Below, piece after piece: positions 1-64,000 of a DNA stretch of 64,000 nucleotides. Position numbers and translations under genes: made by a program. The notes under the pieces were generated by a model. That model made no database searches, was not told where the DNA came from, and saw nothing but the letters and a program-made list of their open reading frames with translations. The first letter of the stretch is position 1. Each line of letters opens with the position of its first letter. This DNA comes from Desulforamulus ferrireducens (GTDB taxonomy: Bacteria; Bacillota; Desulfotomaculia; Desulfotomaculales; Desulfotomaculaceae), in the NCBI RefSeq assembly GCF_002005145.1, contig NZ_CP019698.1, forward strand, positions 2,480,001-2,544,000, read 5' to 3'.

Positions 1-165
1 GACTCCATGGACATTTTCATACTCCGGGGTACCTGCGTCACCACGGGTAATAAGATGGATTTCATCCCCCTGTTGCGCCATTGCCCTGGTGAGGTCATAC
101 ACATGGGAAGCAAGTCCACCCACACTGACAGGTGGATATTCCCAGGAAAAAACAATTACCCGCAA
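1..165 (-). CDS. Glycosyltransferase (GT4/GT5-like), N-terminus only
   Basis: Partial gene: 55 in-frame codons without a stop run off the left edge. It starts at TTG (163-165), with a GGGGGTG ribosome-binding site about 10 bases upstream. The translated start is a hydrophobic strand followed by SWEYPP and a GGLASHVYDL motif, the classic N-terminal nucleotide-sugar glycosyltransferase fold (glycogen synthase and GT4 enzymes have WEYPP...GGL...H at this point). The predicted role is transfer of a sugar from a nucleotide donor, possibly alpha-glucan (glycogen) synthesis, since the next gene upstream is a starch-binding module. The C-terminal domain that would separate GT4 from GT5 lies outside the window, so the substrate is not known. 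Confidence 0.8.
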   Translation of the reverse strand, partial: MRVIVFSWEYPPVSVGGLASHVYDLTRAMAQQGDEIHLITRGDAGTPEYENVHGV

Positions 166-261
166 ATTTATAGCACCCCCTTTCAAAACTATTTAATGCG
201 TAGTCTTGGCTAGTATTTACCAATTCTTTGGTTTTTATAAAAAAAAGAGGCCTGTTGCGTA

Positions 262-300
262 TTGGCTGTCGGCCATCAGCCAAAAGCCAATGGCCAAAAA
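262..300. repeat. GGC/GCC-rich short intergenic repeat, copy 1
   Basis: A short stretch with repeated GGCTGTCGGCCATCAGCC / GCCAATGGCC words and a terminal A-run. Related words occur in three other gaps of the window (about 9882-9939, 31381-31419 and 41924-41962). It lies between the CBM protein stop and the glycosyltransferase start. The GGC...GCC words can fold into short hairpins. Confidence 0.5.
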
Positions 301-350
301 ACAGAAATGCCGCAAAACCGTAGTTCTGCGACACTCCTGGCAGGATAAAA

Positions 351-737
351 TTAGTGTCTGGGCGTACCGTTATGAACCTGGAAGCTCCAGTTTTGGCCGT
401 TGTTGTTATCCCAATTATTGGCATTATCATGAAAACAGAAATTAAACTGGGTGTGCATATCAGGCATGGTCACGGATTTGACAAAACCGAAACCGGTCTT
501 GGCCATGCGAGTATCCTGTACGGCCTGCCATTGCTGGCTGTCACCAAAACCACAGTGTAAATATATCTCCTGGGCACCGCTGTTGGCCAATAAACCATTA
601 TAAAAGACTACCACATCCTCTCCGGCAGTTATGGGTGTTGGATCAACCACCACACCGCCGGGGAACTGTGCATCATGCATTTCTTTTAAACGATAGGCTC
701 CCAAAGTTGGTTCACCAAAATTTGTTCTATTAGACAT
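351..737 (-). CDS. Starch-binding CBM25/CBM53-like protein
   Basis: A small protein of 128 residues that appears to be one carbohydrate-binding module and nothing else. Residues about 42-120 carry the CBM25/53 pattern: a VVVFYNG strand, IYLHCGFGD, a W near the middle, then FNFCFHD and WDNNNGQNWSF near the end. The aromatic residues and WDNN loop are the parts that contact alpha-glucans in this family. No signal peptide or catalytic domain is visible, so it may bind intracellular glycogen. The start ATG at 735-737 is chosen because AAAGGAGGT lies just upstream; a longer start exists but has no such site. It is followed by the glycosyltransferase at the left edge. Family assignment is by motif reading; the cellular role is inference. 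Confidence 0.72.
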   Translation of the reverse strand: MSNRTNFGEPTLGAYRLKEMHDAQFPGGVVVDPTPITAGEDVVVFYNGLLANSGAQEIYLHCGFGDSQQWQAVQDTRMAKTGFGFVKSVTMPDMHTQFNFCFHDNANNWDNNNGQNWSFQVHNGTPRH

Positions 738-829
738 CAAAGCACCTCCTTTTAGCAATTAGAGTTCATAGTTATTATCTGATACTATTCCCTTCTTTAT
801 AGGAGGTAAATATTAAGGGTTTATATAAG

Positions 830-854
830 AAAAAGCCACCTGTGGGTGACTTTT
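830..854 (-). terminator. Rho-independent terminator after the isocitrate dehydrogenase-type gene
   Basis: On the minus strand AAAAGTCACC, a CACA loop and GGTGGCTTTT form a stem with one G-T pair, followed by more T residues. It lies 46 bases after the last gene of the four-gene carboxylic-acid operon. Confidence 0.75.
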
Positions 855-899
855 CATAGTTTTGGTAAAATTTTCAATTGGCCTGACTGTTTATGTTCT

Positions 900-1904
900 C
901 TAGCTGTCCCCTAATTTTTCCACAATGGCTGCTGCCATATCCGTGGTTGTGGCCTTGCCACCCAGGTCAAAGGTGAGATGTTTTCCTTCCGCCAACACTG
1001 CTTCCACCGCTGCCTCAATTCTCTTGGCCGCAGCCTGTTCACCTAAATGCCGCAGCATCAACACCCCGGATAGGATGATAGCCAGGGGATTGGCTTGATT
1101 TTGTCCGGCCAACTGGGGTGCACTGCCGTGAACAGCTTCAAAGACAGCATAATTTAGACCTATGTTAGCTCCCGGCGCAACACCTAACCCTCCCACCAAA
1201 CCGGCACAGAGGTCGGAAACGATATCACCATAAAGGTTGGGTAGCACCAGCACATCATAATTTTCCGGTTCCTGCACCAGCTTCATACACATGGCATCTA
1301 CGATTACCTCTTCATAGGTGATATTAGGATACTGCTCCGCCACGCTGCGCACACTTTCCAAAAACAAGCCATCAGAAAGCTTCATAATGTTAGCCTTGTG
1401 CACCGCCGTAACCTTGTGCCTACCCTGCTGGACAGCGGTGTTAAAAGCAAACCGGGCAATGCGCTCGGAGGCTTCCCGGGTAATAATTTTAATACTTTCC
1501 GCAGCATCCTTGCCTACCCGGTGTTCCACTCCGGCATATAAATCCTCGGTATTTTCTCTAACCACCAACAAGTCCACATTCTCATAGCGACTGGCAATAT
1601 TGGGAATATTGCGGGCCGGCCGTAGGTTAGCATAAAGATCCAGTTCCTGCCGGAGGGTGACATTGACACTGCGGAAGCCCTTACCCACCGGGGTGGTAAC
1701 GGGGCCTTTCAGGGCCACTTTGTTACGGCGGATGGAATCCAGCACATAATCCGGCAGGGGAGTCCCATAGCTAGGTATGAGATCGGCCCCGGCCTCCACC
1801 ACTTCCCACTGAATGGCCACTCCCGAGGCATCAATCACCTGTCTGGCAGCAGCGGTAATCTCCGGCCCAATGCCATCCCCGGGGATTAGTGTAACCTGAT
1901 GCAT
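900..1904 (-). CDS. NAD-dependent isocitrate/isopropylmalate-type dehydrogenase
   Basis: Beta-decarboxylating dehydrogenase of 334 residues. It carries the N-terminal [10 protein letters not shown] motif, the [16 protein letters not shown] segment, [14 protein letters not shown], and the DAMCMKL and [11 protein letters not shown] metal/substrate sites. The region before the [12 protein letters not shown] arginines reads [15 protein letters not shown]. This is the NAD-isocitrate dehydrogenase/homoisocitrate dehydrogenase pattern and not that of LeuB, so isocitrate to 2-oxoglutarate is the preferred reaction. Fourth gene of the operon, 12 bases after the small dehydratase subunit, and followed by a terminator. 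GTG (1913) and ATG (1907) are in frame, but ATG at 1902-1904 has the best spacing from GGGGGTG. Leucine synthesis remains a possible alternative. Confidence 0.78.
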
Positions 1905-1916
1905 CATGCCCACCCC

Positions 1917-2417
1917 CTAGTCAAAATTAAAACCACCGTACTTACGGAAGTGGGGTGCCAATCCACCATCATTGAGAATTTTAATCATCACCTGTGGTAA
2001 GGGTTTTACGGCGATTTCCATATCCTTAGTACGATTAATAATAATACCTTGGGACAAATCGATATCCAGTACATCACCGGCATCAATTAAATCAGTATCA
2101 CATTCCACCACCGGCAGGCCGGTATTAATGGCGTTGCGGTAAAAAATGCGGGCAAAGGATTTAGCCAATACCGCACCAATTTTGGCATGCTTGATTGCCA
2201 AGGGAGCCTGTTCCCGGGAGGAACCACAACCGAAATTAGTGCCCGCCACGATAAAATCCCCCGGGGTTACCTTGCTGTAAAAATCCGGATCCAGATCTTC
2301 CATGACGTGTTTGGCCAACTCGTTCATGTCCAGGGTCTTAAATTTATACTTACCAGAAATAATATAATCGGTGTTCACATCATTGCCAAATTTATGGCAC
2401 TTTCCTTGAAATCTCAT
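1917..2417 (-). CDS. leuD: Aconitase-family (LeuD-like) small subunit
   Basis: Swivel-domain subunit of the isopropylmalate isomerase/homoaconitase group, 166 residues. Visible motifs are the N-terminal FGNDVNTDYII strand, GTNFGCGSSREQAP (active-site serine/arginine loop) and AKSFARIFYRNAINTGLP. The segment after NTDYIISG reads KYKFKTLD; in true LeuD proteins and in methanogen homoaconitases this loop usually holds YL-type sequences that set substrate choice. Specificity is therefore open: isopropylmalate, citrate/isocitrate or homocitrate are all possible. It pairs with the large subunit encoded just upstream (8-base gap) and precedes the dehydrogenase. The leuD symbol reflects family only. 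Confidence 0.8.
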   Translation of the reverse strand: MRFQGKCHKFGNDVNTDYIISGKYKFKTLDMNELAKHVMEDLDPDFYSKVTPGDFIVAGTNFGCGSSREQAPLAIKHAKIGAVLAKSFARIFYRNAINTGLPVVECDTDLIDAGDVLDIDLSQGIIINRTKDMEIAVKPLPQVMIKILNDGGLAPHFRKYGGFNFD

Positions 2418-2425
2418 GGCCTCAC

Positions 2426-3682
2426 CTACTTTACAAATTCTCTCGGGTCGGTAATTACGCCGGTTAGGGCAGAGGCTGCCACCGTGGCCGGGGAAGCCAG
2501 ATAAATTTCAGCATTACTATTACCCATACGCCCCTTAAAATTACGGTTAGCAGTGGAAATGACCGTTTCATTATCAGAAGGAACACCATTGTGGGTTCCT
2601 ACGCAGGGACCACAGCCCGGTGTAACTACCGCAGCACCTGCCTCTACTAAACGTTGGATAACTCCTTCGTTCATAGCATCCAGGTAAACCTTGCGGGAGG
2701 CCGGCGCCACAATGAGCCTGACATCGGGATGCACCCTATTACCCGTCAGGATAGAGGCAGCAATCCTTAGATCTTCTAAACGGCCGTTGGTGCATGTTCC
2801 AATAAAGGCCTGCTGGATGGGTGTTCCTGCCACCTCAGTCAGGGGTGACACATTATCCACCCGGTGCGGTTTGGCCACCTGAGGTGCCAACTGAGACACA
2901 TCAAAGTTCAGCACCTTATGATAGCGAGCGTCTGCATCAGCAGAGACAGCTGTAAATTCTTTATCGGTGAATTGTCTCAGCCAGGCAAAGGTTTTTTCAT
3001 CAGCTTCCATCAAGCCGGCCTTGGCCCCCATTTCAATGGCCATATTGGCAATGGTAAAACGACCTTCCATGGAAAGAGCTGCTATGGCCTCGCCAGTATA
3101 CTCGGCAGCCATGTAGGTGCAGCCATCGGCGGTGACTTGACCTATGAGATAGAGGATTAAATCCTTGGCATAAACCCCCTTGGGCAAAACACCGTTACAA
3201 ACAAACTTAATGGTTTCCGGTACCCTAAACCACATTTTCCCTGACACCAAGCCACCGGCTAGGTCTGTGGAGCCCACTCCGGTGGAAAAGGCATTGAGGG
3301 CACCATAGGTGCAGGTATGGCTGTCAGCACCAATCACCAGACTGCCAGGCCCCACCTGACCGCTCTCGGGTATGAGTTGGTGACAAACCCCCTCACCAAT
3401 ATCATATATTTTGCAACCCTTTTGCCTAGCAAAGTTACGCATAATGGTGTGTAGAGCAGAAACACCTTCCAGGGGACTGGGGGAACTATGATCAATGACC
3501 AGCGCAACCTTCTCCGGATTAAATAACTCTTTTCCTTCCATGTTTTCAAAGGCACGAATGGCCAAAGGCGAGGTGCCGTCTTGTCCCATAACAAAGTCAA
3601 CATCTGCCACCACAATATCATTGGCGTGACAATCCTGGCCGCTATGGGAGGAGAGAATTTTTTCAATAATGGTCTTGCCCAA
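2426..3682 (-). CDS. leuC: Aconitase-family (LeuC-like) large subunit
   Basis: Iron-sulfur hydro-lyase large subunit of the short two-subunit type, 418 residues. The three cluster cysteines are visible in GADSHTCTYGA (nearby loop), FIGTCTNGR and PGCGPCVGTH. It would isomerise a 2- or 3-hydroxy acid through a dehydrated intermediate, with the small subunit completing the active site. The start TTG at 3680-3682 is preferred: GAGGG lies 6 bases before it, it begins LGKTIIEKIL like the family, and it leaves one base after the upstream stop. A longer reading from 3736 would overlap the upstream gene by 53 bases. In this operon it may act as an aconitase (citrate to isocitrate) or as isopropylmalate isomerase; the sequence does not decide. 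Confidence 0.82.
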   Translation of the reverse strand: MGKTIIEKILSSHSGQDCHANDIVVADVDFVMGQDGTSPLAIRAFENMEGKELFNPEKVALVIDHSSPSPLEGVSALHTIMRNFARQKGCKIYDIGEGVCHQLIPESGQVGPGSLVIGADSHTCTYGALNAFSTGVGSTDLAGGLVSGKMWFRVPETIKFVCNGVLPKGVYAKDLILYLIGQVTADGCTYMAAEYTGEAIAALSMEGRFTIANMAIEMGAKAGLMEADEKTFAWLRQFTDKEFTAVSADADARYHKVLNFDVSQLAPQVAKPHRVDNVSPLTEVAGTPIQQAFIGTCTNGRLEDLRIAASILTGNRVHPDVRLIVAPASRKVYLDAMNEGVIQRLVEAGAAVVTPGCGPCVGTHNGVPSDNETVISTANRNFKGRMGNSNAEIYLASPATVAASALTGVITDPREFVK

Positions 3683-3683
3683 A

Positions 3684-4817
3684 TTAATCCCTCTTTCCAA
3701 AATGGTCTTCATAGATATAAACCAATTCTTTGTCAAACAAAGAACGTTTTAGGGAAACCGCGGCTGAACGAATCTTAGGTAACAGCTCTTCTGCTTCTTC
3801 TTTGGATAAATCAATGCCGTACTCAGCGAATTTCATGCGCAGGGAGGCTGAACCGGAGTGTTTGCCAATAACAATTTGCCGCTCCAAGCCCACCTCTTCC
3901 GGCTGAAAGGCTTCGTAGGTTTTTGGATTTTTAATAGCTCCATCGGCATGGATACCTGACTCATGGGCAAACATATTGGAACCAACGATGGCTTTACTAA
4001 CATGCAGTTCCCGTCCGGAAGCACGGGCCACATACTCGGCAACCTCCCGGAACATCTCGGTCTTGAAATTAAGATCGATATCATAGAGGTGTTTTAAGGC
4101 CATTACTACTTCCTCCAGGGGAGAGTTACCGGCCCGTTCACCCAGACCCATAATGGTAACCCCTACCCAATTGGCCCCGGCCTTAACACCGGCCATGGCA
4201 TTGGCAGTGGCCATGCCAAAGTCGTTGTGCGTATGCATTTCAACCTCAATATCCACAGCTTCTTTTAGTGCCTTAATTTTTTCATAGGTGGTAAAGGGCT
4301 CCAGAATACCAACTGTGTCGCAGTAACGCAGGCGGTCGGCACCAGCCTGTTTAGCAGCCTTGGCAAACTCAATTAAAAAGTCCATATCACTGCGGGAAGC
4401 ATCTTCGGCATTGACAGAAACATAAACACCTTCTTTTTTAGCAAACTCAGTGGCCCGCACCATGTGTTCCAGAACCCACTCACGGGTGGTTCTCAGCTTA
4501 TGTTTAATGTGAATATCCGAGGTGGAAATGGAAATAGCCAATGCATCCACCCCACAGGACAAAGAGGTTTCAATATCTTTAATCACTGGGCGGTTCCAAC
4601 CCATGATACTGGCTCTTAGCCCCAAACCGCAGATTTGTTTAATGGCCTCCAGTTCATCGCCGCCCATGACAGGAATACCCGCTTCTATTTGATCTACGCC
4701 CATTTCATCTAAAAATTTAGCAATCCTGATCTTTTCACGGTTGGCAAAAACCACTCCCGCGGTCTGCTCACCATCTCTCAGGGTTGTATCAACGATCCAA
4801 ATTTTTCTTTTCTCCAT
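3684..4817 (-). CDS. NifV-like homocitrate/Re-citrate/isopropylmalate synthase
   Basis: DRE-TIM metallolyase of 377 residues that condenses acetyl-CoA with a 2-oxo acid. IVDTTLRDGEQ at the N-terminus is the metal/acid-base motif, HTHNDFGMATANA supplies the metal-binding histidines, and GLGERAGNSPLEEV and ESGIHADG follow. The TAGVVF sequence after DGEQ and the length are typical of NifV-type homocitrate synthases; there is no C-terminal LeuA regulatory domain. No nitrogenase gene is in view, and the partners are an aconitase-type dehydratase and an IDH-type dehydrogenase. A stereospecific (Re) citrate synthase, known in Clostridium kluyveri to belong to this family, is therefore a real possibility. 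First gene of its operon, with AGGTG upstream of ATG. Confidence 0.75.
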   Translation of the reverse strand: MEKRKIWIVDTTLRDGEQTAGVVFANREKIRIAKFLDEMGVDQIEAGIPVMGGDELEAIKQICGLGLRASIMGWNRPVIKDIETSLSCGVDALAISISTSDIHIKHKLRTTREWVLEHMVRATEFAKKEGVYVSVNAEDASRSDMDFLIEFAKAAKQAGADRLRYCDTVGILEPFTTYEKIKALKEAVDIEVEMHTHNDFGMATANAMAGVKAGANWVGVTIMGLGERAGNSPLEEVVMALKHLYDIDLNFKTEMFREVAEYVARASGRELHVSKAIVGSNMFAHESGIHADGAIKNPKTYEAFQPEEVGLERQIVIGKHSGSASLRMKFAEYGIDLSKEEAEELLPKIRSAAVSLKRSLFDKELVYIYEDHFGKRD

Positions 4818-4872
4818 GATGACACCTCCAAATCAATAACTTAAAGGATATGTTACCATAAGAAGTAAGTAT

Positions 4873-4884
4873 AGGCATATGCCT
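4873..4884. promoter_or_regulatory. Perfect 12-bp palindrome in the operon leader (possible operator)
   Basis: AGGCATATGCCT is a perfect palindrome starting 9 bases downstream of the -10 element of the promoter at 4893-4920, and an offset AAGGCA/TGCCT word sits beside it. The position would suit a repressor site or leader hairpin. The regulator is not identified. Confidence 0.35.
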
Positions 4885-4892
4885 CTAAGGCA

Positions 4893-4920
4893 TTTATACT
4901 GTATACATCTCAACAGTCAA
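4893..4920 (-). promoter_or_regulatory. Sigma-A-type promoter of the NifV-like operon
   Basis: Minus-strand TTGACT (4915-4920), 16-base spacer, TATAAA (4893-4898). It lies about 75 bases upstream of the first gene of the four-gene operon. The remaining leader up to the lactate-permease terminator is AT-rich with no recognised riboswitch. Confidence 0.6.
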
Positions 4921-5045
4921 TTTTAAACGATTTTATCAAAATTTTTTACATTATCTTATTCTTCCTTCTCTTTTCATATTGTTAGTTCTGTATCATTAAC
5001 TAGACATAATTATTTGGACACTTTTTAGTTGTGTTTATATTCTTG

Positions 5046-5108
5046 TACAACCAATAGATAAAAATAACCCGGATTGGCAATCCGGGTTATTTTTATCTAT
5101 TGGTTGTA
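5046..5108 (-). terminator. 63-bp near-perfect palindrome, terminator of the lactate permease gene
   Basis: Thirty-one bases on each side of the central base 5077 are fully complementary. The core is a GC-rich ACCCGGATTG/CAATCCGGGT stem flanked by A-run/T-run tracts, so it can act as an intrinsic terminator. It begins only a few bases after the permease stop. The perfect pairing continues well beyond the terminator core into ACAACCAATAGAT. Confidence 0.85.
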
Positions 5109-5111
5109 ACC

Positions 5112-6722
5112 TTAGAACATAAAAGACATCACATAGGTCATCAGCGACAGCACCAATACCATGCCAATGCTGTGTTTCAAAGTATAGCGGAAGATTTCCG
5201 CTTCCCGACCTACCAAACCTGTGGAAGCAGCGGCTACCGCCAGGGATTGGGGTGAGATCATTTTGCCGGCCACCCCACCGGTGGCGTTGGCAGCTACGGT
5301 CAGGGTGGAACTCACACCAATTTGATCGGCGGTAATCTTTTGTAAATTACCAAACAGCGCACAGGAAGAGGTATCACTACCGGTGAGGAAGACACCTAAC
5401 CAGCCCAGGATGGGGGCAAAGAAGGGGAAGAAACCGCCTGTCTTGGCCGCAGCCAGTCCCAGGGTGGCACTCATACCTGAATAGTTGGCAATGTAAGCAA
5501 AGCCCAGCACACAGGCAATGGTAATTAAGGGGAAGGTTAAATCCCGCAGATTTTCAAAATAAGTTGACACCCACTGACTAAAACTCATGCCCACCAGGAA
5601 CATGGACAGCAAGGCGGCCAACAGAATACCTGTACCGGCAGCGGCCAACCAGTCAAAGGTGTAGACTGCCGCATAGGGTGTGGGTTCGGCCACGATGGGG
5701 GCAGCCTTCATAACTAAATTATCTAAGCCAGGCACCGGTATGGCAATATTGAAAGATTTTAAGGCATCTTTCACCGAGGGGATACCCCAGAGGGTGATAA
5801 AACCGGTTAGGGCAATAAAGGGGGACCAAGCTTTAAGGATCTGCCCACTGGTATAGTTCACCTTAGTATCAATGGTGGCTTTAGCTTCGTCGGCAAATCT
5901 GAATACCTTGGCCGGTTGCCAGACCTTAAGGAATAAGGCCAAAGCAACCAGGGATACTAACGAAGCAATGATGGCAGGTAGTTCTGGTCCCATAAAGGTT
6001 GCCGCAGCCCACATGGTGATACCGAAGGATAAACCGGATACCAGGATAGCCGGTAGCACTTCCATGACACCCTTGAAGCCTGCCATGGCAAAGACCACCC
6101 AGAAGGGAACTATCACAGCCAGGATACCCAGTTGCAAGCCAGCTACGGCGGCAATATCATTGGCAGCTAAACCGGTGGTTTTAGCCGCTGTGATTACTGG
6201 GATACCAATGGCACCAAAGGCCACGGGCGCGGTGTTGGCAATCATACAAAGACCCGCTGCATAGAGGGGTTTAAAGCCTAAGCCCACCAACAATGCCGCA
6301 GCAATGGCCACTGGCGTGCCAAAACCGGCGGCTGCTTCAATAAAGCCACTGAAGGAAAAGGCAATTAATAACACCTGTAAACGGCGGTCATCTGTTAAAG
6401 TTGTAATAGAGGAACGAATAATATCGAATTGCCCGGTTTTTACGGTAATCTTATAAAGGAAAACCGCATTAATGACAATCCAACCGATGGGCCAAAGTCC
6501 CGTGAGCGCACCGTAGACGGTAGAAGTAACGGCCATCCCCACAGGCATGCCATAGGCCACAACAGAAATAACCACGGCAATAAGCACCGTAGATAAGCCG
6601 GCAATGTGGCCCTTCATTTTCTTTACTGCCAAGGCCCAAAAAAAGAAAGCTATGGGTATAAGGGCTACTAGAGTAGAGATGAATAAACTGCCCAGTGGAT
6701 CATAATCTTGTGTCCAGATCAT
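5112..6722 (-). CDS. lctP: L-lactate permease
   Basis: Polytopic membrane protein of 536 residues with about a dozen hydrophobic segments, matching the LctP/LldP family (proton-linked lactate and glycolate uptake). Recognisable family stretches are FSGFIEAAAGFGTPVAI, IANTAPVAFGAIGIP, and near the end GSDTSSCALFGNLQ and ANATGGVAGKMISPQSLAVA. Length matches the family. Start ATG 6720-6722 with GGTGG upstream. It is a single-gene unit, with terminators on both sides. Lactate is a main electron donor of Desulfotomaculum-type sulfate reducers, which fits the proposed organism, but no lactate dehydrogenase lies beside it. Confidence 0.93.
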   Translation of the reverse strand: MIWTQDYDPLGSLFISTLVALIPIAFFFWALAVKKMKGHIAGLSTVLIAVVISVVAYGMPVGMAVTSTVYGALTGLWPIGWIVINAVFLYKITVKTGQFDIIRSSITTLTDDRRLQVLLIAFSFSGFIEAAAGFGTPVAIAAALLVGLGFKPLYAAGLCMIANTAPVAFGAIGIPVITAAKTTGLAANDIAAVAGLQLGILAVIVPFWVVFAMAGFKGVMEVLPAILVSGLSFGITMWAAATFMGPELPAIIASLVSLVALALFLKVWQPAKVFRFADEAKATIDTKVNYTSGQILKAWSPFIALTGFITLWGIPSVKDALKSFNIAIPVPGLDNLVMKAAPIVAEPTPYAAVYTFDWLAAAGTGILLAALLSMFLVGMSFSQWVSTYFENLRDLTFPLITIACVLGFAYIANYSGMSATLGLAAAKTGGFFPFFAPILGWLGVFLTGSDTSSCALFGNLQKITADQIGVSSTLTVAANATGGVAGKMISPQSLAVAAASTGLVGREAEIFRYTLKHSIGMVLVLSLMTYVMSFMF

Positions 6723-6891
6723 CGATGGCGTTCCACCTTTCTGTATTTATATGTAAGCTAAGTAATGCCAGGGTTTGTGTGTCACCTGCCTTTCCTTAGT
6801 TAAAAAATTGTTTATATACAAAATATTCTCTTTTTTATACCGGTCTCCTGCCGTCTTTGTGGCAAATTTTTGAATCTTGCCCCAAAATAAA

Positions 6892-6931
6892 AGGCGTTGC
6901 TTGATTCCGCCTAGGGAATTAAGCAACGCCT
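6892..6931 (-). terminator. Rho-independent terminator of gatB
   Basis: On the minus strand AGGCGTTGCTT and AAGCAACGCCT form an 11-bp perfect stem around a loop, followed by TTTATTTT. It starts 5 bases after the gatB stop. Confidence 0.9.
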
Positions 6932-6936
6932 GGTTA

Positions 6937-8376
6937 TTATTGAAGTTTTTCCCGGAGCAGTTTATTAACCATATCCGGATTAGCCTTTCCTTTGGTGGCT
7001 TTCATCACTTGCCCCACCAGGAAACCGATGGCTTTTTCCTTACCCGCCTTATAATCCTCGACGGATTTGGGATTTGCCGCAATTACCTCCTCTACCACCG
7101 AGGCAATGGCACCCTCGTCGGAGATTTGCACCAGACCCTTCTCCTGGACAATTGTCGCCGGATCTTTGCCGGAGGCAAACATTTCTTCAAAAACCACCTT
7201 GGCAATTTTCCCGCTGATGGTTCCCTGATCAATTAATTTGATGAGTTCTGCCAATTGTCGCGGCTTAATTTTGCAGGCAGTGATGTCAGTGCCGCTGAGG
7301 TTTAACAGGCGTGACATTTCGCCCATCATCCAGTTGCTAATGACCTTAGGTTTATCATAATAGCCAATGGTTTCTTCAAAGTAATCGGACATTTCCTTGG
7401 TTAAGGTTAGGATACCGGCATCGTACTCCGGTAAACCATATTGCTCCACATACCGTCTGCGCCGTTGGTCCGGCAACTCGGGCAGAGAATCCTTAATAAA
7501 TTCAATCCATTGTTGATCCAGCACCACAGGTACCAGATCCGGGTCCGGGAAGTAGCGGTAATCGTGCGCCTCTTCCTTACTGCGCATGGATACAGTAATG
7601 CCTTTATCCTCGTCCCAGGTACGGGTCTCCTGAATTATTTTGCCACCGGATTCCAGAACTTTAATTTGTCTTTCCATTTCATAGGCTGCTGCCCTTTGCA
7701 AAGCACGGAAGGAGTTAAGGTTTTTTATTTCAGTTTTGGTGCCAAATTCCTGTTGACCCTTGGGGCGAACGGAAATATTCACATCACAGCGCAGGCTGCC
7801 TTCCTCCATACGACAGTCGGAAACACCGGTGTATTGAATAATGGCCCTTAGCTTTTCTACATAAGCCCGAGCTTCTTCAGGGGAACGAATATCTGGTTCG
7901 GAAACTATTTCAATGAGAGGCATACCGCCACGGTTATAATCTACCAGGGAGTAAGGAGTGGTCATAATATTACCCTGATGCACCAGTTTACCGGCATCCT
8001 CCTCCATATGAATATGGTGAATGCCAATGCGCTTGGTCTGCCCTGCCACTTCTATTTCCACGTAGCCCCGACGGGCAATGGGTAGGTCGAACTGGGATAC
8101 CTGATAGTTTTTGGGCAAATCCGGGTAATAGTAGTTTTTCCGATCAAACTTGGAAAAGCCGGCTATCTCACAGTTGAGAGCCAAACCAGCTCTTACAGCA
8201 TATTCCACTACCTTTTTGTTTAGTACCGGCAAGGTACCTGGTAACCCCAAACATACCGGACAGGTATGGTGATTGGGCTCGCCCCCGAACGCAGTGGTGC
8301 AATTACAGAAGATTTTTGTATTGGTCTTTAACTCCACATGTACCTCAAGACCTATGACGGCTTCGTATTGTGTCAC
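6937..8376 (-). CDS. gatB: Asp-tRNA(Asn)/Glu-tRNA(Gln) amidotransferase subunit B
   Basis: Subunit B of the GatCAB complex, which amidates mischarged Glu-tRNA(Gln) (and Asp-tRNA(Asn)) using ammonia from GatA. Residues 1-290 form the kinase-like catalytic domain, with [26 protein letters not shown] zinc-type cysteines, and the [17 protein letters not shown] and RCDVNIS stretches. The C-terminal third (helical and YqeY domains, ending in [13 protein letters not shown]) binds tRNA. The start GTG at 8374-8376 has GGGGGTGG 5 bases upstream; an upstream GTG at 8385 lies inside that site and adds three residues. Last gene of gatC-gatA-gatB, 12 bases after gatA. Full family length. Confidence 0.96.
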
Positions 8377-8388
8377 TGGCGCCACCCC

Positions 8389-9846
8389 CTATAGTTCCGG
8401 CCGGAGCCTATGATATTCGGTATTTTGCTCAAAGGTATAGGCTACCCGCAGCAGTGTTCCTTCATCAAAGGCTTTACCAATTAATTGTAAACCAACGGGT
8501 AAATTATTAACCAAGCCACAGGGGAGAGAAATGGCCGGTAATCCGGCTAAATTAACCGGGATGGTGCAAATATCCTGTAAATACATCTGAATGGGGTCAT
8601 GAATTAATTCGCCAATTTTAAAGGCGGTACTGGGTGAAGTGGGACCCAGTAGCAAATCGAATTTTTCCAAAGCCTGGTCAAAATCCTGTTTAATTAGAGT
8701 ACGTACCTTAAGGGCCTTAAGGTAATAGGCATCATAATAACCAGCGGATAAAGAATAGGTTCCCAGCATAATGCGCAGCTTAACCTCATCACCAAAGCCC
8801 TGACTACGGCTGCGCTTAAACATATCCACCACATCTTCAGCATCTGCTGCCCGAAAACCATAGCTCACACCATCGTAACGGGCCAAGTTGGAACTGGCTT
8901 CGGCGGTGGCCAGCAGGTAATAGGTGGGCATGGCATAGTCTGTATGGGGCAGGCTGGTTTCTTCCACATGGGCGCCCAATTCGGTCAACTTGGTGATAGC
9001 CTCTTTGATGCAATTTTTTACCTGGGCATCAATACCCTCCGCCAGATATTCCTTGGGTACACCAATCTTCAGTCCCTTGATATCATTAACCAGATATTTC
9101 GTAAAATCCGGGTGCTGTAGATTGGCCGAAGTGCTGTCCAAGGGGTCATGACCGCAAATAGCATTTAACATATAAGCCATGTCGGTGACATCTTTGGTAA
9201 TGGGACCAATTTGATCCAGGGAGGAAGCAAAGGGCACCGCACCATAGCGGGATACAGCACCATAGGTAGGTTTCATGCCTACCACACCGCAATAAGCAGC
9301 AGGTTGACGAATGGAACCACCGGTATCGGTACCCAAGGAGACTATGGCTTGTCCAGCGGCCACAGCAGAAGCTGAGCCACCACTGGACCCGCCGGGTACC
9401 CGTTCAATATCCCAAGGATTATGGGTTAAATGAAAATTTGAAGTTTCTGTGGAGGAGCCCATAGCAAACTCATCCATATTGGTTTTGCCAACTAACACCA
9501 GATTAGCGTCATAAAGCTTCTGTACAGCAGTGGCGGTGTAGGGTGGGACAAAATTCTCCAACATTTTAGAAGCACAGGTGGTCAGAATACCCTCTGTACA
9601 TAAATTATCCTTCAGGGCCAATGGGATACCCTCCAGTGGACCAATGGCTTCACCGGCAGCCAGTTTTTTGTCCACCTCAGCAGCCTGAGTCTCGGCCTGC
9701 TCCCGTGTCAAGGTTATATAGGATTTTACTTTATCTTCCACCTGATCAATGCGTTGAAAAACTGCCTTGGTAATCTCGGCAGCGGACACTTCTTTCTTAA
9801 CCAGCATGGCATGGAGCCGATGGGCGGTTAATTGGTAGAGTTCCAA
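8389..9846 (-). CDS. gatA: Asp-tRNA(Asn)/Glu-tRNA(Gln) amidotransferase subunit A
   Basis: Amidase-signature glutaminase subunit of GatCAB, 485 residues. The Ser-cisSer-Lys triad is visible as K79 (in LALKDN), S154 (in PGGSSGGSA) and S178 (in DTGGSIRQP). It releases ammonia from glutamine and passes it to GatB. Start is TTG (9844-9846) with AAGGAGG 8 bases upstream. The gap to gatC (9847-9957) carries a copy of the GGC/GCC repeat, yet the three genes remain in order and on one strand, so one transcript is likely. Confidence 0.97.
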
Positions 9847-9881
9847 ATTTGTTCCTCCTTCAGAGTGGTATCATGGGAAAA

Positions 9882-9939
9882 CTCGCCATTAGTCGTTAGC
9901 CTTAAGCTCAAAAAAAGCCAATGGCCAACGTCAAAGGCC
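9882..9939. repeat. GGC/GCC-rich short intergenic repeat, copy 2
   Basis: Between gatC and gatA. Contains GCCATTAGTCGTTAGCC, an A-run and GCCAATGGCC words that resemble the copies near 262, 31381 and 41924. It is the most diverged copy. Confidence 0.4.
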
Positions 9940-9957
9940 GACCCCATTACTAAACTG

Positions 9958-10239
9958 TTAAACTATTTTAGGTACCTTAAAGAAGCTCTCTTCCCGCTCG
10001 GGAGCAATGGCCAGTACCTTTTCCGGGTCAATGCTTTCACCCACGCGATCCTCCCGAAAAACATTTTGAATAGGTAAAACATGGGAGGTGGGAGGGATAT
10101 TGGTTGTATCTAATTCTTGTAAAGCTTTAGCAGCATTGAGGATCTTATTTAAGTGTTGGGTGTACAATTCCTTTTCTTCTTCCGTTAGCTCCAAACGAGC
10201 TAAGAGTGCCACGTGATCCACATCCTGTTTAGATATCAA
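9958..10239 (-). CDS. gatC: Asp-tRNA(Asn)/Glu-tRNA(Gln) amidotransferase subunit C
   Basis: Small GatC subunit of 93 residues that stabilises the GatA-GatB interface. It begins ISKQDVDHVALLARLELTEEE, the standard family start, and ends SFFKVPKIV. TTG at 10237-10239 is preferred because AAGGAAGG lies 8 bases upstream and it gives the usual MISK-type N-terminus; GTG at 10248 would overlap that site and add three residues. First gene of the gat operon, with a good promoter about 35 bases upstream and ridA divergent from it. Confidence 0.93.
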   Translation of the reverse strand: MISKQDVDHVALLARLELTEEEKELYTQHLNKILNAAKALQELDTTNIPPTSHVLPIQNVFREDRVGESIDPEKVLAIAPEREESFFKVPKIV

Positions 10240-10274
10240 CTGGTACACCTTCCTTTTTCATACAAACTGACAAC

Positions 10275-10304
10275 ATTATACCAAAATTGACTTTTCTTGC
10301 GCAA
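10275..10304 (-). promoter_or_regulatory. Promoter of gatCAB
   Basis: Minus-strand TTGCGC (10299-10304), 18-base spacer ending TGG, then TATAAT (10275-10280), giving an extended -10. A CTTGCGCAAG perfect palindrome (10297-10306) covers the -35, in the space shared with divergent ridA. Confidence 0.6.
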
Positions 10305-10411
10305 GACAGGCAGAATTTAGATAACTTTTTGCCGCAGGTTATTTCATGGTTGACCTGCTTTTCGGGTAAGCTAGTTTTGATTCATTTCCCTAAAATAAAG
10401 GAGGTAACTTC

Positions 10412-10843
10412 ATGCATAGTAAAAGGGTTATTAGCACCGATCAGGCACCCGCCGCCATCGGTCCTTACTCCCAGGCCATTGCCTTTGGGCCGTTGGTTTT
10501 TACCTCAGGTCAAATTCCCATTGACCCAACCACCGGAACTATTGTGGAGGGAGACATCCAGGCCCAGACTCGCCGTGTACTGGATAATATTAAGGCTGTG
10601 CTGCAAGCAGCCGGTGCCGGTATGGAGCATGTGATTAAAACCACGGTATTCATTAAGGATATGAACGATTTTGAAAAAATTAACCAGGTATATGGCGAAT
10701 ATTTCCCTTCTCCTTCTCCCGCCCGTTCTTTGGTACAGGTGGCCCGTCTACCCAAGGATGTAGGGGTAGAAATTGAAGTAATCGCTGCCCCTGGTCACGA
10801 ACACGGTCATAGCGGTTCCAGCGGCTGTGGTTGCGGAGGTTAA
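10412..10843 (+). CDS. ridA: RidA-family 2-iminobutanoate/2-iminopropanoate deaminase with metal-binding-like tail
   Basis: Cytosolic trimeric RidA (YjgF/YER057c/UK114) enzyme that hydrolyses reactive enamine/imine intermediates from PLP enzymes. Residues 1-126 are the standard fold, with [18 protein letters not shown], the catalytic-arginine segment [12 protein letters not shown] and EIEVIAA at the end. The usual protein stops near residue 128; this one adds [15 protein letters not shown], rich in His and Cys, which looks able to bind a metal ion. Start ATG with AAAGGAGG nine bases upstream. Lone plus-strand gene, divergent from gatC and followed by a hairpin. Base enzyme assignment is firm; a function for the tail is inference. 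Confidence 0.93.
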
Positions 10844-10855
10844 GTAGCCCACAAG

Positions 10856-10898
10856 AAAGGGAGTGTACGCATAACTTGAGTCAATGCGCCACTCCCTT
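10856..10898. terminator. Convergent terminator hairpin between ridA and the SLH gene
   Basis: AAGGGAGTG...CGCAT and ATGCG...ACTCCCTT form a long stem with small internal mismatches. It sits between two convergent genes and can serve both; the T-tract is short on each side. Confidence 0.6.
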
Positions 10899-10909
10899 GT
10901 AGCACCATT

Positions 10910-12268
10910 TTAATTCAACTTTTGAATCTCTAACACCCGCTCATAAAAGGGTTCGCCGATATAGGTGATCTTCACCTTATCACCTGCGCTAACACCACTG
11001 ATTTCTTCGCCCTCTTTATCCACTATGCGCCCAGCATCCCAACCATAAAAATGATCCGGCACATACTTTTTACTGTTACTTTTCTTATCCTTTAGATAGA
11101 GGGCTCGATCTAGGCGTGAAATCTCGCCGGTAATGCTTTTCACATCTAAGATGGTGATTTCTTGCACGGTTCCTCCGGAGGTTACACCCAGCTTAAGAAA
11201 CTGATCCGCTTTGATTTTCTTTAATAAGTCCTTGTTACTTTTACTTTTGGACTTTTCGTTCGTAATCACTGCATCCCAGGCAACTGGATAATCCACCTCT
11301 TGGCAAAGCAAATCCTTGACGGTGAATACCAGCGGTTCTCCTTCCGCCAGACGTAGGAAGCTACCATAAACATCCCTTTGCACCGGTGAAAAGGTTCTTC
11401 TTTCCAGTAACTCTACATAAGACAGTTGCCGCTTGTCATCAAGAATCCCAGCCATACGATAATTTACTGCTTGCCTAATATCCATCCTTTGACCCAGATA
11501 GTAGACCTGACAGTTTTCACTGACGGGAATTTTTCGGTTGCCTTTCAAGGAACTTATTTCTACTTCTAAACCCTTTTTCCCCTGGACAACACCGGCCACC
11601 CAACCATCAATTTTTTTCTTAGCATCCATCCTGACCCAACCCTGGTCGTAGAGCTTACTTAAAATGGCTGCCAATTCTCCCCTGCTGACCAAAGCCTGGG
11701 GACGGAAACTGCCATCCTGATAACCGGACATAATACCCTGATGACTAACCGCCTGAATCGCCGCTAAATAATCAGCTGGCAAGTTATAAGTATCGGTAAA
11801 GGATTTAGCGTTATCCGGTGGCATCAGGTAAAGGGTCTTGGTTAACAGAGCAGCCAACTCCCCTCGATTCACCGGACGGTCATATTTAAAATTATTTAGC
11901 ATAGTAGAGGGAATAAATTGTTGGGCCACTGCAAAATCCACGTAGTTCTGATCCCTGGGAACAGGATAAGCAGGTGTGGTATTTTTAGCCCGTTTTTGCT
12001 TGGCTACCTGTTCCTGATAGCCAACACTCTTTAATAGGGTGGTAATCACTTCTAAACATTGGACATTTTGATTGGGTCGAAAGGTACCGTCAGCAAAACC
12101 CTTATCCAAACCCAAGGCATATACCTTTTCCACAGCAGGCTTAGCCCAGTGGTCCTGAACATCGGTCAAATAGGGAACATTTTGAGTTATAGTAGTGGCT
12201 GCCCAGCCTGTGGTGGCAAAGGCCAGTAAGGTCAGGACTAAAAGTAACCCTGTTAAACAACGCTTCAT
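10910..12268 (-). CDS. Exported S-layer homology (SLH) domain protein
   Basis: 452 residues with an N-terminal signal peptide (KR, then a leucine-rich core, ending GWA-ATT near residue 23). Three SLH repeats follow at about 36-84, 108-148 and 155-208, each with the aromatic-rich start and the GxFRPxxxV...E or NRGELAALL end; they normally anchor proteins to pyruvylated secondary cell-wall polymer. Residues 215-452 are not recognised: a beta-rich region with several Lys/Ser-rich segments and no cysteine cluster or enzyme motif. Starts 2 bases after the beta-propeller gene, so the two are co-transcribed and may work together at the wall. Function beyond wall attachment is unknown. Confidence 0.88.
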   Translation of the reverse strand: MKRCLTGLLLVLTLLAFATTGWAATTITQNVPYLTDVQDHWAKPAVEKVYALGLDKGFADGTFRPNQNVQCLEVITTLLKSVGYQEQVAKQKRAKNTTPAYPVPRDQNYVDFAVAQQFIPSTMLNNFKYDRPVNRGELAALLTKTLYLMPPDNAKSFTDTYNLPADYLAAIQAVSHQGIMSGYQDGSFRPQALVSRGELAAILSKLYDQGWVRMDAKKKIDGWVAGVVQGKKGLEVEISSLKGNRKIPVSENCQVYYLGQRMDIRQAVNYRMAGILDDKRQLSYVELLERRTFSPVQRDVYGSFLRLAEGEPLVFTVKDLLCQEVDYPVAWDAVITNEKSKSKSNKDLLKKIKADQFLKLGVTSGGTVQEITILDVKSITGEISRLDRALYLKDKKSNSKKYVPDHFYGWDAGRIVDKEGEEISGVSAGDKVKITYIGEPFYERVLEIQKLN

Positions 12269-12270
12269 AC

Positions 12271-13443
12271 TTAACTCCCCTTATGAACATCTACAAATTT
12301 GTAAATAGCACCCTTCGACATGAAAACTAATATTCCCCCATCCTGTAATACCACCGGTGTCCGGGTGATACTGTCCTTGTCGTCCTTACCAGTGTCAATC
12401 ATTATACCTCCATCCTTGTGGAGGGTGTAGTTGGTGATTTTATCAATTTCTTTATCCCAGATTAATCTACCGGCCAAGCTGACACAAAAGATTCGCCCAT
12501 CACTGCTGCCGGCATACAGCCTCTGCTTGCCAGCATCAATGGCCACTCCCGAGGATAGGTTTAAGAGTGGTAGGCTCCAGCGCAGGGAACCATCGTTAAG
12601 GTTAAGGGCAAAGATTTTTTGTTGACCGGAAAAGTACAGGGTATCCTGTGCGAAGGTAAGCTTGGACAGGTCATCGCTTTTCACACTGAAGCGCCAGAGC
12701 TCCCGGCCGGTGTCCTTGTCTAAACAGCGAACTTCACCCGAAGTATTTCTTTCCAGTTGGGCCGGATTGGTGACTATATATAAATGACCATCGGGACCAA
12801 AACTCATCCTAATATCTTTCAAGTTCCCCAGACCCTTATGCCAGATCCTCTCCCCATGTCGATCCAAGGCCCGTAAGCTATAGCTTTCATCCTTGTCTCC
12901 GGTACAAAGGTAAATGGCTTCACTATCCCCCAGTAGTTGAATTACATTCTTATCATCTGAGTAGCGCCATTTAAAATTCTTCTGAGGTTCCACGGCATAC
13001 AGACCGTCAGCTACCCCAACATAAATCAGGTTGTCGGGTCCTGGGGCAATTACAGCACTGCTTTTGTTACCCTTGGGTTTGGGATAAAGACGATAAATCC
13101 AGGTGAGACTGCCGTTTGGCTTCATTTGCTGCACGCCTTCTGTGCCCGTCACATAGAGGTTATAGTCCTCCACCAAGACCGGCTCGGTTATTTTACCGCC
13201 CACTTCCATTTTTCTTTCCCATAATTTGCTGCCGGTGTTTATATTATAGCAGGTAATTTTATTACCCACCGGGTAATACAGCAGACCATTTTCAGTAACG
13301 GTGACATCCGCCGATAGTTTACCGGCCTTTTCCACCTGCCACTTCATCTCCCCATAGGGGTAAAATCTACCAGCCGCCAAAAGTGGACTGACAGCAGCCA
13401 GAGAGAAACACACAATTGTTAAAAATATAATTAATTTCTTCAT
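12271..13443 (-). CDS. Exported PQQ-type beta-propeller repeat protein
   Basis: 390 residues with a signal peptide (MKK, hydrophobic core, cleavage near PLLAAG). The rest is made of repeated four-strand blades with the tryptophan-docking pattern (GSKLWERKM, GSLTWIYRL, GERIWHKGL, GRELWRFSV, GSLRWSLPL, GRLIWDKEI), i.e. a beta-propeller like those of PQQ dehydrogenases and BamB; no quinone-binding residues are evident, so a binding or scaffold role is more likely than catalysis. ATG at 13441-13443 is preferred (AGGGGG six bases upstream, signal peptide directly follows). First gene of a pair with the SLH protein, preceded by a candidate sigma-28 promoter. Confidence 0.85.
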   Translation of the reverse strand: MKKLIIFLTIVCFSLAAVSPLLAAGRFYPYGEMKWQVEKAGKLSADVTVTENGLLYYPVGNKITCYNINTGSKLWERKMEVGGKITEPVLVEDYNLYVTGTEGVQQMKPNGSLTWIYRLYPKPKGNKSSAVIAPGPDNLIYVGVADGLYAVEPQKNFKWRYSDDKNVIQLLGDSEAIYLCTGDKDESYSLRALDRHGERIWHKGLGNLKDIRMSFGPDGHLYIVTNPAQLERNTSGEVRCLDKDTGRELWRFSVKSDDLSKLTFAQDTLYFSGQQKIFALNLNDGSLRWSLPLLNLSSGVAIDAGKQRLYAGSSDGRIFCVSLAGRLIWDKEIDKITNYTLHKDGGIMIDTGKDDKDSITRTPVVLQDGGILVFMSKGAIYKFVDVHKGS

Positions 13444-13513
13444 AAACATCCCCCTGGAACTTTTCTTCTTGCCTGAGCTTGGAAATTCCTGCCCCAGAAA
13501 GTAGATATTACAA

Positions 13514-13540
13514 TTATCGGCAGTTAAGGTGTAAATCTTA
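13514..13540 (-). promoter_or_regulatory. Candidate sigma-28 (SigD/FliA) promoter of the beta-propeller/SLH pair
   Basis: Minus strand TAAG (13537-13540), exactly 15 bases, then GCCGATAA (13514-13521). This matches all eight -10 bases of the flagellar sigma consensus (TAAA-N15-GCCGATAA) and three of four at -35. It lies between the ligA terminator and the start of the beta-propeller gene, where a promoter is needed. A sigma-28 gene is present at 54721-55473. Confidence 0.6.
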
Positions 13541-13541
13541 A

Positions 13542-13569
13542 AAGAAAAAATCCCCGTAGTTGGGGATTC
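13542..13569 (-). terminator. Rho-independent terminator of ligA
   Basis: Minus-strand GAATCCCC and CGGGGATT stem with an AACTA loop, followed by TTTTTCTTTT. It separates ligA from the downstream surface-protein pair. Confidence 0.85.
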
Positions 13570-13629
13570 ACGAGTTGCCAAACATATAGTAAGCAGGAAG
13601 TCGGCTCTGACCAAAGCAAAGTGGAGTGT

Positions 13630-16537
<2,908 letters not shown>

Positions 16538-16566
16538 TATATTCCTCCGCCAGTAGTTTTACCATT

Positions 16567-18744
16567 TTAAATCTTTTCTAAAGGCGCAAACTGGGCCAGG
16601 AGGGTTTTTAAGCCCTGGGACGGGAAGGCTACGGTTAATTCGGCATCGGCACCCTCACCCTTTACCTTAACAATGACTCCCTCTCCCCATTTCTTATGTT
16701 TCACCCGATCACCCAGCAAGAAAGATTTCGCCGCTGTAGGGTTAGCCGCTGTGGTAGCAGCTTTGGGGGATGTGCCAAAGGCAGTATAACTTGTACTGAC
16801 GGGGGCAGCTTTTTTGACCGGACCTTGTCCCACAGTCAACTCTGGCGGGATTTCCTCTAAAAACCGGGATTTAGGATTCATATTGGTGCGACCAAAGAGA
16901 GTTCTTTCCCAGCAGTGGGTAAAGTATAGCAGTTCCTCCGCCCTGGTGATACCCACATAGGCTAAGCGCCGTTCCTCTTCCAATTCTTCCTGGTCGTAAA
17001 GGGCACGGCTGTGGGGAAAGACCCCTTCTTCCATACCGGTGAGAAATACCACGGGAAATTCTAACCCCTTGGCGGAGTGCAAACTCATCATTACTACTTG
17101 GTCTGCCTCGGGATCATGCCGGTCCATATCAGTAACCAGAGAAATGGTGGAGAGAAAATCCTCCAAGCCCCCCTCTTCACCATGCTGCTTATCGTATTCT
17201 TTGGTTACGGTCAGGAATTCCTGCAGGTTTTCCAGGCGGGTACGAGATTCCACGGTATCCTCTGCTTCCAACTCCGCCCGATAACCAGTTGTTTTGATTA
17301 CTTCTTCGGTAATTTCAGTTACCGAGAGGAATTGTGCCTGCTTCTTCAACTGGGCCAGCAGGTCTGCCAACAGCCTGCACTGCTTGCGGGCTTTGGCCGG
17401 GAGGCCCGGAATGTCGTCCACCATAGCCAGGGTAAGCAAGAGGGATAAGTCCCGCTCCTGGGCAAAATTATTGATTTTTTCCAAGGAAGCCGCCCCAATC
17501 CCCCGTTTGGGCACATTGATGATGCGACTTAAGCTCTGGCTGTCCACGGGATTGACCAGTACCCTGAGGTAGGCCAGTAAATCTTTAATCTCTTTGCGCT
17601 CGTAGAATTTAAGACCACCAAAGATGGTATAGGGTATGCCTAACCGTAGAAAAACTTCTTCAAAGACACGGGATTGGGCATGGGTACGATAGAGTATAGC
17701 CATCTCATTATACTTGCGGTTCTTGGTAAAACGTAGCTCCTTAATCCGTTCGGCAATATAATGCGCTTCAAAGCGTTCATTCTCGGCTCGAAAAACGTGG
17801 ATTAGGTCGCCGGAGCCCCGAGAGGTCCAGAGCTTTAATTCCTTAGCCTCCACATTGTTCTTAATCACCGCGTTGGCAGCTTGCAAAATATTACCGGTGG
17901 AGCGATAGTTTTGTTCCAGCTTAACCACTTTGGCTTCGGGATAATCCCTTTCAAAACTCAGGATGTTATTAATATCGGCACCCCGCCATTTATAAATGGA
18001 TTGGTTGGGGTCCCCCACCACACATAGGTTACGATGCCGTTCGGCCAGCATATTAACCAGTATATATTGGCTATGGTTGGTATCCTGGTATTCATCCACC
18101 AAAATATATTTAAACTTGGTCTGATAATAGCCCAATACATGGGGATTCTCTTGAAAGAGCCGGACGGTAAGCATTAGCAAGTCATCAAAATCCAGTGCGT
18201 TGTTTTTAAACAACTTTTCCTGGTAGGAGCGATAAACCCTGGCCGCCACCTGCTCAAAATAATCAAAGGCCCCTCTCTCATACTGAGCCGGCGTCAATAG
18301 TTTATTTTTCGCACCAGATATGGCAGCTAGCATGGCTCTGGGCTGGAAACGCTTTTCATCAATTTCCAATTCCTTCAAGCACTCTTTGATCAGGGTTTGT
18401 TGATCTGCATCATCGTAGATGGAAAAGGACGTATCATACCCCAGGGTTCTAATTTCCCTTCTTAAGATACGCAAGCAGGCACTGTGAAAGGTGGTTACCC
18501 AAAGATCCCTGGCCGCCTCCGGCACCAGTTGTTCTACCCTGCTTCTCATTTCTGCCGCTGCTTTATTGGTAAAGGTAATGGCCAATATGTTATAGGGGGG
18601 TACCCCTTGCTTTAAGATGTAAGCAATGCGGTGGGTCAACACCCTGGTCTTACCAGATCCCGCCCCTGCCAACACCAAAAGTGGTCCTGCCGTATGTTCT
18701 ACCGCCTCGGCTTGGGCGGGGTTTAAGTTCGCTAGTATATCCAT
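16567..18744 (-). CDS. pcrA: ATP-dependent DNA helicase PcrA (UvrD family)
   Basis: Superfamily 1A 3'-5' helicase of 725 residues acting in repair, rolling-circle replication and removal of RecA. Motif I GAGSGKT at 27-33 (K32), Ia FTNKAAAEM, II DEYQDTN, III CVVGDPNQSIYKWRGA, IV LEQNYRS, V VVMMSLHSAKGLEFPVVF and VI AYVGITRAEELLY are all present. The C-terminal GDRVKHKKWGEGVIVKV is the Tudor-like RNA-polymerase-binding domain typical of PcrA. ATG 18742-18744 with GGAGG upstream. First gene of pcrA-amj-ligA; pcrA-ligA linkage is common in Firmicutes. Confidence 0.97.
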   Translation of the reverse strand: MDILANLNPAQAEAVEHTAGPLLVLAGAGSGKTRVLTHRIAYILKQGVPPYNILAITFTNKAAAEMRSRVEQLVPEAARDLWVTTFHSACLRILRREIRTLGYDTSFSIYDDADQQTLIKECLKELEIDEKRFQPRAMLAAISGAKNKLLTPAQYERGAFDYFEQVAARVYRSYQEKLFKNNALDFDDLLMLTVRLFQENPHVLGYYQTKFKYILVDEYQDTNHSQYILVNMLAERHRNLCVVGDPNQSIYKWRGADINNILSFERDYPEAKVVKLEQNYRSTGNILQAANAVIKNNVEAKELKLWTSRGSGDLIHVFRAENERFEAHYIAERIKELRFTKNRKYNEMAILYRTHAQSRVFEEVFLRLGIPYTIFGGLKFYERKEIKDLLAYLRVLVNPVDSQSLSRIINVPKRGIGAASLEKINNFAQERDLSLLLTLAMVDDIPGLPAKARKQCRLLADLLAQLKKQAQFLSVTEITEEVIKTTGYRAELEAEDTVESRTRLENLQEFLTVTKEYDKQHGEEGGLEDFLSTISLVTDMDRHDPEADQVVMMSLHSAKGLEFPVVFLTGMEEGVFPHSRALYDQEELEEERRLAYVGITRAEELLYFTHCWERTLFGRTNMNPKSRFLEEIPPELTVGQGPVKKAAPVSTSYTAFGTSPKAATTAANPTAAKSFLLGDRVKHKKWGEGVIVKVKGEGADAELTVAFPSQGLKTLLAQFAPLEKI

Positions 18745-18787
18745 AGATTCCTCCGTGTAGTATTGTTAAGAAAGAAAAACACAGTAC

Positions 18788-18796
18788 ATTATAACA
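18788..18796 (-). promoter_or_regulatory. Extended -10 promoter of pcrA
   Basis: Minus-strand TGTTATAAT (TGn plus TATAAT) about 45 bases upstream of pcrA. No strong -35 is visible. The rest of 18797-18924 is AT-rich with nothing recognised. Confidence 0.45.
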
Positions 18797-18924
18797 TGAC
18801 AGCTAACCCTGTACCTACTAAAAATATCCAAAAGTAATCTGACGGTATAAATAATCTAGCATATAGCAACACGGGTAACAATGTGTAAAATTCCATAATG
18901 TATGATAGCAAAATATTGACAACA

Positions 18925-18951
18925 AAAAGCACCCCCGGTCGGGTGCTTTTT
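18925..18951 (-). terminator. Rho-independent terminator of the his operon
   Basis: AAAAGCACCC and GGGTGCTTTT make a 10-bp perfect stem with a 6-7 base loop, followed on the minus strand by a T-run. Downstream of hisIE and the hairpin at 18981-19031. Confidence 0.85.
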
Positions 18952-18980
18952 AATCTTGATGTTCGATTTCTTCAAAGACT

Positions 18981-19031
18981 AAGGGACGGTTATTTGTTCA
19001 TTGCGGCTTCAAGCCAGCTCAACCGTCCCTT
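18981..19031. repeat. REP-like double hairpin with GGGACGGTT arms
   Basis: AAGGGACGGTT (18981-18991) and AACCGTCCCTT (19021-19031) pair over 11 bp and enclose a smaller GGCTT/AAGCC hairpin. It starts 5 bases after the hisIE stop. The GGGACGGTT word resembles palindromes I recall near Y1/IS200-type (RAYT) transposases in clostridia, but no transposase is here. Confidence 0.5.
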
Positions 19032-19035
19032 TTTA

Positions 19036-19716
19036 CTACTTTCTTCTCTTAGCCAATTGCTCATAGATCTCCCCAACGGCAAGGTTTTGGTTAGCCAGCA
19101 GTACCAGCAAATGGTAGATTAAGTCCGCCGCTTCGTAGGAAAGCTCCTCATTATTATTGTTTTTCGCCCCAATAATAACCTCGGCACTTTCCTCTCCCAC
19201 CTTCTTGCAGATCTTGTCCACGCCTTTAGTAAAAAGGTAAGTGGTATAGGAACCTTCGGGCATCTCTGCCTTACGACTGAGAATTACCTGGAACAGTTCA
19301 TCAATAATTTCCGGCCCGGTAGAGCCCTGCTTGCCATAGACCTCCGCCGGGTTAAATTGCTGCTCTCCCTCCACCGTTACCGTACCATCCGGGTTTACTT
19401 TATTATGAAAACAAGAGCTGTACCCCTCATGACAGGCCGCTCCACCTACTTGTTCGGCTAACACTAAGAGTGTATCAGCATCACAATCGTAGTAAAGGCC
19501 CTTTAGTTTTTGCACATGTCCGGAGGTTTCTCCCTTTTTCCACATCTTCTGACGGCTGCGGCTGTAAAACCATACTTCTCCGGTGGACAGGGTTTTCTCC
19601 ACTGCCTGCCGATTCATCCAAGCCAGCATTAATACTTCCCTGGTGGTTACTTCCTGTACGATGGCCGGAATAAGACCTGCTTCGTTATATTTCAGAACTT
19701 CCATATCAAATTGCAA
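19036..19716 (-). CDS. hisI: Bifunctional phosphoribosyl-AMP cyclohydrolase / phosphoribosyl-ATP pyrophosphatase
   Basis: HisIE fusion carrying steps 2 and 3 of histidine synthesis. The N-terminal HisI part has LMLAWMN, WFYSRSRQKMWKKGETSG and metal-site DCDADTLLV, with cysteines in GAACHEGYSSCF. The C-terminal HisE part (from about residue 135) has the helical MazG-type motifs EGSYTTYLF, KKVGEESAEVIIGAKN and EAADLIYHLLVLL. TTG at 19714-19716 gives the family-like start LQFDMEVLKYNEAGLIPAIVQ and 226 residues; an upstream in-frame GTG (19785) would add 23 atypical residues. Last gene of the his operon, followed by a hairpin and a terminator. The HisE half is also known as hisE. Confidence 0.94.
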   Translation of the reverse strand: MQFDMEVLKYNEAGLIPAIVQEVTTREVLMLAWMNRQAVEKTLSTGEVWFYSRSRQKMWKKGETSGHVQKLKGLYYDCDADTLLVLAEQVGGAACHEGYSSCFHNKVNPDGTVTVEGEQQFNPAEVYGKQGSTGPEIIDELFQVILSRKAEMPEGSYTTYLFTKGVDKICKKVGEESAEVIIGAKNNNNEELSYEAADLIYHLLVLLANQNLAVGEIYEQLAKRRK

Positions 19717-19796
19717 CTTTCCGTCCCCCCCAAAATACCGGCATCTTATTAGCTTTTGATAGCCTTCCGTCGGCTTCGCCGCCACCCTTTTTGCTT

Positions 19797-20555
19797 CTAT
19801 AATCTAACGGGAATGCCCTGTGACGCTAAATACTCTTTGGCTTGCCGAATGGTGTATTCGCCGAAATGGAAGATGGATGCTGCCAGGGCGGCATCTGCTA
19901 AACCTTTGGTCAAACCCTCAGCAATATGTGCCAAATTGCCTACGCCACCAGAGGCAATGACCGGTATTTTTACACTGCTGGCCACGGTGCTGGTGAGGGC
20001 TAAATCAAAACCTTCCTTGGTGCCATCCCGATCCATACTGGTCAGCAGGATTTCCCCAGCCCCCAGTTCTTCGGCCTTAACAGCCCATTCCACAGCGTCA
20101 ATACCGGTGGGATTACGGCCACCGTGGGTGTAGACTTCCCAGCGGTTTTCTCCCACCTGTCTGGCATCAATGGCTACCACAATGCACTGGCTGCCAAACT
20201 TTAAAGCCCCCTCCGAAATAACATGAGGATTTTTCAAAGCTGCTGTGTTAATGCCAATCTTATCGGCGCCGGCCTTTAACATCAATCGCATATCTTCCAC
20301 TGTCCGGATACCCCCACCAACGGTAAAGGGTATGAATACCTCTTCGGCGGTACGTCGGACCACCTCCAGCATGGTGGCTCGACCATCAGAGGATGCGGTA
20401 ATATCCAAAAAGACCAGTTCATCCGCCCCTTCTCGGTCATACAAAGCGGCCAATTCCACCGGATCACCGGCATCCCGTAAATTCACAAAGTTAGTTCCCT
20501 TGACCACCCGACCGCCAGTAACATCCAAACAGGGGATGATTCTCTTCATTAACAT
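19797..20555 (-). CDS. hisF: Imidazole glycerol phosphate synthase, cyclase subunit
   Basis: (Beta-alpha)8 barrel of 252 residues that uses ammonia from HisH to make imidazole glycerol phosphate and AICAR from PRFAR. Catalytic D11 lies in RIIPCLDV, and the second aspartate in [15 protein letters not shown]. Phosphate loops [10 protein letters not shown] and VIASGGVGN are present. ATG 20553-20555 has GGGGAGGGG seven bases upstream and gives canonical numbering; a longer reading would overlap hisA by 80 bases. AICAR released here is a substrate of PurH in the purine operon. Confidence 0.96.
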
Positions 20556-20559
20556 CCGG

Positions 20560-21291
20560 TTACCCCTCCCCCCGGGCAATGGCCAAGGCTTCCGGCAGAC
20601 GGACAGCTCCGGAATAAAGGGCTTTACCCATAATGGCACCCACTACCCCGCTGTCTTCCAGTTCCTTGAGCGCTCGAATATCATCCAGTGAGGAAACCCC
20701 GCCGGAGGCAATCACCTGCAAACCACTGGCTTTAGCCAGCTCACCGGTGGCTGCCAAATTGGGGCCAATAAGTTTGCCATCCCTGCGGATGTCCGTGAAA
20801 ACAATGGTGGTAATACCCCATTCCTTCACTTCCAGAGCCAATTCCAAGGCGGTTTTCTCCACTGTTTCACCCCAGCCCTGAATGGCCACCAAACCGTCCT
20901 TGGCATCAATGCCCACTAAAATCCGCTGACCGTATTTCTCCACCGCCTCTGCCACCAACTTTGGTCTGAGGATGGCGGCACTGCCTAAAATCACGCGATT
21001 GACACCCAACCCCAGCAAATCCTCAATGGTTGCCAGATCACGAATGCCGCCTCCCACCTGTACCGGGACTGTCACTGACTGCACAATTTGGGCAATGGAC
21101 CGGCGGTTGCGGGGTTGTCCGGCAAAAGCGCCATCTAAATCCACCACGTGGATAAACTCCGCCCCTTGTTCCTGCCAGGCACGGGCGGTACTGCCAGGGT
21201 CATGAGAGTAAACTGTGGCACTATCCATACGGCCCTCAATGAGTCTGACACATTGTCCTTCCTTTAAATCGATGGCGGGAAATAAGATCAT
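20560..21291 (-). CDS. hisA: Phosphoribosylformimino-5-aminoimidazole carboxamide ribotide isomerase
   Basis: Half-barrel-duplicated TIM barrel of 243 residues doing the Amadori rearrangement of ProFAR to PRFAR. Catalytic D8 in FPAIDLKEG, central VVDLDGAF and VQVGGGIR, second aspartate in TDIRRDG, phosphate loop [12 protein letters not shown] overlaps the hisH stop by 4 bases, so translation is probably coupled. Homologous to the following HisF. Confidence 0.97.
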
Positions 21292-21899
21292 GACTTCACC
21301 AGCTTTCCAAAGTTTTGCAATATGCGCAGACCCAGGTTGCTGCTTTTTTCCGGGTGGAACTGAATGCCAAAGACCTTATCCCGTCCCACCACCGAAGCAA
21401 AGGGTAGGCCGTAGTCGGTGCGGGCCAGGATTAGTTCCGGGTCGGCCGGTTCCACATAGTAGGAGTGAACAAAATAAAATGCTGCGTCAGCAGGAATCCC
21501 CTCCCACAGGGGGTTATTTTTTTGCATCACTGCTTGATTCCAGCCCATGTGCGGAACCTTTAACTGACCTTCGGGAAAACGTCTAACCCGCCCGGGAAAA
21601 ATGCCCAACCCCGGGGTATGGCCAAATTCCTCGCTGGACTCAAAAAGCAGTTGCTGCCCCAGGCAAATGCCCAAAAAGGGTTTACCTGCGGCCACCACCT
21701 GCTGAATAGTTTCAATCATACCGAACTTCCTGAGATTTTCCATGGCATCGGCAAAGGCACCGACACCCGGCAGCACCACTGCCGGAGCAGCTGCCACAGC
21801 GGCCGGGTCCTGCACAATGGCTGCCGCACAGCCTACCCGCTCAAAGCCCTTTTGCACGCTGCGTAAATTGCCCATGCCATAATCTATAATGGCAATCAT
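21288..21899 (-). CDS. hisH: Imidazole glycerol phosphate synthase, glutaminase subunit
   Basis: Class I glutamine amidotransferase of 203 residues that feeds ammonia to HisF. Triad C79 (GICLGQQ), H182 and E184 (FHPEKS); oxyanion-strand motif VVLPGVGAF. Starts one base after the hisB stop and overlaps hisA by 4 bases. Confidence 0.97.
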   Translation of the reverse strand: MIAIIDYGMGNLRSVQKGFERVGCAAAIVQDPAAVAAAPAVVLPGVGAFADAMENLRKFGMIETIQQVVAAGKPFLGICLGQQLLFESSEEFGHTPGLGIFPGRVRRFPEGQLKVPHMGWNQAVMQKNNPLWEGIPADAAFYFVHSYYVEPADPELILARTDYGLPFASVVGRDKVFGIQFHPEKSSNLGLRILQNFGKLVKS

Positions 21900-21900
21900 G

Positions 21901-22494
21901 TTAGAGAACCCCCTTGGTGGAAGGAATACCTGTTAGGCGATCATCCATAGCCACGGCTTGTCTGAGGGCACGGCCCACTGCTTTAAAGGCCCCTTCGATT
22001 ATATGGTGCGTATTGCGACCACTGAGCATACGCAGGTGCAAGGTGATGCCGGCATTATGGGCCAGCGCCCGGAAAAACTCCTCCACCAGTTCTGTATCAA
22101 AGGTTCCCACCTTGGCCGTTGGTAAGGGTAAATCCAGCTCTAAAAAGCCCCGTCCGCTGATATCCACAGCCGCCAAAATTAAGGCTTCATCCATGGGCAC
22201 CAGGGCGTGACCATAGCGATTAATTCCCGCTTTGTTACCCAGGGCACTCTTTAGAGCTTGCCCCAGGGCAATGCCCACATCCTCCACAGTGTGATGATCA
22301 TCGATATGGGTATCACCACTGGCGGTAAGGCGCAAATCAAGGGCCCCGTGTTTACTGAACAATGTTAGCATATGGTCTAAAAAGCCAACCCCGGTGGTAA
22401 TCTGATTTTCACCGGTACCATCCAGAGCAAGACTTAACTTAATTTGCGTTTCACTGGTAACTCGTTCCACCTCTGCTCTACGCTCCTGGGACAT
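21901..22494 (-). CDS. hisB: Imidazoleglycerol-phosphate dehydratase
   Basis: Monofunctional IGPD of 197 residues (no phosphatase domain as in the enterobacterial fusion). Manganese-binding histidine motifs are duplicated: HMLTLFSKHG and GDTHIDDHHTVEDVG in the first half, HHIIEGAFKAVGRALR in the second. It dehydrates imidazole glycerol phosphate to imidazole acetol phosphate. Overlaps the end of hisC by 17 bases. The histidinol-phosphate phosphatase needed later is not found in this window. Confidence 0.97.
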   Translation of the reverse strand: MSQERRAEVERVTSETQIKLSLALDGTGENQITTGVGFLDHMLTLFSKHGALDLRLTASGDTHIDDHHTVEDVGIALGQALKSALGNKAGINRYGHALVPMDEALILAAVDISGRGFLELDLPLPTAKVGTFDTELVEEFFRALAHNAGITLHLRMLSGRNTHHIIEGAFKAVGRALRQAVAMDDRLTGIPSTKGVL

Positions 22495-23587
22495 CTTGCT
22501 TCCCCCCTAATTCCGCCAGCACCTCAGTAAGCGCTTGGATGAATAAGCGATTGTCTGCCGGAGTGCCCACAGAAACCCTAAGAAAGCCAGGCAGTTCCGG
22601 GCCACCTAGGCGGCGAATTAGAACACCCTTCTGTAGCAACCCTTGATATACTGCCTTACTTTCGTAATTGGTGCGGAAAAGAATATAGTTGGTCACCGAG
22701 GGGTAGGGTGTTACCCCAGCTAAACCTTGCAGTTCTTGCCACAGTTGTTCGCGATTATTTATAATTTCTTGGATTTGTTGGTTAAAGACCTCCCGGTTGG
22801 CCAGCACCAATCTGGCAGCAGCTTGGGAAAAGGCGTTTAAATTATAAGGTTGTTTTACCTTTTTAATTTGGCGCAGCACATCGGCATTGCCTATCATGTA
22901 ACCCACCCGCAATCCGGCCAAGGCAAAGGCCTTGGAGAAGGTACGTAGGATTACTAAGTGAGGGTAACGCTGCAGCAGCGGTAAGCAATCCTGCCCACCA
23001 AATTCAAGGTAGGCCTGGTCAACCACCACCAGGCAGTTTACTGCTTGCAGGATAGCTTCAATTTCCTCCAAGGTAGAGGCGTTACCGGTGGGATTATTGG
23101 GTGAGCAAATGAACACCACCCGGGCATCCGGTTTCCTGGCATAACACAGCAAGGCCGGTATATCCAGGGAAAAGTCCTCCCGGCGAGGCACCGGAATGGG
23201 CTTTGCTCCGGCCACCAGACTATGAATGCGATACATGGAAAAGGTAGGATTGGTTATAAACACCCGACCACCGGTACCAAAGGTGAGCAAAATATTTAAA
23301 ATCAGCTCATCGGAACCATTGCCCACCATAATCTGTTCCGGCTTTACCCCCAGGTAGGCTGCAATATCCTGGCGCAATGCTGTGGCATCTCCGTCAGGGT
23401 AGCGGCTTAGCATTTCGCCGCCAATTAGTTCTCCCAACCGCTGGGCTAATTCTGCCGGGAAGGGATAGGGGTTTTCATTGGCATCCAGCTTTACCACCCC
23501 GGGATAGTGGTGAGCGTCATAGGGCACCAGTTTATCCAACCCTTCGCGGACGATGTCATTTAAGGCAAAGGGAAACATCTTTTTCAC
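22478..23587 (-). CDS. hisC: Histidinol-phosphate aminotransferase
   Basis: PLP aminotransferase (fold type I, Ib group) of 369 residues. DANENPYP near residue 35 binds substrate, GNGSDELI and SPNNPTG are PLP/substrate loops, and the Schiff-base lysine is K219 in TFSKAFALAGLRVGY. Converts imidazole acetol phosphate and glutamate to histidinol phosphate. Lies 5 bases after hisD and overlaps hisB. ATG with AGGAAGTG upstream. Confidence 0.96.
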   Translation of the reverse strand: MKKMFPFALNDIVREGLDKLVPYDAHHYPGVVKLDANENPYPFPAELAQRLGELIGGEMLSRYPDGDATALRQDIAAYLGVKPEQIMVGNGSDELILNILLTFGTGGRVFITNPTFSMYRIHSLVAGAKPIPVPRREDFSLDIPALLCYARKPDARVVFICSPNNPTGNASTLEEIEAILQAVNCLVVVDQAYLEFGGQDCLPLLQRYPHLVILRTFSKAFALAGLRVGYMIGNADVLRQIKKVKQPYNLNAFSQAAARLVLANREVFNQQIQEIINNREQLWQELQGLAGVTPYPSVTNYILFRTNYESKAVYQGLLQKGVLIRRLGGPELPGFLRVSVGTPADNRLFIQALTEVLAELGGKQDVPGA

Positions 23588-23592
23588 TTCCT

Positions 23593-24888
23593 TTATAGTT
23601 CTTTCAGACGCACCTTGACAGCATTGGCATGGGCTTGCAGCCCTTCCACTTCGGCCAGACGCACAATATCCGGCCCCAAGCGCCGCAGGCTTTCCTTAGC
23701 AAAGGAAATAACACTGGACTTTTTCATAAAGGTATCTACATTTAAGGGGGAATAAAAACGGGCGGTGCCGCTGGTGGGTAGTACATGGTTGGGACCGGCC
23801 AGATAATCTCCCACCGGTTCAGGGGAATGGGCACCTAAGAAAACAGCACCGGCATTTTTGATTTGCCCCAGGCAGTCAAAGGGTTGTTCCACCAGCAGTT
23901 CCAGGTGTTCCGGCGCAAACTCATTGGCCAGAGCCAGGGATTCCGCCAAACCACCGGTAATGACTATAGCACTGTGGTTGGCCAGAGCTTCCCGAGCCAT
24001 CTCCTGGCGGGGCAGTTCTGCCAGCTGCCGTGCCAACTCTTGACTAACTGCGGTGGCCAGCTCTGTGTCATGGGTTAGTAAAATGGCCGAAGCCAAACGG
24101 TCGTGTTCCGCCTGGGATAACATATCCGCAGCGGCATAAACCGGATTAGCGGAACTATCTGCCACCACCAACACCTCGCTGGGGCCAGCCAGCATGTCAA
24201 TGCCCACCTGGCCATAGACCAGCCGTTTGGCTAGGGTCACAAAGATGTTGCCCGGTCCGGTAATTTTATCCACCCGCCGAATGGATTCGGTGCCGTAGGC
24301 CAGGGCCGCCACGGCCTGGGCCCCGCCAACCTTATAGATTTCAGTTACCCCGGCTTCCGCTGCTGCCACTAAGGTGTAGGGATTAATACTGCCGTCAGCC
24401 CCGGGCGGGGTGACCATGACAATCTGACTAACCCCGGCCACTTTGGCCGGCACGGCATTCATCAGCACTGAAGAGGGATAGGATGCGGTACCCCCGGGTA
24501 CGTAAATGCCCACCCGTTCCAAGGGCAGGATGAGCTGCCCCAAAATAGTGCCGTCCTCCTCGGGCTGAAACCAGGAACGGGATAGTTGTTTCTGATGATA
24601 TTTTTCGATCCTGTCCTTAGCCAGCCTTAGGGAAGCTAACACCTCTTGATCCACCATGGTATAGGCTTGCTCAATTTCCGCCGGGCTGACCTTTAGCTGG
24701 GAGGTGCTTAGATTAGCACCATCAAAACGTCTGGTAAAGGCACAAAGGGCAGCATCGCCGTTTTGTTGAACCTCAGCCATAATTGCTGCCACCCGGGCGG
24801 TGAGCTGATCTATATCTTCGTTACGCTTATCTAACAGGGAATTCAGTTGTTCCCTATCCGTAGCTTTAATGATTCTAATTACTCCCAT
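23593..24888 (-). CDS. hisD: Histidinol dehydrogenase
   Basis: Zinc- and NAD-dependent enzyme of 431 residues oxidising histidinol to histidine in two steps. Recognisable parts are GIYVPGGTASYPSSVLM, the zinc-site stretches AGPSEVLVVAD and QAEHD, and the C-terminal LPTSGTARFYSPLNVDTFMK. Overlaps hisG by 14 bases. Full family length. Confidence 0.97.
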   Translation of the reverse strand: MGVIRIIKATDREQLNSLLDKRNEDIDQLTARVAAIMAEVQQNGDAALCAFTRRFDGANLSTSQLKVSPAEIEQAYTMVDQEVLASLRLAKDRIEKYHQKQLSRSWFQPEEDGTILGQLILPLERVGIYVPGGTASYPSSVLMNAVPAKVAGVSQIVMVTPPGADGSINPYTLVAAAEAGVTEIYKVGGAQAVAALAYGTESIRRVDKITGPGNIFVTLAKRLVYGQVGIDMLAGPSEVLVVADSSANPVYAAADMLSQAEHDRLASAILLTHDTELATAVSQELARQLAELPRQEMAREALANHSAIVITGGLAESLALANEFAPEHLELLVEQPFDCLGQIKNAGAVFLGAHSPEPVGDYLAGPNHVLPTSGTARFYSPLNVDTFMKKSSVISFAKESLRRLGPDIVRLAEVEGLQAHANAVKVRLKEL

Positions 24889-25543
24889 CCATTAAACCCT
24901 CCTCCACTATCTGCCGCATTTTTTCCACCAACGGGTTGATCCTCTCGCTTTTCAGCCGGTGACTAACCCGGTTGGCAATTAAGCGTGTGGTTGAGCTTAA
25001 CACCTCAGCGATGGGCACCAGTTTGTTTTCTTTCATGGTCCGTCCGGTGGATACCAAATCCACAATCATTTCAGCCAAACCCACAATGGGGGCCAGTTCG
25101 ATATTGCCATGCAGTTTAATAATCTCCATCTGCATGCCATGTCGGCGGAAAAATTCCTCTGCGATATGGGGAAATTTGGTCGCCACTCTGGTTTGATTCC
25201 ACTGTTGCAGTTCCTGTTCTTTACCTTCCGGTACAGCCACCATAAAGCGACAGCCGCCGTATTTTAAATCCAGCAGCTCATAAACATCCTTATGCTGTTC
25301 CACGATAGTATCTTTCCCCACCAATCCTAAATCCGCGGCGCCATATTCCACATAGGTGGGAATATCCGTGGGACGACAAATAATGAAACGAACCGCATCT
25401 GCTTCGGAATAAAGAACCAGTTGACGTCCTGGATCTTTGATGGCCTCTATGTTTAAGCCAGCCAAACCAAGCAGTTTGACCGACGGTTGGTACAGTGTGC
25501 CCTTGGGTAAAGCAATGGTTATCATTTCTTTGGCAGCTACCAA
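24875..25543 (-). CDS. hisG: ATP phosphoribosyltransferase, short form
   Basis: First enzyme of histidine synthesis (ATP + PRPP). This is the 222-residue short form that lacks the C-terminal histidine-binding domain and needs HisZ, whose gene lies upstream. PRPP-site stretch is DLVSTGRTMKENKL; the start is ITIALPKGTLY. TTG at 25541-25543 is well supported by AAAGAGGTGA seven bases upstream, though the internal ATG (codon 7) matches the usual family start. Heads the hisGDCBHAF-IE operon with its own promoter at 25588-25616. Confidence 0.95.
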   Translation of the reverse strand: MVAAKEMITIALPKGTLYQPSVKLLGLAGLNIEAIKDPGRQLVLYSEADAVRFIICRPTDIPTYVEYGAADLGLVGKDTIVEQHKDVYELLDLKYGGCRFMVAVPEGKEQELQQWNQTRVATKFPHIAEEFFRRHGMQMEIIKLHGNIELAPIVGLAEMIVDLVSTGRTMKENKLVPIAEVLSSTTRLIANRVSHRLKSERINPLVEKMRQIVEEGLMDGSN

Positions 25544-25587
25544 GTATCCGTCACCTCTTTAGTTTGTTAAATTATCAACTTACTAAT

Positions 25588-25616
25588 ATGGTAGATTATG
25601 ATTATGATGGTGTCAA
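25588..25616 (-). promoter_or_regulatory. Promoter of the hisG operon
   Basis: Minus-strand TTGACA (25611-25616), 17-base spacer, TACCAT (25588-25593), between the hisZ terminator and hisG. Confidence 0.7.
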
Positions 25617-25646
25617 GGAAAATTTAGCTAATGACAACTAATATTG

Positions 25647-25671
25647 AAAACGCCGGTTGCCCGGCGTTTTT
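25647..25671 (-). terminator. Hairpin terminator between hisZ and hisG
   Basis: ACGCCGG and CCGGCGT pair around a short loop; A-run and T-run flank it on both strands. It overlaps the hisZ stop codon. Partial termination is possible, letting some yerC-hisZ transcripts continue into hisG. Confidence 0.65.
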
Positions 25672-26875
25672 ACACACTAATTTCTTCCTTGTTTCCATCA
25701 GCGTAGAAATAAATCACGCTGGTAGCCCCCAGGGTACGGGCTTCGGCTTTGGCTTTGCCAGGGGGATACTCAAATAAGGCTGTGACTACCTTTAATCCAC
25801 TCTTTCTTAATTCACTAGCTGTTGCCAATGCCTGGGCCATACTTTCGTTTTCCCAAGCCACCAGCACATCTGGCCTGGGTTCTTCGGGTAAGCCATAGAG
25901 TCTTTCCAGGGCTACCATCACCCGATCCAGATTAACTGCAAAGCCAGTGGCTGGCATAGGATAGCCATAGTTGGCCAACAGTTGGTTATATCTGCCGCCA
26001 CCACAGATGGGAAAACCCATGGCCACGGTATAGCCCTCAAAAACTAAGCCAGTATAGTAATCCAATCCCCTGAGCAAGCCTAAATCTAAGGTAATATATC
26101 TCTCCACTCCGTAACAGCTCAGTCCCCTGTATAGTTGACGCAGATTTAGCAGGGCATCGGCGGCTGGACCTTCGTGGGCCAATTCCTTAGCCTTATCTAA
26201 AATCTCCGGCCCTCCCCGCAGTTCAATAAGTTCCAAGGACCTTCTGGCTTCCTCCGGGGTAGCGGCATGGGCGGACAGGATTTCCTCCACTCGGACAAAG
26301 TCCTTATTGCCCAGGGCATCCTTTAGGTTTTGAGCTGCTTCCGCCGGTAAATCCAACTGCTTTACCAAACCATGAAAGATTCCCACGTGACCAATGCTGA
26401 TTTGAAAATCCCCCAGGCCGGTTTGTTTGAGGTATTCCGTAACCAGGGCTACCGCTTCGGCATCGGCCTCAGGGGAGGATGCTCCCATTAATTCTACGCC
26501 GGCCTGATAAAACTCCCGCTGCCGGCCCACCTGGGGCTGCTCGTAGTTAAAAACATTGGCTAAGTAAAAAAGTCTCAGGGGTGGGGTAATACCTTTCATC
26601 CTGGTGGCCACCAAACGGGCCATGGGACGGGTCATGTCCGGGCGCAGAGCCATTAGATGCCCCTGCCGATCTAAAAATTTAAAGAATTTGTCTTCCTGTA
26701 TTTCTTCTGAAGCCAGGTTTTCCATATATTCGAAGGTGGGGGTAACCACTTCTTTATAACCCCAGCCTTCCACCAGGCTGACAAATTGAGCCTTTAAGTT
26801 ACGCATTAGATGGGCTTCCGCAGGCAAGACATCTCTTACCCCCGGAGCCAGTCTACCAAATCTGCTGGATGTCAT
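25670..26875 (-). CDS. hisZ: ATP phosphoribosyltransferase regulatory subunit
   Basis: Histidyl-tRNA synthetase paralogue of 401 residues that binds short HisG and confers histidine feedback control. Class II synthetase motifs are recognisable (LRPDMTRPMARLVATR as motif 2, GLDYYTGLVFEGYT and GGGRYNQLL), but the tRNA anticodon-binding part is not the full HisRS one. The start reads FGRLAPGVRDVLPAEA, common to HisZ. ATG 26873-26875 with AGAGGTGAT upstream, 14 bases after yerC. The pairing with short HisG supports this over HisS. Confidence 0.92.
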   Translation of the reverse strand: MTSSRFGRLAPGVRDVLPAEAHLMRNLKAQFVSLVEGWGYKEVVTPTFEYMENLASEEIQEDKFFKFLDRQGHLMALRPDMTRPMARLVATRMKGITPPLRLFYLANVFNYEQPQVGRQREFYQAGVELMGASSPEADAEAVALVTEYLKQTGLGDFQISIGHVGIFHGLVKQLDLPAEAAQNLKDALGNKDFVRVEEILSAHAATPEEARRSLELIELRGGPEILDKAKELAHEGPAADALLNLRQLYRGLSCYGVERYITLDLGLLRGLDYYTGLVFEGYTVAMGFPICGGGRYNQLLANYGYPMPATGFAVNLDRVMVALERLYGLPEEPRPDVLVAWENESMAQALATASELRKSGLKVVTALFEYPPGKAKAEARTLGATSVIYFYADGNKEEISV

Positions 26876-26889
26876 GGCATCACCTCTTA

Positions 26890-27213
26890 CTATTCTGAAA
26901 TATCATCTGCTAAGGGACTGGGGTCCGGTAATCTGCTTAACACCAGCTTATAGCCGTCGGCACCATAATTCAAACAGCGTTTTACTCGACTAATGGTGGC
27001 GGTACTGGCACCTGTTTTCCCCGCTATTTCACCATAGGTACAATTGGCCTCCAGCATCTTAGCCACTTCCAAACGCTGGGCCAGCGATTGCAATTCAGAT
27101 ACTGTACATATATCCTCAAAGAATCGATAGCATTCATCAATATTCTCCAGGGTGAGTATAGCCTCAAAAAGTCGATCGTTGAGAGGCGCTTTTAATTTGC
27201 CGTTATAACCCAA
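26890..27213 (-). CDS. yerC: YerC/TrpR-like DNA-binding protein
   Basis: 107-residue helical regulator of the YerC/YecD family, which has the TrpR fold. Key stretches are ECYRFFEDICTVSELQSLAQRLEVAKML and the recognition helix region GKTGASTATISRVKRCLNYG. TTG at 27211-27213 is chosen because GGGAGGG lies 7 bases upstream and the length fits; a longer reading from 27273 has no good site. Its place as first gene before hisZ suggests it may regulate histidine synthesis, which is inference. Confidence 0.88.
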   Translation of the reverse strand: MGYNGKLKAPLNDRLFEAILTLENIDECYRFFEDICTVSELQSLAQRLEVAKMLEANCTYGEIAGKTGASTATISRVKRCLNYGADGYKLVLSRLPDPSPLADDISE

Positions 27214-27338
27214 AGGAAATCCCTCCCTATACCTTATATTATGACCAGGAAAAGCATTCCCCATCTTTATCATGTACCCCTTTTCGACGTTAACAAGCTA
27301 AATCCTTTATTATTTTATTGCTTTAAAGAAACAAAATT

Positions 27339-27363
27339 GCCGGTTGTTTGAAGTAACAACCGG
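27339..27363 (-). terminator. Rho-independent terminator of the pur operon
   Basis: GCCGGTTGTT and AACAACCGGC form a 10-bp perfect stem, followed on the minus strand by AATTTTGTTTCTTT. Confidence 0.85.
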
Positions 27364-27428
27364 CTCATGATAGTTTATCTATTGAGTTTAGTATATATAA
27401 TTCCCCGTCACATGTGAATCCCTTTTGG

Positions 27429-27453
27429 GAGAGGAGTCTTTTAACCTCCTCTC
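27429..27453. other. GAGAGGAG/CTCCTCTC hairpin downstream of purD
   Basis: Eight-bp perfect stem in the 3' untranslated region of the pur operon, between purD and its terminator. No T-run follows, so it is more likely an mRNA 3'-end structure than a terminator. Confidence 0.4.
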
Positions 27454-27486
27454 GGGAATCAGCAAAGGCGGAGGATACCTGAAACC

Positions 27487-28752
27487 CTACCTATGCACAG
27501 CCTTTCGCCCTATATCCTTGCGGTAGTGTGCCCCAGCAAAGTGAATAGCTGAAACACCTTGATAAGCCTTCTTGATGGCCTCTTGAATGTCTTTTCCGGT
27601 GGCGGTTACACCCAGCACCCGACCGCCGGATGTTACCACCTGGCCATTTTTATTGGCAGTACCGGCGTGGAATACCACCACTCCTTCAGGAACTTCGTTC
27701 AGGCCGGTAATTACCTGACCCTTTTGATAACTGCCAGGATAGCCTGCCGCAGCCATCACCACACAAACTGCTGCTTCGTCCCGCCACTTGACCGGTTGCT
27801 CTGCCAACCTGCCTGCTAAAATGGCTTCAATTATGTCCACCAAATCCGTTTCCAGCAGACTTAATACCGGTTGGGTCTCGGGATCGCCAAATCTGGCATT
27901 AAACTCCAGTACCTTGGGTCCCGTTGCTGTTACCATCAGGCCTGCATATAAAACTCCCCGGTAAGGCCGGCCCTCTGCTGCCAAAGCCTGCACAGTGGGG
28001 TGAAGGATTTCCCGTTCCACCACTGCTGCCAATTCCGGTGTATAAACCGGTGCCGGGGCATAGGCACCCATACCACCGGTGTTAGGACCGGTATCGTTAT
28101 CCCCCACCCTTTTATGATCCTGGGAAGCCACCATAGGTACAATGGTTTCCCCATCCACAAAGGCCAGTACACTGACCTCTTCTCCTTCTAAATACTCTTC
28201 AATTACCACGCGATCCCCGGCTTGACCAAAGGCCCGCTCGGCCATAATAAAGTCCACCGCTGCCAGAGCAGTTTCTTCATCCATGGCCACAATGACCCCT
28301 TTGCCCGCTGCCAATCCATCTGCCTTAATTACACAGGGAGCGCCATATTGCTTGACATAAGCCCTGGCCTCTGCCGCATCATCAAAGGTGGCATAACGGG
28401 CCGTGGGAATATTGTATTTAGCCATAATATCCTTGGCTAAAGCTTTACTGCCTTCAATTTCAGCCGCTGCTCGGGAGGGTCCAAATATCTTTAAGCCCTG
28501 TTGCTGAAACAAATCTACAATACCATTGGTGAGAGGAATCTCCGGTCCCACCACGGTAAGATCTATTTGTTCTTGTTTGGCAAAGGTCAACAGCCCTGGT
28601 ACATCCTCCGCCTGGATATTGACACAGGTAGCCATTTGGGCAATACCAGAATTACCCGGTGCACAGAATATTTCTTTCACCCGCTGACTCTGACGCAGTT
28701 TCCAGACCAGGGCATGCTCTCTGCCACCGCCGCCCACCACCAATATTCTCAA
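27487..28752 (-). CDS. purD: Phosphoribosylamine-glycine ligase (GAR synthetase)
   Basis: ATP-grasp ligase of 421 residues joining phosphoribosylamine and glycine, step 2 of IMP synthesis. N-terminal MRILVVGGGGREHALVWKL, ATP-grasp loop ADGLAAGKGVIVA, HKRVGDNDTGPNTGGMGAYAP and metal site LEFNARFGDPETQ are all present. Last gene of the pur operon, 12 bases after purH. Confidence 0.97.
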   Translation of the reverse strand: MRILVVGGGGREHALVWKLRQSQRVKEIFCAPGNSGIAQMATCVNIQAEDVPGLLTFAKQEQIDLTVVGPEIPLTNGIVDLFQQQGLKIFGPSRAAAEIEGSKALAKDIMAKYNIPTARYATFDDAAEARAYVKQYGAPCVIKADGLAAGKGVIVAMDEETALAAVDFIMAERAFGQAGDRVVIEEYLEGEEVSVLAFVDGETIVPMVASQDHKRVGDNDTGPNTGGMGAYAPAPVYTPELAAVVEREILHPTVQALAAEGRPYRGVLYAGLMVTATGPKVLEFNARFGDPETQPVLSLLETDLVDIIEAILAGRLAEQPVKWRDEAAVCVVMAAAGYPGSYQKGQVITGLNEVPEGVVVFHAGTANKNGQVVTSGGRVLGVTATGKDIQEAIKKAYQGVSAIHFAGAHYRKDIGRKAVHR

Positions 28753-28764
28753 TTAAATTCACTC

Positions 28765-30303
28765 CTAATGTTTAAAGTGCCGAATGCCGGTAAAGACCAT
28801 GGCTATGCCATGCTCATTACAAGCCTGGATAGATTCTTCATCTCTGATGGAACCACCGGGTTGAATAATGGCTGTGATGCCATGCTTGGCTGCTTCGTCC
28901 ACCGTATCCCGGAAGGGGAAGAAAGCGTCACTGGCCAGCACGGAACCTGCGGCCTTGTCCCCCGCCTGCTGGTAAGCAATGCGGGCGGAACCCACCCGGT
29001 TCATTTGCCCGGCACCCACACCGATAATCTGGCCATCTTTGGCCAAAACGATGGCATTGGATTTCACATGTTTAACCACGGTCATGGCCAGCAGCAGTTC
29101 CTTTAATTCCTCCGGGGAAGGTTGCCGTTCAGTTACTACCTTTAATTCCTCTGGGTTAACAACAATCCTATCCACCTGCTGCACCAATAAACCGCCGTTA
29201 ACCTTCCTTACCTCCAACAGATCCGAGGTCTGCTGGCTGAGGTCGCCGGTTTTCAGCACTCTGAGATTAGTCTTTTGCCGCAAAATCTCTAAGGCCTCCG
29301 GGGTAAAGTCCGGAGCAATAACAGCCTCCAGGAATATTTTAACCATTTCTGCAGCCACTGGGGCATCCACTTCTCTATTAAAAGCCACAATACCGCCAAA
29401 GGCAGAAACCGGGTCTGCCTCTAAAGCCTTTAAATAGGCAGCCAGGGGAGTTTCGGCCACGGCCGTACCGCAGGGATTATTATGTTTAATAATCACAGCA
29501 CAGGGATCTGTAAATTCCCGCACCAATTCCAAGGCACTATTGGCATCCAAAATATTGTTATAGGAAAGTTCTTTGCCGTTAAGCTGCTGGGCATTGGCAA
29601 TACAGGGGCCGGTAATTGCCGGATCCTTATAGAAAGCAGCCCGCTGGTGGGGGTTCTCCCCGTAGCGCAAGTTTTGCGCCTTCACCAGTGAGATGTTAAA
29701 CTCCGCTGGGAACTCCTCCCCACCCATGACGCCGGAGAGGTAGTTGGCAATGGCTGTATCATAGCTGGCTGTGTGGGCAAAGGCTTCCCGTGCCAATGCC
29801 AGGCGCAGGTCTGCCCCCAGCTCACCCTTCTGCTGCAGTTCCGCCAATACTTGATCATAGCGGGCAGGGTTGACCACAATACCTACATAGGCATGGTTTT
29901 TGGCCGCTGCCCGCACCATGGTAGGTCCGCCGATATCAATGTTCTCAATGGCCTCAGCCAGGGTAACTCCGGGTTTTGCGATGGTTTCACGGAAGGGGTA
30001 AAGATTGACCACCACCAGGTCGATGGGGGTAATGTTGTGTTCCTGCAGTTGCTGCAGATGTTCTTCGTTGCGCAGGGCTAAAATGCCGCCGTGGACCATG
30101 GGGTGCAGGGTTTTTACCCGGCCATCCAGGATTTCTGGGAAGCCGGTGACATCGGAGATATAGGTAACAGGTACGCCGGCTTCCCGTAGGGTTTTGGCTG
30201 TGCCGCCGGTGGACACAATCTCTACTCCCAGGGCAGCCAGACCCTGTGCAAATTCTATCAGGCCTGTTTTATCGGAAACGCTGATTAAAGCCCGTTTTAT
30301 CAC
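28765..30303 (-). CDS. purH: Bifunctional AICAR formyltransferase / IMP cyclohydrolase
   Basis: Catalyses the last two steps to IMP, and recycles AICAR released by HisF/HisH. N-terminal IMP cyclohydrolase ([37 protein letters not shown]), C-terminal formyltransferase with KHNNPCG and a late [19 protein letters not shown] at 30301-30303 gives 512 residues, the family length, with GGCGGGG upstream; an earlier in-frame ATG (30351) would add a Lys-rich 16-residue leader. The 440-base gap before it holds the nested inverted repeat and tandem repeats. Confidence 0.97.
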
Positions 30304-30368
30304 AAGTACCCCGCCTTTCTTAACAATTTTGTTTTTCTTTTCTCTTTTCAATGAAGGGTTAGTGCCTC

Positions 30369-30578
30369 GGGCACAAGATTATCCACCGCTCTGCTCCGTG
30401 CTTCGCGTCGATAACACTAGGGCTCACTCCAGGCGAAATGGGGGTCGCCTCAATTCAACTTCCTGTTTCAGTTCGGCTAGCGCGCACGTCCTGTGCGCGC
30501 TCCCCCCATTTCGCCTTGCGTTCGCCAAGTGTTATAACGACACTCAGCAAGTCGTTCGCTATGGATAATCTTGTGCCC
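30369..30578. repeat. 210-bp nested inverted-repeat element (MITE- or structured-RNA-like)
   Basis: Four pairs of complementary words are nested in exact order: GGGCACAAGATTATCC (30369-30384) with 30563-30578; ATAACACT (30411-30418) with 30528-30535; AGGCGAAATGGGGG (30431-30444) with 30503-30516; GCGCGCAC (30480-30487) with 30493-30500. No convincing coding frame. It fills the purN-purH gap and is more GC-rich than its AT-rich flanks. Confidence 0.75.
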
Positions 30579-30671
30579 CTTGAGGGTATCTTGTACCCTT
30601 TAGGGTATCTCGTGCCCTTTAGGGTATCTCGTGCCCTTTAGGGTATCTCGTGCCCTTTAGGGTACACCATA
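30577..30671. repeat. Five tandem 19-bp repeats (CCCTTTAGGGTATCTCGTG)
   Basis: Units start at 30577, 30596, 30615, 30634 and 30653. The middle three are identical; the first and last differ at a few positions. Each holds a CCCT/AGGG dyad. They abut the outer arm of the inverted-repeat element. No spacers of differing sequence, so not CRISPR. Confidence 0.9.
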
Positions 30672-30743
30672 CCCTGCGAAGCATTTATTTTTCGTACATA
30701 AATGCATTTATTTTTTTACTTACATATAAGTAAGCCGCTCTAG

Positions 30744-31361
30744 TTACTCTTTATCTTTAACTAACACCCGCCGCCCCTGTATCTCTAATCTACCTTCGGC
30801 GAACAGCTTGATGGCTGCGGGATAAAGTTTGTGTTCCTGCTCCAAGATTCTGGCAGCCAGGGTTTCCTCTGTATCGTCATCCAACACCGGTACCGCTGCT
30901 TGCAAAATAATGGGGCCGGTATCCATGCCTTCGTCCACAAAATGAACGGTACAGCCGGAAATCTTCACGCCATAATTCAGGGCGTCCCTTTGTCCGTGCA
31001 GCCCTGGGAAGGATGGCAGTAGGGCCGGGTGAATGTTCATAATTCGGTTGGGGAAGGCCTGGAGCAGTGGTTCACCAACTAAACGCATATAACCAGCCAG
31101 ACACACTAACTGCACCTGGTATTGTTCCAGCAAACGCACGATTGCCTGTTCATACTCAGCCTTACTGGCAAAATCCTTGTATACCACGCTGTAAGCGGCA
31201 ATTCCCGCACCTTTGGCACGTTCCAAAGCATAAGCCCCGGGCTTATCACTGATGACCACCACCACTTCGGCCGGCAGTTGCCCGGCCGCACATTGGTCCA
31301 TGATGGCTTGTAAATTGGAACCCCGTCCGGAGGCTAGGACACCGATCCGTAGTTTGTCCAT
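30744..31361 (-). CDS. purN: Phosphoribosylglycinamide formyltransferase
   Basis: Folate-dependent GAR transformylase (step 3), 205 residues. N-terminal IGVLASGRGSNLQAI is the phosphate loop; NIHPALLPSFPGLHGQ carries the catalytic Asn and His, and DEGMDTGPII the catalytic Asp. Separated from purM by a 207-base gap with a GGC/GCC repeat, and from purH by the repeat element, so it is set apart from the otherwise compact operon. Confidence 0.97.
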   Translation of the reverse strand: MDKLRIGVLASGRGSNLQAIMDQCAAGQLPAEVVVVISDKPGAYALERAKGAGIAAYSVVYKDFASKAEYEQAIVRLLEQYQVQLVCLAGYMRLVGEPLLQAFPNRIMNIHPALLPSFPGLHGQRDALNYGVKISGCTVHFVDEGMDTGPIILQAAVPVLDDDTEETLAARILEQEHKLYPAAIKLFAEGRLEIQGRRVLVKDKE

Positions 31362-31380
31362 GACACATAACTCCTTAAAA

Positions 31381-31419
31381 TTGGCCGTCAGCCATCAGCC
31401 TTCAGCCATCGGCTTTTTT
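31381..31419. repeat. GGC/GCC-rich short intergenic repeat, copy 3
   Basis: TTGGCCGTCAGCCATCAGCC then TTCAGCCATCGGCTTTTTTA, between purM and purN. Very similar to the copy at 41924-41962. The remainder of the gap (31420-31568) shows no recognised feature. Confidence 0.6.
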
Positions 31420-31568
31420 AAACCACCACTAAGCAGGCAGACTAGCTATTCCATATGTGAAGGGGAGCGTTCGGATGCCCTCTCCAGATAATAATTAATC
31501 TAGTCGCAAGAGCGTAGCGTTGGAATTGCTAGGCTGCCAGCGTCATTATAGCAATAACCCTGACAATT

Positions 31569-32624
31569 CTAAGCTCCGATATACTCCACCGCCGGGCTAC
31601 CCTCTGCCACTTTACCGATCAGGTAGGCCTGCTCTCCCTGACTGGCCAACTCCTGCCTAATACTTTCTGCTTCCGCCGGAGGAACCACCAGCACCATACC
31701 GATACCCATATTAAAGGTACGTAACATTTCCGCCTCGTCCACCTGACCAATTTGTTGAATTAACTGGAATATCGGCAGTACCGGCCAGGTCTTTCTATCC
31801 AATACCACCTTTACCCCGGCGGGCAGCACCCGGGGAATATTTTCGGTCAGCCCGCCACCGGTGATGTGAGCCATACCCTTGATAGTGTATTTAGCCAGTA
31901 AAGGAAGGACAGCCCTGACATAAATTCTGGTGGGAGTAATTAATTCCTCCCCCACAGTCCGCCCTAAGGCTTCTACGTAGGAAGTAACCTTATAACCGGC
32001 CACTTCCAGCAGGGCTTTGCGAGCCAGGGAATAGCCGTTACTGTGCAGCCCCGAGGAGGGTAAGCCGATCACCACGTCTCCTGCCTCAATGGTGCTGCCG
32101 TCAATAATTTTTTGTCGATCCACCACACCCACGGCAAAGCCGGCAATATCGTACTCATCCTCACCGTAAAAACCGGGCATTTCTGCCGTTTCTCCACCAA
32201 TTAGGGCACAGCCCGCCTGGCGGCAGCCTTCGGCCACACCGCCAACGATATCCGCTACCCTTTCCGGCACCAGCTTGCCCACGGCTAAATAATCCAAGAA
32301 AAACAAGGGTTCTGCGCCTTGCACCAGAATATCATTAACACACATGGCCACTGCATCAATGCCAATGGTATTGTGCCGGTTGGTCAGCTGAGCCACCCTC
32401 AGTTTGGTGCCCACTCCATCGGTGCCGGAAACCAGGACCGGCTCTTGATATTTCTTAACATCCAAAGCAAACAGTCCGCCAAAGCCGCCCAGATCAGCCA
32501 GTACTCCTGGGCGAAAGGTACTGCGTACCGCTTGCTTCATTAACGATACCGCTCGATTGCCGGCTTCTATATCTACCCCCGCACTGGCATAGGTGAGGGG
32601 CTGGATTTTCTTGTCAGTCATCAT
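31569..32624 (-). CDS. purM: Phosphoribosylformylglycinamidine cyclo-ligase (AIR synthetase)
   Basis: Step 5 of IMP synthesis, ATP-dependent ring closure of FGAM to AIR; 351 residues. Motifs: early [37 protein letters not shown] and [14 protein letters not shown]. Belongs to the PurM/PurL ATPase fold. ATG eight bases after purF. Confidence 0.97.
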
Positions 32625-32632
32625 ACACTCCC

Positions 32633-34060
32633 CTATTCCAGAATGTACTTACCGCCATCCTTAGATTTTGGTATTTCTACGGGGTAACTGCCATCAAAAC
32701 AGGCTGTGCAGAAACAATTTTGTTTAGGTGCAAAGATATCCAAAAGACCATCTTTGCTCAGGTAATGCAGACCATCAGCCTGAATTGTCTTTCTAATCTC
32801 TTCCAGAGGTTTTTGGGCAGCGATCAGTTCCTGCTCATCGGAGGTGTCTATGCCGTAATAACAAGAACGCAGGACCGGTGGTGAACTGATGCACAGATGT
32901 ACTTCCTTGGCTCCCGCTTCCCGCAGCATAGCCACCAACTTCTGACTGGTGGTACCCCGTACAATGGAGTCGTCCACCATGACCACCCTTTTACCCTCCA
33001 ACACCTCACGGATGGCATTTAATTTTAGTCGGACACCAATCTCACGCATTTGTTGGGTGGGTTGAATAAAGGTGCGGCCAATATAGCGGTTTTTCATTAA
33101 TCCCTCTTCAAAGGGAATACCTGCTTCCTCAGCGTAACCCCGGGCTGCCGCCACACCGGAATCCGGTACAGGAATGACAATGTCAGCTTCCACCTGATAT
33201 TCTCTGGCCAACTGGCGGCCCATTTCCCGCCGTACCCGGTTGACATTGAAACCGTCCATGGTGCTGTCCGGGCGAGCAAAGTAAATATATTCAAAAATGC
33301 AATGGGCTGGATTCTTGGCCCGCAAGCCCTGGGTAGAGCTCAGACCATCCCCATCTATCCGAATAATTTCTCCGGGCTCAAGATCCCTGATAAAGGTAGC
33401 GCCTACCGTAGTTAAGGCACAGGATTCCGAAGCCACAACATAGCCTTGTCCTAAACGCCCCAGGCATAAGGGTCGGAAACCATGGGGATCCCGGGCGGCA
33501 TAGAGGGAATCTTCGGTAATCACCAACAGAGAATAGGCGCCTTTGACATCTATCATGCATTTCATTAAGGCTTCTTCCAAGCTATTGGCATTGTAGCGAG
33601 CAATTAGGTTCACCAGCACTTCACTGTCGGTGGAGGACTGAAAAACCGAGCCACTGTAAGCCAACTGGGAGCGCAATTCGCCAACATTGGTTAAATTGCC
33701 GTTGTGGGCCAGACCGATCATGCCCTTGGCATACCGAAAGACCAGGGGTTGGGCATTAAGGGGTTGGCTGCCGCCGGTGGTGGAATAACGCACATGGCCA
33801 ATGGCCACATGACCGGTTAACTTGTCCAGGCTGTGGCCGGTAAAAACCTCTGCCACCAGCCCCATGCCCTTTTGTAATTCCACCCTTTGACCATTGGCCA
33901 CTGCTATGCCGGCACTTTCCTGTCCCCGGTGCTGTAAAGCATAGAGGCCATAGTAGGTTAGTTTAGCCACATCCAGACCGGCACCATAAATACCAAAAAC
34001 GCCACATTCCTCCACTGGCTTATCCGGTAAGACAATGGCCTCTACTGCCGCATTAGACAT
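32633..34060 (-). CDS. purF: Amidophosphoribosyltransferase
   Basis: Committed step of purine synthesis (PRPP + glutamine). N-terminal nucleophile Cys lies in [10 protein letters not shown] after an 18-residue propeptide, as in the Bacillus-type enzyme. PRPP loop [14 protein letters not shown] is intact, and the C-terminal CFCTACFDG cysteines suggest the 4Fe-4S cluster of that type. Overlaps purL by 19 bases. It is the main consumer of PRPP controlled by the leader of this operon. Confidence 0.97.
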
Positions 34061-36270
34061 GGTATCGCCTCCCGCCAGGTTTCTGCCAGTTTTGCCACGG
34101 GCAGGTTCAACAGGTTCCCGCCACAGCCGCTGCAGCCGGGATTAACCACATTCAGCACTAAGGCGTTGCCAGCCACCTTACCCAGATGAGTATAGGGCAC
34201 GCCGGCATCCACCAGCTTCTTCACCAGTTCCACCGAGCGGTTTTTGGGCACTGTAATTATAATGCGGGATTGAGACTCCCCAAACAGCAGGGCATCTCCC
34301 CGGAAGCGACGTACCATGGTAATGTCTGCCCCCAGGTTACCTGCGATGCAGCATTCTGCCAGAGCTACGGCCAAGCCACCTTCGGCACAATCATGGGCGG
34401 ATTGGATTAAACCACTCTTAATTTCAGCCAGCACAAACTGCTGTACTTTCTTCTCCAACTCCAGATTGAGCTGCGGAGCATCTCCCTGCACCAAACCAAA
34501 ATGTATTTTCAGATATTCGCTGCCCCCCAGTTCCGGCAGGGTTTCACCCACTAGGAAAATAGCGTCGTCCTCCTGTTTAAAGCCCGGGGTACAAACCTTG
34601 GTCAGTTCTTCCACCAAGCCTACCATACCAATGGTTGGTGTGGGGTAGACGGCGTTCCCTTTGGTTTCGTTATATAAACTGACATTGCCGCCGGTCACCG
34701 GTGTCTCCAGAGTGCGGCAAGCATCGGCCATACCCTCAATACATTGCCAGAAGGTCCACATCACTTCAGGTTTTTCCGGGTTGCCGAAATTGAGGCAATT
34801 GGTGACGGCCAGGGGTTTCGCGCCGGCACAAACCAGGTTACGGGCCGCCTCGGCCACCGCTATGGCCGCACCGGTTTTCGGGTTCAGATAGCAGTAACGG
34901 CCGTTGCAATCGGTGGTCATGGCGATACCTTTATTGGTGCCCTTGACCCGCAGCACCGCTGCATCGGCACCGGGTCGTACCACGGTGTTCAGTCCCACCA
35001 TATGATCGTATTGCTGATAAACATACTCTTTGCTGGCAATATTGGGTGACGCCAACAGCTTTAACAATACTTCGTTATAATCTTCGGGCATGGGCAGGGA
35101 ATCCAGGGAGTAATTCTGTACCTCGGCCAAATAGGGGGGCTGCGCCGTAGGACGATGATAGACCGGTGCCTCTTCCGTCAAGGCCTTGGCCGGAATTTCC
35201 GCCACCACCTGGTCCCCTTCCTTCAGCCGCAAAATACCGTCGTCAGTTACTTGGCCCACCACTACCGCGTCTAAGTCCCACTTGGCAAAGATTTCCTTGA
35301 CTTTCTCCTCGGTACCCTTTTGTACCACCAGCAGCATCCGTTCCTGGGATTCTGAGAGCATCAGTTCATAGGGTGTCATACCCTCCTCCCGGCGGGGAAC
35401 CAGGGCCAAATCCATCTCCAGGCCGGTGCCGGCTCGGCTGGCCATTTCACAGGAAGAACTGGTGAGACCTGCTGCTCCCATATCTTGAATTCCCACCACA
35501 TATCCTGTTTTAATCACTTCCAGACAGGCTTCCAGCAGCAGTTTCTCCATGAAGGGGTCACCCACCTGGACGGCCGGACGCTTTTCCGCAGCTTCTTCGG
35601 ATAACTCTTCCGAAGCAAAGGTGGCACCATGAATGCCGTCCCGACCGGTCTTGGCACCCACCACCATCACCGGGTTGCCAACGCCGGAGGCCACTCCCTT
35701 TTTGATATCTTTCTGATCGATGAGACCTACACACATGACATTGACCAGACAGTTATCTTCATAGCTATCGGCAAAGTATACTTCCCCACCCACTGTGGGT
35801 ACACCGATACAGTTTCCGTAGCCACTAATACCAGCTACCACGCCATCAAACAAATAGCGTACCCGGGGGCTCTTTAATTCACCAAAGCGCAGGCTATCCA
35901 ATACCGCTATGGGGCGAGCACCCATGGTGAAGATATCCCGCAAGATGCCGCCTACACCGGTGGCTGCACCTTGATAGGGTTCAATGGCCGAAGGGTGATT
36001 ATGACTTTCAATCTTAAATACCACCGCTTGTCCATCACCAATATCCACTATACCGGCATTTTCGCCGGGGCCTTGTAAAATGGCAGGCCCTTCTGTGGGC
36101 AGGGTTTTCAAAGCTGGCCGGGAGGTTTTGTAACTGCAGTGTTCCGACCACATCACAGCAAAGATACCAACTTCCACATAATTGGGGTGACGACCTAAAA
36201 TTTCCACTATTCTGTTATATTCATCGTCGGTGAGGCCCATCTCGCGCCAGATTTTCGGATCCAAGGACAT
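34042..36270 (-). CDS. purL: Phosphoribosylformylglycinamidine synthase II (small PurL)
   Basis: Synthetase subunit of the three-protein FGAM synthase (PurS-PurQ-PurL), 742 residues, lacking the fused glutaminase of large PurL. Motifs: [43 protein letters not shown], and [10 protein letters not shown] in the second half. ATG 36268-36270 has GAGGAGGT seven bases upstream and overlaps the purQ stop as TAATG, which indicates coupled translation. Confidence 0.97.
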
Positions 36271-36971
36271 TAGCCGCACCTCCTCAGCCACTGTTGTAAA
36301 AGGGATTGGAAAATAAGCTGACCGTCGGTATTGCCAAGAATTGCTTCGGCACAGCGCTCGGGGTGGGGCATCATACCCAGTACGTTACCTTTGCTGTTAC
36401 AAATACCGGCGATGTTGTTAACGGAGCCATTGGGATTGGCGGCAGGGGTAATTTCTCCGTAGGGATCACAGTAACGGAAGATAACCTGTTTGTTTTCCTC
36501 CAGTTGCTGAATAATCTCTGGATCAGCGTAGTAGTTACCTTCGCCGTGGGCAATGGGAACACGGATTACCTGGCCCACCTCTGCCTGACAGGTGAAGGGA
36601 GTAGCATTATTTTCTATTCTCAAATAGGTATCGTCACAGATAAACTGTAGGTTTTTATTACGGTGCAAGGCACCGGGTAATAGCCCTGCCTCGGTGAGAA
36701 TTTGGAAACCGTTGCAAATTCCCAGCACCAAGCCACCCTTTTGGGCAAATTCAATAACTGGTGTCATTACCGGCGAAAATCTGGCCACGGCACCACATCT
36801 TAGATAGTCTCCGTAGGAGAATCCCCCAGGCAACACAATGCAATCATAGCCATCCACACTACCTGCTTTATGCCAAATGTATTCCACTGTCTGCCCGGTC
36901 GAAGCTTTAATTGCGTGCAGGCAGTCGGCGTCACAATTGGAGCCGGGAAATACCACCACTCCAAACTTCAC
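36270..36971 (-). CDS. purQ: Phosphoribosylformylglycinamidine synthase I (glutaminase)
   Basis: Class I glutamine amidotransferase supplying ammonia to PurL; 233 residues. [10 protein letters not shown] start, [10 protein letters not shown], nucleophile cysteine in GICNGFQIL, and His/Glu in [10 protein letters not shown]. Lies 3 bases after purS and overlaps purL. Confidence 0.97.
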
Positions 36972-36974
36972 CCT

Positions 36975-37223
36975 TTACACCTCCACCAATTCAAATGTAT
37001 AGTCCTCGATAACCGGATTTACCAGCAGTTTATCGCACATATCCCGAACCTGCTTTTCTGCTGCTGCCCGATCGGCAACCTCAAGATCCACGACCATATA
37101 ACGACCGATGCGCACTTCCGGCACATTTTGATAACCCAGGGCATAGAGTGATTTACGCACCACACTACCCTGCGGATCGAGAACACTTTTTCTCAGGGTA
37201 ACGTAGATTTTGGCTTGGAACAA
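36975..37223 (-). CDS. purS: Phosphoribosylformylglycinamidine synthase, PurS subunit
   Basis: 82-residue PurS that bridges PurL and PurQ. Typical start: a YVTLRKSVLDPQG-type segment, then a GYQNVPEVRIGRYM strand. The 191-base gap upstream (37224-37414, to purC) has a CCAGG/CCTGG dyad near 37390-37410 but nothing else recognised. Confidence 0.94.
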   Translation of the reverse strand: MFQAKIYVTLRKSVLDPQGSVVRKSLYALGYQNVPEVRIGRYMVVDLEVADRAAAEKQVRDMCDKLLVNPVIEDYTFELVEV

Positions 37224-37414
37224 CGCTAGTACCCCCTTTGTTTTGATAGATTCATTGTTAGATTTTGGGACGCACGGCTATTTTTTAGCCTTTGGTCTAT
37301 TCCGTACTTTCTTTCCAGGTGTAGTTTTCTATTTATCTATATTATCTGAGTCTTACAGGCACTCGGCCTAAATCTTATAAACCGTAGCCAGGGAATAATT
37401 GGCCTGGGGCCAAC

Positions 37415-38122
37415 CTACTCCCCGGTCAATCTCCTTAATACTTCCTGATAGGCGTCTTCCACGCCGCCCATGTCTCTGCGGAACCGGTCTTTATCCAGTT
37501 TTTCACCGGTGGTTTTATCCCAAAAACGGCAGGTGTCCGGGGAAATCTCGTCGGCCAGGATGACTTCACCCTTGTGTAGACCGAATTCCAGTTTAAAGTC
37601 AATGAGATCTATATTGGCAGGAGCTAAGAACTCTCTTAAAATGTCGTTTACTTTGAGGGAAGTTTCTTTAATTACGGCCATTTGTTCCGGGGTGGCTAAA
37701 TTCAGTGCAGCAATGTGAGAAGTATTAATGAGAGGATCACCCAAGGCATCATCTTTATAATAGTATTCAAGTACAGTTTGTGGCAGCAGGGTACCTTCCG
37801 GTAGACCTACCCTTTTGGCCAAACTCCCGGCCACAATATTTCTTACTACCACTTCTACCTTGATAATTTCCACAGCCTTAACCACCATTTCGCGGTCGTT
37901 AATCAGCTTCACAAAATGAGTGGCTATGCCCTTTTCTTCCAATAGTTTAAAAAAGACTGCCGATAATTTGTTGTTCACCACGCCTTTGTTATCAATGGTA
38001 CCTTTTTTCAGGCCATTGAAGGCGGTGGCATCATCTTTGTACTCTACCCAGTAGTAATCGGGGCTGTCTGTACGGTACACTTTTTTGGCCTTGCCTTCAT
38101 AAATCATCTCTAGTTTCTGCAC
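37415..38122 (-). CDS. purC: Phosphoribosylaminoimidazole-succinocarboxamide synthase
   Basis: SAICAR synthetase, step 7, ligating aspartate to CAIR; 235 residues. Start [34 protein letters not shown] and [13 protein letters not shown] are family signatures. SD GGAGGAGAT. Separated from purB by a 130-base gap containing a GGTGAGA-type dyad repeat (38144-38231). Confidence 0.97.
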
Positions 38123-38143
38123 AGGATATCTCCTCCTTTTTGT

Positions 38144-38231
38144 GCGGTGAGATGTGAGAGGTGAGAAGCAGTTGTGCCGCCACTTCCCGAGGGGGATTTG
38201 GCACTGAAGTTCTTCCCACCTTACTCACCGT
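38144..38231. repeat. GGTGAGA-type intergenic dyad between purB and purC
   Basis: CGGTGAG at the left and CTCACCG at the right are complementary, with GTGAGAGGTGAGAAG and CTTCCCACCTTA inside. The same GAGGTGAGAA/TTCTCACCTC words occur at 48473-48516, and GTGAGA-like words follow there too. It may be a small dispersed repeat, or a leaky terminator. Confidence 0.4.
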
Positions 38232-38252
38232 TTATCTATTCTTACGCAAACC

Positions 38253-39545
38253 CTATAACCCAAACCTGGAGTAAATGTCGTCAATATGGGCTAAGTGGTA
38301 GCTGTAATCAAAGAGATTCTGTAGTTCTTCAGAGGTAAGCTGTTCTCTAATGTCTTCGTCGGCCTCAAGCAGTTCTATAAAACGAGTACCGGTACGCCAG
38401 GCCTCCATGGCGTTGCGTTGTACCAGTTCGTAAGCCCGTTCCCTGGTTAACCCCTTGTCTACCAGAGCCAGCAGTACCCGCTGGGAAAAGACCAGGCCCA
38501 GGGTTTTTTCCAGATTGCGCTTCATGTTCTCGGGATAGACCAGGAGTTTTTCCATAATACCGGTAAAGCGATACAGCATAAAGTCTAACGCGGTGGTGCT
38601 ATCGGGGATAATCACCCGTTCAGCGGAGGAATGGGAAATATCCCGTTCGTGCCAGAGGGTTACATTATCCAAAGCTGCCATGGCGTTGGCCTTAACCACC
38701 CGACTGAGGCCAGAGACGTTTTCTGCCGTGATGGGGTTGCGCTTATGGGGCATGGCCGAGGAACCCTTTTGTCCTTTGTTAAAATACTCTTCCACCTCTA
38801 AGATGTCGGTGCGCTGCAGGTTGCGAATCTCTGTGGCAAATTTATCAAGAGAAGCAGCAATAATGGCCATGGCGCAAAGATACTCGGCATGACGATCCCG
38901 CTGAAGTATTTGGGTGGACACCCTGGCCGGCCTAAGACCCAGTTTCCGGCAAACATACGCTTCCACACGGGGATCGATGTTGGCATAGGTACCCACAGCA
39001 CCAGAGATGGCTCCCACACTTACAGTGGTAATGGCCTTCTCCAGACGTTCGATGTTGCGTTCGGTTTCTGCCACCCACAGCAGCATCTTTAAACCAAAGG
39101 TCATGGGCTCCGCATGGATACCGTGGGTACGGCCAATCATTAAGGTGTGTCGATGTTCCTTAGCTTTCTCCAGCAGAACTTCCCGCAGTCGTTTTAGTCG
39201 CCGCAGAATGAGTTCACCGGCCTCTTTCATACGAACGCACTGGGCAGTATCCACAACATCCGAGGAGGTTAGGCCCATGTGGATGTATTTAGAGTCTTCC
39301 CCCACGTTTTCAGCCACACAGGTCAAAAAGGCAATCACATCGTGCTTGGTTACTTCTTCAATTTCCAAAATACGCTCTGTGCTGAAGGTTGCCTTGGCTT
39401 TAATATTTTCCACCGCTGCCGCAGGAATTTGACCCAATTCGGCCATGGCTTCACAGGCAGCAATTTCTACATCCAACCACTTTTGAAACTTGTTCTGATC
39501 CGACCAGATGTGCTTCATTTCCGGTAAGGTGTAGCGATCGATCAT
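38253..39545 (-). CDS. purB: Adenylosuccinate lyase
   Basis: Fumarase/aspartase superfamily enzyme of 430 residues, used for SAICAR to AICAR and for adenylosuccinate to AMP. Signature loop SSAMPHKRNP, TSSDVVDTAQ, and IGRTHGIHAEPMTFG with catalytic histidine. Start at ATG 39543-39545 (GGAGGAACC upstream). Gap to purE 28 bases. Confidence 0.97.
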   Translation of the reverse strand: MIDRYTLPEMKHIWSDQNKFQKWLDVEIAACEAMAELGQIPAAAVENIKAKATFSTERILEIEEVTKHDVIAFLTCVAENVGEDSKYIHMGLTSSDVVDTAQCVRMKEAGELILRRLKRLREVLLEKAKEHRHTLMIGRTHGIHAEPMTFGLKMLLWVAETERNIERLEKAITTVSVGAISGAVGTYANIDPRVEAYVCRKLGLRPARVSTQILQRDRHAEYLCAMAIIAASLDKFATEIRNLQRTDILEVEEYFNKGQKGSSAMPHKRNPITAENVSGLSRVVKANAMAALDNVTLWHERDISHSSAERVIIPDSTTALDFMLYRFTGIMEKLLVYPENMKRNLEKTLGLVFSQRVLLALVDKGLTRERAYELVQRNAMEAWRTGTRFIELLEADEDIREQLTSEELQNLFDYSYHLAHIDDIYSRFGL

Positions 39546-39573
39546 AGAATCGGTTCCTCCGTTCGTAACAATA

Positions 39574-40089
39574 CTATTTATTATCTAAGTAACCCTCAAC
39601 ACCTAACTCCTTTAAGCGGGCATCCTTGGACTCCACTTCCCTGGCTAAATCTTCCTTAAACTGCCGCAGCTTGGCAGCTAAGGCTTCATCGGTGGTGGCC
39701 AGGATTTGTGCTGCCAGGATAGCCGCATTTTTGGCTCCGTTAATGGCCACCGAAGCTACAGGAATGCCGGGAGGCATCTGGGCGATGGAATAAAGGGCAT
39801 CTACACCGTCCAGGGCGCCTGATTTAACAGGTACCCCAATGACCGGCAGAATGGTGTGGGCCGCAATAACCCCGGGCAGGTGGGCGGCCAGACCGGCGGC
39901 AGCAATGATGACCTTAAGTCCCCTAGCTTCGGCAGTTCTGGCATAGGTGGCGGTTTTGTCCGGTGCTCGGTGAGCGGAAGAAATGGTTATTTCATAGGCT
40001 ATACCAAATTTCTCTAGCAACTTAACAGCATCTTTCATCAATGGCAAATCTGAGTCGCTACCTAGGACAAGACCAACTTGAGGATTCAT
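39574..40089 (-). CDS. purE: 5-(carboxyamino)imidazole ribonucleotide mutase / AIR carboxylase
   Basis: PurE of 171 residues converting AIR-derived substrate to CAIR. VLGSDSDLPLM phosphate loop, SSAHRAPDKT, AGLAAHLPGVIAAHT and ASVAINGAKNAAILA are seen. In B. subtilis purK follows purE; here the next gene is purB and no purK is in the operon. Either purK is elsewhere or this PurE uses CO2 directly (class II). Start ATG with AGGAGG upstream, 18 bases after the permease gene. Confidence 0.95.
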   Translation of the reverse strand: MNPQVGLVLGSDSDLPLMKDAVKLLEKFGIAYEITISSAHRAPDKTATYARTAEARGLKVIIAAAGLAAHLPGVIAAHTILPVIGVPVKSGALDGVDALYSIAQMPPGIPVASVAINGAKNAAILAAQILATTDEALAAKLRQFKEDLAREVESKDARLKELGVEGYLDNK

Positions 40090-40107
40090 GGTTCAAACCT
40101 CCTAATT

Positions 40108-41484
40108 TTATTCTCCACCCAGGAAGATAAAACGTGCGACAATGATAGCAAAGAGCAAATACATCATCCAGTGAACTTCCTTGGTACGACCGGACGCTAC
40201 CTTGAGAATGGTGTAGAAAATAATGCCGGCAGCAATACCGTTGGCAATATTATAGGTGAAGGGCATTAATATAATGGTTAAAAAGGCGGGGAAGCCTTCG
40301 GTAAAATCATTAAAGTCAATTTCGCCAATGGCAGATACCATCAGTAATCCTACAATAATCAAAGCCGGAGAAGTGGCTGCATTAGGGATTAGACCTGCCA
40401 AGGGAGCGATAACCAAAGCCAACAGAAACATGACACCGGTGGTCACCGCAGTCAGTCCGGTACGTCCACCTTCACCCACACCGGCGGCACTCTCAACAAA
40501 GGCTGTCAAGGTACTGGTACCCATGAAAGCACCAAAGGAAACACCGAAGGCATCAACCAGCATGGCTTTGCCAATTTTCGGGGACTGACCATTTTTATCC
40601 AGCAGCCCTGCCTTGCCGGCAGTTCCCACCAAAGTACCAAAGGTATCGAAGAGTTCCACAAAGGTAAAGGTAAAGACTACGGTCCAAATGCCCATTTCCA
40701 AGGCGCCCATGATATCTAAGTGACCAATATACAGCCCGCTGAAACTGGGCAGGGCGAAGGGAGTAAAGTTTTCGGGAATGACCGTAACGCCCATGGGGAT
40801 ACCAATAAGAGTAGTAATAATAATACCAATTAACAGAGAACCTTTTATCCTTTTGGCCATAAGAATGGCGGTGATAGCCAGGCCGATGATAGCTAACATA
40901 GTTGCAGGGTTATGGAAGGAGCCCATGCTGATATTCCATTCAAAGAACTTTAAGGTGGCCACACCACCCTCCTGTTGCAGGGCTTCCAGGGTGGGGGGAA
41001 TAACCGGACCAGCTTGAATTATGGTAATTTCAGCCATCTTTAAACCAACTATGGTGATGAATAAACCAATCCCTACGGTAATGGCCCGTTTTAGGGAATT
41101 GGGGATGGCTACCATCAGAATTTGACGAACGCGGGTTAGGGTAAGAATAAGAAAGATAATACCGGAAAGAAATACTGCACCCAAAGCAGCTTGCCAGGGC
41201 ATACCCACACCCTGGGCGGCCACAGCGGCAAAGTAGGCATTAAGACCCATACCAGGGGCTAAGGCGATAGGGAAATTAACAAAGAGACCCATAATGATGG
41301 TAATAACACCCGCTGCCACAGCGGTAGCAAAGAACACTGCATTCTTATCCATGCCGGTACCGGCAAGGATGTTGGGGTTGAGGAAGAGGATGTAGGCCAT
41401 GGTCATAAAGGTTGTTAGGCCTGCCACAATTTCGGTTCTTACTGTGGTTTTGTTTTCTTGGAGCTTAAATAACTGTTCCAGCAC
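40108..41484 (-). CDS. NCS2-family guanine/hypoxanthine permease (PbuG/AzgA type)
   Basis: Membrane protein of 458 residues with about 12 hydrophobic segments. Family stretches: TEIVAGLTTFMTMAYILFLNP at the N-terminus, ALAPGMGLNAYFA, SLKRAITVGIGLFI, FTFVELFDTFGTLVG and STLTAFVESAAGVGEGGRTGLTA. This subgroup (AzgA/PbuG/PurP) moves hypoxanthine, guanine or adenine with protons. Start GTG 41482-41484 with AAGGAGG ten bases upstream. First gene of the pur operon, just behind the tandem riboswitch, so uptake and synthesis share control. Confidence 0.92.
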   Translation of the reverse strand: MLEQLFKLQENKTTVRTEIVAGLTTFMTMAYILFLNPNILAGTGMDKNAVFFATAVAAGVITIIMGLFVNFPIALAPGMGLNAYFAAVAAQGVGMPWQAALGAVFLSGIIFLILTLTRVRQILMVAIPNSLKRAITVGIGLFITIVGLKMAEITIIQAGPVIPPTLEALQQEGGVATLKFFEWNISMGSFHNPATMLAIIGLAITAILMAKRIKGSLLIGIIITTLIGIPMGVTVIPENFTPFALPSFSGLYIGHLDIMGALEMGIWTVVFTFTFVELFDTFGTLVGTAGKAGLLDKNGQSPKIGKAMLVDAFGVSFGAFMGTSTLTAFVESAAGVGEGGRTGLTAVTTGVMFLLALVIAPLAGLIPNAATSPALIIVGLLMVSAIGEIDFNDFTEGFPAFLTIILMPFTYNIANGIAAGIIFYTILKVASGRTKEVHWMMYLLFAIIVARFIFLGGE

Positions 41485-41584
41485 TTGATGTCTGCCTCCT
41501 TAAAAATAAAAAAGATAATTGCTGTGTTCCAGTGTTCCTTGGTTTTCCAGGTTATTATTACCTTAATAACCACAAAAAAACCAA

Positions 41585-41644
41585 AAAAGCCCAGAACGAT
41601 AGATTCCAGCTCATATCAGAGTGAAACCTACCGCCTGGGCTTTT
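41585..41644 (-). terminator. Intrinsic terminator acting as riboswitch expression platform
   Basis: Minus-strand AAAGCCCAG (41635-41643) pairs with CTGGGCTTT (41586-41594), then a run of T. Its 5' arm lies inside the conserved GGGATAAAAGCCC motif of the upstream ykkC-type aptamer, so aptamer folding and terminator folding exclude each other. Confidence 0.85.
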
Positions 41645-41723
41645 ATCCCTATCGGTGTAGCGTAAACGCTTGTACCGCTTGGACCAAACCAACTCCATAG
41701 GAATTGTGGAACCCTAGGTACAC
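41624..41723 (-). promoter_or_regulatory. PRPP riboswitch aptamer (ykkC subtype 2)
   Basis: The minus strand reads, in order, CTAGGGTTCC (41708-41717), a TGGTCC segment (41681-41686), an AGCGT/ACGCT hairpin (41659-41670) and GGGATAAAAGCCCAGG (41634-41649). These are the conserved elements of the ykkC fold shared by guanidine-I, ppGpp and PRPP riboswitches. Location directly after a guanine aptamer and before purine genes points to the PRPP subtype, known to occur in that tandem. PRPP binding should block the terminator (ON). Ligand is inferred from context; ppGpp is the alternative. Confidence 0.8.
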
Positions 41724-41727
41724 TTTC

Positions 41728-41796
41728 CCTCCGTAGTCCAGCAATTACGGTTGCCGGGTAGAAACGCTTAGGCCAATTCCCAAGCATATACGGAAA
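41728..41796 (-). promoter_or_regulatory. Purine (guanine-type) riboswitch aptamer
   Basis: Three-way junction readable by eye on the minus strand. P1 is TTTCCGTA (41789-41796) with TACGGAGG; P2 GCTTGGG/CCTAAGC (41779-41785, 41766-41772); J2/3 GTTTCTAC (41758-41765); P3 CCGGCAA/TTGCTGG (41751-41757, 41738-41744); J3/1 GACTAC. The specificity base is C (opposite position 41736), as in guanine riboswitches (U in adenine ones). Located about 20 bases after the promoter start. Confidence 0.92.
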
Positions 41797-41815
41797 TATT
41801 CAATTGCACAAACCA

Positions 41816-41844
41816 ATAGTAACAAGACCAGAATGGTTTGTCAA
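41816..41844 (-). promoter_or_regulatory. Promoter of the purine operon
   Basis: Minus-strand TTGACA (41839-41844), 17-base spacer, TACTAT (41816-41821). Places the transcript start just before the guanine aptamer. A TTGACA -35 and near-consensus -10 suggest strong constitutive initiation with control at the leader. Confidence 0.85.
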
Positions 41845-41923
41845 CGAGTTAGGACAAAATTTAACATTATTTTCAGGAACACACAGGGGAGCATCGCGAA
41901 ACTAAGGTTTCTTTTTTAAGCTT

Positions 41924-41962
41924 TTGGTTGTCAGCCCTCGGCCATCGGCCGTCGGCTTTTTT
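41924..41962. repeat. GGC/GCC-rich short intergenic repeat, copy 4
   Basis: GTTGTCAGCCCTCGGCCATCGGCCGTCGGC followed by TTTTTTA, in the gap between ade and the pur leader. Closest to the copy at 31381-31419. Confidence 0.6.
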
Positions 41963-42008
41963 AGATTAAACCTGGTACTGGTAGCACATTACCTTGGAGA
42001 GGAAATTA

Positions 42009-42090
42009 CTTGAGCCCCCTCACTGAGGGGGCTGGCGTGAAGCGCCTGGGGGAGTTGAGTTTTGGGTCCAACTCCCTCAGTGAGATAGGT
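42009..42090. repeat. Compound hairpin element downstream of ade
   Basis: AGCCCCCTCA and TGAGGGGGCT (42013-42033) form a 10-bp perfect stem around C42023; GGCG/CGCC words and GGAGTTG/CAACTCC (about 42050-42073) form two more. A CCTCAGTGAG word recurs on both sides. May act as the ade transcript end despite a poor T-tract, or be a REP-like repeat. Nothing else was recognised in 41845-42101 apart from the GGC/GCC copy. Confidence 0.5.
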
Positions 42091-42101
42091 TCTGAATCCG
42101 T

Positions 42102-43904
42102 TTATACTTGTTCAGATATAATTAAATCCACAAACTGAAAATTAACGGTATCCACTAAACCACGGTTGGTCAGTCTTAGTTCGGGTAAAACTGCCAAAGG
42201 CAGTAGGGCCATGGTCATAAAGGGCGAAATCAAATGGCAGCCTAACTCTTTCCAAGCCCCATCCAATTGTTCAACCATCTCTGCTACCCTTTCCACCGAC
42301 TGGTCGGACATTAGGCCGGCGATGGGCAGAGGCAACAACGCGATTACTTGGCCATCCCGCACCGCTACCATACCGCCGCCCACCTCTGCCAGTTTGTTAC
42401 CAGCCAGGGCCATATCAGCATCATTGGTACCTACCACCAACAGGTTGTGGCTGTCATGGGCCACAGTGGAGGCTACCGCCCCAGCCTGGAGGTGAAAGCC
42501 CTTAACAAATCCTTTGCCCATGGTACCAGTGGCTTTGTGGCGTTCAATAACTGCCACCTTGATAATATCCTGTGCCAGATCAATCTGCACTTCACCTTGG
42601 TGTACGGGCAGCAGGCATTGCCGGGCCAAGGTACCCACCTTGGCTTCCATAATTTCCATTACCCGCACTTCAGCAGCGGTAGCCTGTGCATTTTGGGTGG
42701 TTACCACAAAATCCGACGGCTTTAATGGTGCCGCTAAGTGCATGGACTGACGGGCAAAATCCGGGTAAGTCACCGCTGGCAAGTCCAGCAGCATGCGTCC
42801 CTCTGCTGCCACCAGTTCCCCGTTGACCAGCACCTTTTCCACCTTCACTTTGGTTAAATCGCTAATTAATAAGATATCTGCCCAACGACCAGGAGAGATA
42901 CTTCCCAGATCGCGATCCATACTAAAGCACTGAGCCACATTGATGGTGACCATCTGGATAGCTGTCACCGGGTTTACCCCTTCCTCAATGGCCCGGCGTA
43001 CAATATGATCCAGATGACCCAAAGAAATCAGGGTATCCGGATGGGTATCATCACTTATTAGTGTAGCATAGCGGGAATCCACACGGTTTTCGGTAATACT
43101 CTTGATGGTTTCTTTTACATCATGCCAAGCCGAGCCTTCCCTCAATTGGGCATACATGCCTAAACGCATTTTGGCTAAGGCATCCTCAGCTCGTACCGAT
43201 TCATGACAACAGCGAACACCGGTGGAAATATAGGCATTTAACCCTTGGCCGGTTTCCGGGATAGAAAAGTGTCCGGTAATGGTTTTGTTTGCCTCCAGAG
43301 TTGCCTGGAGTTCAGCATGAATGTTCGCATCACCGTAGATAACACCAGGGAAATTCATCATTTCCCCTAGTCCGACTACTTCCTCCCATTGCATAGCCTC
43401 CCGAATTTCCTGCGGCCCCAAAACGGCACCGGCATCTTCAAAGGCAGGCGTGGCAGGTACACAGGAAGGCATGGCCACATATACCCTGAGAGGTACCTGT
43501 TTGCCTTCTTCAATCATTAACTTAATACCGTCCATGCCCAAGACATTGGCAATTTCGTGGGGGTCCATAAATATGGTGGTGGTACCCCGTGGTACCACGC
43601 TGCGGGCATATTCCTTCACTGTCATCATGCTGCTCTCCACGTGAATATGACCATCCATAAAACCCGGTGTTAAATAACAACCCTGACAGTCGATAACCTG
43701 AGTGCCCTCGCCAATGGTATGGGTAGCATCACCCACCAGGGCAATCCGACCATGGGTAATGGCAACATCCATATTGGGCATAATTTCACCCGTGTTGACA
43801 TTGACCAGTCGGCCATTCTTTAAAACTACCTCCGCCGGTTGACGGCCCATGGCCACAGCCACCAATTCCTGGGTTACCTCTGCCAGTGGATATCTCTTTT
43901 TCAT
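42102..43904 (-). CDS. ade: Adenine deaminase
   Basis: Amidohydrolase-superfamily enzyme of 600 residues converting adenine to hypoxanthine for salvage. Metal site GHIHVESSM, then FMDPHEIANVLG, GHFSIPETG, SDDTHPDTL and GSISPGRWADILLI; a C-terminal domain (AHDSHNLLVVGTND, EVGGGMVAV) completes the Ade-type architecture. ATG at 43902-43904 has GGGAGG eight bases upstream; an upstream in-frame reading from 43994 would overlap the PilZ gene. Product hypoxanthine feeds Hpt, encoded nearby. Confidence 0.96.
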   Translation of the reverse strand: MKKRYPLAEVTQELVAVAMGRQPAEVVLKNGRLVNVNTGEIMPNMDVAITHGRIALVGDATHTIGEGTQVIDCQGCYLTPGFMDGHIHVESSMMTVKEYARSVVPRGTTTIFMDPHEIANVLGMDGIKLMIEEGKQVPLRVYVAMPSCVPATPAFEDAGAVLGPQEIREAMQWEEVVGLGEMMNFPGVIYGDANIHAELQATLEANKTITGHFSIPETGQGLNAYISTGVRCCHESVRAEDALAKMRLGMYAQLREGSAWHDVKETIKSITENRVDSRYATLISDDTHPDTLISLGHLDHIVRRAIEEGVNPVTAIQMVTINVAQCFSMDRDLGSISPGRWADILLISDLTKVKVEKVLVNGELVAAEGRMLLDLPAVTYPDFARQSMHLAAPLKPSDFVVTTQNAQATAAEVRVMEIMEAKVGTLARQCLLPVHQGEVQIDLAQDIIKVAVIERHKATGTMGKGFVKGFHLQAGAVASTVAHDSHNLLVVGTNDADMALAGNKLAEVGGGMVAVRDGQVIALLPLPIAGLMSDQSVERVAEMVEQLDGAWKELGCHLISPFMTMALLPLAVLPELRLTNRGLVDTVNFQFVDLIISEQV

Positions 43905-43905
43905 G

Positions 43906-44250
43906 TCACAAATCCTCCCTGCATGATTTTGCAAAACTGGTTTTACTGTCATATAAAAAATTAGCCAATATCGCCAATTTATCTGTATCTTCATAAAATT
44001 CTACGCAGGCTGCATTATGCATTACCCGCACCACTCTGGCACTCAGCCTCAGGATAAGTTCAGGCAAATAAATGCCCAGATCAATTTCCTGCCCCACCGT
44101 CAGACGTTGCGGCGTGAAGAAAAATGCCCCACAGGCAGAGACATTTATGGTTTTACAGTTAACCACCCGTGAGTTAAGTTCATAGCTCAATGGCAGCTCT
44201 ATATTTATTCGTGTATATTTACGCCGCTCTTTATCTATTGTTACTTTCAT
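43906..44250 (-). CDS. Stand-alone PilZ-domain protein
   Basis: 114 residues, essentially one PilZ domain that binds cyclic di-GMP. The RKYTR box (RxxxR) is at residues 10-14, and the NVSACG box follows about 25 residues later. No other domain. Its stop is one base before the ade start and ade's ribosome site lies inside its 3' end, so the two are co-transcribed; a link between purine salvage and c-di-GMP signalling is only suggested by position. Start ATG with no strong SD seen. Confidence 0.8.
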   Translation of the reverse strand: MKVTIDKERRKYTRINIELPLSYELNSRVVNCKTINVSACGAFFFTPQRLTVGQEIDLGIYLPELILRLSARVVRVMHNAACVEFYEDTDKLAILANFLYDSKTSFAKSCREDL

Positions 44251-44328
44251 ACGCTACCCCTAAACGAGAATACAACAAATAGAGGTTTGCCATATTTTTC
44301 TTTTATCCTTCTTTTTCAAACAAAAAGA

Positions 44329-44344
44329 GTGGCTTTGCAGCCAC
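44329..44344 (-). terminator. Terminator downstream of guaA
   Basis: Minus-strand GTGGCT-GCAA-AGCCAC followed by TCTTTTTG. About 170 bases after the guaA stop. Confidence 0.65.
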
Positions 44345-44474
44345 CCAAAAGCGTAATACACCAAAGAGGTATTACTTTATATTACAAGAATCATGCCAGA
44401 AAAATAGGGTGCGTATAAAGATAAATATTGTGCCAATTTGGAGCATCCTGTCTTTTCTTTCTGAAACGTAGAAC

Positions 44475-44505
44475 GACCAACTGTTCAATAAAAGAACAGC
44501 TGGTC
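44475..44505. other. GACCAACTGTTC/GAACAGCTGGTC inverted repeat after guaA
   Basis: Twelve-bp arms with one mismatch and a 7-base AT loop, starting 8 bases after the guaA stop. On the minus strand no T-run follows, so termination here would be weak. The rest of 44251-44474 shows only the terminator at 44329-44344. Confidence 0.5.
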
Positions 44506-44512
44506 AAAAATC

Positions 44513-46054
44513 TTACTCCCACTCAATGGTGCCAGGGGGCTTGGAGGTGATGTCGTAAACCACACGGTTAATCTCGGGCACTTCGTTCACGATACGGGTG
44601 GAGATTTTACCTAACACCTCATAGGGAATCTTAGCCCAATCGGCGGTCATGCCATCGTGGCTATAGACAGCCCGAACCACGGCAGCATAAGCATAGGTAC
44701 GTTCATCACCCATGACACCAACGGAACGCATGTCAGGTAGGACGGCAAAGTACTGCCAGATTTCTTTATCTAAACCTGCCTTTTTAATCTCATCGGTTAC
44801 CACAAAGTCTGCTTCCCTTAAAATATCCAGCTTTGCTTTGGTAATCTCACCAAGAATTCTTACAGCCAAGCCCGGGCCGGGGAAGGGTTGACGCCAGACA
44901 ATCTCGGAGGGTAGGCCCAATTCTTCGCCCAACCGACGTACTTCGTCCTTAAACAGCCAGCGCAGGGGTTCCACCAAGGCAAATTTCATATCCTCCGGCA
45001 GACCACCCACGTTGTGGTGGGATTTAATCACCGCTGCTGTGGCGGTACCGCTCTCCACCACATCCGGGTATAAAGTACCCTGAACCAGAAAATCAATCTC
45101 ACCCAGTTTTCTGGCTTCTTCTTCAAAGACACGAATAAATTCAGTACCAATGATTTTCCGTTTCTGTTCCGGGTCGGTGACACCCTTTAATTTACCTAAA
45201 AAGCGCTCGGATGCATCCACATGCACCAGCTTGATATTAAACTTATCTCGAAAGGTCTGCACCACCTGCTGAGCCTCATTTTTTCTCAGCAGACCGTGAT
45301 CCACAAAGACACAGGTAAGATTATCACCCACCGCCCGATGTACCAAAACAGCCGCCACCGAGGAATCCACACCGCCGCTGAGAGCACACAACACCTTGCG
45401 GTTACCCACTTTGTTTTTCACATCTCGCACTGCTTCCTCGAGGAAGGAACCCATATTCCAAGTGCCACTGCAACCACAGATATCAAAAAGGAAATTCTTT
45501 AGTATTTCCGTACCTTTGGGAGTATGTACAACCTCAGGATGGAACTGTACGGCATAAAGCTTTTGTTCCTTATTGGCCATTGCCGCAATGGGGGCTTTAT
45601 CGGTGCTAGCGGTTATTTCAAAGCCCGGTGGCACTGCCTCTACTCTGTCTCCGTGACTCATCCAGCATTCTTCATCTGCCAGCAGACCTTTAAATAAATG
45701 ATCACACTGATGCACCTTCAGGTTGGTGCGCCCATATTCCCGATCCTCGGCAGCAACAACTTTACCTTGTAATTGGTGGGTCATCAGTTGCATACCGTAG
45801 CAGATGCCCAGCACGGGAACACCCAACTGGTAAATTTGGGGATCAATGGTGGGTGCCTTCTCCCCGTAAACACTGGAAGGGCCACCGGAAAAAATTATGC
45901 CCTTGGGTTTTTTGGCTTTTAATTTATCTATGGGTGCGTTAAAGGGTTCAATTTCACAGTATACATTGCAATCCCTGATGCGGCGGGCAATGAGTTGGGT
46001 ATATTGCCCCCCAAAATCCAGGACGAGAATCAGTTCCTGTTCGGCTAAAGACAT
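44513..46054 (-). CDS. guaA: GMP synthase (glutamine-hydrolysing)
   Basis: Converts XMP to GMP; 513 residues. N-terminal class I glutaminase with C85 in GICYGMQL and [10 protein letters not shown]; central PP-loop ATPase domain [12 protein letters not shown]-terminal dimerisation domain ending PPGTIEWE. Twelve bases after hpt, so both are probably in one transcript. ATG with GGAGG upstream. Confidence 0.98.
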
Positions 46055-46066
46055 GCCATGGCCTCC

Positions 46067-46606
46067 TTAAATCTGGTATATTTCCGGTTTTAATACAGCA
46101 ATATAGGGTAAATTGCGGTATCTCTCATTGTAATCCAAGCCATAACCCACAACAAATTCATCGGGTATGGAGAAACCGTTATAATCTACGGGCACTGCCA
46201 CTTTACGGCGACTGGGCTTGTCCAGCAAGGTGCAGATCTTCAAGCTGGCAGGACCCCGGGCTTTCATGTTTTCCACTAAATACTGCAAGGTCAAGCCAGT
46301 ATCAACAATATCCTCCACAATAATGACATGCCTGCCATGGATACTTTTCTCCAAATCCTTTAAAATACGCACAGCCCCGGAGGATACAGTACCGGCGCCA
46401 TAACTGGATACTGCCATAAAATCAAAAAAGGTTGGCACATTAATATGGCGTACCAAATCAGCTAAAAAGATCATGGCACCCTTTAAAATTCCTACCATAA
46501 GGATACTTTCACCCTGGTAGTCCTGAGAAATCTGCCGACCTAACTGAGCTACCCGTTCTTTGATTTGCTCTTCATTTAACAGTATTTTTTCCACATCGGG
46601 ATGCAT
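46067..46606 (-). CDS. hpt: Hypoxanthine (guanine) phosphoribosyltransferase
   Basis: Salvages hypoxanthine/guanine with PRPP to IMP/GMP; 179 residues. PRPP motif VIIVEDIVDTGLTL, FMAVSSYGAGT flexible loop and VGYGLDYNERYRNLPYI near the end. ATG 46604-46606 has AAGGAGTG upstream; a reading from 46639 lacks a site. Together with ade and the NCS2 permease it forms the salvage branch, and it competes with PurF for PRPP. Confidence 0.96.
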   Translation of the reverse strand: MHPDVEKILLNEEQIKERVAQLGRQISQDYQGESILMVGILKGAMIFLADLVRHINVPTFFDFMAVSSYGAGTVSSGAVRILKDLEKSIHGRHVIIVEDIVDTGLTLQYLVENMKARGPASLKICTLLDKPSRRKVAVPVDYNGFSIPDEFVVGYGLDYNERYRNLPYIAVLKPEIYQI

Positions 46607-46642
46607 TTTTTTCACTCCTTGCCAATGAATGCCTACCAACAG

Positions 46643-46672
46643 AGCATAACAAAAAAGTTATTTTTTCGTCAA
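46643..46672 (-). promoter_or_regulatory. Promoter of hpt-guaA
   Basis: Minus-strand TTGACG (46667-46672), 18-base spacer, TATGCT (46643-46648). No purine-type aptamer is seen in the short leader. Confidence 0.5.
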
Positions 46673-46771
46673 TAGGAGGAAGATTATTTCCTGTTTTAGA
46701 TTATCCTTTAAGCATCAATCAAATACACTTTCCGGAGGATTACAGGAACTTGCTGACAACTAAAAAGAAAA

Positions 46772-46806
46772 AGTGCCGCTATGCTATAAAATAGCTTAAC
46801 GACACT
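46772..46806 (-). terminator. Rho-independent terminator of the 46.8-47.5 kb gene
   Basis: AGTGTCG/CGGCACT outer arms and a GCTAT/ATAGC inner stem, followed on the minus strand by TTTTTCTTTTT. Confidence 0.85.
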
Positions 46807-46814
46807 CCTGTAAC

Positions 46815-47525
46815 TTATTTTGTTGTCACGGGTACATCAATCTTTAATTCTCTGTTGTAGTCCCAAAGTTTAATTAAAATCTCTAAACCACCCGGGGTGC
46901 TATCCGCCTTATTAGCCCGAATGATAGCCTGGCGGATGGTTAGATCATTCTTATCCACCCAGACCTTATAATAAAAATCATCGAATTGTTCCTCTAAAAA
47001 AACATTCTCCACGTTAGGCTTCAGTTCATAGACCAGGCAATTATCACCATCCACTCTTTCCTCACCCACCAAAGCCTGTTCCGGTATATCCTTAAAATTA
47101 AAATTAGCCAACGGGTTTAGCTCACTGACAAACAACTCCGTCTGGGACATTTTCATGTCCTTTAAAGTTATCCATTTACCAGAAAAGGGATCCTTCATAT
47201 AGGTATTGTTTTCCACCTGGGTGAATTCTACCGGTGTCTTGAGCACTGTCCCTTTTATATGTACTTTATCCGGCAGTACTCTCTCTCCCTCCACCTTGCT
47301 ATAAAATTCATTTTCCCCCAGTAGCTTGGATTCCACCATAAAGCGAAAACTCTTGCTGGCAAAGGTATTATCTATGGCGGTTTCCAGGGTTTTTGCCTCA
47401 TCTATACTGTTAGTACTAAACAACAACGTTTTACCAATAACCACAAGGAGAAGAATCACCCCTGCTGCCGCCGCCAAAGGCATCAACCTGCGTCTATTTA
47501 AGAAGAGCCATCTTGGTGTAAACAC
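46815..47525 (-). CDS. Membrane-anchored protein of unknown function (LolA/LppX-like fold possible)
   Basis: 236 residues. An arginine-rich N-terminus is followed by one hydrophobic segment (about residues 17-35), then an extracytoplasmic domain of alternating strands rich in charged residues. The order of features (an early helix, many beta-strands, a VWVDKNDLTIRQAI segment late) resembles LolA/LppX lipid-binding or sporulation-lipoprotein-like domains, but no signature confirms this. No lipobox cysteine. GTG at 47523-47525 is preferred (GGGGGG seven bases upstream); TTG two codons earlier is possible. Single-gene unit ended by a terminator and divergent from the MazG-like gene. Confidence 0.55.
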   Translation of the reverse strand: MFTPRWLFLNRRRLMPLAAAAGVILLLVVIGKTLLFSTNSIDEAKTLETAIDNTFASKSFRFMVESKLLGENEFYSKVEGERVLPDKVHIKGTVLKTPVEFTQVENNTYMKDPFSGKWITLKDMKMSQTELFVSELNPLANFNFKDIPEQALVGEERVDGDNCLVYELKPNVENVFLEEQFDDFYYKVWVDKNDLTIRQAIIRANKADSTPGGLEILIKLWDYNRELKIDVPVTTK

Positions 47526-47647
47526 AAACAATCCCCCCAGGTGCTTTATTCTTGATTAATAATACTGTCTAAACCTATACTTTATGCCAATGACACAGTA
47601 AACACATGAAAAAAGCACCATGGGTAACAATAATCGTTAGCAAATGG

Positions 47648-47653
47648 TATAAT
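47648..47653 (+). promoter_or_regulatory. -10 element of the MazG-like/DUF1015-like pair
   Basis: TATAAT 42 bases upstream of the GTG start; no clear -35 (TAACAA at 17 bases). Within the 169-base divergent gap. Confidence 0.4.
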
Positions 47654-47694
47654 ATACCTATTAACTTTTGGTACATCATTTTGGAGGGGTTTCT

Positions 47695-48024
47695 GTGAGT
47701 CTAAAGGATATGCAAAAAGAAGTTGATGACTGGATTGGTCAGTTTGAGGAGGGCTACTGGCATCCCCTTTCCATGTTAGCCCGGTTAACCGAAGAAGTGG
47801 GTGAACTGGCCCGGGAGGTCAATCACCAATATGGTCAAAAGCCAAAAAAGCAAGAGGAGCCGGAGGGCAATCTAGCCCTGGAACTGGCAGACATTTTATT
47901 CATCATCGGTTGTTTCGCCAATTCTATGAACATCGACTTAGATAAAGCCTTTCAAGACATGATGAATAAATATCGGGAACGTGACAGTAATCGCTGGACC
48001 CGCATTCAACCAGAAAATCATTAG
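47695..48024 (+). CDS. MazG-like nucleotide pyrophosphohydrolase
   Basis: 109-residue single-domain all-alpha NTP pyrophosphohydrolase of the MazG/YpjD type. The metal-binding pattern is complete: EEVGELARE on the first helix and ELADILF on the second. It would hydrolyse a nucleoside triphosphate to monophosphate and pyrophosphate; the substrate is not known. GTG at 47695-47697 with GGAGGGG upstream. Eleven bases separate it from the following gene, so the two form a pair. Confidence 0.85.
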   Translation: MSLKDMQKEVDDWIGQFEEGYWHPLSMLARLTEEVGELAREVNHQYGQKPKKQEEPEGNLALELADILFIIGCFANSMNIDLDKAFQDMMNKYRERDSNRWTRIQPENH

Positions 48025-48035
48025 GAGGTATATCC

Positions 48036-48464
48036 ATGGCCAAGGCGGTGTTACTTACTAAAGCAGGAAATTTGCATCCCCTATCCATCCTAGACAGATT
48101 AACCAAAGATTTTATTCAAGAGGATTTTATTTTCTCCCATGGTTTTACCAATTTCGATATTTTGCTGAACCGCATGAATACCCTCAGCGCAACCAGCAAA
48201 GGAAATATGCTGCCGGTCCTTACCATGTATCCCGGCGGCGACTGTTCCTTTATTAATACACTAAAGGAAAAGAGTAATCTTCTGACAGAAATAAAGGATG
48301 ATGAACAACCCACCCTAAGCCTATTAAAAGAGGTTATTTTGCCAGGCATCCTAGGCTTAAATCAAGCAGATCAGGCCGAGGCCGTCTCTTACTCGGAGGA
48401 TCTCCCCGCCGCCCTGCAAGCAGTGGAGGATGGACGGTACGCCTTAGCTTTTATTATTCTATAA
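48036..48464 (+). CDS. Short DUF1015-like protein (C-terminal part of the family only)
   Basis: 142 residues. The second half, with LSLLKEVILPGILGL, an AVSYSEDLPAALQAV segment and YALAFIIL at the end, reads like the C-terminal part of DUF1015 proteins (usually near 400 residues), whose N-terminal region is absent here. The first half is not recognised. SD AGGAGGT, ATG start. Function unknown; it sits behind the MazG-like gene and before a strong hairpin. It could be a stable shortened paralogue or a decayed gene; the reading frame is intact. Confidence 0.6.
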   Translation: MAKAVLLTKAGNLHPLSILDRLTKDFIQEDFIFSHGFTNFDILLNRMNTLSATSKGNMLPVLTMYPGGDCSFINTLKEKSNLLTEIKDDEQPTLSLLKEVILPGILGLNQADQAEAVSYSEDLPAALQAVEDGRYALAFIIL

Positions 48465-48472
48465 TGTAAAAA

Positions 48473-48516
48473 AGAGGTGAGAACGGCTAACTCTCGGGTT
48501 AACCCTTCTCACCTCT
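48473..48516. terminator. Convergent terminator between the DUF1015-like gene and fliY
   Basis: AGAGGTGAGAA (48473-48483) and TTCTCACCTCT (48506-48516) form an 11-bp perfect stem, enclosing GGCTAAC/GGTTAACC. A-run before and weak T-run after. The same words occur at 38144-38231. Confidence 0.7.
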
Positions 48517-48548
48517 AACCTTTCATATCTCACTTATTAAATCCCAAT

Positions 48549-49739
48549 TTAATTGCTTAACCTCTTAATTCTTTCCATGGGACTAATAATGTTGGTAATG
48601 CGAATGCCGAAGTTTTCATTGACAACCACCACTTCCCCGGTGGCCACCAGTGTGCCGTTGACCAATACTTCCACCGGTTCATCAGCCAGGGCATCCAGTT
48701 CAACCACTGAACCGGGGGCTATTTTAAGAACGTCTTTGATGGGTCTTTTGGTCCTGCCTAAAACCACACTAACCTTAAGGGGGATGTCTAAAATTAACTC
48801 CAGATTTCTTTGCTCCAGAGAACCCAGGGAAGGCGCATTATATTCCTGTACCACCGGTTGCGGGGTAACAGGAGCCTGGGTTGTTACAGAGGGCTGCTCA
48901 GCCATTAAGGAAGCAGCCGGTTGATTTATCCGGTTGTCCTCGGCAACGGCTTGCTTTGGTGCCTCTGCAGCTGTTACAATGGAGTCTCCTCCACCCATAA
49001 TGTCCATAAGCAAAAGGTTAGCCTCTTCTTTGGCCGTTTCCACACTCATAATTTGCATAATTTCGGTATCCACCAAATCACCAATGGTCATGGAAAAGGA
49101 TACAACCACAATAACATCTTCTATATCATCTGGCGGTTGCGCCAAGGGATCTCCTTTAGTTCTTAGTAAATTGGTTTGTGGCGGCGAGATGTTGATGGTC
49201 CGGTGAAACATCTGTGATAAAGAAGTAGCCGCCGTACCAATCATCATATTCATGGCCTCTGAGGCTGCACTAATTTCCATGTCCGATATTTCCTCAGACA
49301 TAGGGGTACCGTCTCCCCCCATCATAAGACTGGCCATGGTGGCGGCATCATTCAGCCGAATAACCAGTAAATTGTACCCGTTAAGGCCCTCGCTAAAATC
49401 CACCTTAATCACAAGATAAGGCACTGAAAAAGATTCAAATAATTGTTGTTTGGTTAGTATTTTTACTCTCGGACTGGTAATATTTACCTTTTGACTTAAT
49501 ATTTCAGACAAAGTGGTAGAAGCAGATCCCATGGAGATATTGCCAATTTCCCCCAAAGCATCTTTTTCCTCGGGTGTCAGCAGGTTGGCGACCCCATCAG
49601 GGGCATTATCGGCAGAAGCTAGGGGAAAATCCTGCTCTGGCTGCTGCTCCCCTGTTGCCTGAAGAATTTCTTGGTCTATACTTGTCATTTGACCCTTCAT
49701 CAAAGCATCTATTTCTTCCTGACTTAATAGCTTAGACAA
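48549..49739 (-). CDS. fliY: Flagellar motor switch phosphatase FliY
   Basis: 396-residue FliY: an N-terminal LSQEEIDALM peptide shared with FliM (CheY-P binding), a CheC-like phosphatase domain with two active-site helices (GEIGNISMGSA and EAMNMMIGTAAT, each with the E..N pattern), a Gln/Pro-rich linker, and a C-terminal SpoA (FliN-like) domain containing LDIPLKVSVVLGRT and GIRITNI. In the switch complex it removes phosphate from CheY-P. TTG start, overlapping fliM by 8 bases. Last gene of the operon. Confidence 0.96.
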   Translation of the reverse strand: MSKLLSQEEIDALMKGQMTSIDQEILQATGEQQPEQDFPLASADNAPDGVANLLTPEEKDALGEIGNISMGSASTTLSEILSQKVNITSPRVKILTKQQLFESFSVPYLVIKVDFSEGLNGYNLLVIRLNDAATMASLMMGGDGTPMSEEISDMEISAASEAMNMMIGTAATSLSQMFHRTINISPPQTNLLRTKGDPLAQPPDDIEDVIVVVSFSMTIGDLVDTEIMQIMSVETAKEEANLLLMDIMGGGDSIVTAAEAPKQAVAEDNRINQPAASLMAEQPSVTTQAPVTPQPVVQEYNAPSLGSLEQRNLELILDIPLKVSVVLGRTKRPIKDVLKIAPGSVVELDALADEPVEVLVNGTLVATGEVVVVNENFGIRITNIISPMERIKRLSN

Positions 49740-50724
49740 TTTCCCACGCCTCCTCGGCCAGTGAGGTCACCTGAACCGCCAGGCTCTGGCCAACCGTTCC
49801 CACTTGGACTTTATACTTTAATTCTTCTCCTACATACATATCCAGATCCTGTGTGAAATTTCTGTCCAACGTGAGCACATCTCCCACCTGAAGCTGCAAG
49901 AAATCCTTCACACTTATGTCCGCATGACCCGCAACTACGTTAATTTCAACATCTGACTCACCCAACCAGTATTCCAATGCACGCAGGTCTTTTTCTTCCT
50001 GCTCCGTATGCCTGGTAAATTGGTTGGCCAAAGAAAATTTAGATAATACCGAATCTAACAGGTTGTAGGGTAGGCACAGGTTAATAAGCCCCCTTACCTC
50101 ATTGCCAACTCCGGCAGACAGGGTAATCACCGCTACGATATCGTTGGGTGACATTAGTTGATGAATGTGCGGGTTAGCATCAATGGATTCAATTTTGGGT
50201 GTGATGGAGACAATATCCTTCCAAGAAATAGTTAAGTGATCCAACAACCTTTTGATAATCCGGTTGGCCACCGATAACTCAATGTCGGTCAGCTCCCTTA
50301 TTTTTTGCGGCATTTCCCCTGGCCCACCAAACTGCAAGTCAATGACAGGAAATAAAAACTGTAAATTGGTTTCCATTAAAGCTGTGCCCTTAAGGGGGGC
50401 AAGGCTAAAAATTGTCATCACAGTGGGGCTGGGTACCGAATTAACAAACTCCTCATAGGTAAATTGACCAATGGAAGCCATTTCAATGGTTATGGTGGAG
50501 CGTAAATAGCCGGATAGAAAGTTTGCTAGCAACCTGGCATACCCTTCATGTAAGACCTGGAGGGTGCGTAGCTGTTCCTTGGTAAATTTATTGGGCCTGC
50601 GGAAATCATAAAGCTTTAGTTTTTTATGTTCTTTTTGTTCTATGGTTTCCTGGGGTACCTCTCCAGACATTAATGCCGCTAGTAGTGAATCAATTTCTCC
50701 CTGGCTTAGTACTTCCTTGGACAA
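49732..50724 (-). CDS. fliM: Flagellar motor switch protein FliM
   Basis: 330-residue C-ring protein. N-terminal EVLSQGEIDSLL binds CheY-P; the middle CheC-like domain (SAPLKG-type stretch FSLAPLKGTALMETN, and GGPGE loop) contacts FliG; the C-terminal SpoA domain pairs with FliY/FliN. TTG start 50722-50724 with GGGGGTG six bases upstream. Follows cheY by 33 bases. Confidence 0.97.
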   Translation of the reverse strand: MSKEVLSQGEIDSLLAALMSGEVPQETIEQKEHKKLKLYDFRRPNKFTKEQLRTLQVLHEGYARLLANFLSGYLRSTITIEMASIGQFTYEEFVNSVPSPTVMTIFSLAPLKGTALMETNLQFLFPVIDLQFGGPGEMPQKIRELTDIELSVANRIIKRLLDHLTISWKDIVSITPKIESIDANPHIHQLMSPNDIVAVITLSAGVGNEVRGLINLCLPYNLLDSVLSKFSLANQFTRHTEQEEKDLRALEYWLGESDVEINVVAGHADISVKDFLQLQVGDVLTLDRNFTQDLDMYVGEELKYKVQVGTVGQSLAVQVTSLAEEAWEIV

Positions 50725-50757
50725 CTTTTACACCCCCTTTGACAAGGATAAATAACT

Positions 50758-51126
50758 TTAACCCCTGGACAATACACGTTCGATAGCTTGTAAAATGCGA
50801 TCCTGCTGGAAGGGCTTAACAATAAAATCCTTGGCTCCGGCCTGGATAGCTTCCATAACCATGGATTGCTGGCCCATGGCACTGCACATAATGATGTTAG
50901 CATTGGGGTCTACGCCACGGATGGCCTTTACTCCCTGGATACCATCCATTTCCGGCATAGTAATGTCCATGGTGACCAAATCGGGTTTTAATTCCTTATA
51001 CAACTGCACGGCCACAGCACCATTTTCTGCCTCACCCACTACTTCATAACCATTCTTTGTCAATATATTTTTAATCATCATCCGCATAAAGGCCGCATCA
51101 TCAACTATCAAGATACGCTTACTCAT
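50758..51126 (-). CDS. cheY: Chemotaxis response regulator CheY
   Basis: Single receiver domain of 122 residues. Acid pocket D9/D10, phospho-acceptor D54 (VTMDITMPEMDG), S82 as the Thr/Ser switch and K104 (VKPF) are all there. Phosphorylated CheY binds FliM/FliY and changes motor rotation. The kinase CheA is not in the window. Confidence 0.97.
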   Translation of the reverse strand: MSKRILIVDDAAFMRMMIKNILTKNGYEVVGEAENGAVAVQLYKELKPDLVTMDITMPEMDGIQGVKAIRGVDPNANIIMCSAMGQQSMVMEAIQAGAKDFIVKPFQQDRILQAIERVLSRG

Positions 51127-51150
51127 GTTTTTTACAGCTCCTTCTAAAAA

Positions 51151-51768
51151 TTAAAGTGTTAGTCCTAAAGAACTAAATAAGGTTTTCAATGAATCCTGCT
51201 CGGTAATTAGAAAAAAGTGTCCTTTAATTTGTTCCTGGTCTTCGAACAACAAAGTTTCGATCATTAAAATATTTTCCTCCACATAGCCTCCGGCCACCAA
51301 GGAAGTGCTGAGTACAGCACCAAGCATATCTGTAGCAAACATAGGCACTGTGGGTATCAAATTTAAACCGGTCATGGTTCCAATGGCACTGAGAAATGAA
51401 CCGGTTAAAACATTGCCAATTTCTTTAACCACGGACTCACCCATTTCATCTAATTCCTGGGTGGTTCCTTGCTCCATCCCCATCAACATATCCACTAAAT
51501 TAAAAGTGCTTTTTATATTAAATAAAAAGAGAATTTGACCGGGGACATCGCCTTCCAATCTCAAACTGACACAGCTTACCACCTCTTCTAAGCCACCAAT
51601 AATATCCATTAATTCATCCATGGAAAGAAATTTACTTTGGGGCACCGCCATGTCAATTCGCTTATTGACCATAGTAGCTAACGCGGTAGCTGCATTACCA
51701 AGACCTATGTTACCTATTTCTTTTAGTACATCTAAATGGGTTTCTGTTAATTGTCGGTGTTCTGACAT
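51151..51768 (-). CDS. cheC: CheY-P phosphatase CheC
   Basis: 205 residues with two phosphatase helices, LKEIGNIGLGNAATALA near the start and VKEIGNVLTGSFLSAI in the middle, both with the conserved E and N. CheC hydrolyses CheY-P and is activated by CheD, encoded two genes further on. Follows cheR by 29 bases. Confidence 0.95.
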   Translation of the reverse strand: MSEHRQLTETHLDVLKEIGNIGLGNAATALATMVNKRIDMAVPQSKFLSMDELMDIIGGLEEVVSCVSLRLEGDVPGQILFLFNIKSTFNLVDMLMGMEQGTTQELDEMGESVVKEIGNVLTGSFLSAIGTMTGLNLIPTVPMFATDMLGAVLSTSLVAGGYVEENILMIETLLFEDQEQIKGHFFLITEQDSLKTLFSSLGLTL

Positions 51769-51797
51769 ATCATCCCATCCTTTCAGCCACCTGTCGT

Positions 51798-52568
51798 TTA
51801 TTTTTTTCTATAAAAGCACGGGGATACCTTCTCAAAGCCCAACTCTACATAATTAAAGATGGTTTCACTACCGCCGATGAATAGGTAGCCTCCAGGATTT
51901 AAAGATTGGGAAAAGCGAAGATTCACTTTGTCCTGGGCTTCCCTGGTAAAATAAATGGTGACATTCCGACAAGCTATCAGATCATAGCCCTTAAGATAAT
52001 TATCGGCCAGAAGATTGTGTTGCTTGAAACTAACTTTTGTCTTTATTTGATTGGCAATGTGATACTTACCTTGTTCTTGTTTAAAGTATTTATTTAACCT
52101 ATCTTTGGGTACATTACGCACGGCATCAGGACCGTAGATGCCAGCGACTGCTGCCTGCAGGATGGTTTTATCCAAATCAGTTGCATCTATCTGGTGTCTT
52201 TTACCAGGAGAAATCTCCTCCAGGATAATGGCCAAAGAATAGGGCTCACAGCCATTGGAACAAGCCGCACTCCAGATTTTGAGATGACTTTTTTTCTGTA
52301 ACAGCTCTGGCAGCACCTTCGCCTCAAGGCTTTGAAACATTTTAACGTCACGAAAGAATTCAGATACGTTGATGGTAAGATAGTCTAAGAATTCATGCCA
52401 AGCATTACGGTTGCTATTTAAATAGTTGAAAAAGGACTGGTAATCCGCATATTGCTTACGGGTAAGGAGGTTGTCCAAACGTCTTTTGAGCTGGTTTTCT
52501 TTATAACTGTTCAAATCTAAACCAAAGGTTTGATAAACCCTATCTTTAAAACGATTAAAATCTGTCAT
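51798..52568 (-). CDS. cheR: Chemotaxis protein methyltransferase CheR
   Basis: SAM-dependent enzyme of 256 residues methylating receptor glutamates. N-terminal helical domain (LDNLLTRKQY, FLDYLTINVSEFFRD) and a Rossmann domain with WSAACSNGCEPYSLAIIL as the SAM loop. C-terminal GGYLFIGGSETI. Begins one base before cheD's stop region. CheB, its antagonist, is not seen here. Confidence 0.96.
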   Translation of the reverse strand: MTDFNRFKDRVYQTFGLDLNSYKENQLKRRLDNLLTRKQYADYQSFFNYLNSNRNAWHEFLDYLTINVSEFFRDVKMFQSLEAKVLPELLQKKSHLKIWSAACSNGCEPYSLAIILEEISPGKRHQIDATDLDKTILQAAVAGIYGPDAVRNVPKDRLNKYFKQEQGKYHIANQIKTKVSFKQHNLLADNYLKGYDLIACRNVTIYFTREAQDKVNLRFSQSLNPGGYLFIGGSETIFNYVELGFEKVSPCFYRKK

Positions 52569-53069
52569 TTATATCACCTTCAAGGGAGAACCAATGGTTC
52601 TAATGGTTACCTGTCCATTGGATGTGTCAAAAATCATGGTTCGCCCACGATTGCCGCCCAGCTCCTCAGCTAAGATGCGAATACCTATTTTTTTTAGTAT
52701 TTCTCGCACCATTTGCGCATTGCGCTGGCCAATATTTAAGACAAACTTTTCATCCAAACCGGAAAACATCTGGGCTCCACCGGCTAGTTTGGCTGTCAGC
52801 CGATTAGGGTTACCGCCCTGTCGTTTGATATGATCTATCATTAATGGAATACCGGTATCTGCAAATTTAGCAGGTTTAGTTACATTATTAAACTGTGTGC
52901 TGTCAGGAAGCATAATGTGCAACAGCCCCCCTACCTTTGCCACAGAGTCGTACAAGGCCACCCCAACACAGGAACCCAAACCCAGGGTTATGAGTCGATG
53001 GGGGGAGTGTGCAACCTTATAATCCGCAATGCCTACTTGTATTTCCGCAGTTCCCTTTGCCAGTTCCAT
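52569..53069 (-). CDS. cheD: Chemoreceptor glutamine deamidase CheD
   Basis: 166-residue papain-like deamidase acting on receptor glutamines and regulating CheC. Catalytic C34 in LGLGSCVGVALYD, with histidine in GGLLHIMLPDS. Starts ATG 53067-53069. In this cluster it stands with CheR and CheC and away from CheA/W, which are absent from the window. Confidence 0.95.
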   Translation of the reverse strand: MELAKGTAEIQVGIADYKVAHSPHRLITLGLGSCVGVALYDSVAKVGGLLHIMLPDSTQFNNVTKPAKFADTGIPLMIDHIKRQGGNPNRLTAKLAGGAQMFSGLDEKFVLNIGQRNAQMVREILKKIGIRILAEELGGNRGRTMIFDTSNGQVTIRTIGSPLKVI

Positions 53070-53087
53070 GTCTGCCCCCCTTATTTA

Positions 53088-53873
53088 TTATTTACGCATA
53101 TTATTGGCTCGTTCCCACATTTCGTCGGCAGTTTGAATGGTTTTGGCATTGGAAGCGTAGGCTCGCTGAGCTTCAATCATACCAATCATTTCCGTGGCCA
53201 GATCTACATTGGAACGCTCGACATAACCTTGGCGGATAAAACCCCTGCCATCGGTACCAGGGTCATCCCCCTCAGGTTCTCCACTGGCCTCTGTGGCTAT
53301 ATATAAGTTATCGCCCTTTTTGGCTAAACCGGCTGGTGCCGGAAATTTGTAAAGCTGAATGGTACCAATTTCCTCCACTGTATCATCGGAAAGAACCCTA
53401 GAAACTGTTCCCTTTTCGTCCACAATAATGGCTTTTAAATCTTCTGTATCTATCTCAATGTCTTCCAATTGATAGCCCTTGGCGTTAACCAACAGACCTT
53501 CGTTATTAATAAAGAAGGTGCTATCCCTGGTATAATACTCCTGATCATCATCCCCATCGATTGGTACCACCTTAAAAAAGCCTTCCCCTTCAATGGCGAA
53601 ATCCAATTCTCTTCCTGTATGAATTAAATCCCCCTGATCCATCATTCTGGTAATGGAAACCATCCTAACCCCACTGCCTGATTCCGGGCGGGGACTATTG
53701 ACTGCGGGAATTCCCTCATCACCCAACGCCTGACGAACCATTTCCGCAAAATCTGCACGGCTCTTTTTATAGGACGGTGTGTTGACGTTGGCAATATTGT
53801 TACCAATAACATCCAGTTTGGTCTGATGTGCTCTCATCCCCGAAGCACCGCTTTGCAGGGTCTTAAGTAACAT
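53088..53873 (-). CDS. flgG: Flagellar distal rod/hook basal-body protein FlgG-like
   Basis: 261-residue rod protein. N-terminal LKTLQSGASGMRAHQTKLDVIGNNIANVNTPSYK is the flagellar rod signature; a middle domain with GRELDFAIEGEGFFKV follows; the C-terminal YVERSNVDLATEMIGMIEAQRAYASNAK is typical of FlgG. ATG 53871-53873 is used (longer reading from GTG 53885 lacks a site). The neighbour upstream is the paralogue flgF-like. Confidence 0.9.
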   Translation of the reverse strand: MLLKTLQSGASGMRAHQTKLDVIGNNIANVNTPSYKKSRADFAEMVRQALGDEGIPAVNSPRPESGSGVRMVSITRMMDQGDLIHTGRELDFAIEGEGFFKVVPIDGDDDQEYYTRDSTFFINNEGLLVNAKGYQLEDIEIDTEDLKAIIVDEKGTVSRVLSDDTVEEIGTIQLYKFPAPAGLAKKGDNLYIATEASGEPEGDDPGTDGRGFIRQGYVERSNVDLATEMIGMIEAQRAYASNAKTIQTADEMWERANNMRK

Positions 53874-53916
53874 TAAATCACCCACTTCTTATAAATTTCT
53901 GGCAAAAGACCTACCT

Positions 53917-54690
53917 TTACTTGACACGTCCCACTTGATTAATGGCTTTATCCAGTAACTCGTCATTAATCTGCACCAGTTTCTGGGTAGATTCATAAAT
54001 ACGGGCCACGGGGATCATATCAATCATTTCCTCCACAGGGTCCACATTGGTTCTTTCCAGCCAGCCTTGTACAACGGTGGTGGATACAGCCTGCTCTGCA
54101 GTTCCCTCGGGGTCAATAAAATAATTGCCATCGGTTTTCTGGAGCAGAGTAAGATCGGCAAATTCCACAATTTGCAGTCTGTCTAACTCTTCCCTCTCGG
54201 TGCCCTCGCCCACCAGGATAGTGCCATCTTCCTTGATAGCTAGCTGACGGGCGTCTTCAATGGTAATCGGGCCACCTTCACCTAAAACCCGATAACCTTC
54301 ACTGTTTAATAAATTCCCTTCTGCATCCAGATGAAAGGAACCATCCCTGGTATAAAGAAGTTCCCCCGCCTCATTTTCCACCACAAAGAAACCGCTACCT
54401 TCCAGGGCAAAATCTGTAGCACCGCCAGTCTCCATTAAGGGGCCGGGGGCAAAATCTATATGCACCTGCGTGACCATATTACCCAGGATGCCCTCACCCA
54501 CAGGCTGACGCTTGCCGCCTGGTCCCTTGTTCTCCAAGGCCAGTTGCAAAGATTCCGCAAATTTGGTATCTACCACTTGGTTCCTTTTATAGCCTGCCGT
54601 GGACAAATTGGCCAGGTTATTGGAGATATTATTCAGTTTAGCCTGTTGTACATCCAAAGTATTTTGGGCAATGTATAGACCTCGCAGCAT
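53917..54690 (-). CDS. flgF: Flagellar proximal rod basal-body protein FlgF-like
   Basis: 257 residues. N-terminal LDVQQAKLNNISNNLANLSTAGYKR signature, central GGATDFALEGSGFFVV and C-terminal WLERTNVDPVEEMIDMI. Shorter and more diverged than the neighbouring FlgG at both ends. The FlgF/FlgG choice rests on the neighbouring gene being closer to FlgG (EAQRAY C-terminus). Lies 30 bases after the sigma-28 gene. Confidence 0.82.
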   Translation of the reverse strand: MLRGLYIAQNTLDVQQAKLNNISNNLANLSTAGYKRNQVVDTKFAESLQLALENKGPGGKRQPVGEGILGNMVTQVHIDFAPGPLMETGGATDFALEGSGFFVVENEAGELLYTRDGSFHLDAEGNLLNSEGYRVLGEGGPITIEDARQLAIKEDGTILVGEGTEREELDRLQIVEFADLTLLQKTDGNYFIDPEGTAEQAVSTTVVQGWLERTNVDPVEEMIDMIPVARIYESTQKLVQINDELLDKAINQVGRVK

Positions 54691-54720
54691 CCTTTTCCCT
54701 CCGACTTAGTATTTTAATAC

Positions 54721-55473
54721 CTAATAAATCATATCTTGCAATTGCTTCCTAAGTTTCTTCATTGCTTGACTGTGCAGCTGGCAAACTCTTGATTCCGATA
54801 CCTCTAAAACTTGACCAATTTCTTTAAGGGTTAATCCTTCGCTATAATAAAGGGAGAGAATCAGCTGATCCCTTTCTCCCAACAACCCCACAGCTTCTGC
54901 CAACAGCCTTTTATTTTCCTGTTCCTCAACAATACTTAAGGGGTCAGGGCTATTAATATCCTCAATCATTTCCCACTTACTGACCTGGCTGCCGTCGTTA
55001 CCCACGACATCCTCATCCAGGGATTGAAAATACATTTTATTGGCATTAAACACTAACTGATGCAGTTCATCCAGTGTAATACCCATTTCCTTAGCCAGAA
55101 CTTCATCGGAAACAGTCCCGCCCAGTTCCCCTTCCAAGCGTTCTTTGACTGTCTTGAGTGTTTGGAACTTTTGCCAAGCAGTTCTGGGCAGCCAATTCTG
55201 TCGACGCACCTCATCCAACATGGCTCCCCGAATGCGATGGTAGGCATAGGAATCAAAGCTAGTGCCCATGGCCGGGTCATATTTATCAAGGGCTTCCATC
55301 AAGCCAATGACGCCATAGCTCTCTAAATCCTCCTGTTGGATAAAGGCAGGGAGCTTGACCGCTACACGTCCGGCCAAATGCTTCACCAGGGGCAAATGTT
55401 GTAATATTAACTTGTGCCGGGCTTCCTCATTCCGGCTGGTTAAATATTTTTCCCATAGGTTATCTGTCGACAT
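54721..55473 (-). CDS. fliA: RNA polymerase sigma-28 factor (SigD/FliA)
   Basis: 250-residue alternative sigma factor of the FliA/WhiG group for late flagellar and chemotaxis genes. Region 2 (LAGRVAVKLPAFIQQEDLESYGVIGLMEALDKYDP, SFDSYAYHRIRGAMLDEVRR), region 3 (VSDEVLAKEMGI) and the region 4 helix-turn-helix (LTLKEIGQVLEVSESRVCQLHSQAMKKLR) are complete. Also called sigD in Bacilli. A matching promoter is found at 13514-13540. Anti-sigma FlgM is not in this window. Confidence 0.96.
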   Translation of the reverse strand: MSTDNLWEKYLTSRNEEARHKLILQHLPLVKHLAGRVAVKLPAFIQQEDLESYGVIGLMEALDKYDPAMGTSFDSYAYHRIRGAMLDEVRRQNWLPRTAWQKFQTLKTVKERLEGELGGTVSDEVLAKEMGITLDELHQLVFNANKMYFQSLDEDVVGNDGSQVSKWEMIEDINSPDPLSIVEEQENKRLLAEAVGLLGERDQLILSLYYSEGLTLKEIGQVLEVSESRVCQLHSQAMKKLRKQLQDMIY

Positions 55474-55487
55474 AATTCCACATCCAG

Positions 55488-56150
55488 TTATTGTCTCCGT
55501 TTTATTTCCACCATTCGTTCAAAAACAAAAGCCATGAGCAAATCTTGCTGAGCCGGACGAATATCCAAAAATTGCAAGCTGGCATGATATACTTTAGCCT
55601 CATCATCTGCCAGTTGGCAACGCACTGTCTTTGCCAAGAGGCGGAACTCCTCTTGCCTTTTTTTGGCCCTAATATACAGATCAAATTTTACCAGCAATAT
55701 AGTCCCCGTCTTAACCGGTTCTTTAAGGGCAATCTTAATTCCCCCGCCACTCAGATCCACGCTATAGGCCTTTTGGAAGACCGGTTCTTCGTTTTTGGCC
55801 GGTGGAGGGGCAAAGAAAATATCCATCAATACCGGCACCCGGGCAAACTCCCGCATTTGTATCCTGGTAATGTCCTCTGGCCGTGGATGCTTAAAAACAT
55901 ACAAGGGAAGTTTGTCTTGCTCTGCTTTTCTGCCAATTGCCTCGGTGACAAATAGATAAACGCTGCCCTCACCCATATATTTTATCCGGACCTTTTCTCC
56001 GTGGCTTAAAACCAAGGGGTGATTGTTGTTATAGGGTATAGGCACGTAGATGCCCTTGCCATCCATATCGTAAACTGAACTTATAAACTGTTCTTCAGAA
56101 TGCATAGGAAAAATAGTTAATCTCTGTCCAATTTTCAGCTTTTCTGCCAC
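55488..56150 (-). CDS. PilZ-domain flagellar brake-type protein (YcgR/DgrA-like)
   Basis: 220 residues: an N-terminal YcgR-like beta domain (about 1-95) and a C-terminal PilZ domain with the REFAR box (RxxxR, residues about 101-105) and DLSGGG. Such proteins bind cyclic di-GMP and slow the motor (YcgR/DgrA/YpfA). Placement between flhG and sigD in the flagellar operon supports that role. It ends 14 bases before the sigma factor gene. Confidence 0.88.
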   Translation of the reverse strand: MAEKLKIGQRLTIFPMHSEEQFISSVYDMDGKGIYVPIPYNNNHPLVLSHGEKVRIKYMGEGSVYLFVTEAIGRKAEQDKLPLYVFKHPRPEDITRIQMREFARVPVLMDIFFAPPPAKNEEPVFQKAYSVDLSGGGIKIALKEPVKTGTILLVKFDLYIRAKKRQEEFRLLAKTVRCQLADDEAKVYHASLQFLDIRPAQQDLLMAFVFERMVEIKRRQ

Positions 56151-56161
56151 ATCCTCAACTC

Positions 56162-56983
56162 CTAGCCGAATAAACGCATCAATTTACCAAAGAAACTATG
56201 TATGCCCCTTGGTTCCTCTTCTTGTCCCAACAGCAACTTATTGACTATTCTGATGACACCTTGGGAAGCAACAGAGCCAGGTGCCATTAAGATAAAGGGT
56301 TGTTGTCGTTTTACCGCCTGAACCACTGTGTTATCATCAGGGATAAATCCTAAATAGGTTAGTTGTACTTGTAAAAATCGCTTGGCTGTGGTTTCCATGG
56401 TTTGATAGGTTTTCCTGGCCTCCTTCTCATTACCAGCCCGGTTAACCACCACCATTATTTGATCATGCACATGATATTTAGACAAAACTTTGATCAATCC
56501 GTAAGCATCCGTTAAGGAGGTAGGCTCAGGGGTCAGCACCACCAAAACTTCCTCAGCAGCAGCAACAAAACCCAATACTGTTTTAGAAATACCTGCCCCG
56601 GTATCTACCAGCACAAAATCAAATAGTCTGTCTAATTCTTGTAATCCATCATTTAGCCTTTTGCGAGCGGATAAATCCAGGTTAGCTAATTCCACAGATC
56701 CAGAACCGCCGGATATTAGATAAACACCCTGGGGTGAAACTTCTAAAATATCCTTAATTTCCTTGTTATTAAACAAATAATCATAAAGTGTGTATCTTGG
56801 AACAAGGCCTAATATTACTTCAGCGTTAGCCATACCTAAATCTGCATCAAAAATTGCTACCCGGTGCCCCCGGCGAACTAGTTCTACAGCCACATTAACC
56901 ACTAAATTGCTTTTGCCCACGCCACCTTTGCCACTGGTTATGGCAATTACTCGGGCACCCAATGGGGCGGTCTTGTATGGCAT
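56162..56983 (-). CDS. flhG: Flagellar number regulator FlhG (MinD/ParA-like ATPase)
   Basis: 273 residues. Deviant Walker A SGKGGVGKSN near residue 20, AIFDADLGMANAEV, and switch motif LVDTGAGIS. FlhG, with FlhF, sets the number and position of flagella. ATG at 56981-56983 is preferred: AAGGG lies 8 bases upstream and the start falls 4 bases after the flhF stop; a GTG reading from 57019 would overlap flhF by 32 bases. Also known as YlxH. Confidence 0.93.
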   Translation of the reverse strand: MPYKTAPLGARVIAITSGKGGVGKSNLVVNVAVELVRRGHRVAIFDADLGMANAEVILGLVPRYTLYDYLFNNKEIKDILEVSPQGVYLISGGSGSVELANLDLSARKRLNDGLQELDRLFDFVLVDTGAGISKTVLGFVAAAEEVLVVLTPEPTSLTDAYGLIKVLSKYHVHDQIMVVVNRAGNEKEARKTYQTMETTAKRFLQVQLTYLGFIPDDNTVVQAVKRQQPFILMAPGSVASQGVIRIVNKLLLGQEEEPRGIHSFFGKLMRLFG

Positions 56984-56987
56984 TGTT

Positions 56988-58256
56988 TTATCCCTTAGGC
57001 TCCCCATATTGTTCGGCACTCCTAAAAAGTAAATTCGCTAGTTTCTTGGGATAAGCCTTTTCCAAATCATCAGGAATGCTCTGGCCATCTGTATAATATG
57101 CCACAGGCAAACCGGTGCGGCTCACCACATTTAGCACGGAGCCAAGTGTTTCCGTTTCATCTGTCTTAGTAAAGATAAATTTATTAAAATGAGCAATCTT
57201 AAAATCACGAATGGTTCTAAACAAGTCCCGATCCTTAGTACTGGCGTTAAGCACCAGAAAAACATCCTGCTCCCCCGGTATGACCTCCAGAAAGCCCTTT
57301 AGCTCCAGTACTTGACCGATATTCTTTGATGTACGACCTACAGTATCAATCAAGATATGATCCTTATCCTGATGCTTTTCGATGGCTTGCAGTAACTCTG
57401 CCGGGGTCACCACCACTTCCACCGGCACATCTATGGTATCACCATAAACCTTTAACTGGTCGGTGGCACCATAGCGATAGGTATAAAGGCTAATCAGAGC
57501 CACTTTCTTTTTCTGCAAAAGCTGGAAGCGAGTAGCTAGCTTGCTTAAGGTGGTGGTTTTGCCCACCCCCGGTTGACCTACAAAGGTCATAAACCTGGCA
57601 TCCTCTTCCCGCCGGTAGGCAGATTTTAGTACCTCGGTAACCTTATTGATTAAAGCCATCTCAATAATGTCATCAATGTCATCGGAGTTCTGCGTCTTGA
57701 TGTCCCTTAAAACAGCCTCCAATAATGATCTGGCCACTCCCTTTTGAACATCCATATCTAATAATCTTTCCAGCCATCGCTGGTAAACAGGATTGTTACT
57801 ATCCCGTGATTCAACTCTATTCGCCTTCGTTCCCAGGTCATCTTCAGCCATTTGCAATAATGCATGGTCCAGTAGAGGCTGAAAGCTGGTCTCGGGTAGC
57901 TTAACCCTGGTAATTGGACCGTTATAGGCCTCGGAGTCCTGAAACTGACTGCGCATTACTTGATGTTCGCTATACTTAACAACCTGTGGCTTGCTTCTGT
58001 CCTGTGCAACCTGACGCACAGGCTCCGGAAACAAGCTTTGCTCAGATGGTAAAGGTGGTGGTAGAGTTTTTACAACAGGCGGTACCGGCACATCATCCAG
58101 GACAGCGGTTACTTCCAGCATTTTTTTAAACCACCCTAGCCAGCCCTTGCCCCTAATGCGATGGCTGCTAACAATAACAGCCTCAGGGCCCAGGTCTTGC
58201 TTAATTAATTGAATGGCTTCCTGCATCTCATTTACTGTATATTTTTTTATTTTCAA
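56988..58256 (-). CDS. flhF: Signal-recognition-particle-like GTPase FlhF
   Basis: 422 residues. N-terminal basic/proline-rich B region (MKIKKYTVNEMQEAIQLIKQ-type start, KTLPPPLP), then the NG GTPase domain with VGQPGVGKTTTLSKL (G1), SLYTYRYGATDQL, DTVGRTSKN (G3) and TKTDETETLG (G4). FlhF directs placement of the flagellar basal body. TTG start, overlapping the flhA stop by 4 bases. Confidence 0.96.
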   Translation of the reverse strand: MKIKKYTVNEMQEAIQLIKQDLGPEAVIVSSHRIRGKGWLGWFKKMLEVTAVLDDVPVPPVVKTLPPPLPSEQSLFPEPVRQVAQDRSKPQVVKYSEHQVMRSQFQDSEAYNGPITRVKLPETSFQPLLDHALLQMAEDDLGTKANRVESRDSNNPVYQRWLERLLDMDVQKGVARSLLEAVLRDIKTQNSDDIDDIIEMALINKVTEVLKSAYRREEDARFMTFVGQPGVGKTTTLSKLATRFQLLQKKKVALISLYTYRYGATDQLKVYGDTIDVPVEVVVTPAELLQAIEKHQDKDHILIDTVGRTSKNIGQVLELKGFLEVIPGEQDVFLVLNASTKDRDLFRTIRDFKIAHFNKFIFTKTDETETLGSVLNVVSRTGLPVAYYTDGQSIPDDLEKAYPKKLANLLFRSAEQYGEPKG

Positions 58257-60325
58257 TCAATACTCACCGTCCCTATGGCTTCCACTTCGATGTTAGCCGG
58301 TATTTCATTTAAGGACAGCACCGCCAGGTTCGGTAGGTATCTTTCAATTAATCTTCTAAATGGCAAACGTACCCGGGGCGAACAAAGCAAAACTGGGTTA
58401 GCTCCCCGGAGGGTGACATCCTCCACCACAACGTTAATTTTTTCCAATAGTTTTCTTACAGTTTGTGGTTCAAGCACCGGGTAAGCCCCAAATTGAGTTT
58501 GCTGAATAGCTTCTTGAATATTTTGTTCCAGTTTGGGGTGCAAAGTAATTACCGTTAGTTTACCTTGATCACCCAGATAGCGCTGGGTAATTGTTCGGGC
58601 CAAACTCTGGCGTACCATATCAGTAAGATAATCGGGGTCTTTATTGAGCCGTACCCCATCGGCAATGGCTTCCAGAATAGTGACCAAGTCTCGGATGGGT
58701 ACCCGCTCTTTCAAAAGGTTTTGCAAGACCTTTTGAATCTCACCTAGGGACATCATATCCGGAATAAGTTCTTCCACCACTGCTGGGTTCTTTTCCTTCA
58801 CCACATCAATTAGTTCTTTTACTTCCTGCCTACCCAGCAGTTCGTGGGCATATTGCTTAAGAATCTCGGTAAGGTGTGTTACCAGAACAGTGGAGCAATC
58901 CACTACAGTAAATCCGTTTAATTCTACAAACTCCCGATCCTGTCCTGTTACCCACCAGGCAGGCAGGTTGAAGGTTGGCTCGGTGGTGGGGATGCCGTTA
59001 AATTTCAGATCCTGTCCCAGGGGATCCATGGCCAGATGATGTCCAGGCATTAACTCCCCGCTGGCTACTTCCACGCCTCTGATTTTGATGGAATAGGCAT
59101 TATAGGCTAACTGCATATTATCCCGAATACGAATGGGCCTAACTAGGATACCCATCTCGGCGGCACACTGACGCCGCACCGCAGCCAATCTTTGCAGGAG
59201 GTCACCTCCCTGGGATTCGTCTGTTAGGGAGATCAAATTGTAACCTATTTCAATTTCCAAAGGATCTACCTGGAAGTAAGTAAAGACATTTTCCGGTTCC
59301 CTTCTTTGGGTCTGTTGAGCCTTGACTGCTTCTGCTTGTTCCTGTTCCATCTTCTTCTTTTTCTCTTCCCTGGTTAAGATCCGGGAAGTGTAGAGCAACA
59401 CGCCGGCTATGGACAGTATTAAAAGGTTGGGCATAGCCGGGATACAGCCAATAACCCCTAGGATAATACCACCTAGGAGCATTACTTTGGGAAAGGCGGA
59501 AAACTGCTTGGAGATATCTTTACCAAAAGTTCCCTCAGAAGTAGCTCTGGTTACTAAAATACCGGCAGCAGTGGAAATTAACAGGGCGGGAATTTGGGCC
59601 ACCAAGCCGTCACCAATGGTTAGAATGGTAAATTTTCTCAGTGCTTCGGCCATGGGCATACCCATTTGCACTACCCCAATAACAAAACCACCCAGAATAT
59701 TGATTAACAGAATAACAATACCGGCAATGGCATCACCGCGGACAAACTTACTGGCACCATCCATGGAACCAAAGAAATCAGCTTCCCTTTGCAGCCGTTC
59801 CCTTTTATACCTGGCCTCATCCTCGGTAATTAAACCGGAGTTAAGATCTGCGTCAATACTCATTTGTTTACCGGGCATGGCATCCAGGGTAAAACGAGCT
59901 CCCACTTCAGCCACCCGGCCAGAACCGTTGGTAATTACCACAAATTGAATCACGGTGATGATGATAAAAACCACCGCACCCACCACATAATTACCGCCTA
60001 CCACGAACTGACCAAAGGCTTCAATTACCTTACCGGCTGCTCCCTCTCCCAGGATTAAGCGAGTGGAGGCTATATTTAAAGATAATCTAAACAAAGTAGT
60101 GACCAGCAAAAGGGAGGGGAAAATAGAAAATTGCAAGGGTTCCGTGGTAAACATAGTAATCAGCATGATTACTAAACCCAGGGACATGCTCAAAATCAAA
60201 AAGAAATCCAAAAGCCCCGGCGGTAATGGAATAATAATAAGCAGCACAATACCAATAACCAGACCGGCAATAATTAAATCGCTATAATTTTTTAAATTCG
60301 CTGCCAGTGATGTCTGCGCCGCCAA
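58253..60325 (-). CDS. flhA: Flagellar export gate protein FlhA
   Basis: 690 residues: N-terminal eight hydrophobic segments, then the cytosolic export-substrate docking domain (from about 340). The FHIPEP-family stretch GRVAEVGARFTLDAMPGKQMSIDADLNSG is present, with an ALLISTAAGILVTR run ahead of the cytosolic domain. TTG at 60323-60325 with GGAGG nine bases upstream. Largest protein of the type III export gate in this operon. Confidence 0.97.
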   Translation of the reverse strand: MAAQTSLAANLKNYSDLIIAGLVIGIVLLIIIPLPPGLLDFFLILSMSLGLVIMLITMFTTEPLQFSIFPSLLLVTTLFRLSLNIASTRLILGEGAAGKVIEAFGQFVVGGNYVVGAVVFIIITVIQFVVITNGSGRVAEVGARFTLDAMPGKQMSIDADLNSGLITEDEARYKRERLQREADFFGSMDGASKFVRGDAIAGIVILLINILGGFVIGVVQMGMPMAEALRKFTILTIGDGLVAQIPALLISTAAGILVTRATSEGTFGKDISKQFSAFPKVMLLGGIILGVIGCIPAMPNLLILSIAGVLLYTSRILTREEKKKKMEQEQAEAVKAQQTQRREPENVFTYFQVDPLEIEIGYNLISLTDESQGGDLLQRLAAVRRQCAAEMGILVRPIRIRDNMQLAYNAYSIKIRGVEVASGELMPGHHLAMDPLGQDLKFNGIPTTEPTFNLPAWWVTGQDREFVELNGFTVVDCSTVLVTHLTEILKQYAHELLGRQEVKELIDVVKEKNPAVVEELIPDMMSLGEIQKVLQNLLKERVPIRDLVTILEAIADGVRLNKDPDYLTDMVRQSLARTITQRYLGDQGKLTVITLHPKLEQNIQEAIQQTQFGAYPVLEPQTVRKLLEKINVVVEDVTLRGANPVLLCSPRVRLPFRRLIERYLPNLAVLSLNEIPANIEVEAIGTVSID

Positions 60326-60365
60326 TTATTGCAACCTCCAACTAATAACGAAATTTCTCAATGTT

Positions 60366-61421
60366 CTATTGGTTCTTTAACCGGTAGACCATAGCCAAAA
60401 TCTCTGCCACAGCCTTATACATTTCTACAGGGATGCTCTGACCTATCTCCACGTTAGCATAAAGGAAGCGAGCCACTTCCACGTTTTCAATTACCGGAAC
60501 ATCATGCTGCTTGGCAATTTCGCGAATTTGCTTGGCCAGAAGATCAGCGCCCTTGGCCACCACCATTGGAGCATCCATGGTTTTTTCGTATTTTAAAGCT
60601 ACAGCAAAGTGAGTAGGGTTTGTTACCACCACAGTGGCCTGGGGTACTTCCTTACGCACCAAATTGGCCAATAACTGGCGCTGCTGTCGACGCAGCCAAC
60701 CCTTAATTTGCGGGTCGCCCTCAGTCTGCTTGTATTCATCCTTAACTTCCTGTTTGGACATTTTCATTTGCTTTTGGTAGGCATAACGCTGGTAGATTAA
60801 ATCTAACAGAGCAATACCCAGATACACCGTAGCACCCCAAAGAATTACCTTAAGGGCCACCGTTAATACCTGGTTAAGCAAGGTCTGGGGCGGTGAGTGA
60901 AAGATAGCCAGCAGGTTGGCCATTTCTCCCATAACAGCTGCATATATTACCCAACCAACAATAATAATCTTCATCAGTGCCTTGACCAATTCAAACATGG
61001 CCCGGCCACTGAACATATTCTTGAGCCCATTTATTGGATTTAGCTTTTCAATTTTAGGTTTGATAACCTCAGGGGCAAATAAAAAACCAATCTGGGCCAA
61101 ATTTATCCCCAAGGCCACCACCATTAAAACAAGTAAAAAGGGCAAAAAAACAACAAATACATTAATGGCAAAATCGGACATGATTTTTACTATGTAACTG
61201 TCCTGATTCTGGTAGCGGATAAAGTTATTAAAATAAGTAAAGAAATACCTCTGGAGTTGAAAAATGATGTTATCTTTGGCTAACAGGGCAAACAAACCAG
61301 CTATTAACAGCAGGATAGCTCCATTAAGGTCGGCACTCTTGGGTACCTGGCCTTTCTTGCGAGCCTCCTGCAATCGCCTGGGCGTCGCCTTTTCGGTTTT
61401 TTCCTGAGAACCTTCAGCCAT
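60366..61421 (-). CDS. flhB: Flagellar export gate protein FlhB
   Basis: 351 residues, four hydrophobic segments then a cytosolic domain. N-terminal EKTEKATPRRLQEARKKGQ is the family start, and the autocleavage site N268-P-T-H is intact, so hook-to-filament substrate switching should work normally. Starts one base overlapping the fliR stop. Confidence 0.97.
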   Translation of the reverse strand: MAEGSQEKTEKATPRRLQEARKKGQVPKSADLNGAILLLIAGLFALLAKDNIIFQLQRYFFTYFNNFIRYQNQDSYIVKIMSDFAINVFVVFLPFLLVLMVVALGINLAQIGFLFAPEVIKPKIEKLNPINGLKNMFSGRAMFELVKALMKIIIVGWVIYAAVMGEMANLLAIFHSPPQTLLNQVLTVALKVILWGATVYLGIALLDLIYQRYAYQKQMKMSKQEVKDEYKQTEGDPQIKGWLRRQQRQLLANLVRKEVPQATVVVTNPTHFAVALKYEKTMDAPMVVAKGADLLAKQIREIAKQHDVPVIENVEVARFLYANVEIGQSIPVEMYKAVAEILAMVYRLKNQ

Positions 61422-62188
61422 CAGGCCAACCCCTTCAATAAGAGTAGTAGATCTCGTTGCAGGGTATCAAAAATATATTTAAAAACGGAGGTTAAAGCTG
61501 GCAAGAGTAAAGCCAAGGAAGTAACCCCCACCGCTATTTTCAAAGGAAAACCCAGTTGAAAGATATTCATTTGTGGCGCTGTTTTACCTATAAGACCCAT
61601 GGCCAAATCAGTAATTACCAGCACTGCCACCACCGGAGCACAAATTTGCACCGCCAGCGCAAAGGTATCGGCAAAAATGCGAATGATTAACAGGGTTATT
61701 TCACCACTTATACCAGCGGCTGTTAAAGGTACTAGCTCATAGCTTTTGACCAAGGCATTGATTAGGGCGTGGTGCCCATCTATATTCATAAACAAAACTA
61801 AGGTCATAAAGAAAAGAAACCGTGATATCAAGGTATTCATATTGCCGCTTATCGGGTCAAAAACCGCAGACATGGCAAAGCCAACTTGGAAATCCAATAA
61901 CGCACCGGCAATGCGCACCACACCAAAAACCAGGGTACAAACAAAGCCTAAGGCTAAACCTACCCCTGCCTCACTGAGCACCGCCAGACCAAAGCCCCAG
62001 GGGCCGCCGGGAAACTCCAGAACGGGCGGTTGCACCAAAGGAGTTACCAGTACTGCCAGGGTAAAGGCAAAGCCTATTTTAACCAGGGAAGGTATCCCCG
62101 TAATGGTATAAAGGGGACAGGCAACTATAAATGAGGCCATTCGGATCAAGACCAAAAAGAAAACGATAATTACTTCTAAATTCAGCAC
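61421..62188 (-). CDS. fliR: Flagellar export protein FliR
   Basis: 255-residue polytopic protein with about six hydrophobic segments. Family signals: RMASFIVACPLYTITGIPSLVK, GVVRIAGALLDFQVGFAM with the conserved GExxG-like region replaced by GALLDFQ, and DLAMGLIGKTAPQMNIFQLGFPLKI. Forms the export gate with FliP and FliQ. Gap to fliQ 12 bases. Confidence 0.95.
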   Translation of the reverse strand: MLNLEVIIVFFLVLIRMASFIVACPLYTITGIPSLVKIGFAFTLAVLVTPLVQPPVLEFPGGPWGFGLAVLSEAGVGLALGFVCTLVFGVVRIAGALLDFQVGFAMSAVFDPISGNMNTLISRFLFFMTLVLFMNIDGHHALINALVKSYELVPLTAAGISGEITLLIIRIFADTFALAVQICAPVVAVLVITDLAMGLIGKTAPQMNIFQLGFPLKIAVGVTSLALLLPALTSVFKYIFDTLQRDLLLLLKGLA

Positions 62189-62200
62189 TGCCTGGCACTC

Positions 62201-62476
62201 CTAGCCGATAATATGGGGTATCTGTTCATACAGCCTGGTGGTAAAATTAACGGCAATATTGAGCAACCAGCCCGCAGCCACAATCAAGGTGACAAACACC
62301 GCTACAATCTTGGGTACAAAGGATAAGGTTTGCTCCTGAACCTGGGTGGTCGCTTGCAAAATACCGATAATTAACCCCACCAACATGGCCACAGCCAAGG
62401 TGGGCAGGGACAAAATGACCACCATCATTAAGGCTTCCCGGGCCAAGTGTAATACGTAAGTCTGGGTCACAGCCAA
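62201..62476 (-). CDS. fliQ: Flagellar export protein FliQ
   Basis: 91 residues with two hydrophobic segments. The ALMMVVILSLPTLAVAMLVGLIIGILQATTQVQEQTLSFVPK-type run is the family core (VLxLxxPxL...GLxxGxxQAxTQIQExTLxFxPK). Gap to fliP 6 bases. Confidence 0.96.
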   Translation of the reverse strand: MAVTQTYVLHLAREALMMVVILSLPTLAVAMLVGLIIGILQATTQVQEQTLSFVPKIVAVFVTLIVAAGWLLNIAVNFTTRLYEQIPHIIG

Positions 62477-62482
62477 GCCCCC

Positions 62483-63289
62483 CTACCTAAAGCTTTCCAC
62501 CAGAGATTTTACCACCAGGTACCAGCCGTCTACCATAACGAACAATAACAATTTAAAGGGCAGTGCCACCATGACCGGCGGCAGCATAAACATACCCATG
62601 GACATCAGTATACTGGCTACCACCATATCAATAACTAAAAAGGGAACAAAAATTATAAAGCCAATCTGAAAGGCGGTTTTTAACTCACTTATGACAAAGG
62701 CCGGTACCATAACCGACATGGGCACCTCATTAATATTCCTGGGCTTGTCCATTTTGGCAATATTAAGAAACAAAGCCAGATCCTTCTCCCTGGTTTGCCG
62801 GGACATAAACTCACGTAAGGGTCCTATTGCTTCATCCGTGGCCTGTTCATAGGTTAATTGATTGGCTAAATAGGGTTGAATGGCATTTTGGTTGATCTCC
62901 CTGTAAACCGGCGACATGATGAAGATGGTTAAAAACAAAGCCAAACCAATCAAGACTTGGTTCGGAGGCGTTTGTTGGGTACCCAGGGCATTGCGCAAAA
63001 AGGAAAGCACCACCACGATGCGGGTAAAGGAAGTCAGCATCATTAAAAAAGCCGGAACCAAGGACAGCAGTGTTAAAAATACTAATAATTTTACACTGTC
63101 CACCACTTGTTGTGGCTCGCTGGCAGTTTCCACATTTAAGTTGATATTGGGTATGGGAATAAGGGGTTCCGCTGCAACCCCTGCAGGCAGCAGAAACAGA
63201 TACAGTGCCGTAAGAACAAAAACTAACAGGCTACTTTTTTTGCTGATTATTTTCCGGACAGCCACTGCCGCTTCTTCCCTTCCTGCCAA
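62483..63289 (-). CDS. fliP: Flagellar export protein FliP
   Basis: 268 residues with a cleavable N-terminal signal (KK..LLVFVLTALYLFLLPAGVAA) and four membrane segments. Family signals: FLTLLSLVPAFLMMLTSFTRIVVVLSFLRNALGTQQ-type run, MSPVYREINQNAIQPYL and VMVPAFVISELKTAF. Start is uncertain: the TTG at 63289 overlaps fliO by 59 bases, while GTG at 63265 (codon 9) gives a shorter overlap and still keeps the signal peptide. Confidence 0.94.
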   Translation of the reverse strand: MAGREEAAVAVRKIISKKSSLLVFVLTALYLFLLPAGVAAEPLIPIPNINLNVETASEPQQVVDSVKLLVFLTLLSLVPAFLMMLTSFTRIVVVLSFLRNALGTQQTPPNQVLIGLALFLTIFIMSPVYREINQNAIQPYLANQLTYEQATDEAIGPLREFMSRQTREKDLALFLNIAKMDKPRNINEVPMSVMVPAFVISELKTAFQIGFIIFVPFLVIDMVVASILMSMGMFMLPPVMVALPFKLLLFVMVDGWYLVVKSLVESFR

Positions 63290-63635
63290 TTAATTGCTTC
63301 ATTTGCTGGGATAAAATATCTTTAAAGTCTGCCATCGAGCCAGACCCAGGGCCTGGGATAGTAAGAGGTTCCGGTAAGTCGGAAAATTCCTTTAACAAGG
63401 TAATATTGTTATCCTGCAAGGCCACTAAATAATACCGACTGCCAATTTCCACTAAAGCAAGCCCACCCTTTGGCCCCAAAGCCATATACTCCACCACCCG
63501 CATATAACGGGAGGTTCCGGGAGAAAAGCCCCTGGTCCTGGCCAATCCATATTTAATGGTGACATAGGCTAACCCTAGCACCAGTGGCAAAAGTATAATT
63601 AGTCTCAAAAATAACCAAAGGATTTCACTGTCCAT
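63231..63635 (-). CDS. fliO: Flagellar biosynthesis protein FliO
   Basis: 134 residues: one N-terminal membrane segment (about 6-27), a basic cytosolic patch, then a beta domain with YMALGPKGGLALVEIGSRYYLVAL, the FliO core pattern. It helps assemble FliP. C-terminal 40 residues are low-complexity (GPGSGS, GRKGRSGSG). ATG overlaps the fliN 3' end by 11 bases. Confidence 0.9.
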   Translation of the reverse strand: MDSEILWLFLRLIILLPLVLGLAYVTIKYGLARTRGFSPGTSRYMRVVEYMALGPKGGLALVEIGSRYYLVALQDNNITLLKEFSDLPEPLTIPGPGSGSMADFKDILSQQMKQLIGRKGRSGSGCPENNQQKK

Positions 63636-64000
63636 GATTAGTCTCTCGTTTCAATTTTTTGGGTGGAATCATGCTGTTAATGCGCACAGCAAAACTATCA
63701 TTAACAACAATTATTTCCCCCAAAGCAGCCTTTTTGTCATTAATATATATATTAATGGCATCACCGGCTGATTTGTTTAAGTCAATGACCGAATCTACAT
63801 CTAAATTCAGCACATCTCGAAACTTCATGGTTATTTCACCCAGCTCCGCACTAATGACCACCTTAACATCTTCAATGTGGCCAAGACCGGTTTTGATGGG
63901 CCGCTCCTGTGGCAAGGTATCCAGAGGAGAGAAGCGGACCTTTTTAATGGCCGCCTCCCCTCTGGTAGAGGTTCTTCCGTCTAGCTCACCCAGAAACGCT
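63625..64000 (-). CDS. fliN: Flagellar motor switch protein FliN, C-terminal part (5' end outside window)
   Basis: 125 in-frame codons without a stop run off the right edge, so the start lies beyond it. The visible SpoA domain has IEDVKVVISAELGEITMKFRDVLNLDVDSVIDL and GEIIVVNDSFAVRINSMI, the FliN core. Before it, AAIKKVRFSPLDT looks like the linker common to FliN. A TTG inside the frame (63913-63915) would give a 96-residue form, but continuity of the frame argues against it. Together with FliY this cluster has two SpoA proteins. Confidence 0.88.
   Translation of the reverse strand, partial: AFLGELDGRTSTRGEAAIKKVRFSPLDTLPQERPIKTGLGHIEDVKVVISAELGEITMKFRDVLNLDVDSVIDLNKSAGDAINIYINDKKAALGEIIVVNDSFAVRINSMIPPKKLKRETNHGQ

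What the first reader, a model, noticed from the sequence alone, without database searches (positions are those of the whole stretch)
41585..41844. Tandem guanine-PRPP riboswitch controlling the whole IMP operon and a purine permease
One strong promoter, then a guanine-type aptamer, then a ykkC-type aptamer with CTAGGGTTCC and GGGATAAAAGCCCAGG, then one terminator whose 5' arm is part of the second aptamer. Guanine-PRPP tandems acting as a two-input (IMPLY) gate have been described by the Breaker laboratory, so the class is known. What is notable is the architecture here: a single platform, complete operon behind it, and a nucleobase permease as first gene so that uptake is also under PRPP control. 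A prediction follows: guanine present and PRPP low gives OFF; PRPP high keeps it ON.
Basis: partly seen in the sequence, partly recalled or inferred. Interest (0 to 1): 0.85.

Follow-up and report, generated by a model that had tools for sequence, protein, structure and literature searches.

The report
Guanine–PRPP tandem riboswitch before purine genes
The leader RNA of this purine-synthesis operon carries a guanine sensor and a PRPP sensor side by side that share one off-switch; it is a good example of a known two-signal RNA switch, and having a purine importer as first gene is common for the class.

Summary
Minus strand 41844-41583 carries one promoter, a guanine-type purine aptamer, a ykkC aptamer with PRPP (subtype 2b) signatures and one terminator that takes in the second aptamer's P3 strand. 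It leads an AzgA-like permease plus purEBCSQLFMNHD. Rfam returned one ykkC family (guanidine-I), so it cannot decide the ligand. A tandem model trained without this genus and its recognised relatives gives 141 bits here and 42.5 for the genome's own guanidine-I RNA. The class is known (Sherlock 2018; 192 counted in a 2022 review). The features called notable are ordinary: shared terminator in 75 of 83 tandems, NCS2 permease first in 36 of 79. What I add: (1) comparative support for strand sharing: the guanine P1 3' strand also pairs with the PRPP aptamer's tail (extended P0). Knappenberger 2018 proposed this from one predicted structure; my event-level support is modest. (2) A wider regulon than the papers state: xpt, adenine deaminase, a phosphorylase family, ABC importers. 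(3) This genome's second tandem reads antisense through a cold-shock gene, conserved in 6 of 6 same-genus copies. Ligand binding and logic were not tested; folding energies alone favour OFF without ligands.

The parts
41816..41844 (-). promoter: TTGACA (41844-41839), 17 nt, TACTAT (41821-41816) with TG before the -10
   Evidence: consensus match only
41728..41796 (-). guanine-type purine aptamer; P1 5' strand 41796-41789, P1 3' strand 41735-41728, specificity C at 41736
   Evidence: RF00167, 73.7 bits over 41813-41714; coordinates
41618..41724 (-). PRPP-type ykkC aptamer with its P0 tail: A5/G6 41724-41723, P1 41722-41717 with 41676-41671, C49 41677, C77-C78 41655-41654, P3 GGG/CCC 41649-41647 with 41639-41637, G96 41635
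   Evidence: RF00442 over 41728-41630; numbering of PMC6031431 transferred by my own alignment
41724..41732 (-). shared strand: GGAGGGAAA is the 5' strand of extended P0; its 41728-41732 is also guanine P1 3' strand
41618..41626 (-). 3' strand of extended P0 (UUUCACUCU); also lies in the terminator's upper 5' arm and loop edge
41583..41644 (-). single intrinsic terminator: 5' arm 41644-41619, loop 41618-41613, 3' arm 41612-41585, U tract 41588-41583
40108..41484 (-). NCS2 permease, AzgA-like (the only solved relatives found are the adenine/guanine permeases AZG1 and AZG2); GTG start, AGGAGG at 41500-41495
   Evidence: PF00860
27487..40089 (-). purE B C S Q L F M N H D: PRPP to IMP, no purK
27339..27364 (-). 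terminator-like hairpin after purD, likely end of the operon

Best explanation
A tandem guanine-PRPP riboswitch with one terminator. The last residues of the guanine P1 3' strand (41728-41732) can pair either with P1's 5' strand or, continuing from GAAA, with the tail UUUCACUCU (41626-41618), which closes P0 of the PRPP aptamer. The pocket and tail (P3 3' strand, G96, G104, UUUCACUC) form the terminator's 5' arm. Guanine locks P1, frees the tail and the terminator forms: OFF. PRPP locks P0/P3 and blocks the terminator: ON, also against guanine. The output feeds purine import and IMP synthesis when PRPP piles up unused. Shown here: anatomy, signature residues, covariation and the shared strand. 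Inferred: ligands, direction of each response, the state without ligands, and the physiology.
For: Both aptamers over Rfam cut-offs. Tandem model R1, 42 sequences with this genus and recognised relatives left out by list: 141.3 bits here, 141.2 for the genome's second tandem, 42.5 for its guanidine-I RNA. Signatures: position 78 is C in 84 of 84 tandems and G in 22 of 22 guanidine-I-like RNAs; position 49 a pyrimidine in 75 of 78 parsed tandems (G in 3) and A in 21 of 21 parsed guanidine-I-like; G at the 96 equivalent in 84 of 84 (also in 22 of 22 guanidine-I-like, so it speaks against ppGpp only); this element has C49, C78, G96. Extended P0: matched strands -8.19 kcal/mol against -6.52 (sd 0.21) when dealt among 66 distinct combinations, 0 of 5000 as good; 90.5% of cells paired against 31-53% when slid, covariation score and double-changed cells reached by 0 of 500 shuffles; P1 on the same columns 88.4%. 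The terminator takes CCC and G96 in 75 of 83 tandems. Full tandems head permease-pur operons in 7 of 8 congeners.
Against: Relatedness inflates; two of five measures (pairs with a change on both sides 358/500, further pair types 179/500) do not exceed shuffles. Event counts on a tree are modest in the shared columns: same-branch changes with the P0 strand at column 72 p 0.018, column 70 p 0.046, column 68 p 0.17, column 71 none (uncorrected). Several congeners have an extra G in the P1 3' strand without a matching base in the tail (L093; L189, L194, L202). In this element the two outer P1 pairs are U-G and the P0 core (4 pairs) can coexist with P1, so only the outer P0 pairs exclude it. Without ligands ViennaRNA prefers P1 (-60.8 against -56.7) and, at full length, the terminator (-88.7 against -66.9), which by itself predicts OFF, not the ON of an IMPLY gate. 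The lineage lacks one pocket nucleotide (position 101).
Confidence: 0.9

Rival explanations
1. The second aptamer is a guanidine-I riboswitch, as its best Rfam name says.
For: RF00442 is the only family hit there, 66 bits over a cut-off of 63.
Against: Three bits above the cut-off, while the genome's guanidine-I RNA before two small-multidrug-resistance genes scores 87.9. C49 and C78 are the subtype-2 letters; guanidine-I-like RNAs have A in 21 of 21 parsed and G in 22 of 22, and none of the 22 has the parsed AGG tail. Purine operon behind it.
Confidence: 0.02
2. The second aptamer senses ppGpp (subtype 2a).
For: 2a and 2b are nearly alike; both have a pyrimidine at 49 (PMC6031431).
Against: G at the 96 equivalent; PMC6031431 reports >97% G in PRPP aptamers and A, C or U but not G in ppGpp aptamers, one change switching specificity about 40,000-fold. 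Purine genes, guanine partner. No ppGpp model was at hand to score.
Confidence: 0.04
3. Same parts, but default OFF: PRPP is needed for expression and guanine only makes it harder, so the gate is not IMPLY in this lineage.
For: Folding energies favour P1 plus terminator without ligand; a very stable terminator (-34.9 kcal/mol, median of 75 is -35.0); P0 core and P1 can coexist here.
Against: The tested member (B. megaterium codA, PMC5912903) is ON without ligands; energies ignore kinetics and tertiary contacts; terminators this stable are usual in the class.
Confidence: 0.25
4. Chance resemblance or dead remnant.
For: None found.
Against: E values 3.4e-11 and 1.7e-9, directly adjacent; full tandems before the same operon in 7 of 8 congeners and the PRPP half in the eighth.
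Confidence: 0.005

Closest known systems
Tandem guanine-PRPP riboswitch, B. megaterium codA (PMC5912903: introduction, results and discussion read)
   Same: Order of aptamers, 5 nt between the two P1 stems (published: 5 to 7), one shared terminator overlapping the PRPP aptamer, purine-related genes.
   Different: Different genes; this lineage has one nucleotide fewer at position 101 and one more after CACC than most tandems here; logic untested here.
T. mathranii tandem, PRPP aptamer crystal structure (PMC6031431: structure section and discussion read)
   Same: P0 helix, G96, and the proposal that P0 and guanine P1 exclude each other, made there from a predicted secondary structure.
   Different: Here tested on 42 and 66 distinct tandems by covariation; in this element the overlap starts one pair further out than in most members.
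Singlet PRPP riboswitches (subtype 2b)
   Same: Aptamer, P0 and terminator overlap; several PRPP-type RNAs without a visible guanine aptamer occur in the same order (by eye; partial-score matches).
   Different: No guanine aptamer in front.
Guanidine-I riboswitch (RF00442)
   Same: Shared ykkC scaffold and Rfam name.
   Different: A49, CACG, no P0 tail, detoxification genes.

Membership tests
Guanine riboswitch (RF00167, guanine subtype) | Covariance match over cut-off, three-way junction | tested here: met
   73.7 bits, cut-off 37, full length
Guanine riboswitch (RF00167, guanine subtype) | C (not U) at the base-pairing position of J3/1 | tested here: met
   GGACTACGG, C at 41736; rule recalled
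Guanine riboswitch (RF00167, guanine subtype) | Binds guanine, turns expression off | not testable with these tools
   needs probing and transcription
PRPP riboswitch (ykkC subtype 2b) | ykkC scaffold | tested here: met
   RF00442 66 bits
PRPP riboswitch (ykkC subtype 2b) | Pyrimidine at 49 (subtype 2, against A in guanidine-I) | tested here: met
   C; rule from PMC6031431
PRPP riboswitch (ykkC subtype 2b) | G at 96 (against ppGpp) | tested here: met
   numbering transferred by my alignment, crystal sequence not fetched
PRPP riboswitch (ykkC subtype 2b) | P0 helix closing the aptamer, with A5, G6, A103, G104, G105 | tested here: met
   letters present in the sequence
PRPP riboswitch (ykkC subtype 2b) | Purine at 101 (>75% in PMC6031431, called weakly conserved) | tested here: not met
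   position absent here (10 nt, not 11, from CCC through AGG); not a defining feature
PRPP riboswitch (ykkC subtype 2b) | Binds PRPP, turns expression on | not testable with these tools
   needs probing and transcription
Tandem guanine-PRPP IMPLY gate | Guanine aptamer directly upstream, 5 to 7 nt between P1 stems | tested here: met
   5 nt, 41727-41723
Tandem guanine-PRPP IMPLY gate | One terminator shared, overlapping the PRPP aptamer | tested here: met
Tandem guanine-PRPP IMPLY gate | OFF only with guanine and without PRPP | not testable with these tools
   folding energies alone do not predict ON without ligands
Guanidine-I riboswitch | A at the 49 equivalent and CACG | tested here: not met
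ppGpp riboswitch (subtype 2a) | No G at the 96 equivalent | tested here: not met
   rule from PMC6031431

The most novel reading that the evidence does not exclude
In this genus the guanine-PRPP gate is a small regulon rather than a purine-synthesis switch. One copy drives permease plus IMP synthesis, one (6 of 9 genomes) a nucleoside-type ABC importer, and one (4 of 9) adenine deaminase, a xanthine-dehydrogenase-like molybdopterin protein and a second importer. In the importer copy, read-through RNA is antisense to a whole cold-shock gene that ends against the riboswitch terminator, so a two-input RNA gate would also silence a cold-shock protein.
Probability: 0.3. Interest if true: 0.6.

Novelty: new member of a known kind. 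Interest (0 to 1): 0.38.

Why it matters
It settles what this leader is and why Rfam names it otherwise. The comparative test gives broad sequence support, the first I found (searches), for how the two aptamers are coupled, which the 2022 review calls not yet established. [quoted passage not shown]

Tried and rejected
Rfam as arbiter of the ligand: rejected, only one ykkC family was returned for the stretch even at E up to 1. Permease-first as the special feature: rejected by the census. A coupled one-nucleotide shift in the PRPP pocket (+1 after CACC, -1 at 101) looked like a new pocket type: 19 of 20 tandems with the short 3' side have the long 5' side, but singlets of the same order break the coupling (by eye), so I leave it as lineage variation. 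A same-genus RNA with its guanine hairpins missing and P1 kept (L124/L205; no Purine match) looked like a natural deletion test: its contig has many broken pur frames, so it may be a sequencing fault. Tree-based event counts gave only modest support in the shared columns. State without ligands by energy: not decisive. purK in the own genome: 3 relatives below the cut-off, none over it. Paper search for Desulforamulus with riboswitch gave 0; the genus name is my inference from named near-identical loci. PMC5912904 and passages of PMC10687018 added nothing against or beyond the above.

Rows and choices: one search gave 104 stretches; scripts kept 109 distinct rows, 103 of the 104 (L033 equals L010) plus 6 from held genomes. 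By eye I moved 5 rows into the tandem set (L012, L016, L035, L061, L106) and took L027 out, giving 84 tandems (78), 22 guanidine-I-like, 2 without a guanine aptamer (L023, L048) and 1 chance match (L020). Duplex statistics used 75 of 84 (8 not parsed, L067 odd). The first-gene count used 79 of 84 (5 with under 700 nt). The covariation alignment has 42 rows: from those 75, this genus, recognised relatives and L076 were left out by list and rows over 93% alike were dropped; some remaining rows are unclassified metagenome bins. The pattern demands conserved letters, so it misses divergent members.

Full report
What is there. The minus strand of 41844-41583 holds, in order, a promoter-like site, a purine aptamer, a ykkC aptamer and one terminator. 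The purine aptamer scores 73.7 bits and has C at the specificity position (41736), so guanine type. The ykkC aptamer scores 66 bits against a cut-off of 63. The 5'UTR ends at AGGAGG and a GTG start at 41484. The first gene is an NCS2 permease whose only solved relatives found are the adenine/guanine permeases AZG1 and AZG2. Then follow purE, B, C, S, Q, L, F, M, N, H and D, with no purK in the genome over its cut-off. A hairpin with a T-rich tail follows purD.

Which ligand for the second aptamer. Rfam returned only RF00442 for it. I therefore used the signature positions of PMC6031431 (structure section and discussion read). Numbering was transferred by fitting the listed contact letters on Thermoanaerobacter-type sequences; the crystal sequence was not fetched. 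The element has C49, C77-C78, G96, A103, G104 and G105, with A5-G6 at its start. Among 84 tandems position 78 is C in 84 and the 96 equivalent is G in 84; position 49 is a pyrimidine in 75 of 78 parsed rows and G in 3. Among 22 guanidine-I-like RNAs position 78 is G in 22, position 49 is A in 21 of 21 parsed, and the 96 equivalent is G in 22. So 49 and 78 exclude guanidine-I and 96 speaks against ppGpp. A tandem covariance model built from 42 sequences, with this genus and recognised relatives left out, gives 141.3 bits here, 141.2 at the genome's second tandem and 42.5 at its guanidine-I RNA, which lies before two small-multidrug-resistance genes.

How it is coupled. The guanine P1 3' strand UACGGAGG (41735-41728) runs into GAAAG, the start of the PRPP aptamer. 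GGAG.GAAA can pair with the tail UUUC.CUC (41626-41619), extending the P0 helix seen in the crystal structure. The overlap with P1 is 41728-41732. Across tandems this extended P0 is supported. Matched strands give -8.19 kcal/mol against -6.52 (sd 0.21) when dealt at random among 66 distinct combinations, 0 of 5000 as good. On 42 rows 90.5% of cells pair against 31-53% when slid, with 23 double-changed cells; paired cells, double-changed cells and covariation score are reached by 0 of 500 shuffles, while two other measures are not exceptional (358 and 179 of 500). P1 on the same strand has 88.4% and 25 cells, with the same two measures weaker (43 and 85 of 500). One congener (L130) has an extra A in the P1 3' strand and an extra T in the tail; others have an extra G in the P1 strand without a matching base (L093; L189, L194, L202). 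On a tree the support by events is weaker: for P0, column 74 p 0.0004, column 72 p 0.018, column 70 p 0.046, columns 68 and 71 not significant; for P1, column 68 p 2e-5, column 71 p 0.037, columns 70 and 72 not significant (uncorrected). In 75 of 83 tandems the terminator's 5' arm contains the P3 3' strand and G96, and in 45 of those 75 at least half of the P0 3' strand. So P1(G) and P0 share a strand, and the PRPP pocket and terminator share another. Guanine should favour P1 and the terminator; PRPP should favour P0/P3 and read-through.

Limits. In this element the P0 core can coexist with P1, so only the outer P0 pairs are exclusive. Without ligands ViennaRNA favours P1 (-60.8 against -56.7 before the terminator is made) and then the terminator (-88.7 against -66.9). 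That alone would predict OFF without ligands, unlike the tested B. megaterium switch. Kinetics and tertiary contacts are not in these numbers. No binding or transcription was tested.

What is known. PMC5912903 (introduction, results and discussion read) described 257 PRPP aptamers, 127 in tandem, tested one tandem as an IMPLY gate, and left the coupling open between steric and base-pairing models. PMC6031431 proposed P0/P1 exclusion from a predicted secondary structure. PMC9481103 (passages) counts 192 tandems and says the structural changes are not established. My searches for later work listed no test of the exchange; subscription journals are largely missing from that library.

Is the architecture special. 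In 79 tandems with at least 700 nt downstream, the first gene is an NCS2 permease in 36 (29 with pur genes seen behind), a BMP-family importer protein in 9, purE 7, purD 7, a PurL-type gene 7, purC 3, xpt 3, a phosphorylase of the MTA/purine-nucleoside kind 3, purK 2, adenine deaminase 2 (by tblastn with this genome's proteins; xpt, purK and the phosphorylases by NCBIfam, the phosphorylases below its cut-offs). So permease-first is the commonest layout.

The same RNA elsewhere in the genus. Each of the 9 genomes searched has an R1 match over 120 bits. The permease-pur operon follows a full tandem in this genome and in 7 of 8 congeners; in the eighth (G008) the RNA before it has lost its guanine hairpins, on a contig with many broken frames. 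A second tandem heads a BMP gene in 6 of 9 genomes; in this genome it is followed by an ABC protein and two permease proteins. A third heads adenine deaminase and a BMP gene in 4 of 9; in three of these a xanthine-dehydrogenase-like molybdopterin protein lies between, the fourth (G008) has broken frames and was not checked. In 6 of 6 copies of the second tandem a cold-shock gene lies antisense between terminator and BMP, 84.6-100% identical in protein. In three relatives with BMP first (L022, L109, L135) BMP follows within 160 nt. Between terminator and BMP the scans found no promoter-like site on the riboswitch strand (own genome only). Antisense control by read-through is an established idea (search listing only).

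Verdict. The finding is real and well read. It is a new member of a known kind; the points called notable are typical of the class. The strand-sharing test, the wider regulon and the antisense cold-shock arrangement are the parts worth a second look.

Noticed in passing
G000:C1:2249187-2249371(-), L002 and L187: Second guanine-PRPP tandem (141.2 bits) in the own genome. Between its terminator and a BMP-ABC-permease-permease operon lies a cold-shock gene on the opposite strand, conserved in 6 of 6 same-genus copies.
   Followed up: partly
L192, L198, L201, L204 (G002, G006, G007, G008): Third tandem heading adenine deaminase and a BMP importer gene; in the first three a xanthine-dehydrogenase-like molybdopterin protein lies between.
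   Followed up: partly
L124 / L205 (G008): RNA whose guanine aptamer lost P2 and P3 but kept a P1 stem before the PRPP aptamer; the contig has many broken frames, so possibly a sequencing fault.
   Followed up: partly
window 41657-41627 and relatives: PRPP pocket with one nucleotide less at position 101 and one more after CACC, in 19 of 20 short-tailed tandems; singlets vary.
   Followed up: partly
G000:C1:1325163-1325258(-), L001: Guanidine-I RNA (87.9 bits) before a pair of small multidrug-resistance genes.
   Followed up: partly
window 42102-46639(-): Adenine deaminase, guaA and hypoxanthine phosphoribosyltransferase lie just upstream of the tandem; no RNA family match there in the window scan.
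   Followed up: no
window 23593-27273(-): YerC, hisZ, hisG and hisD follow the pur operon: another PRPP-using pathway, behind a hairpin at 27364-27339 and with a promoter-like site at 27418-27390.
   Followed up: no
L203 (G007:C1:2508000-2518700): A lone purine aptamer (96 bits) directly before another NCS2 permease (38% identical), explaining a partial model match there; a c-di-GMP-I and a Moco riboswitch and a tRNA-Sec lie nearby.
   Followed up: partly
G006:C40:94847-95028: Partial tandem-model match (72.7 bits) about 2 kb upstream of a full tandem, with no Rfam match over cut-off; nature not determined.
   Followed up: no
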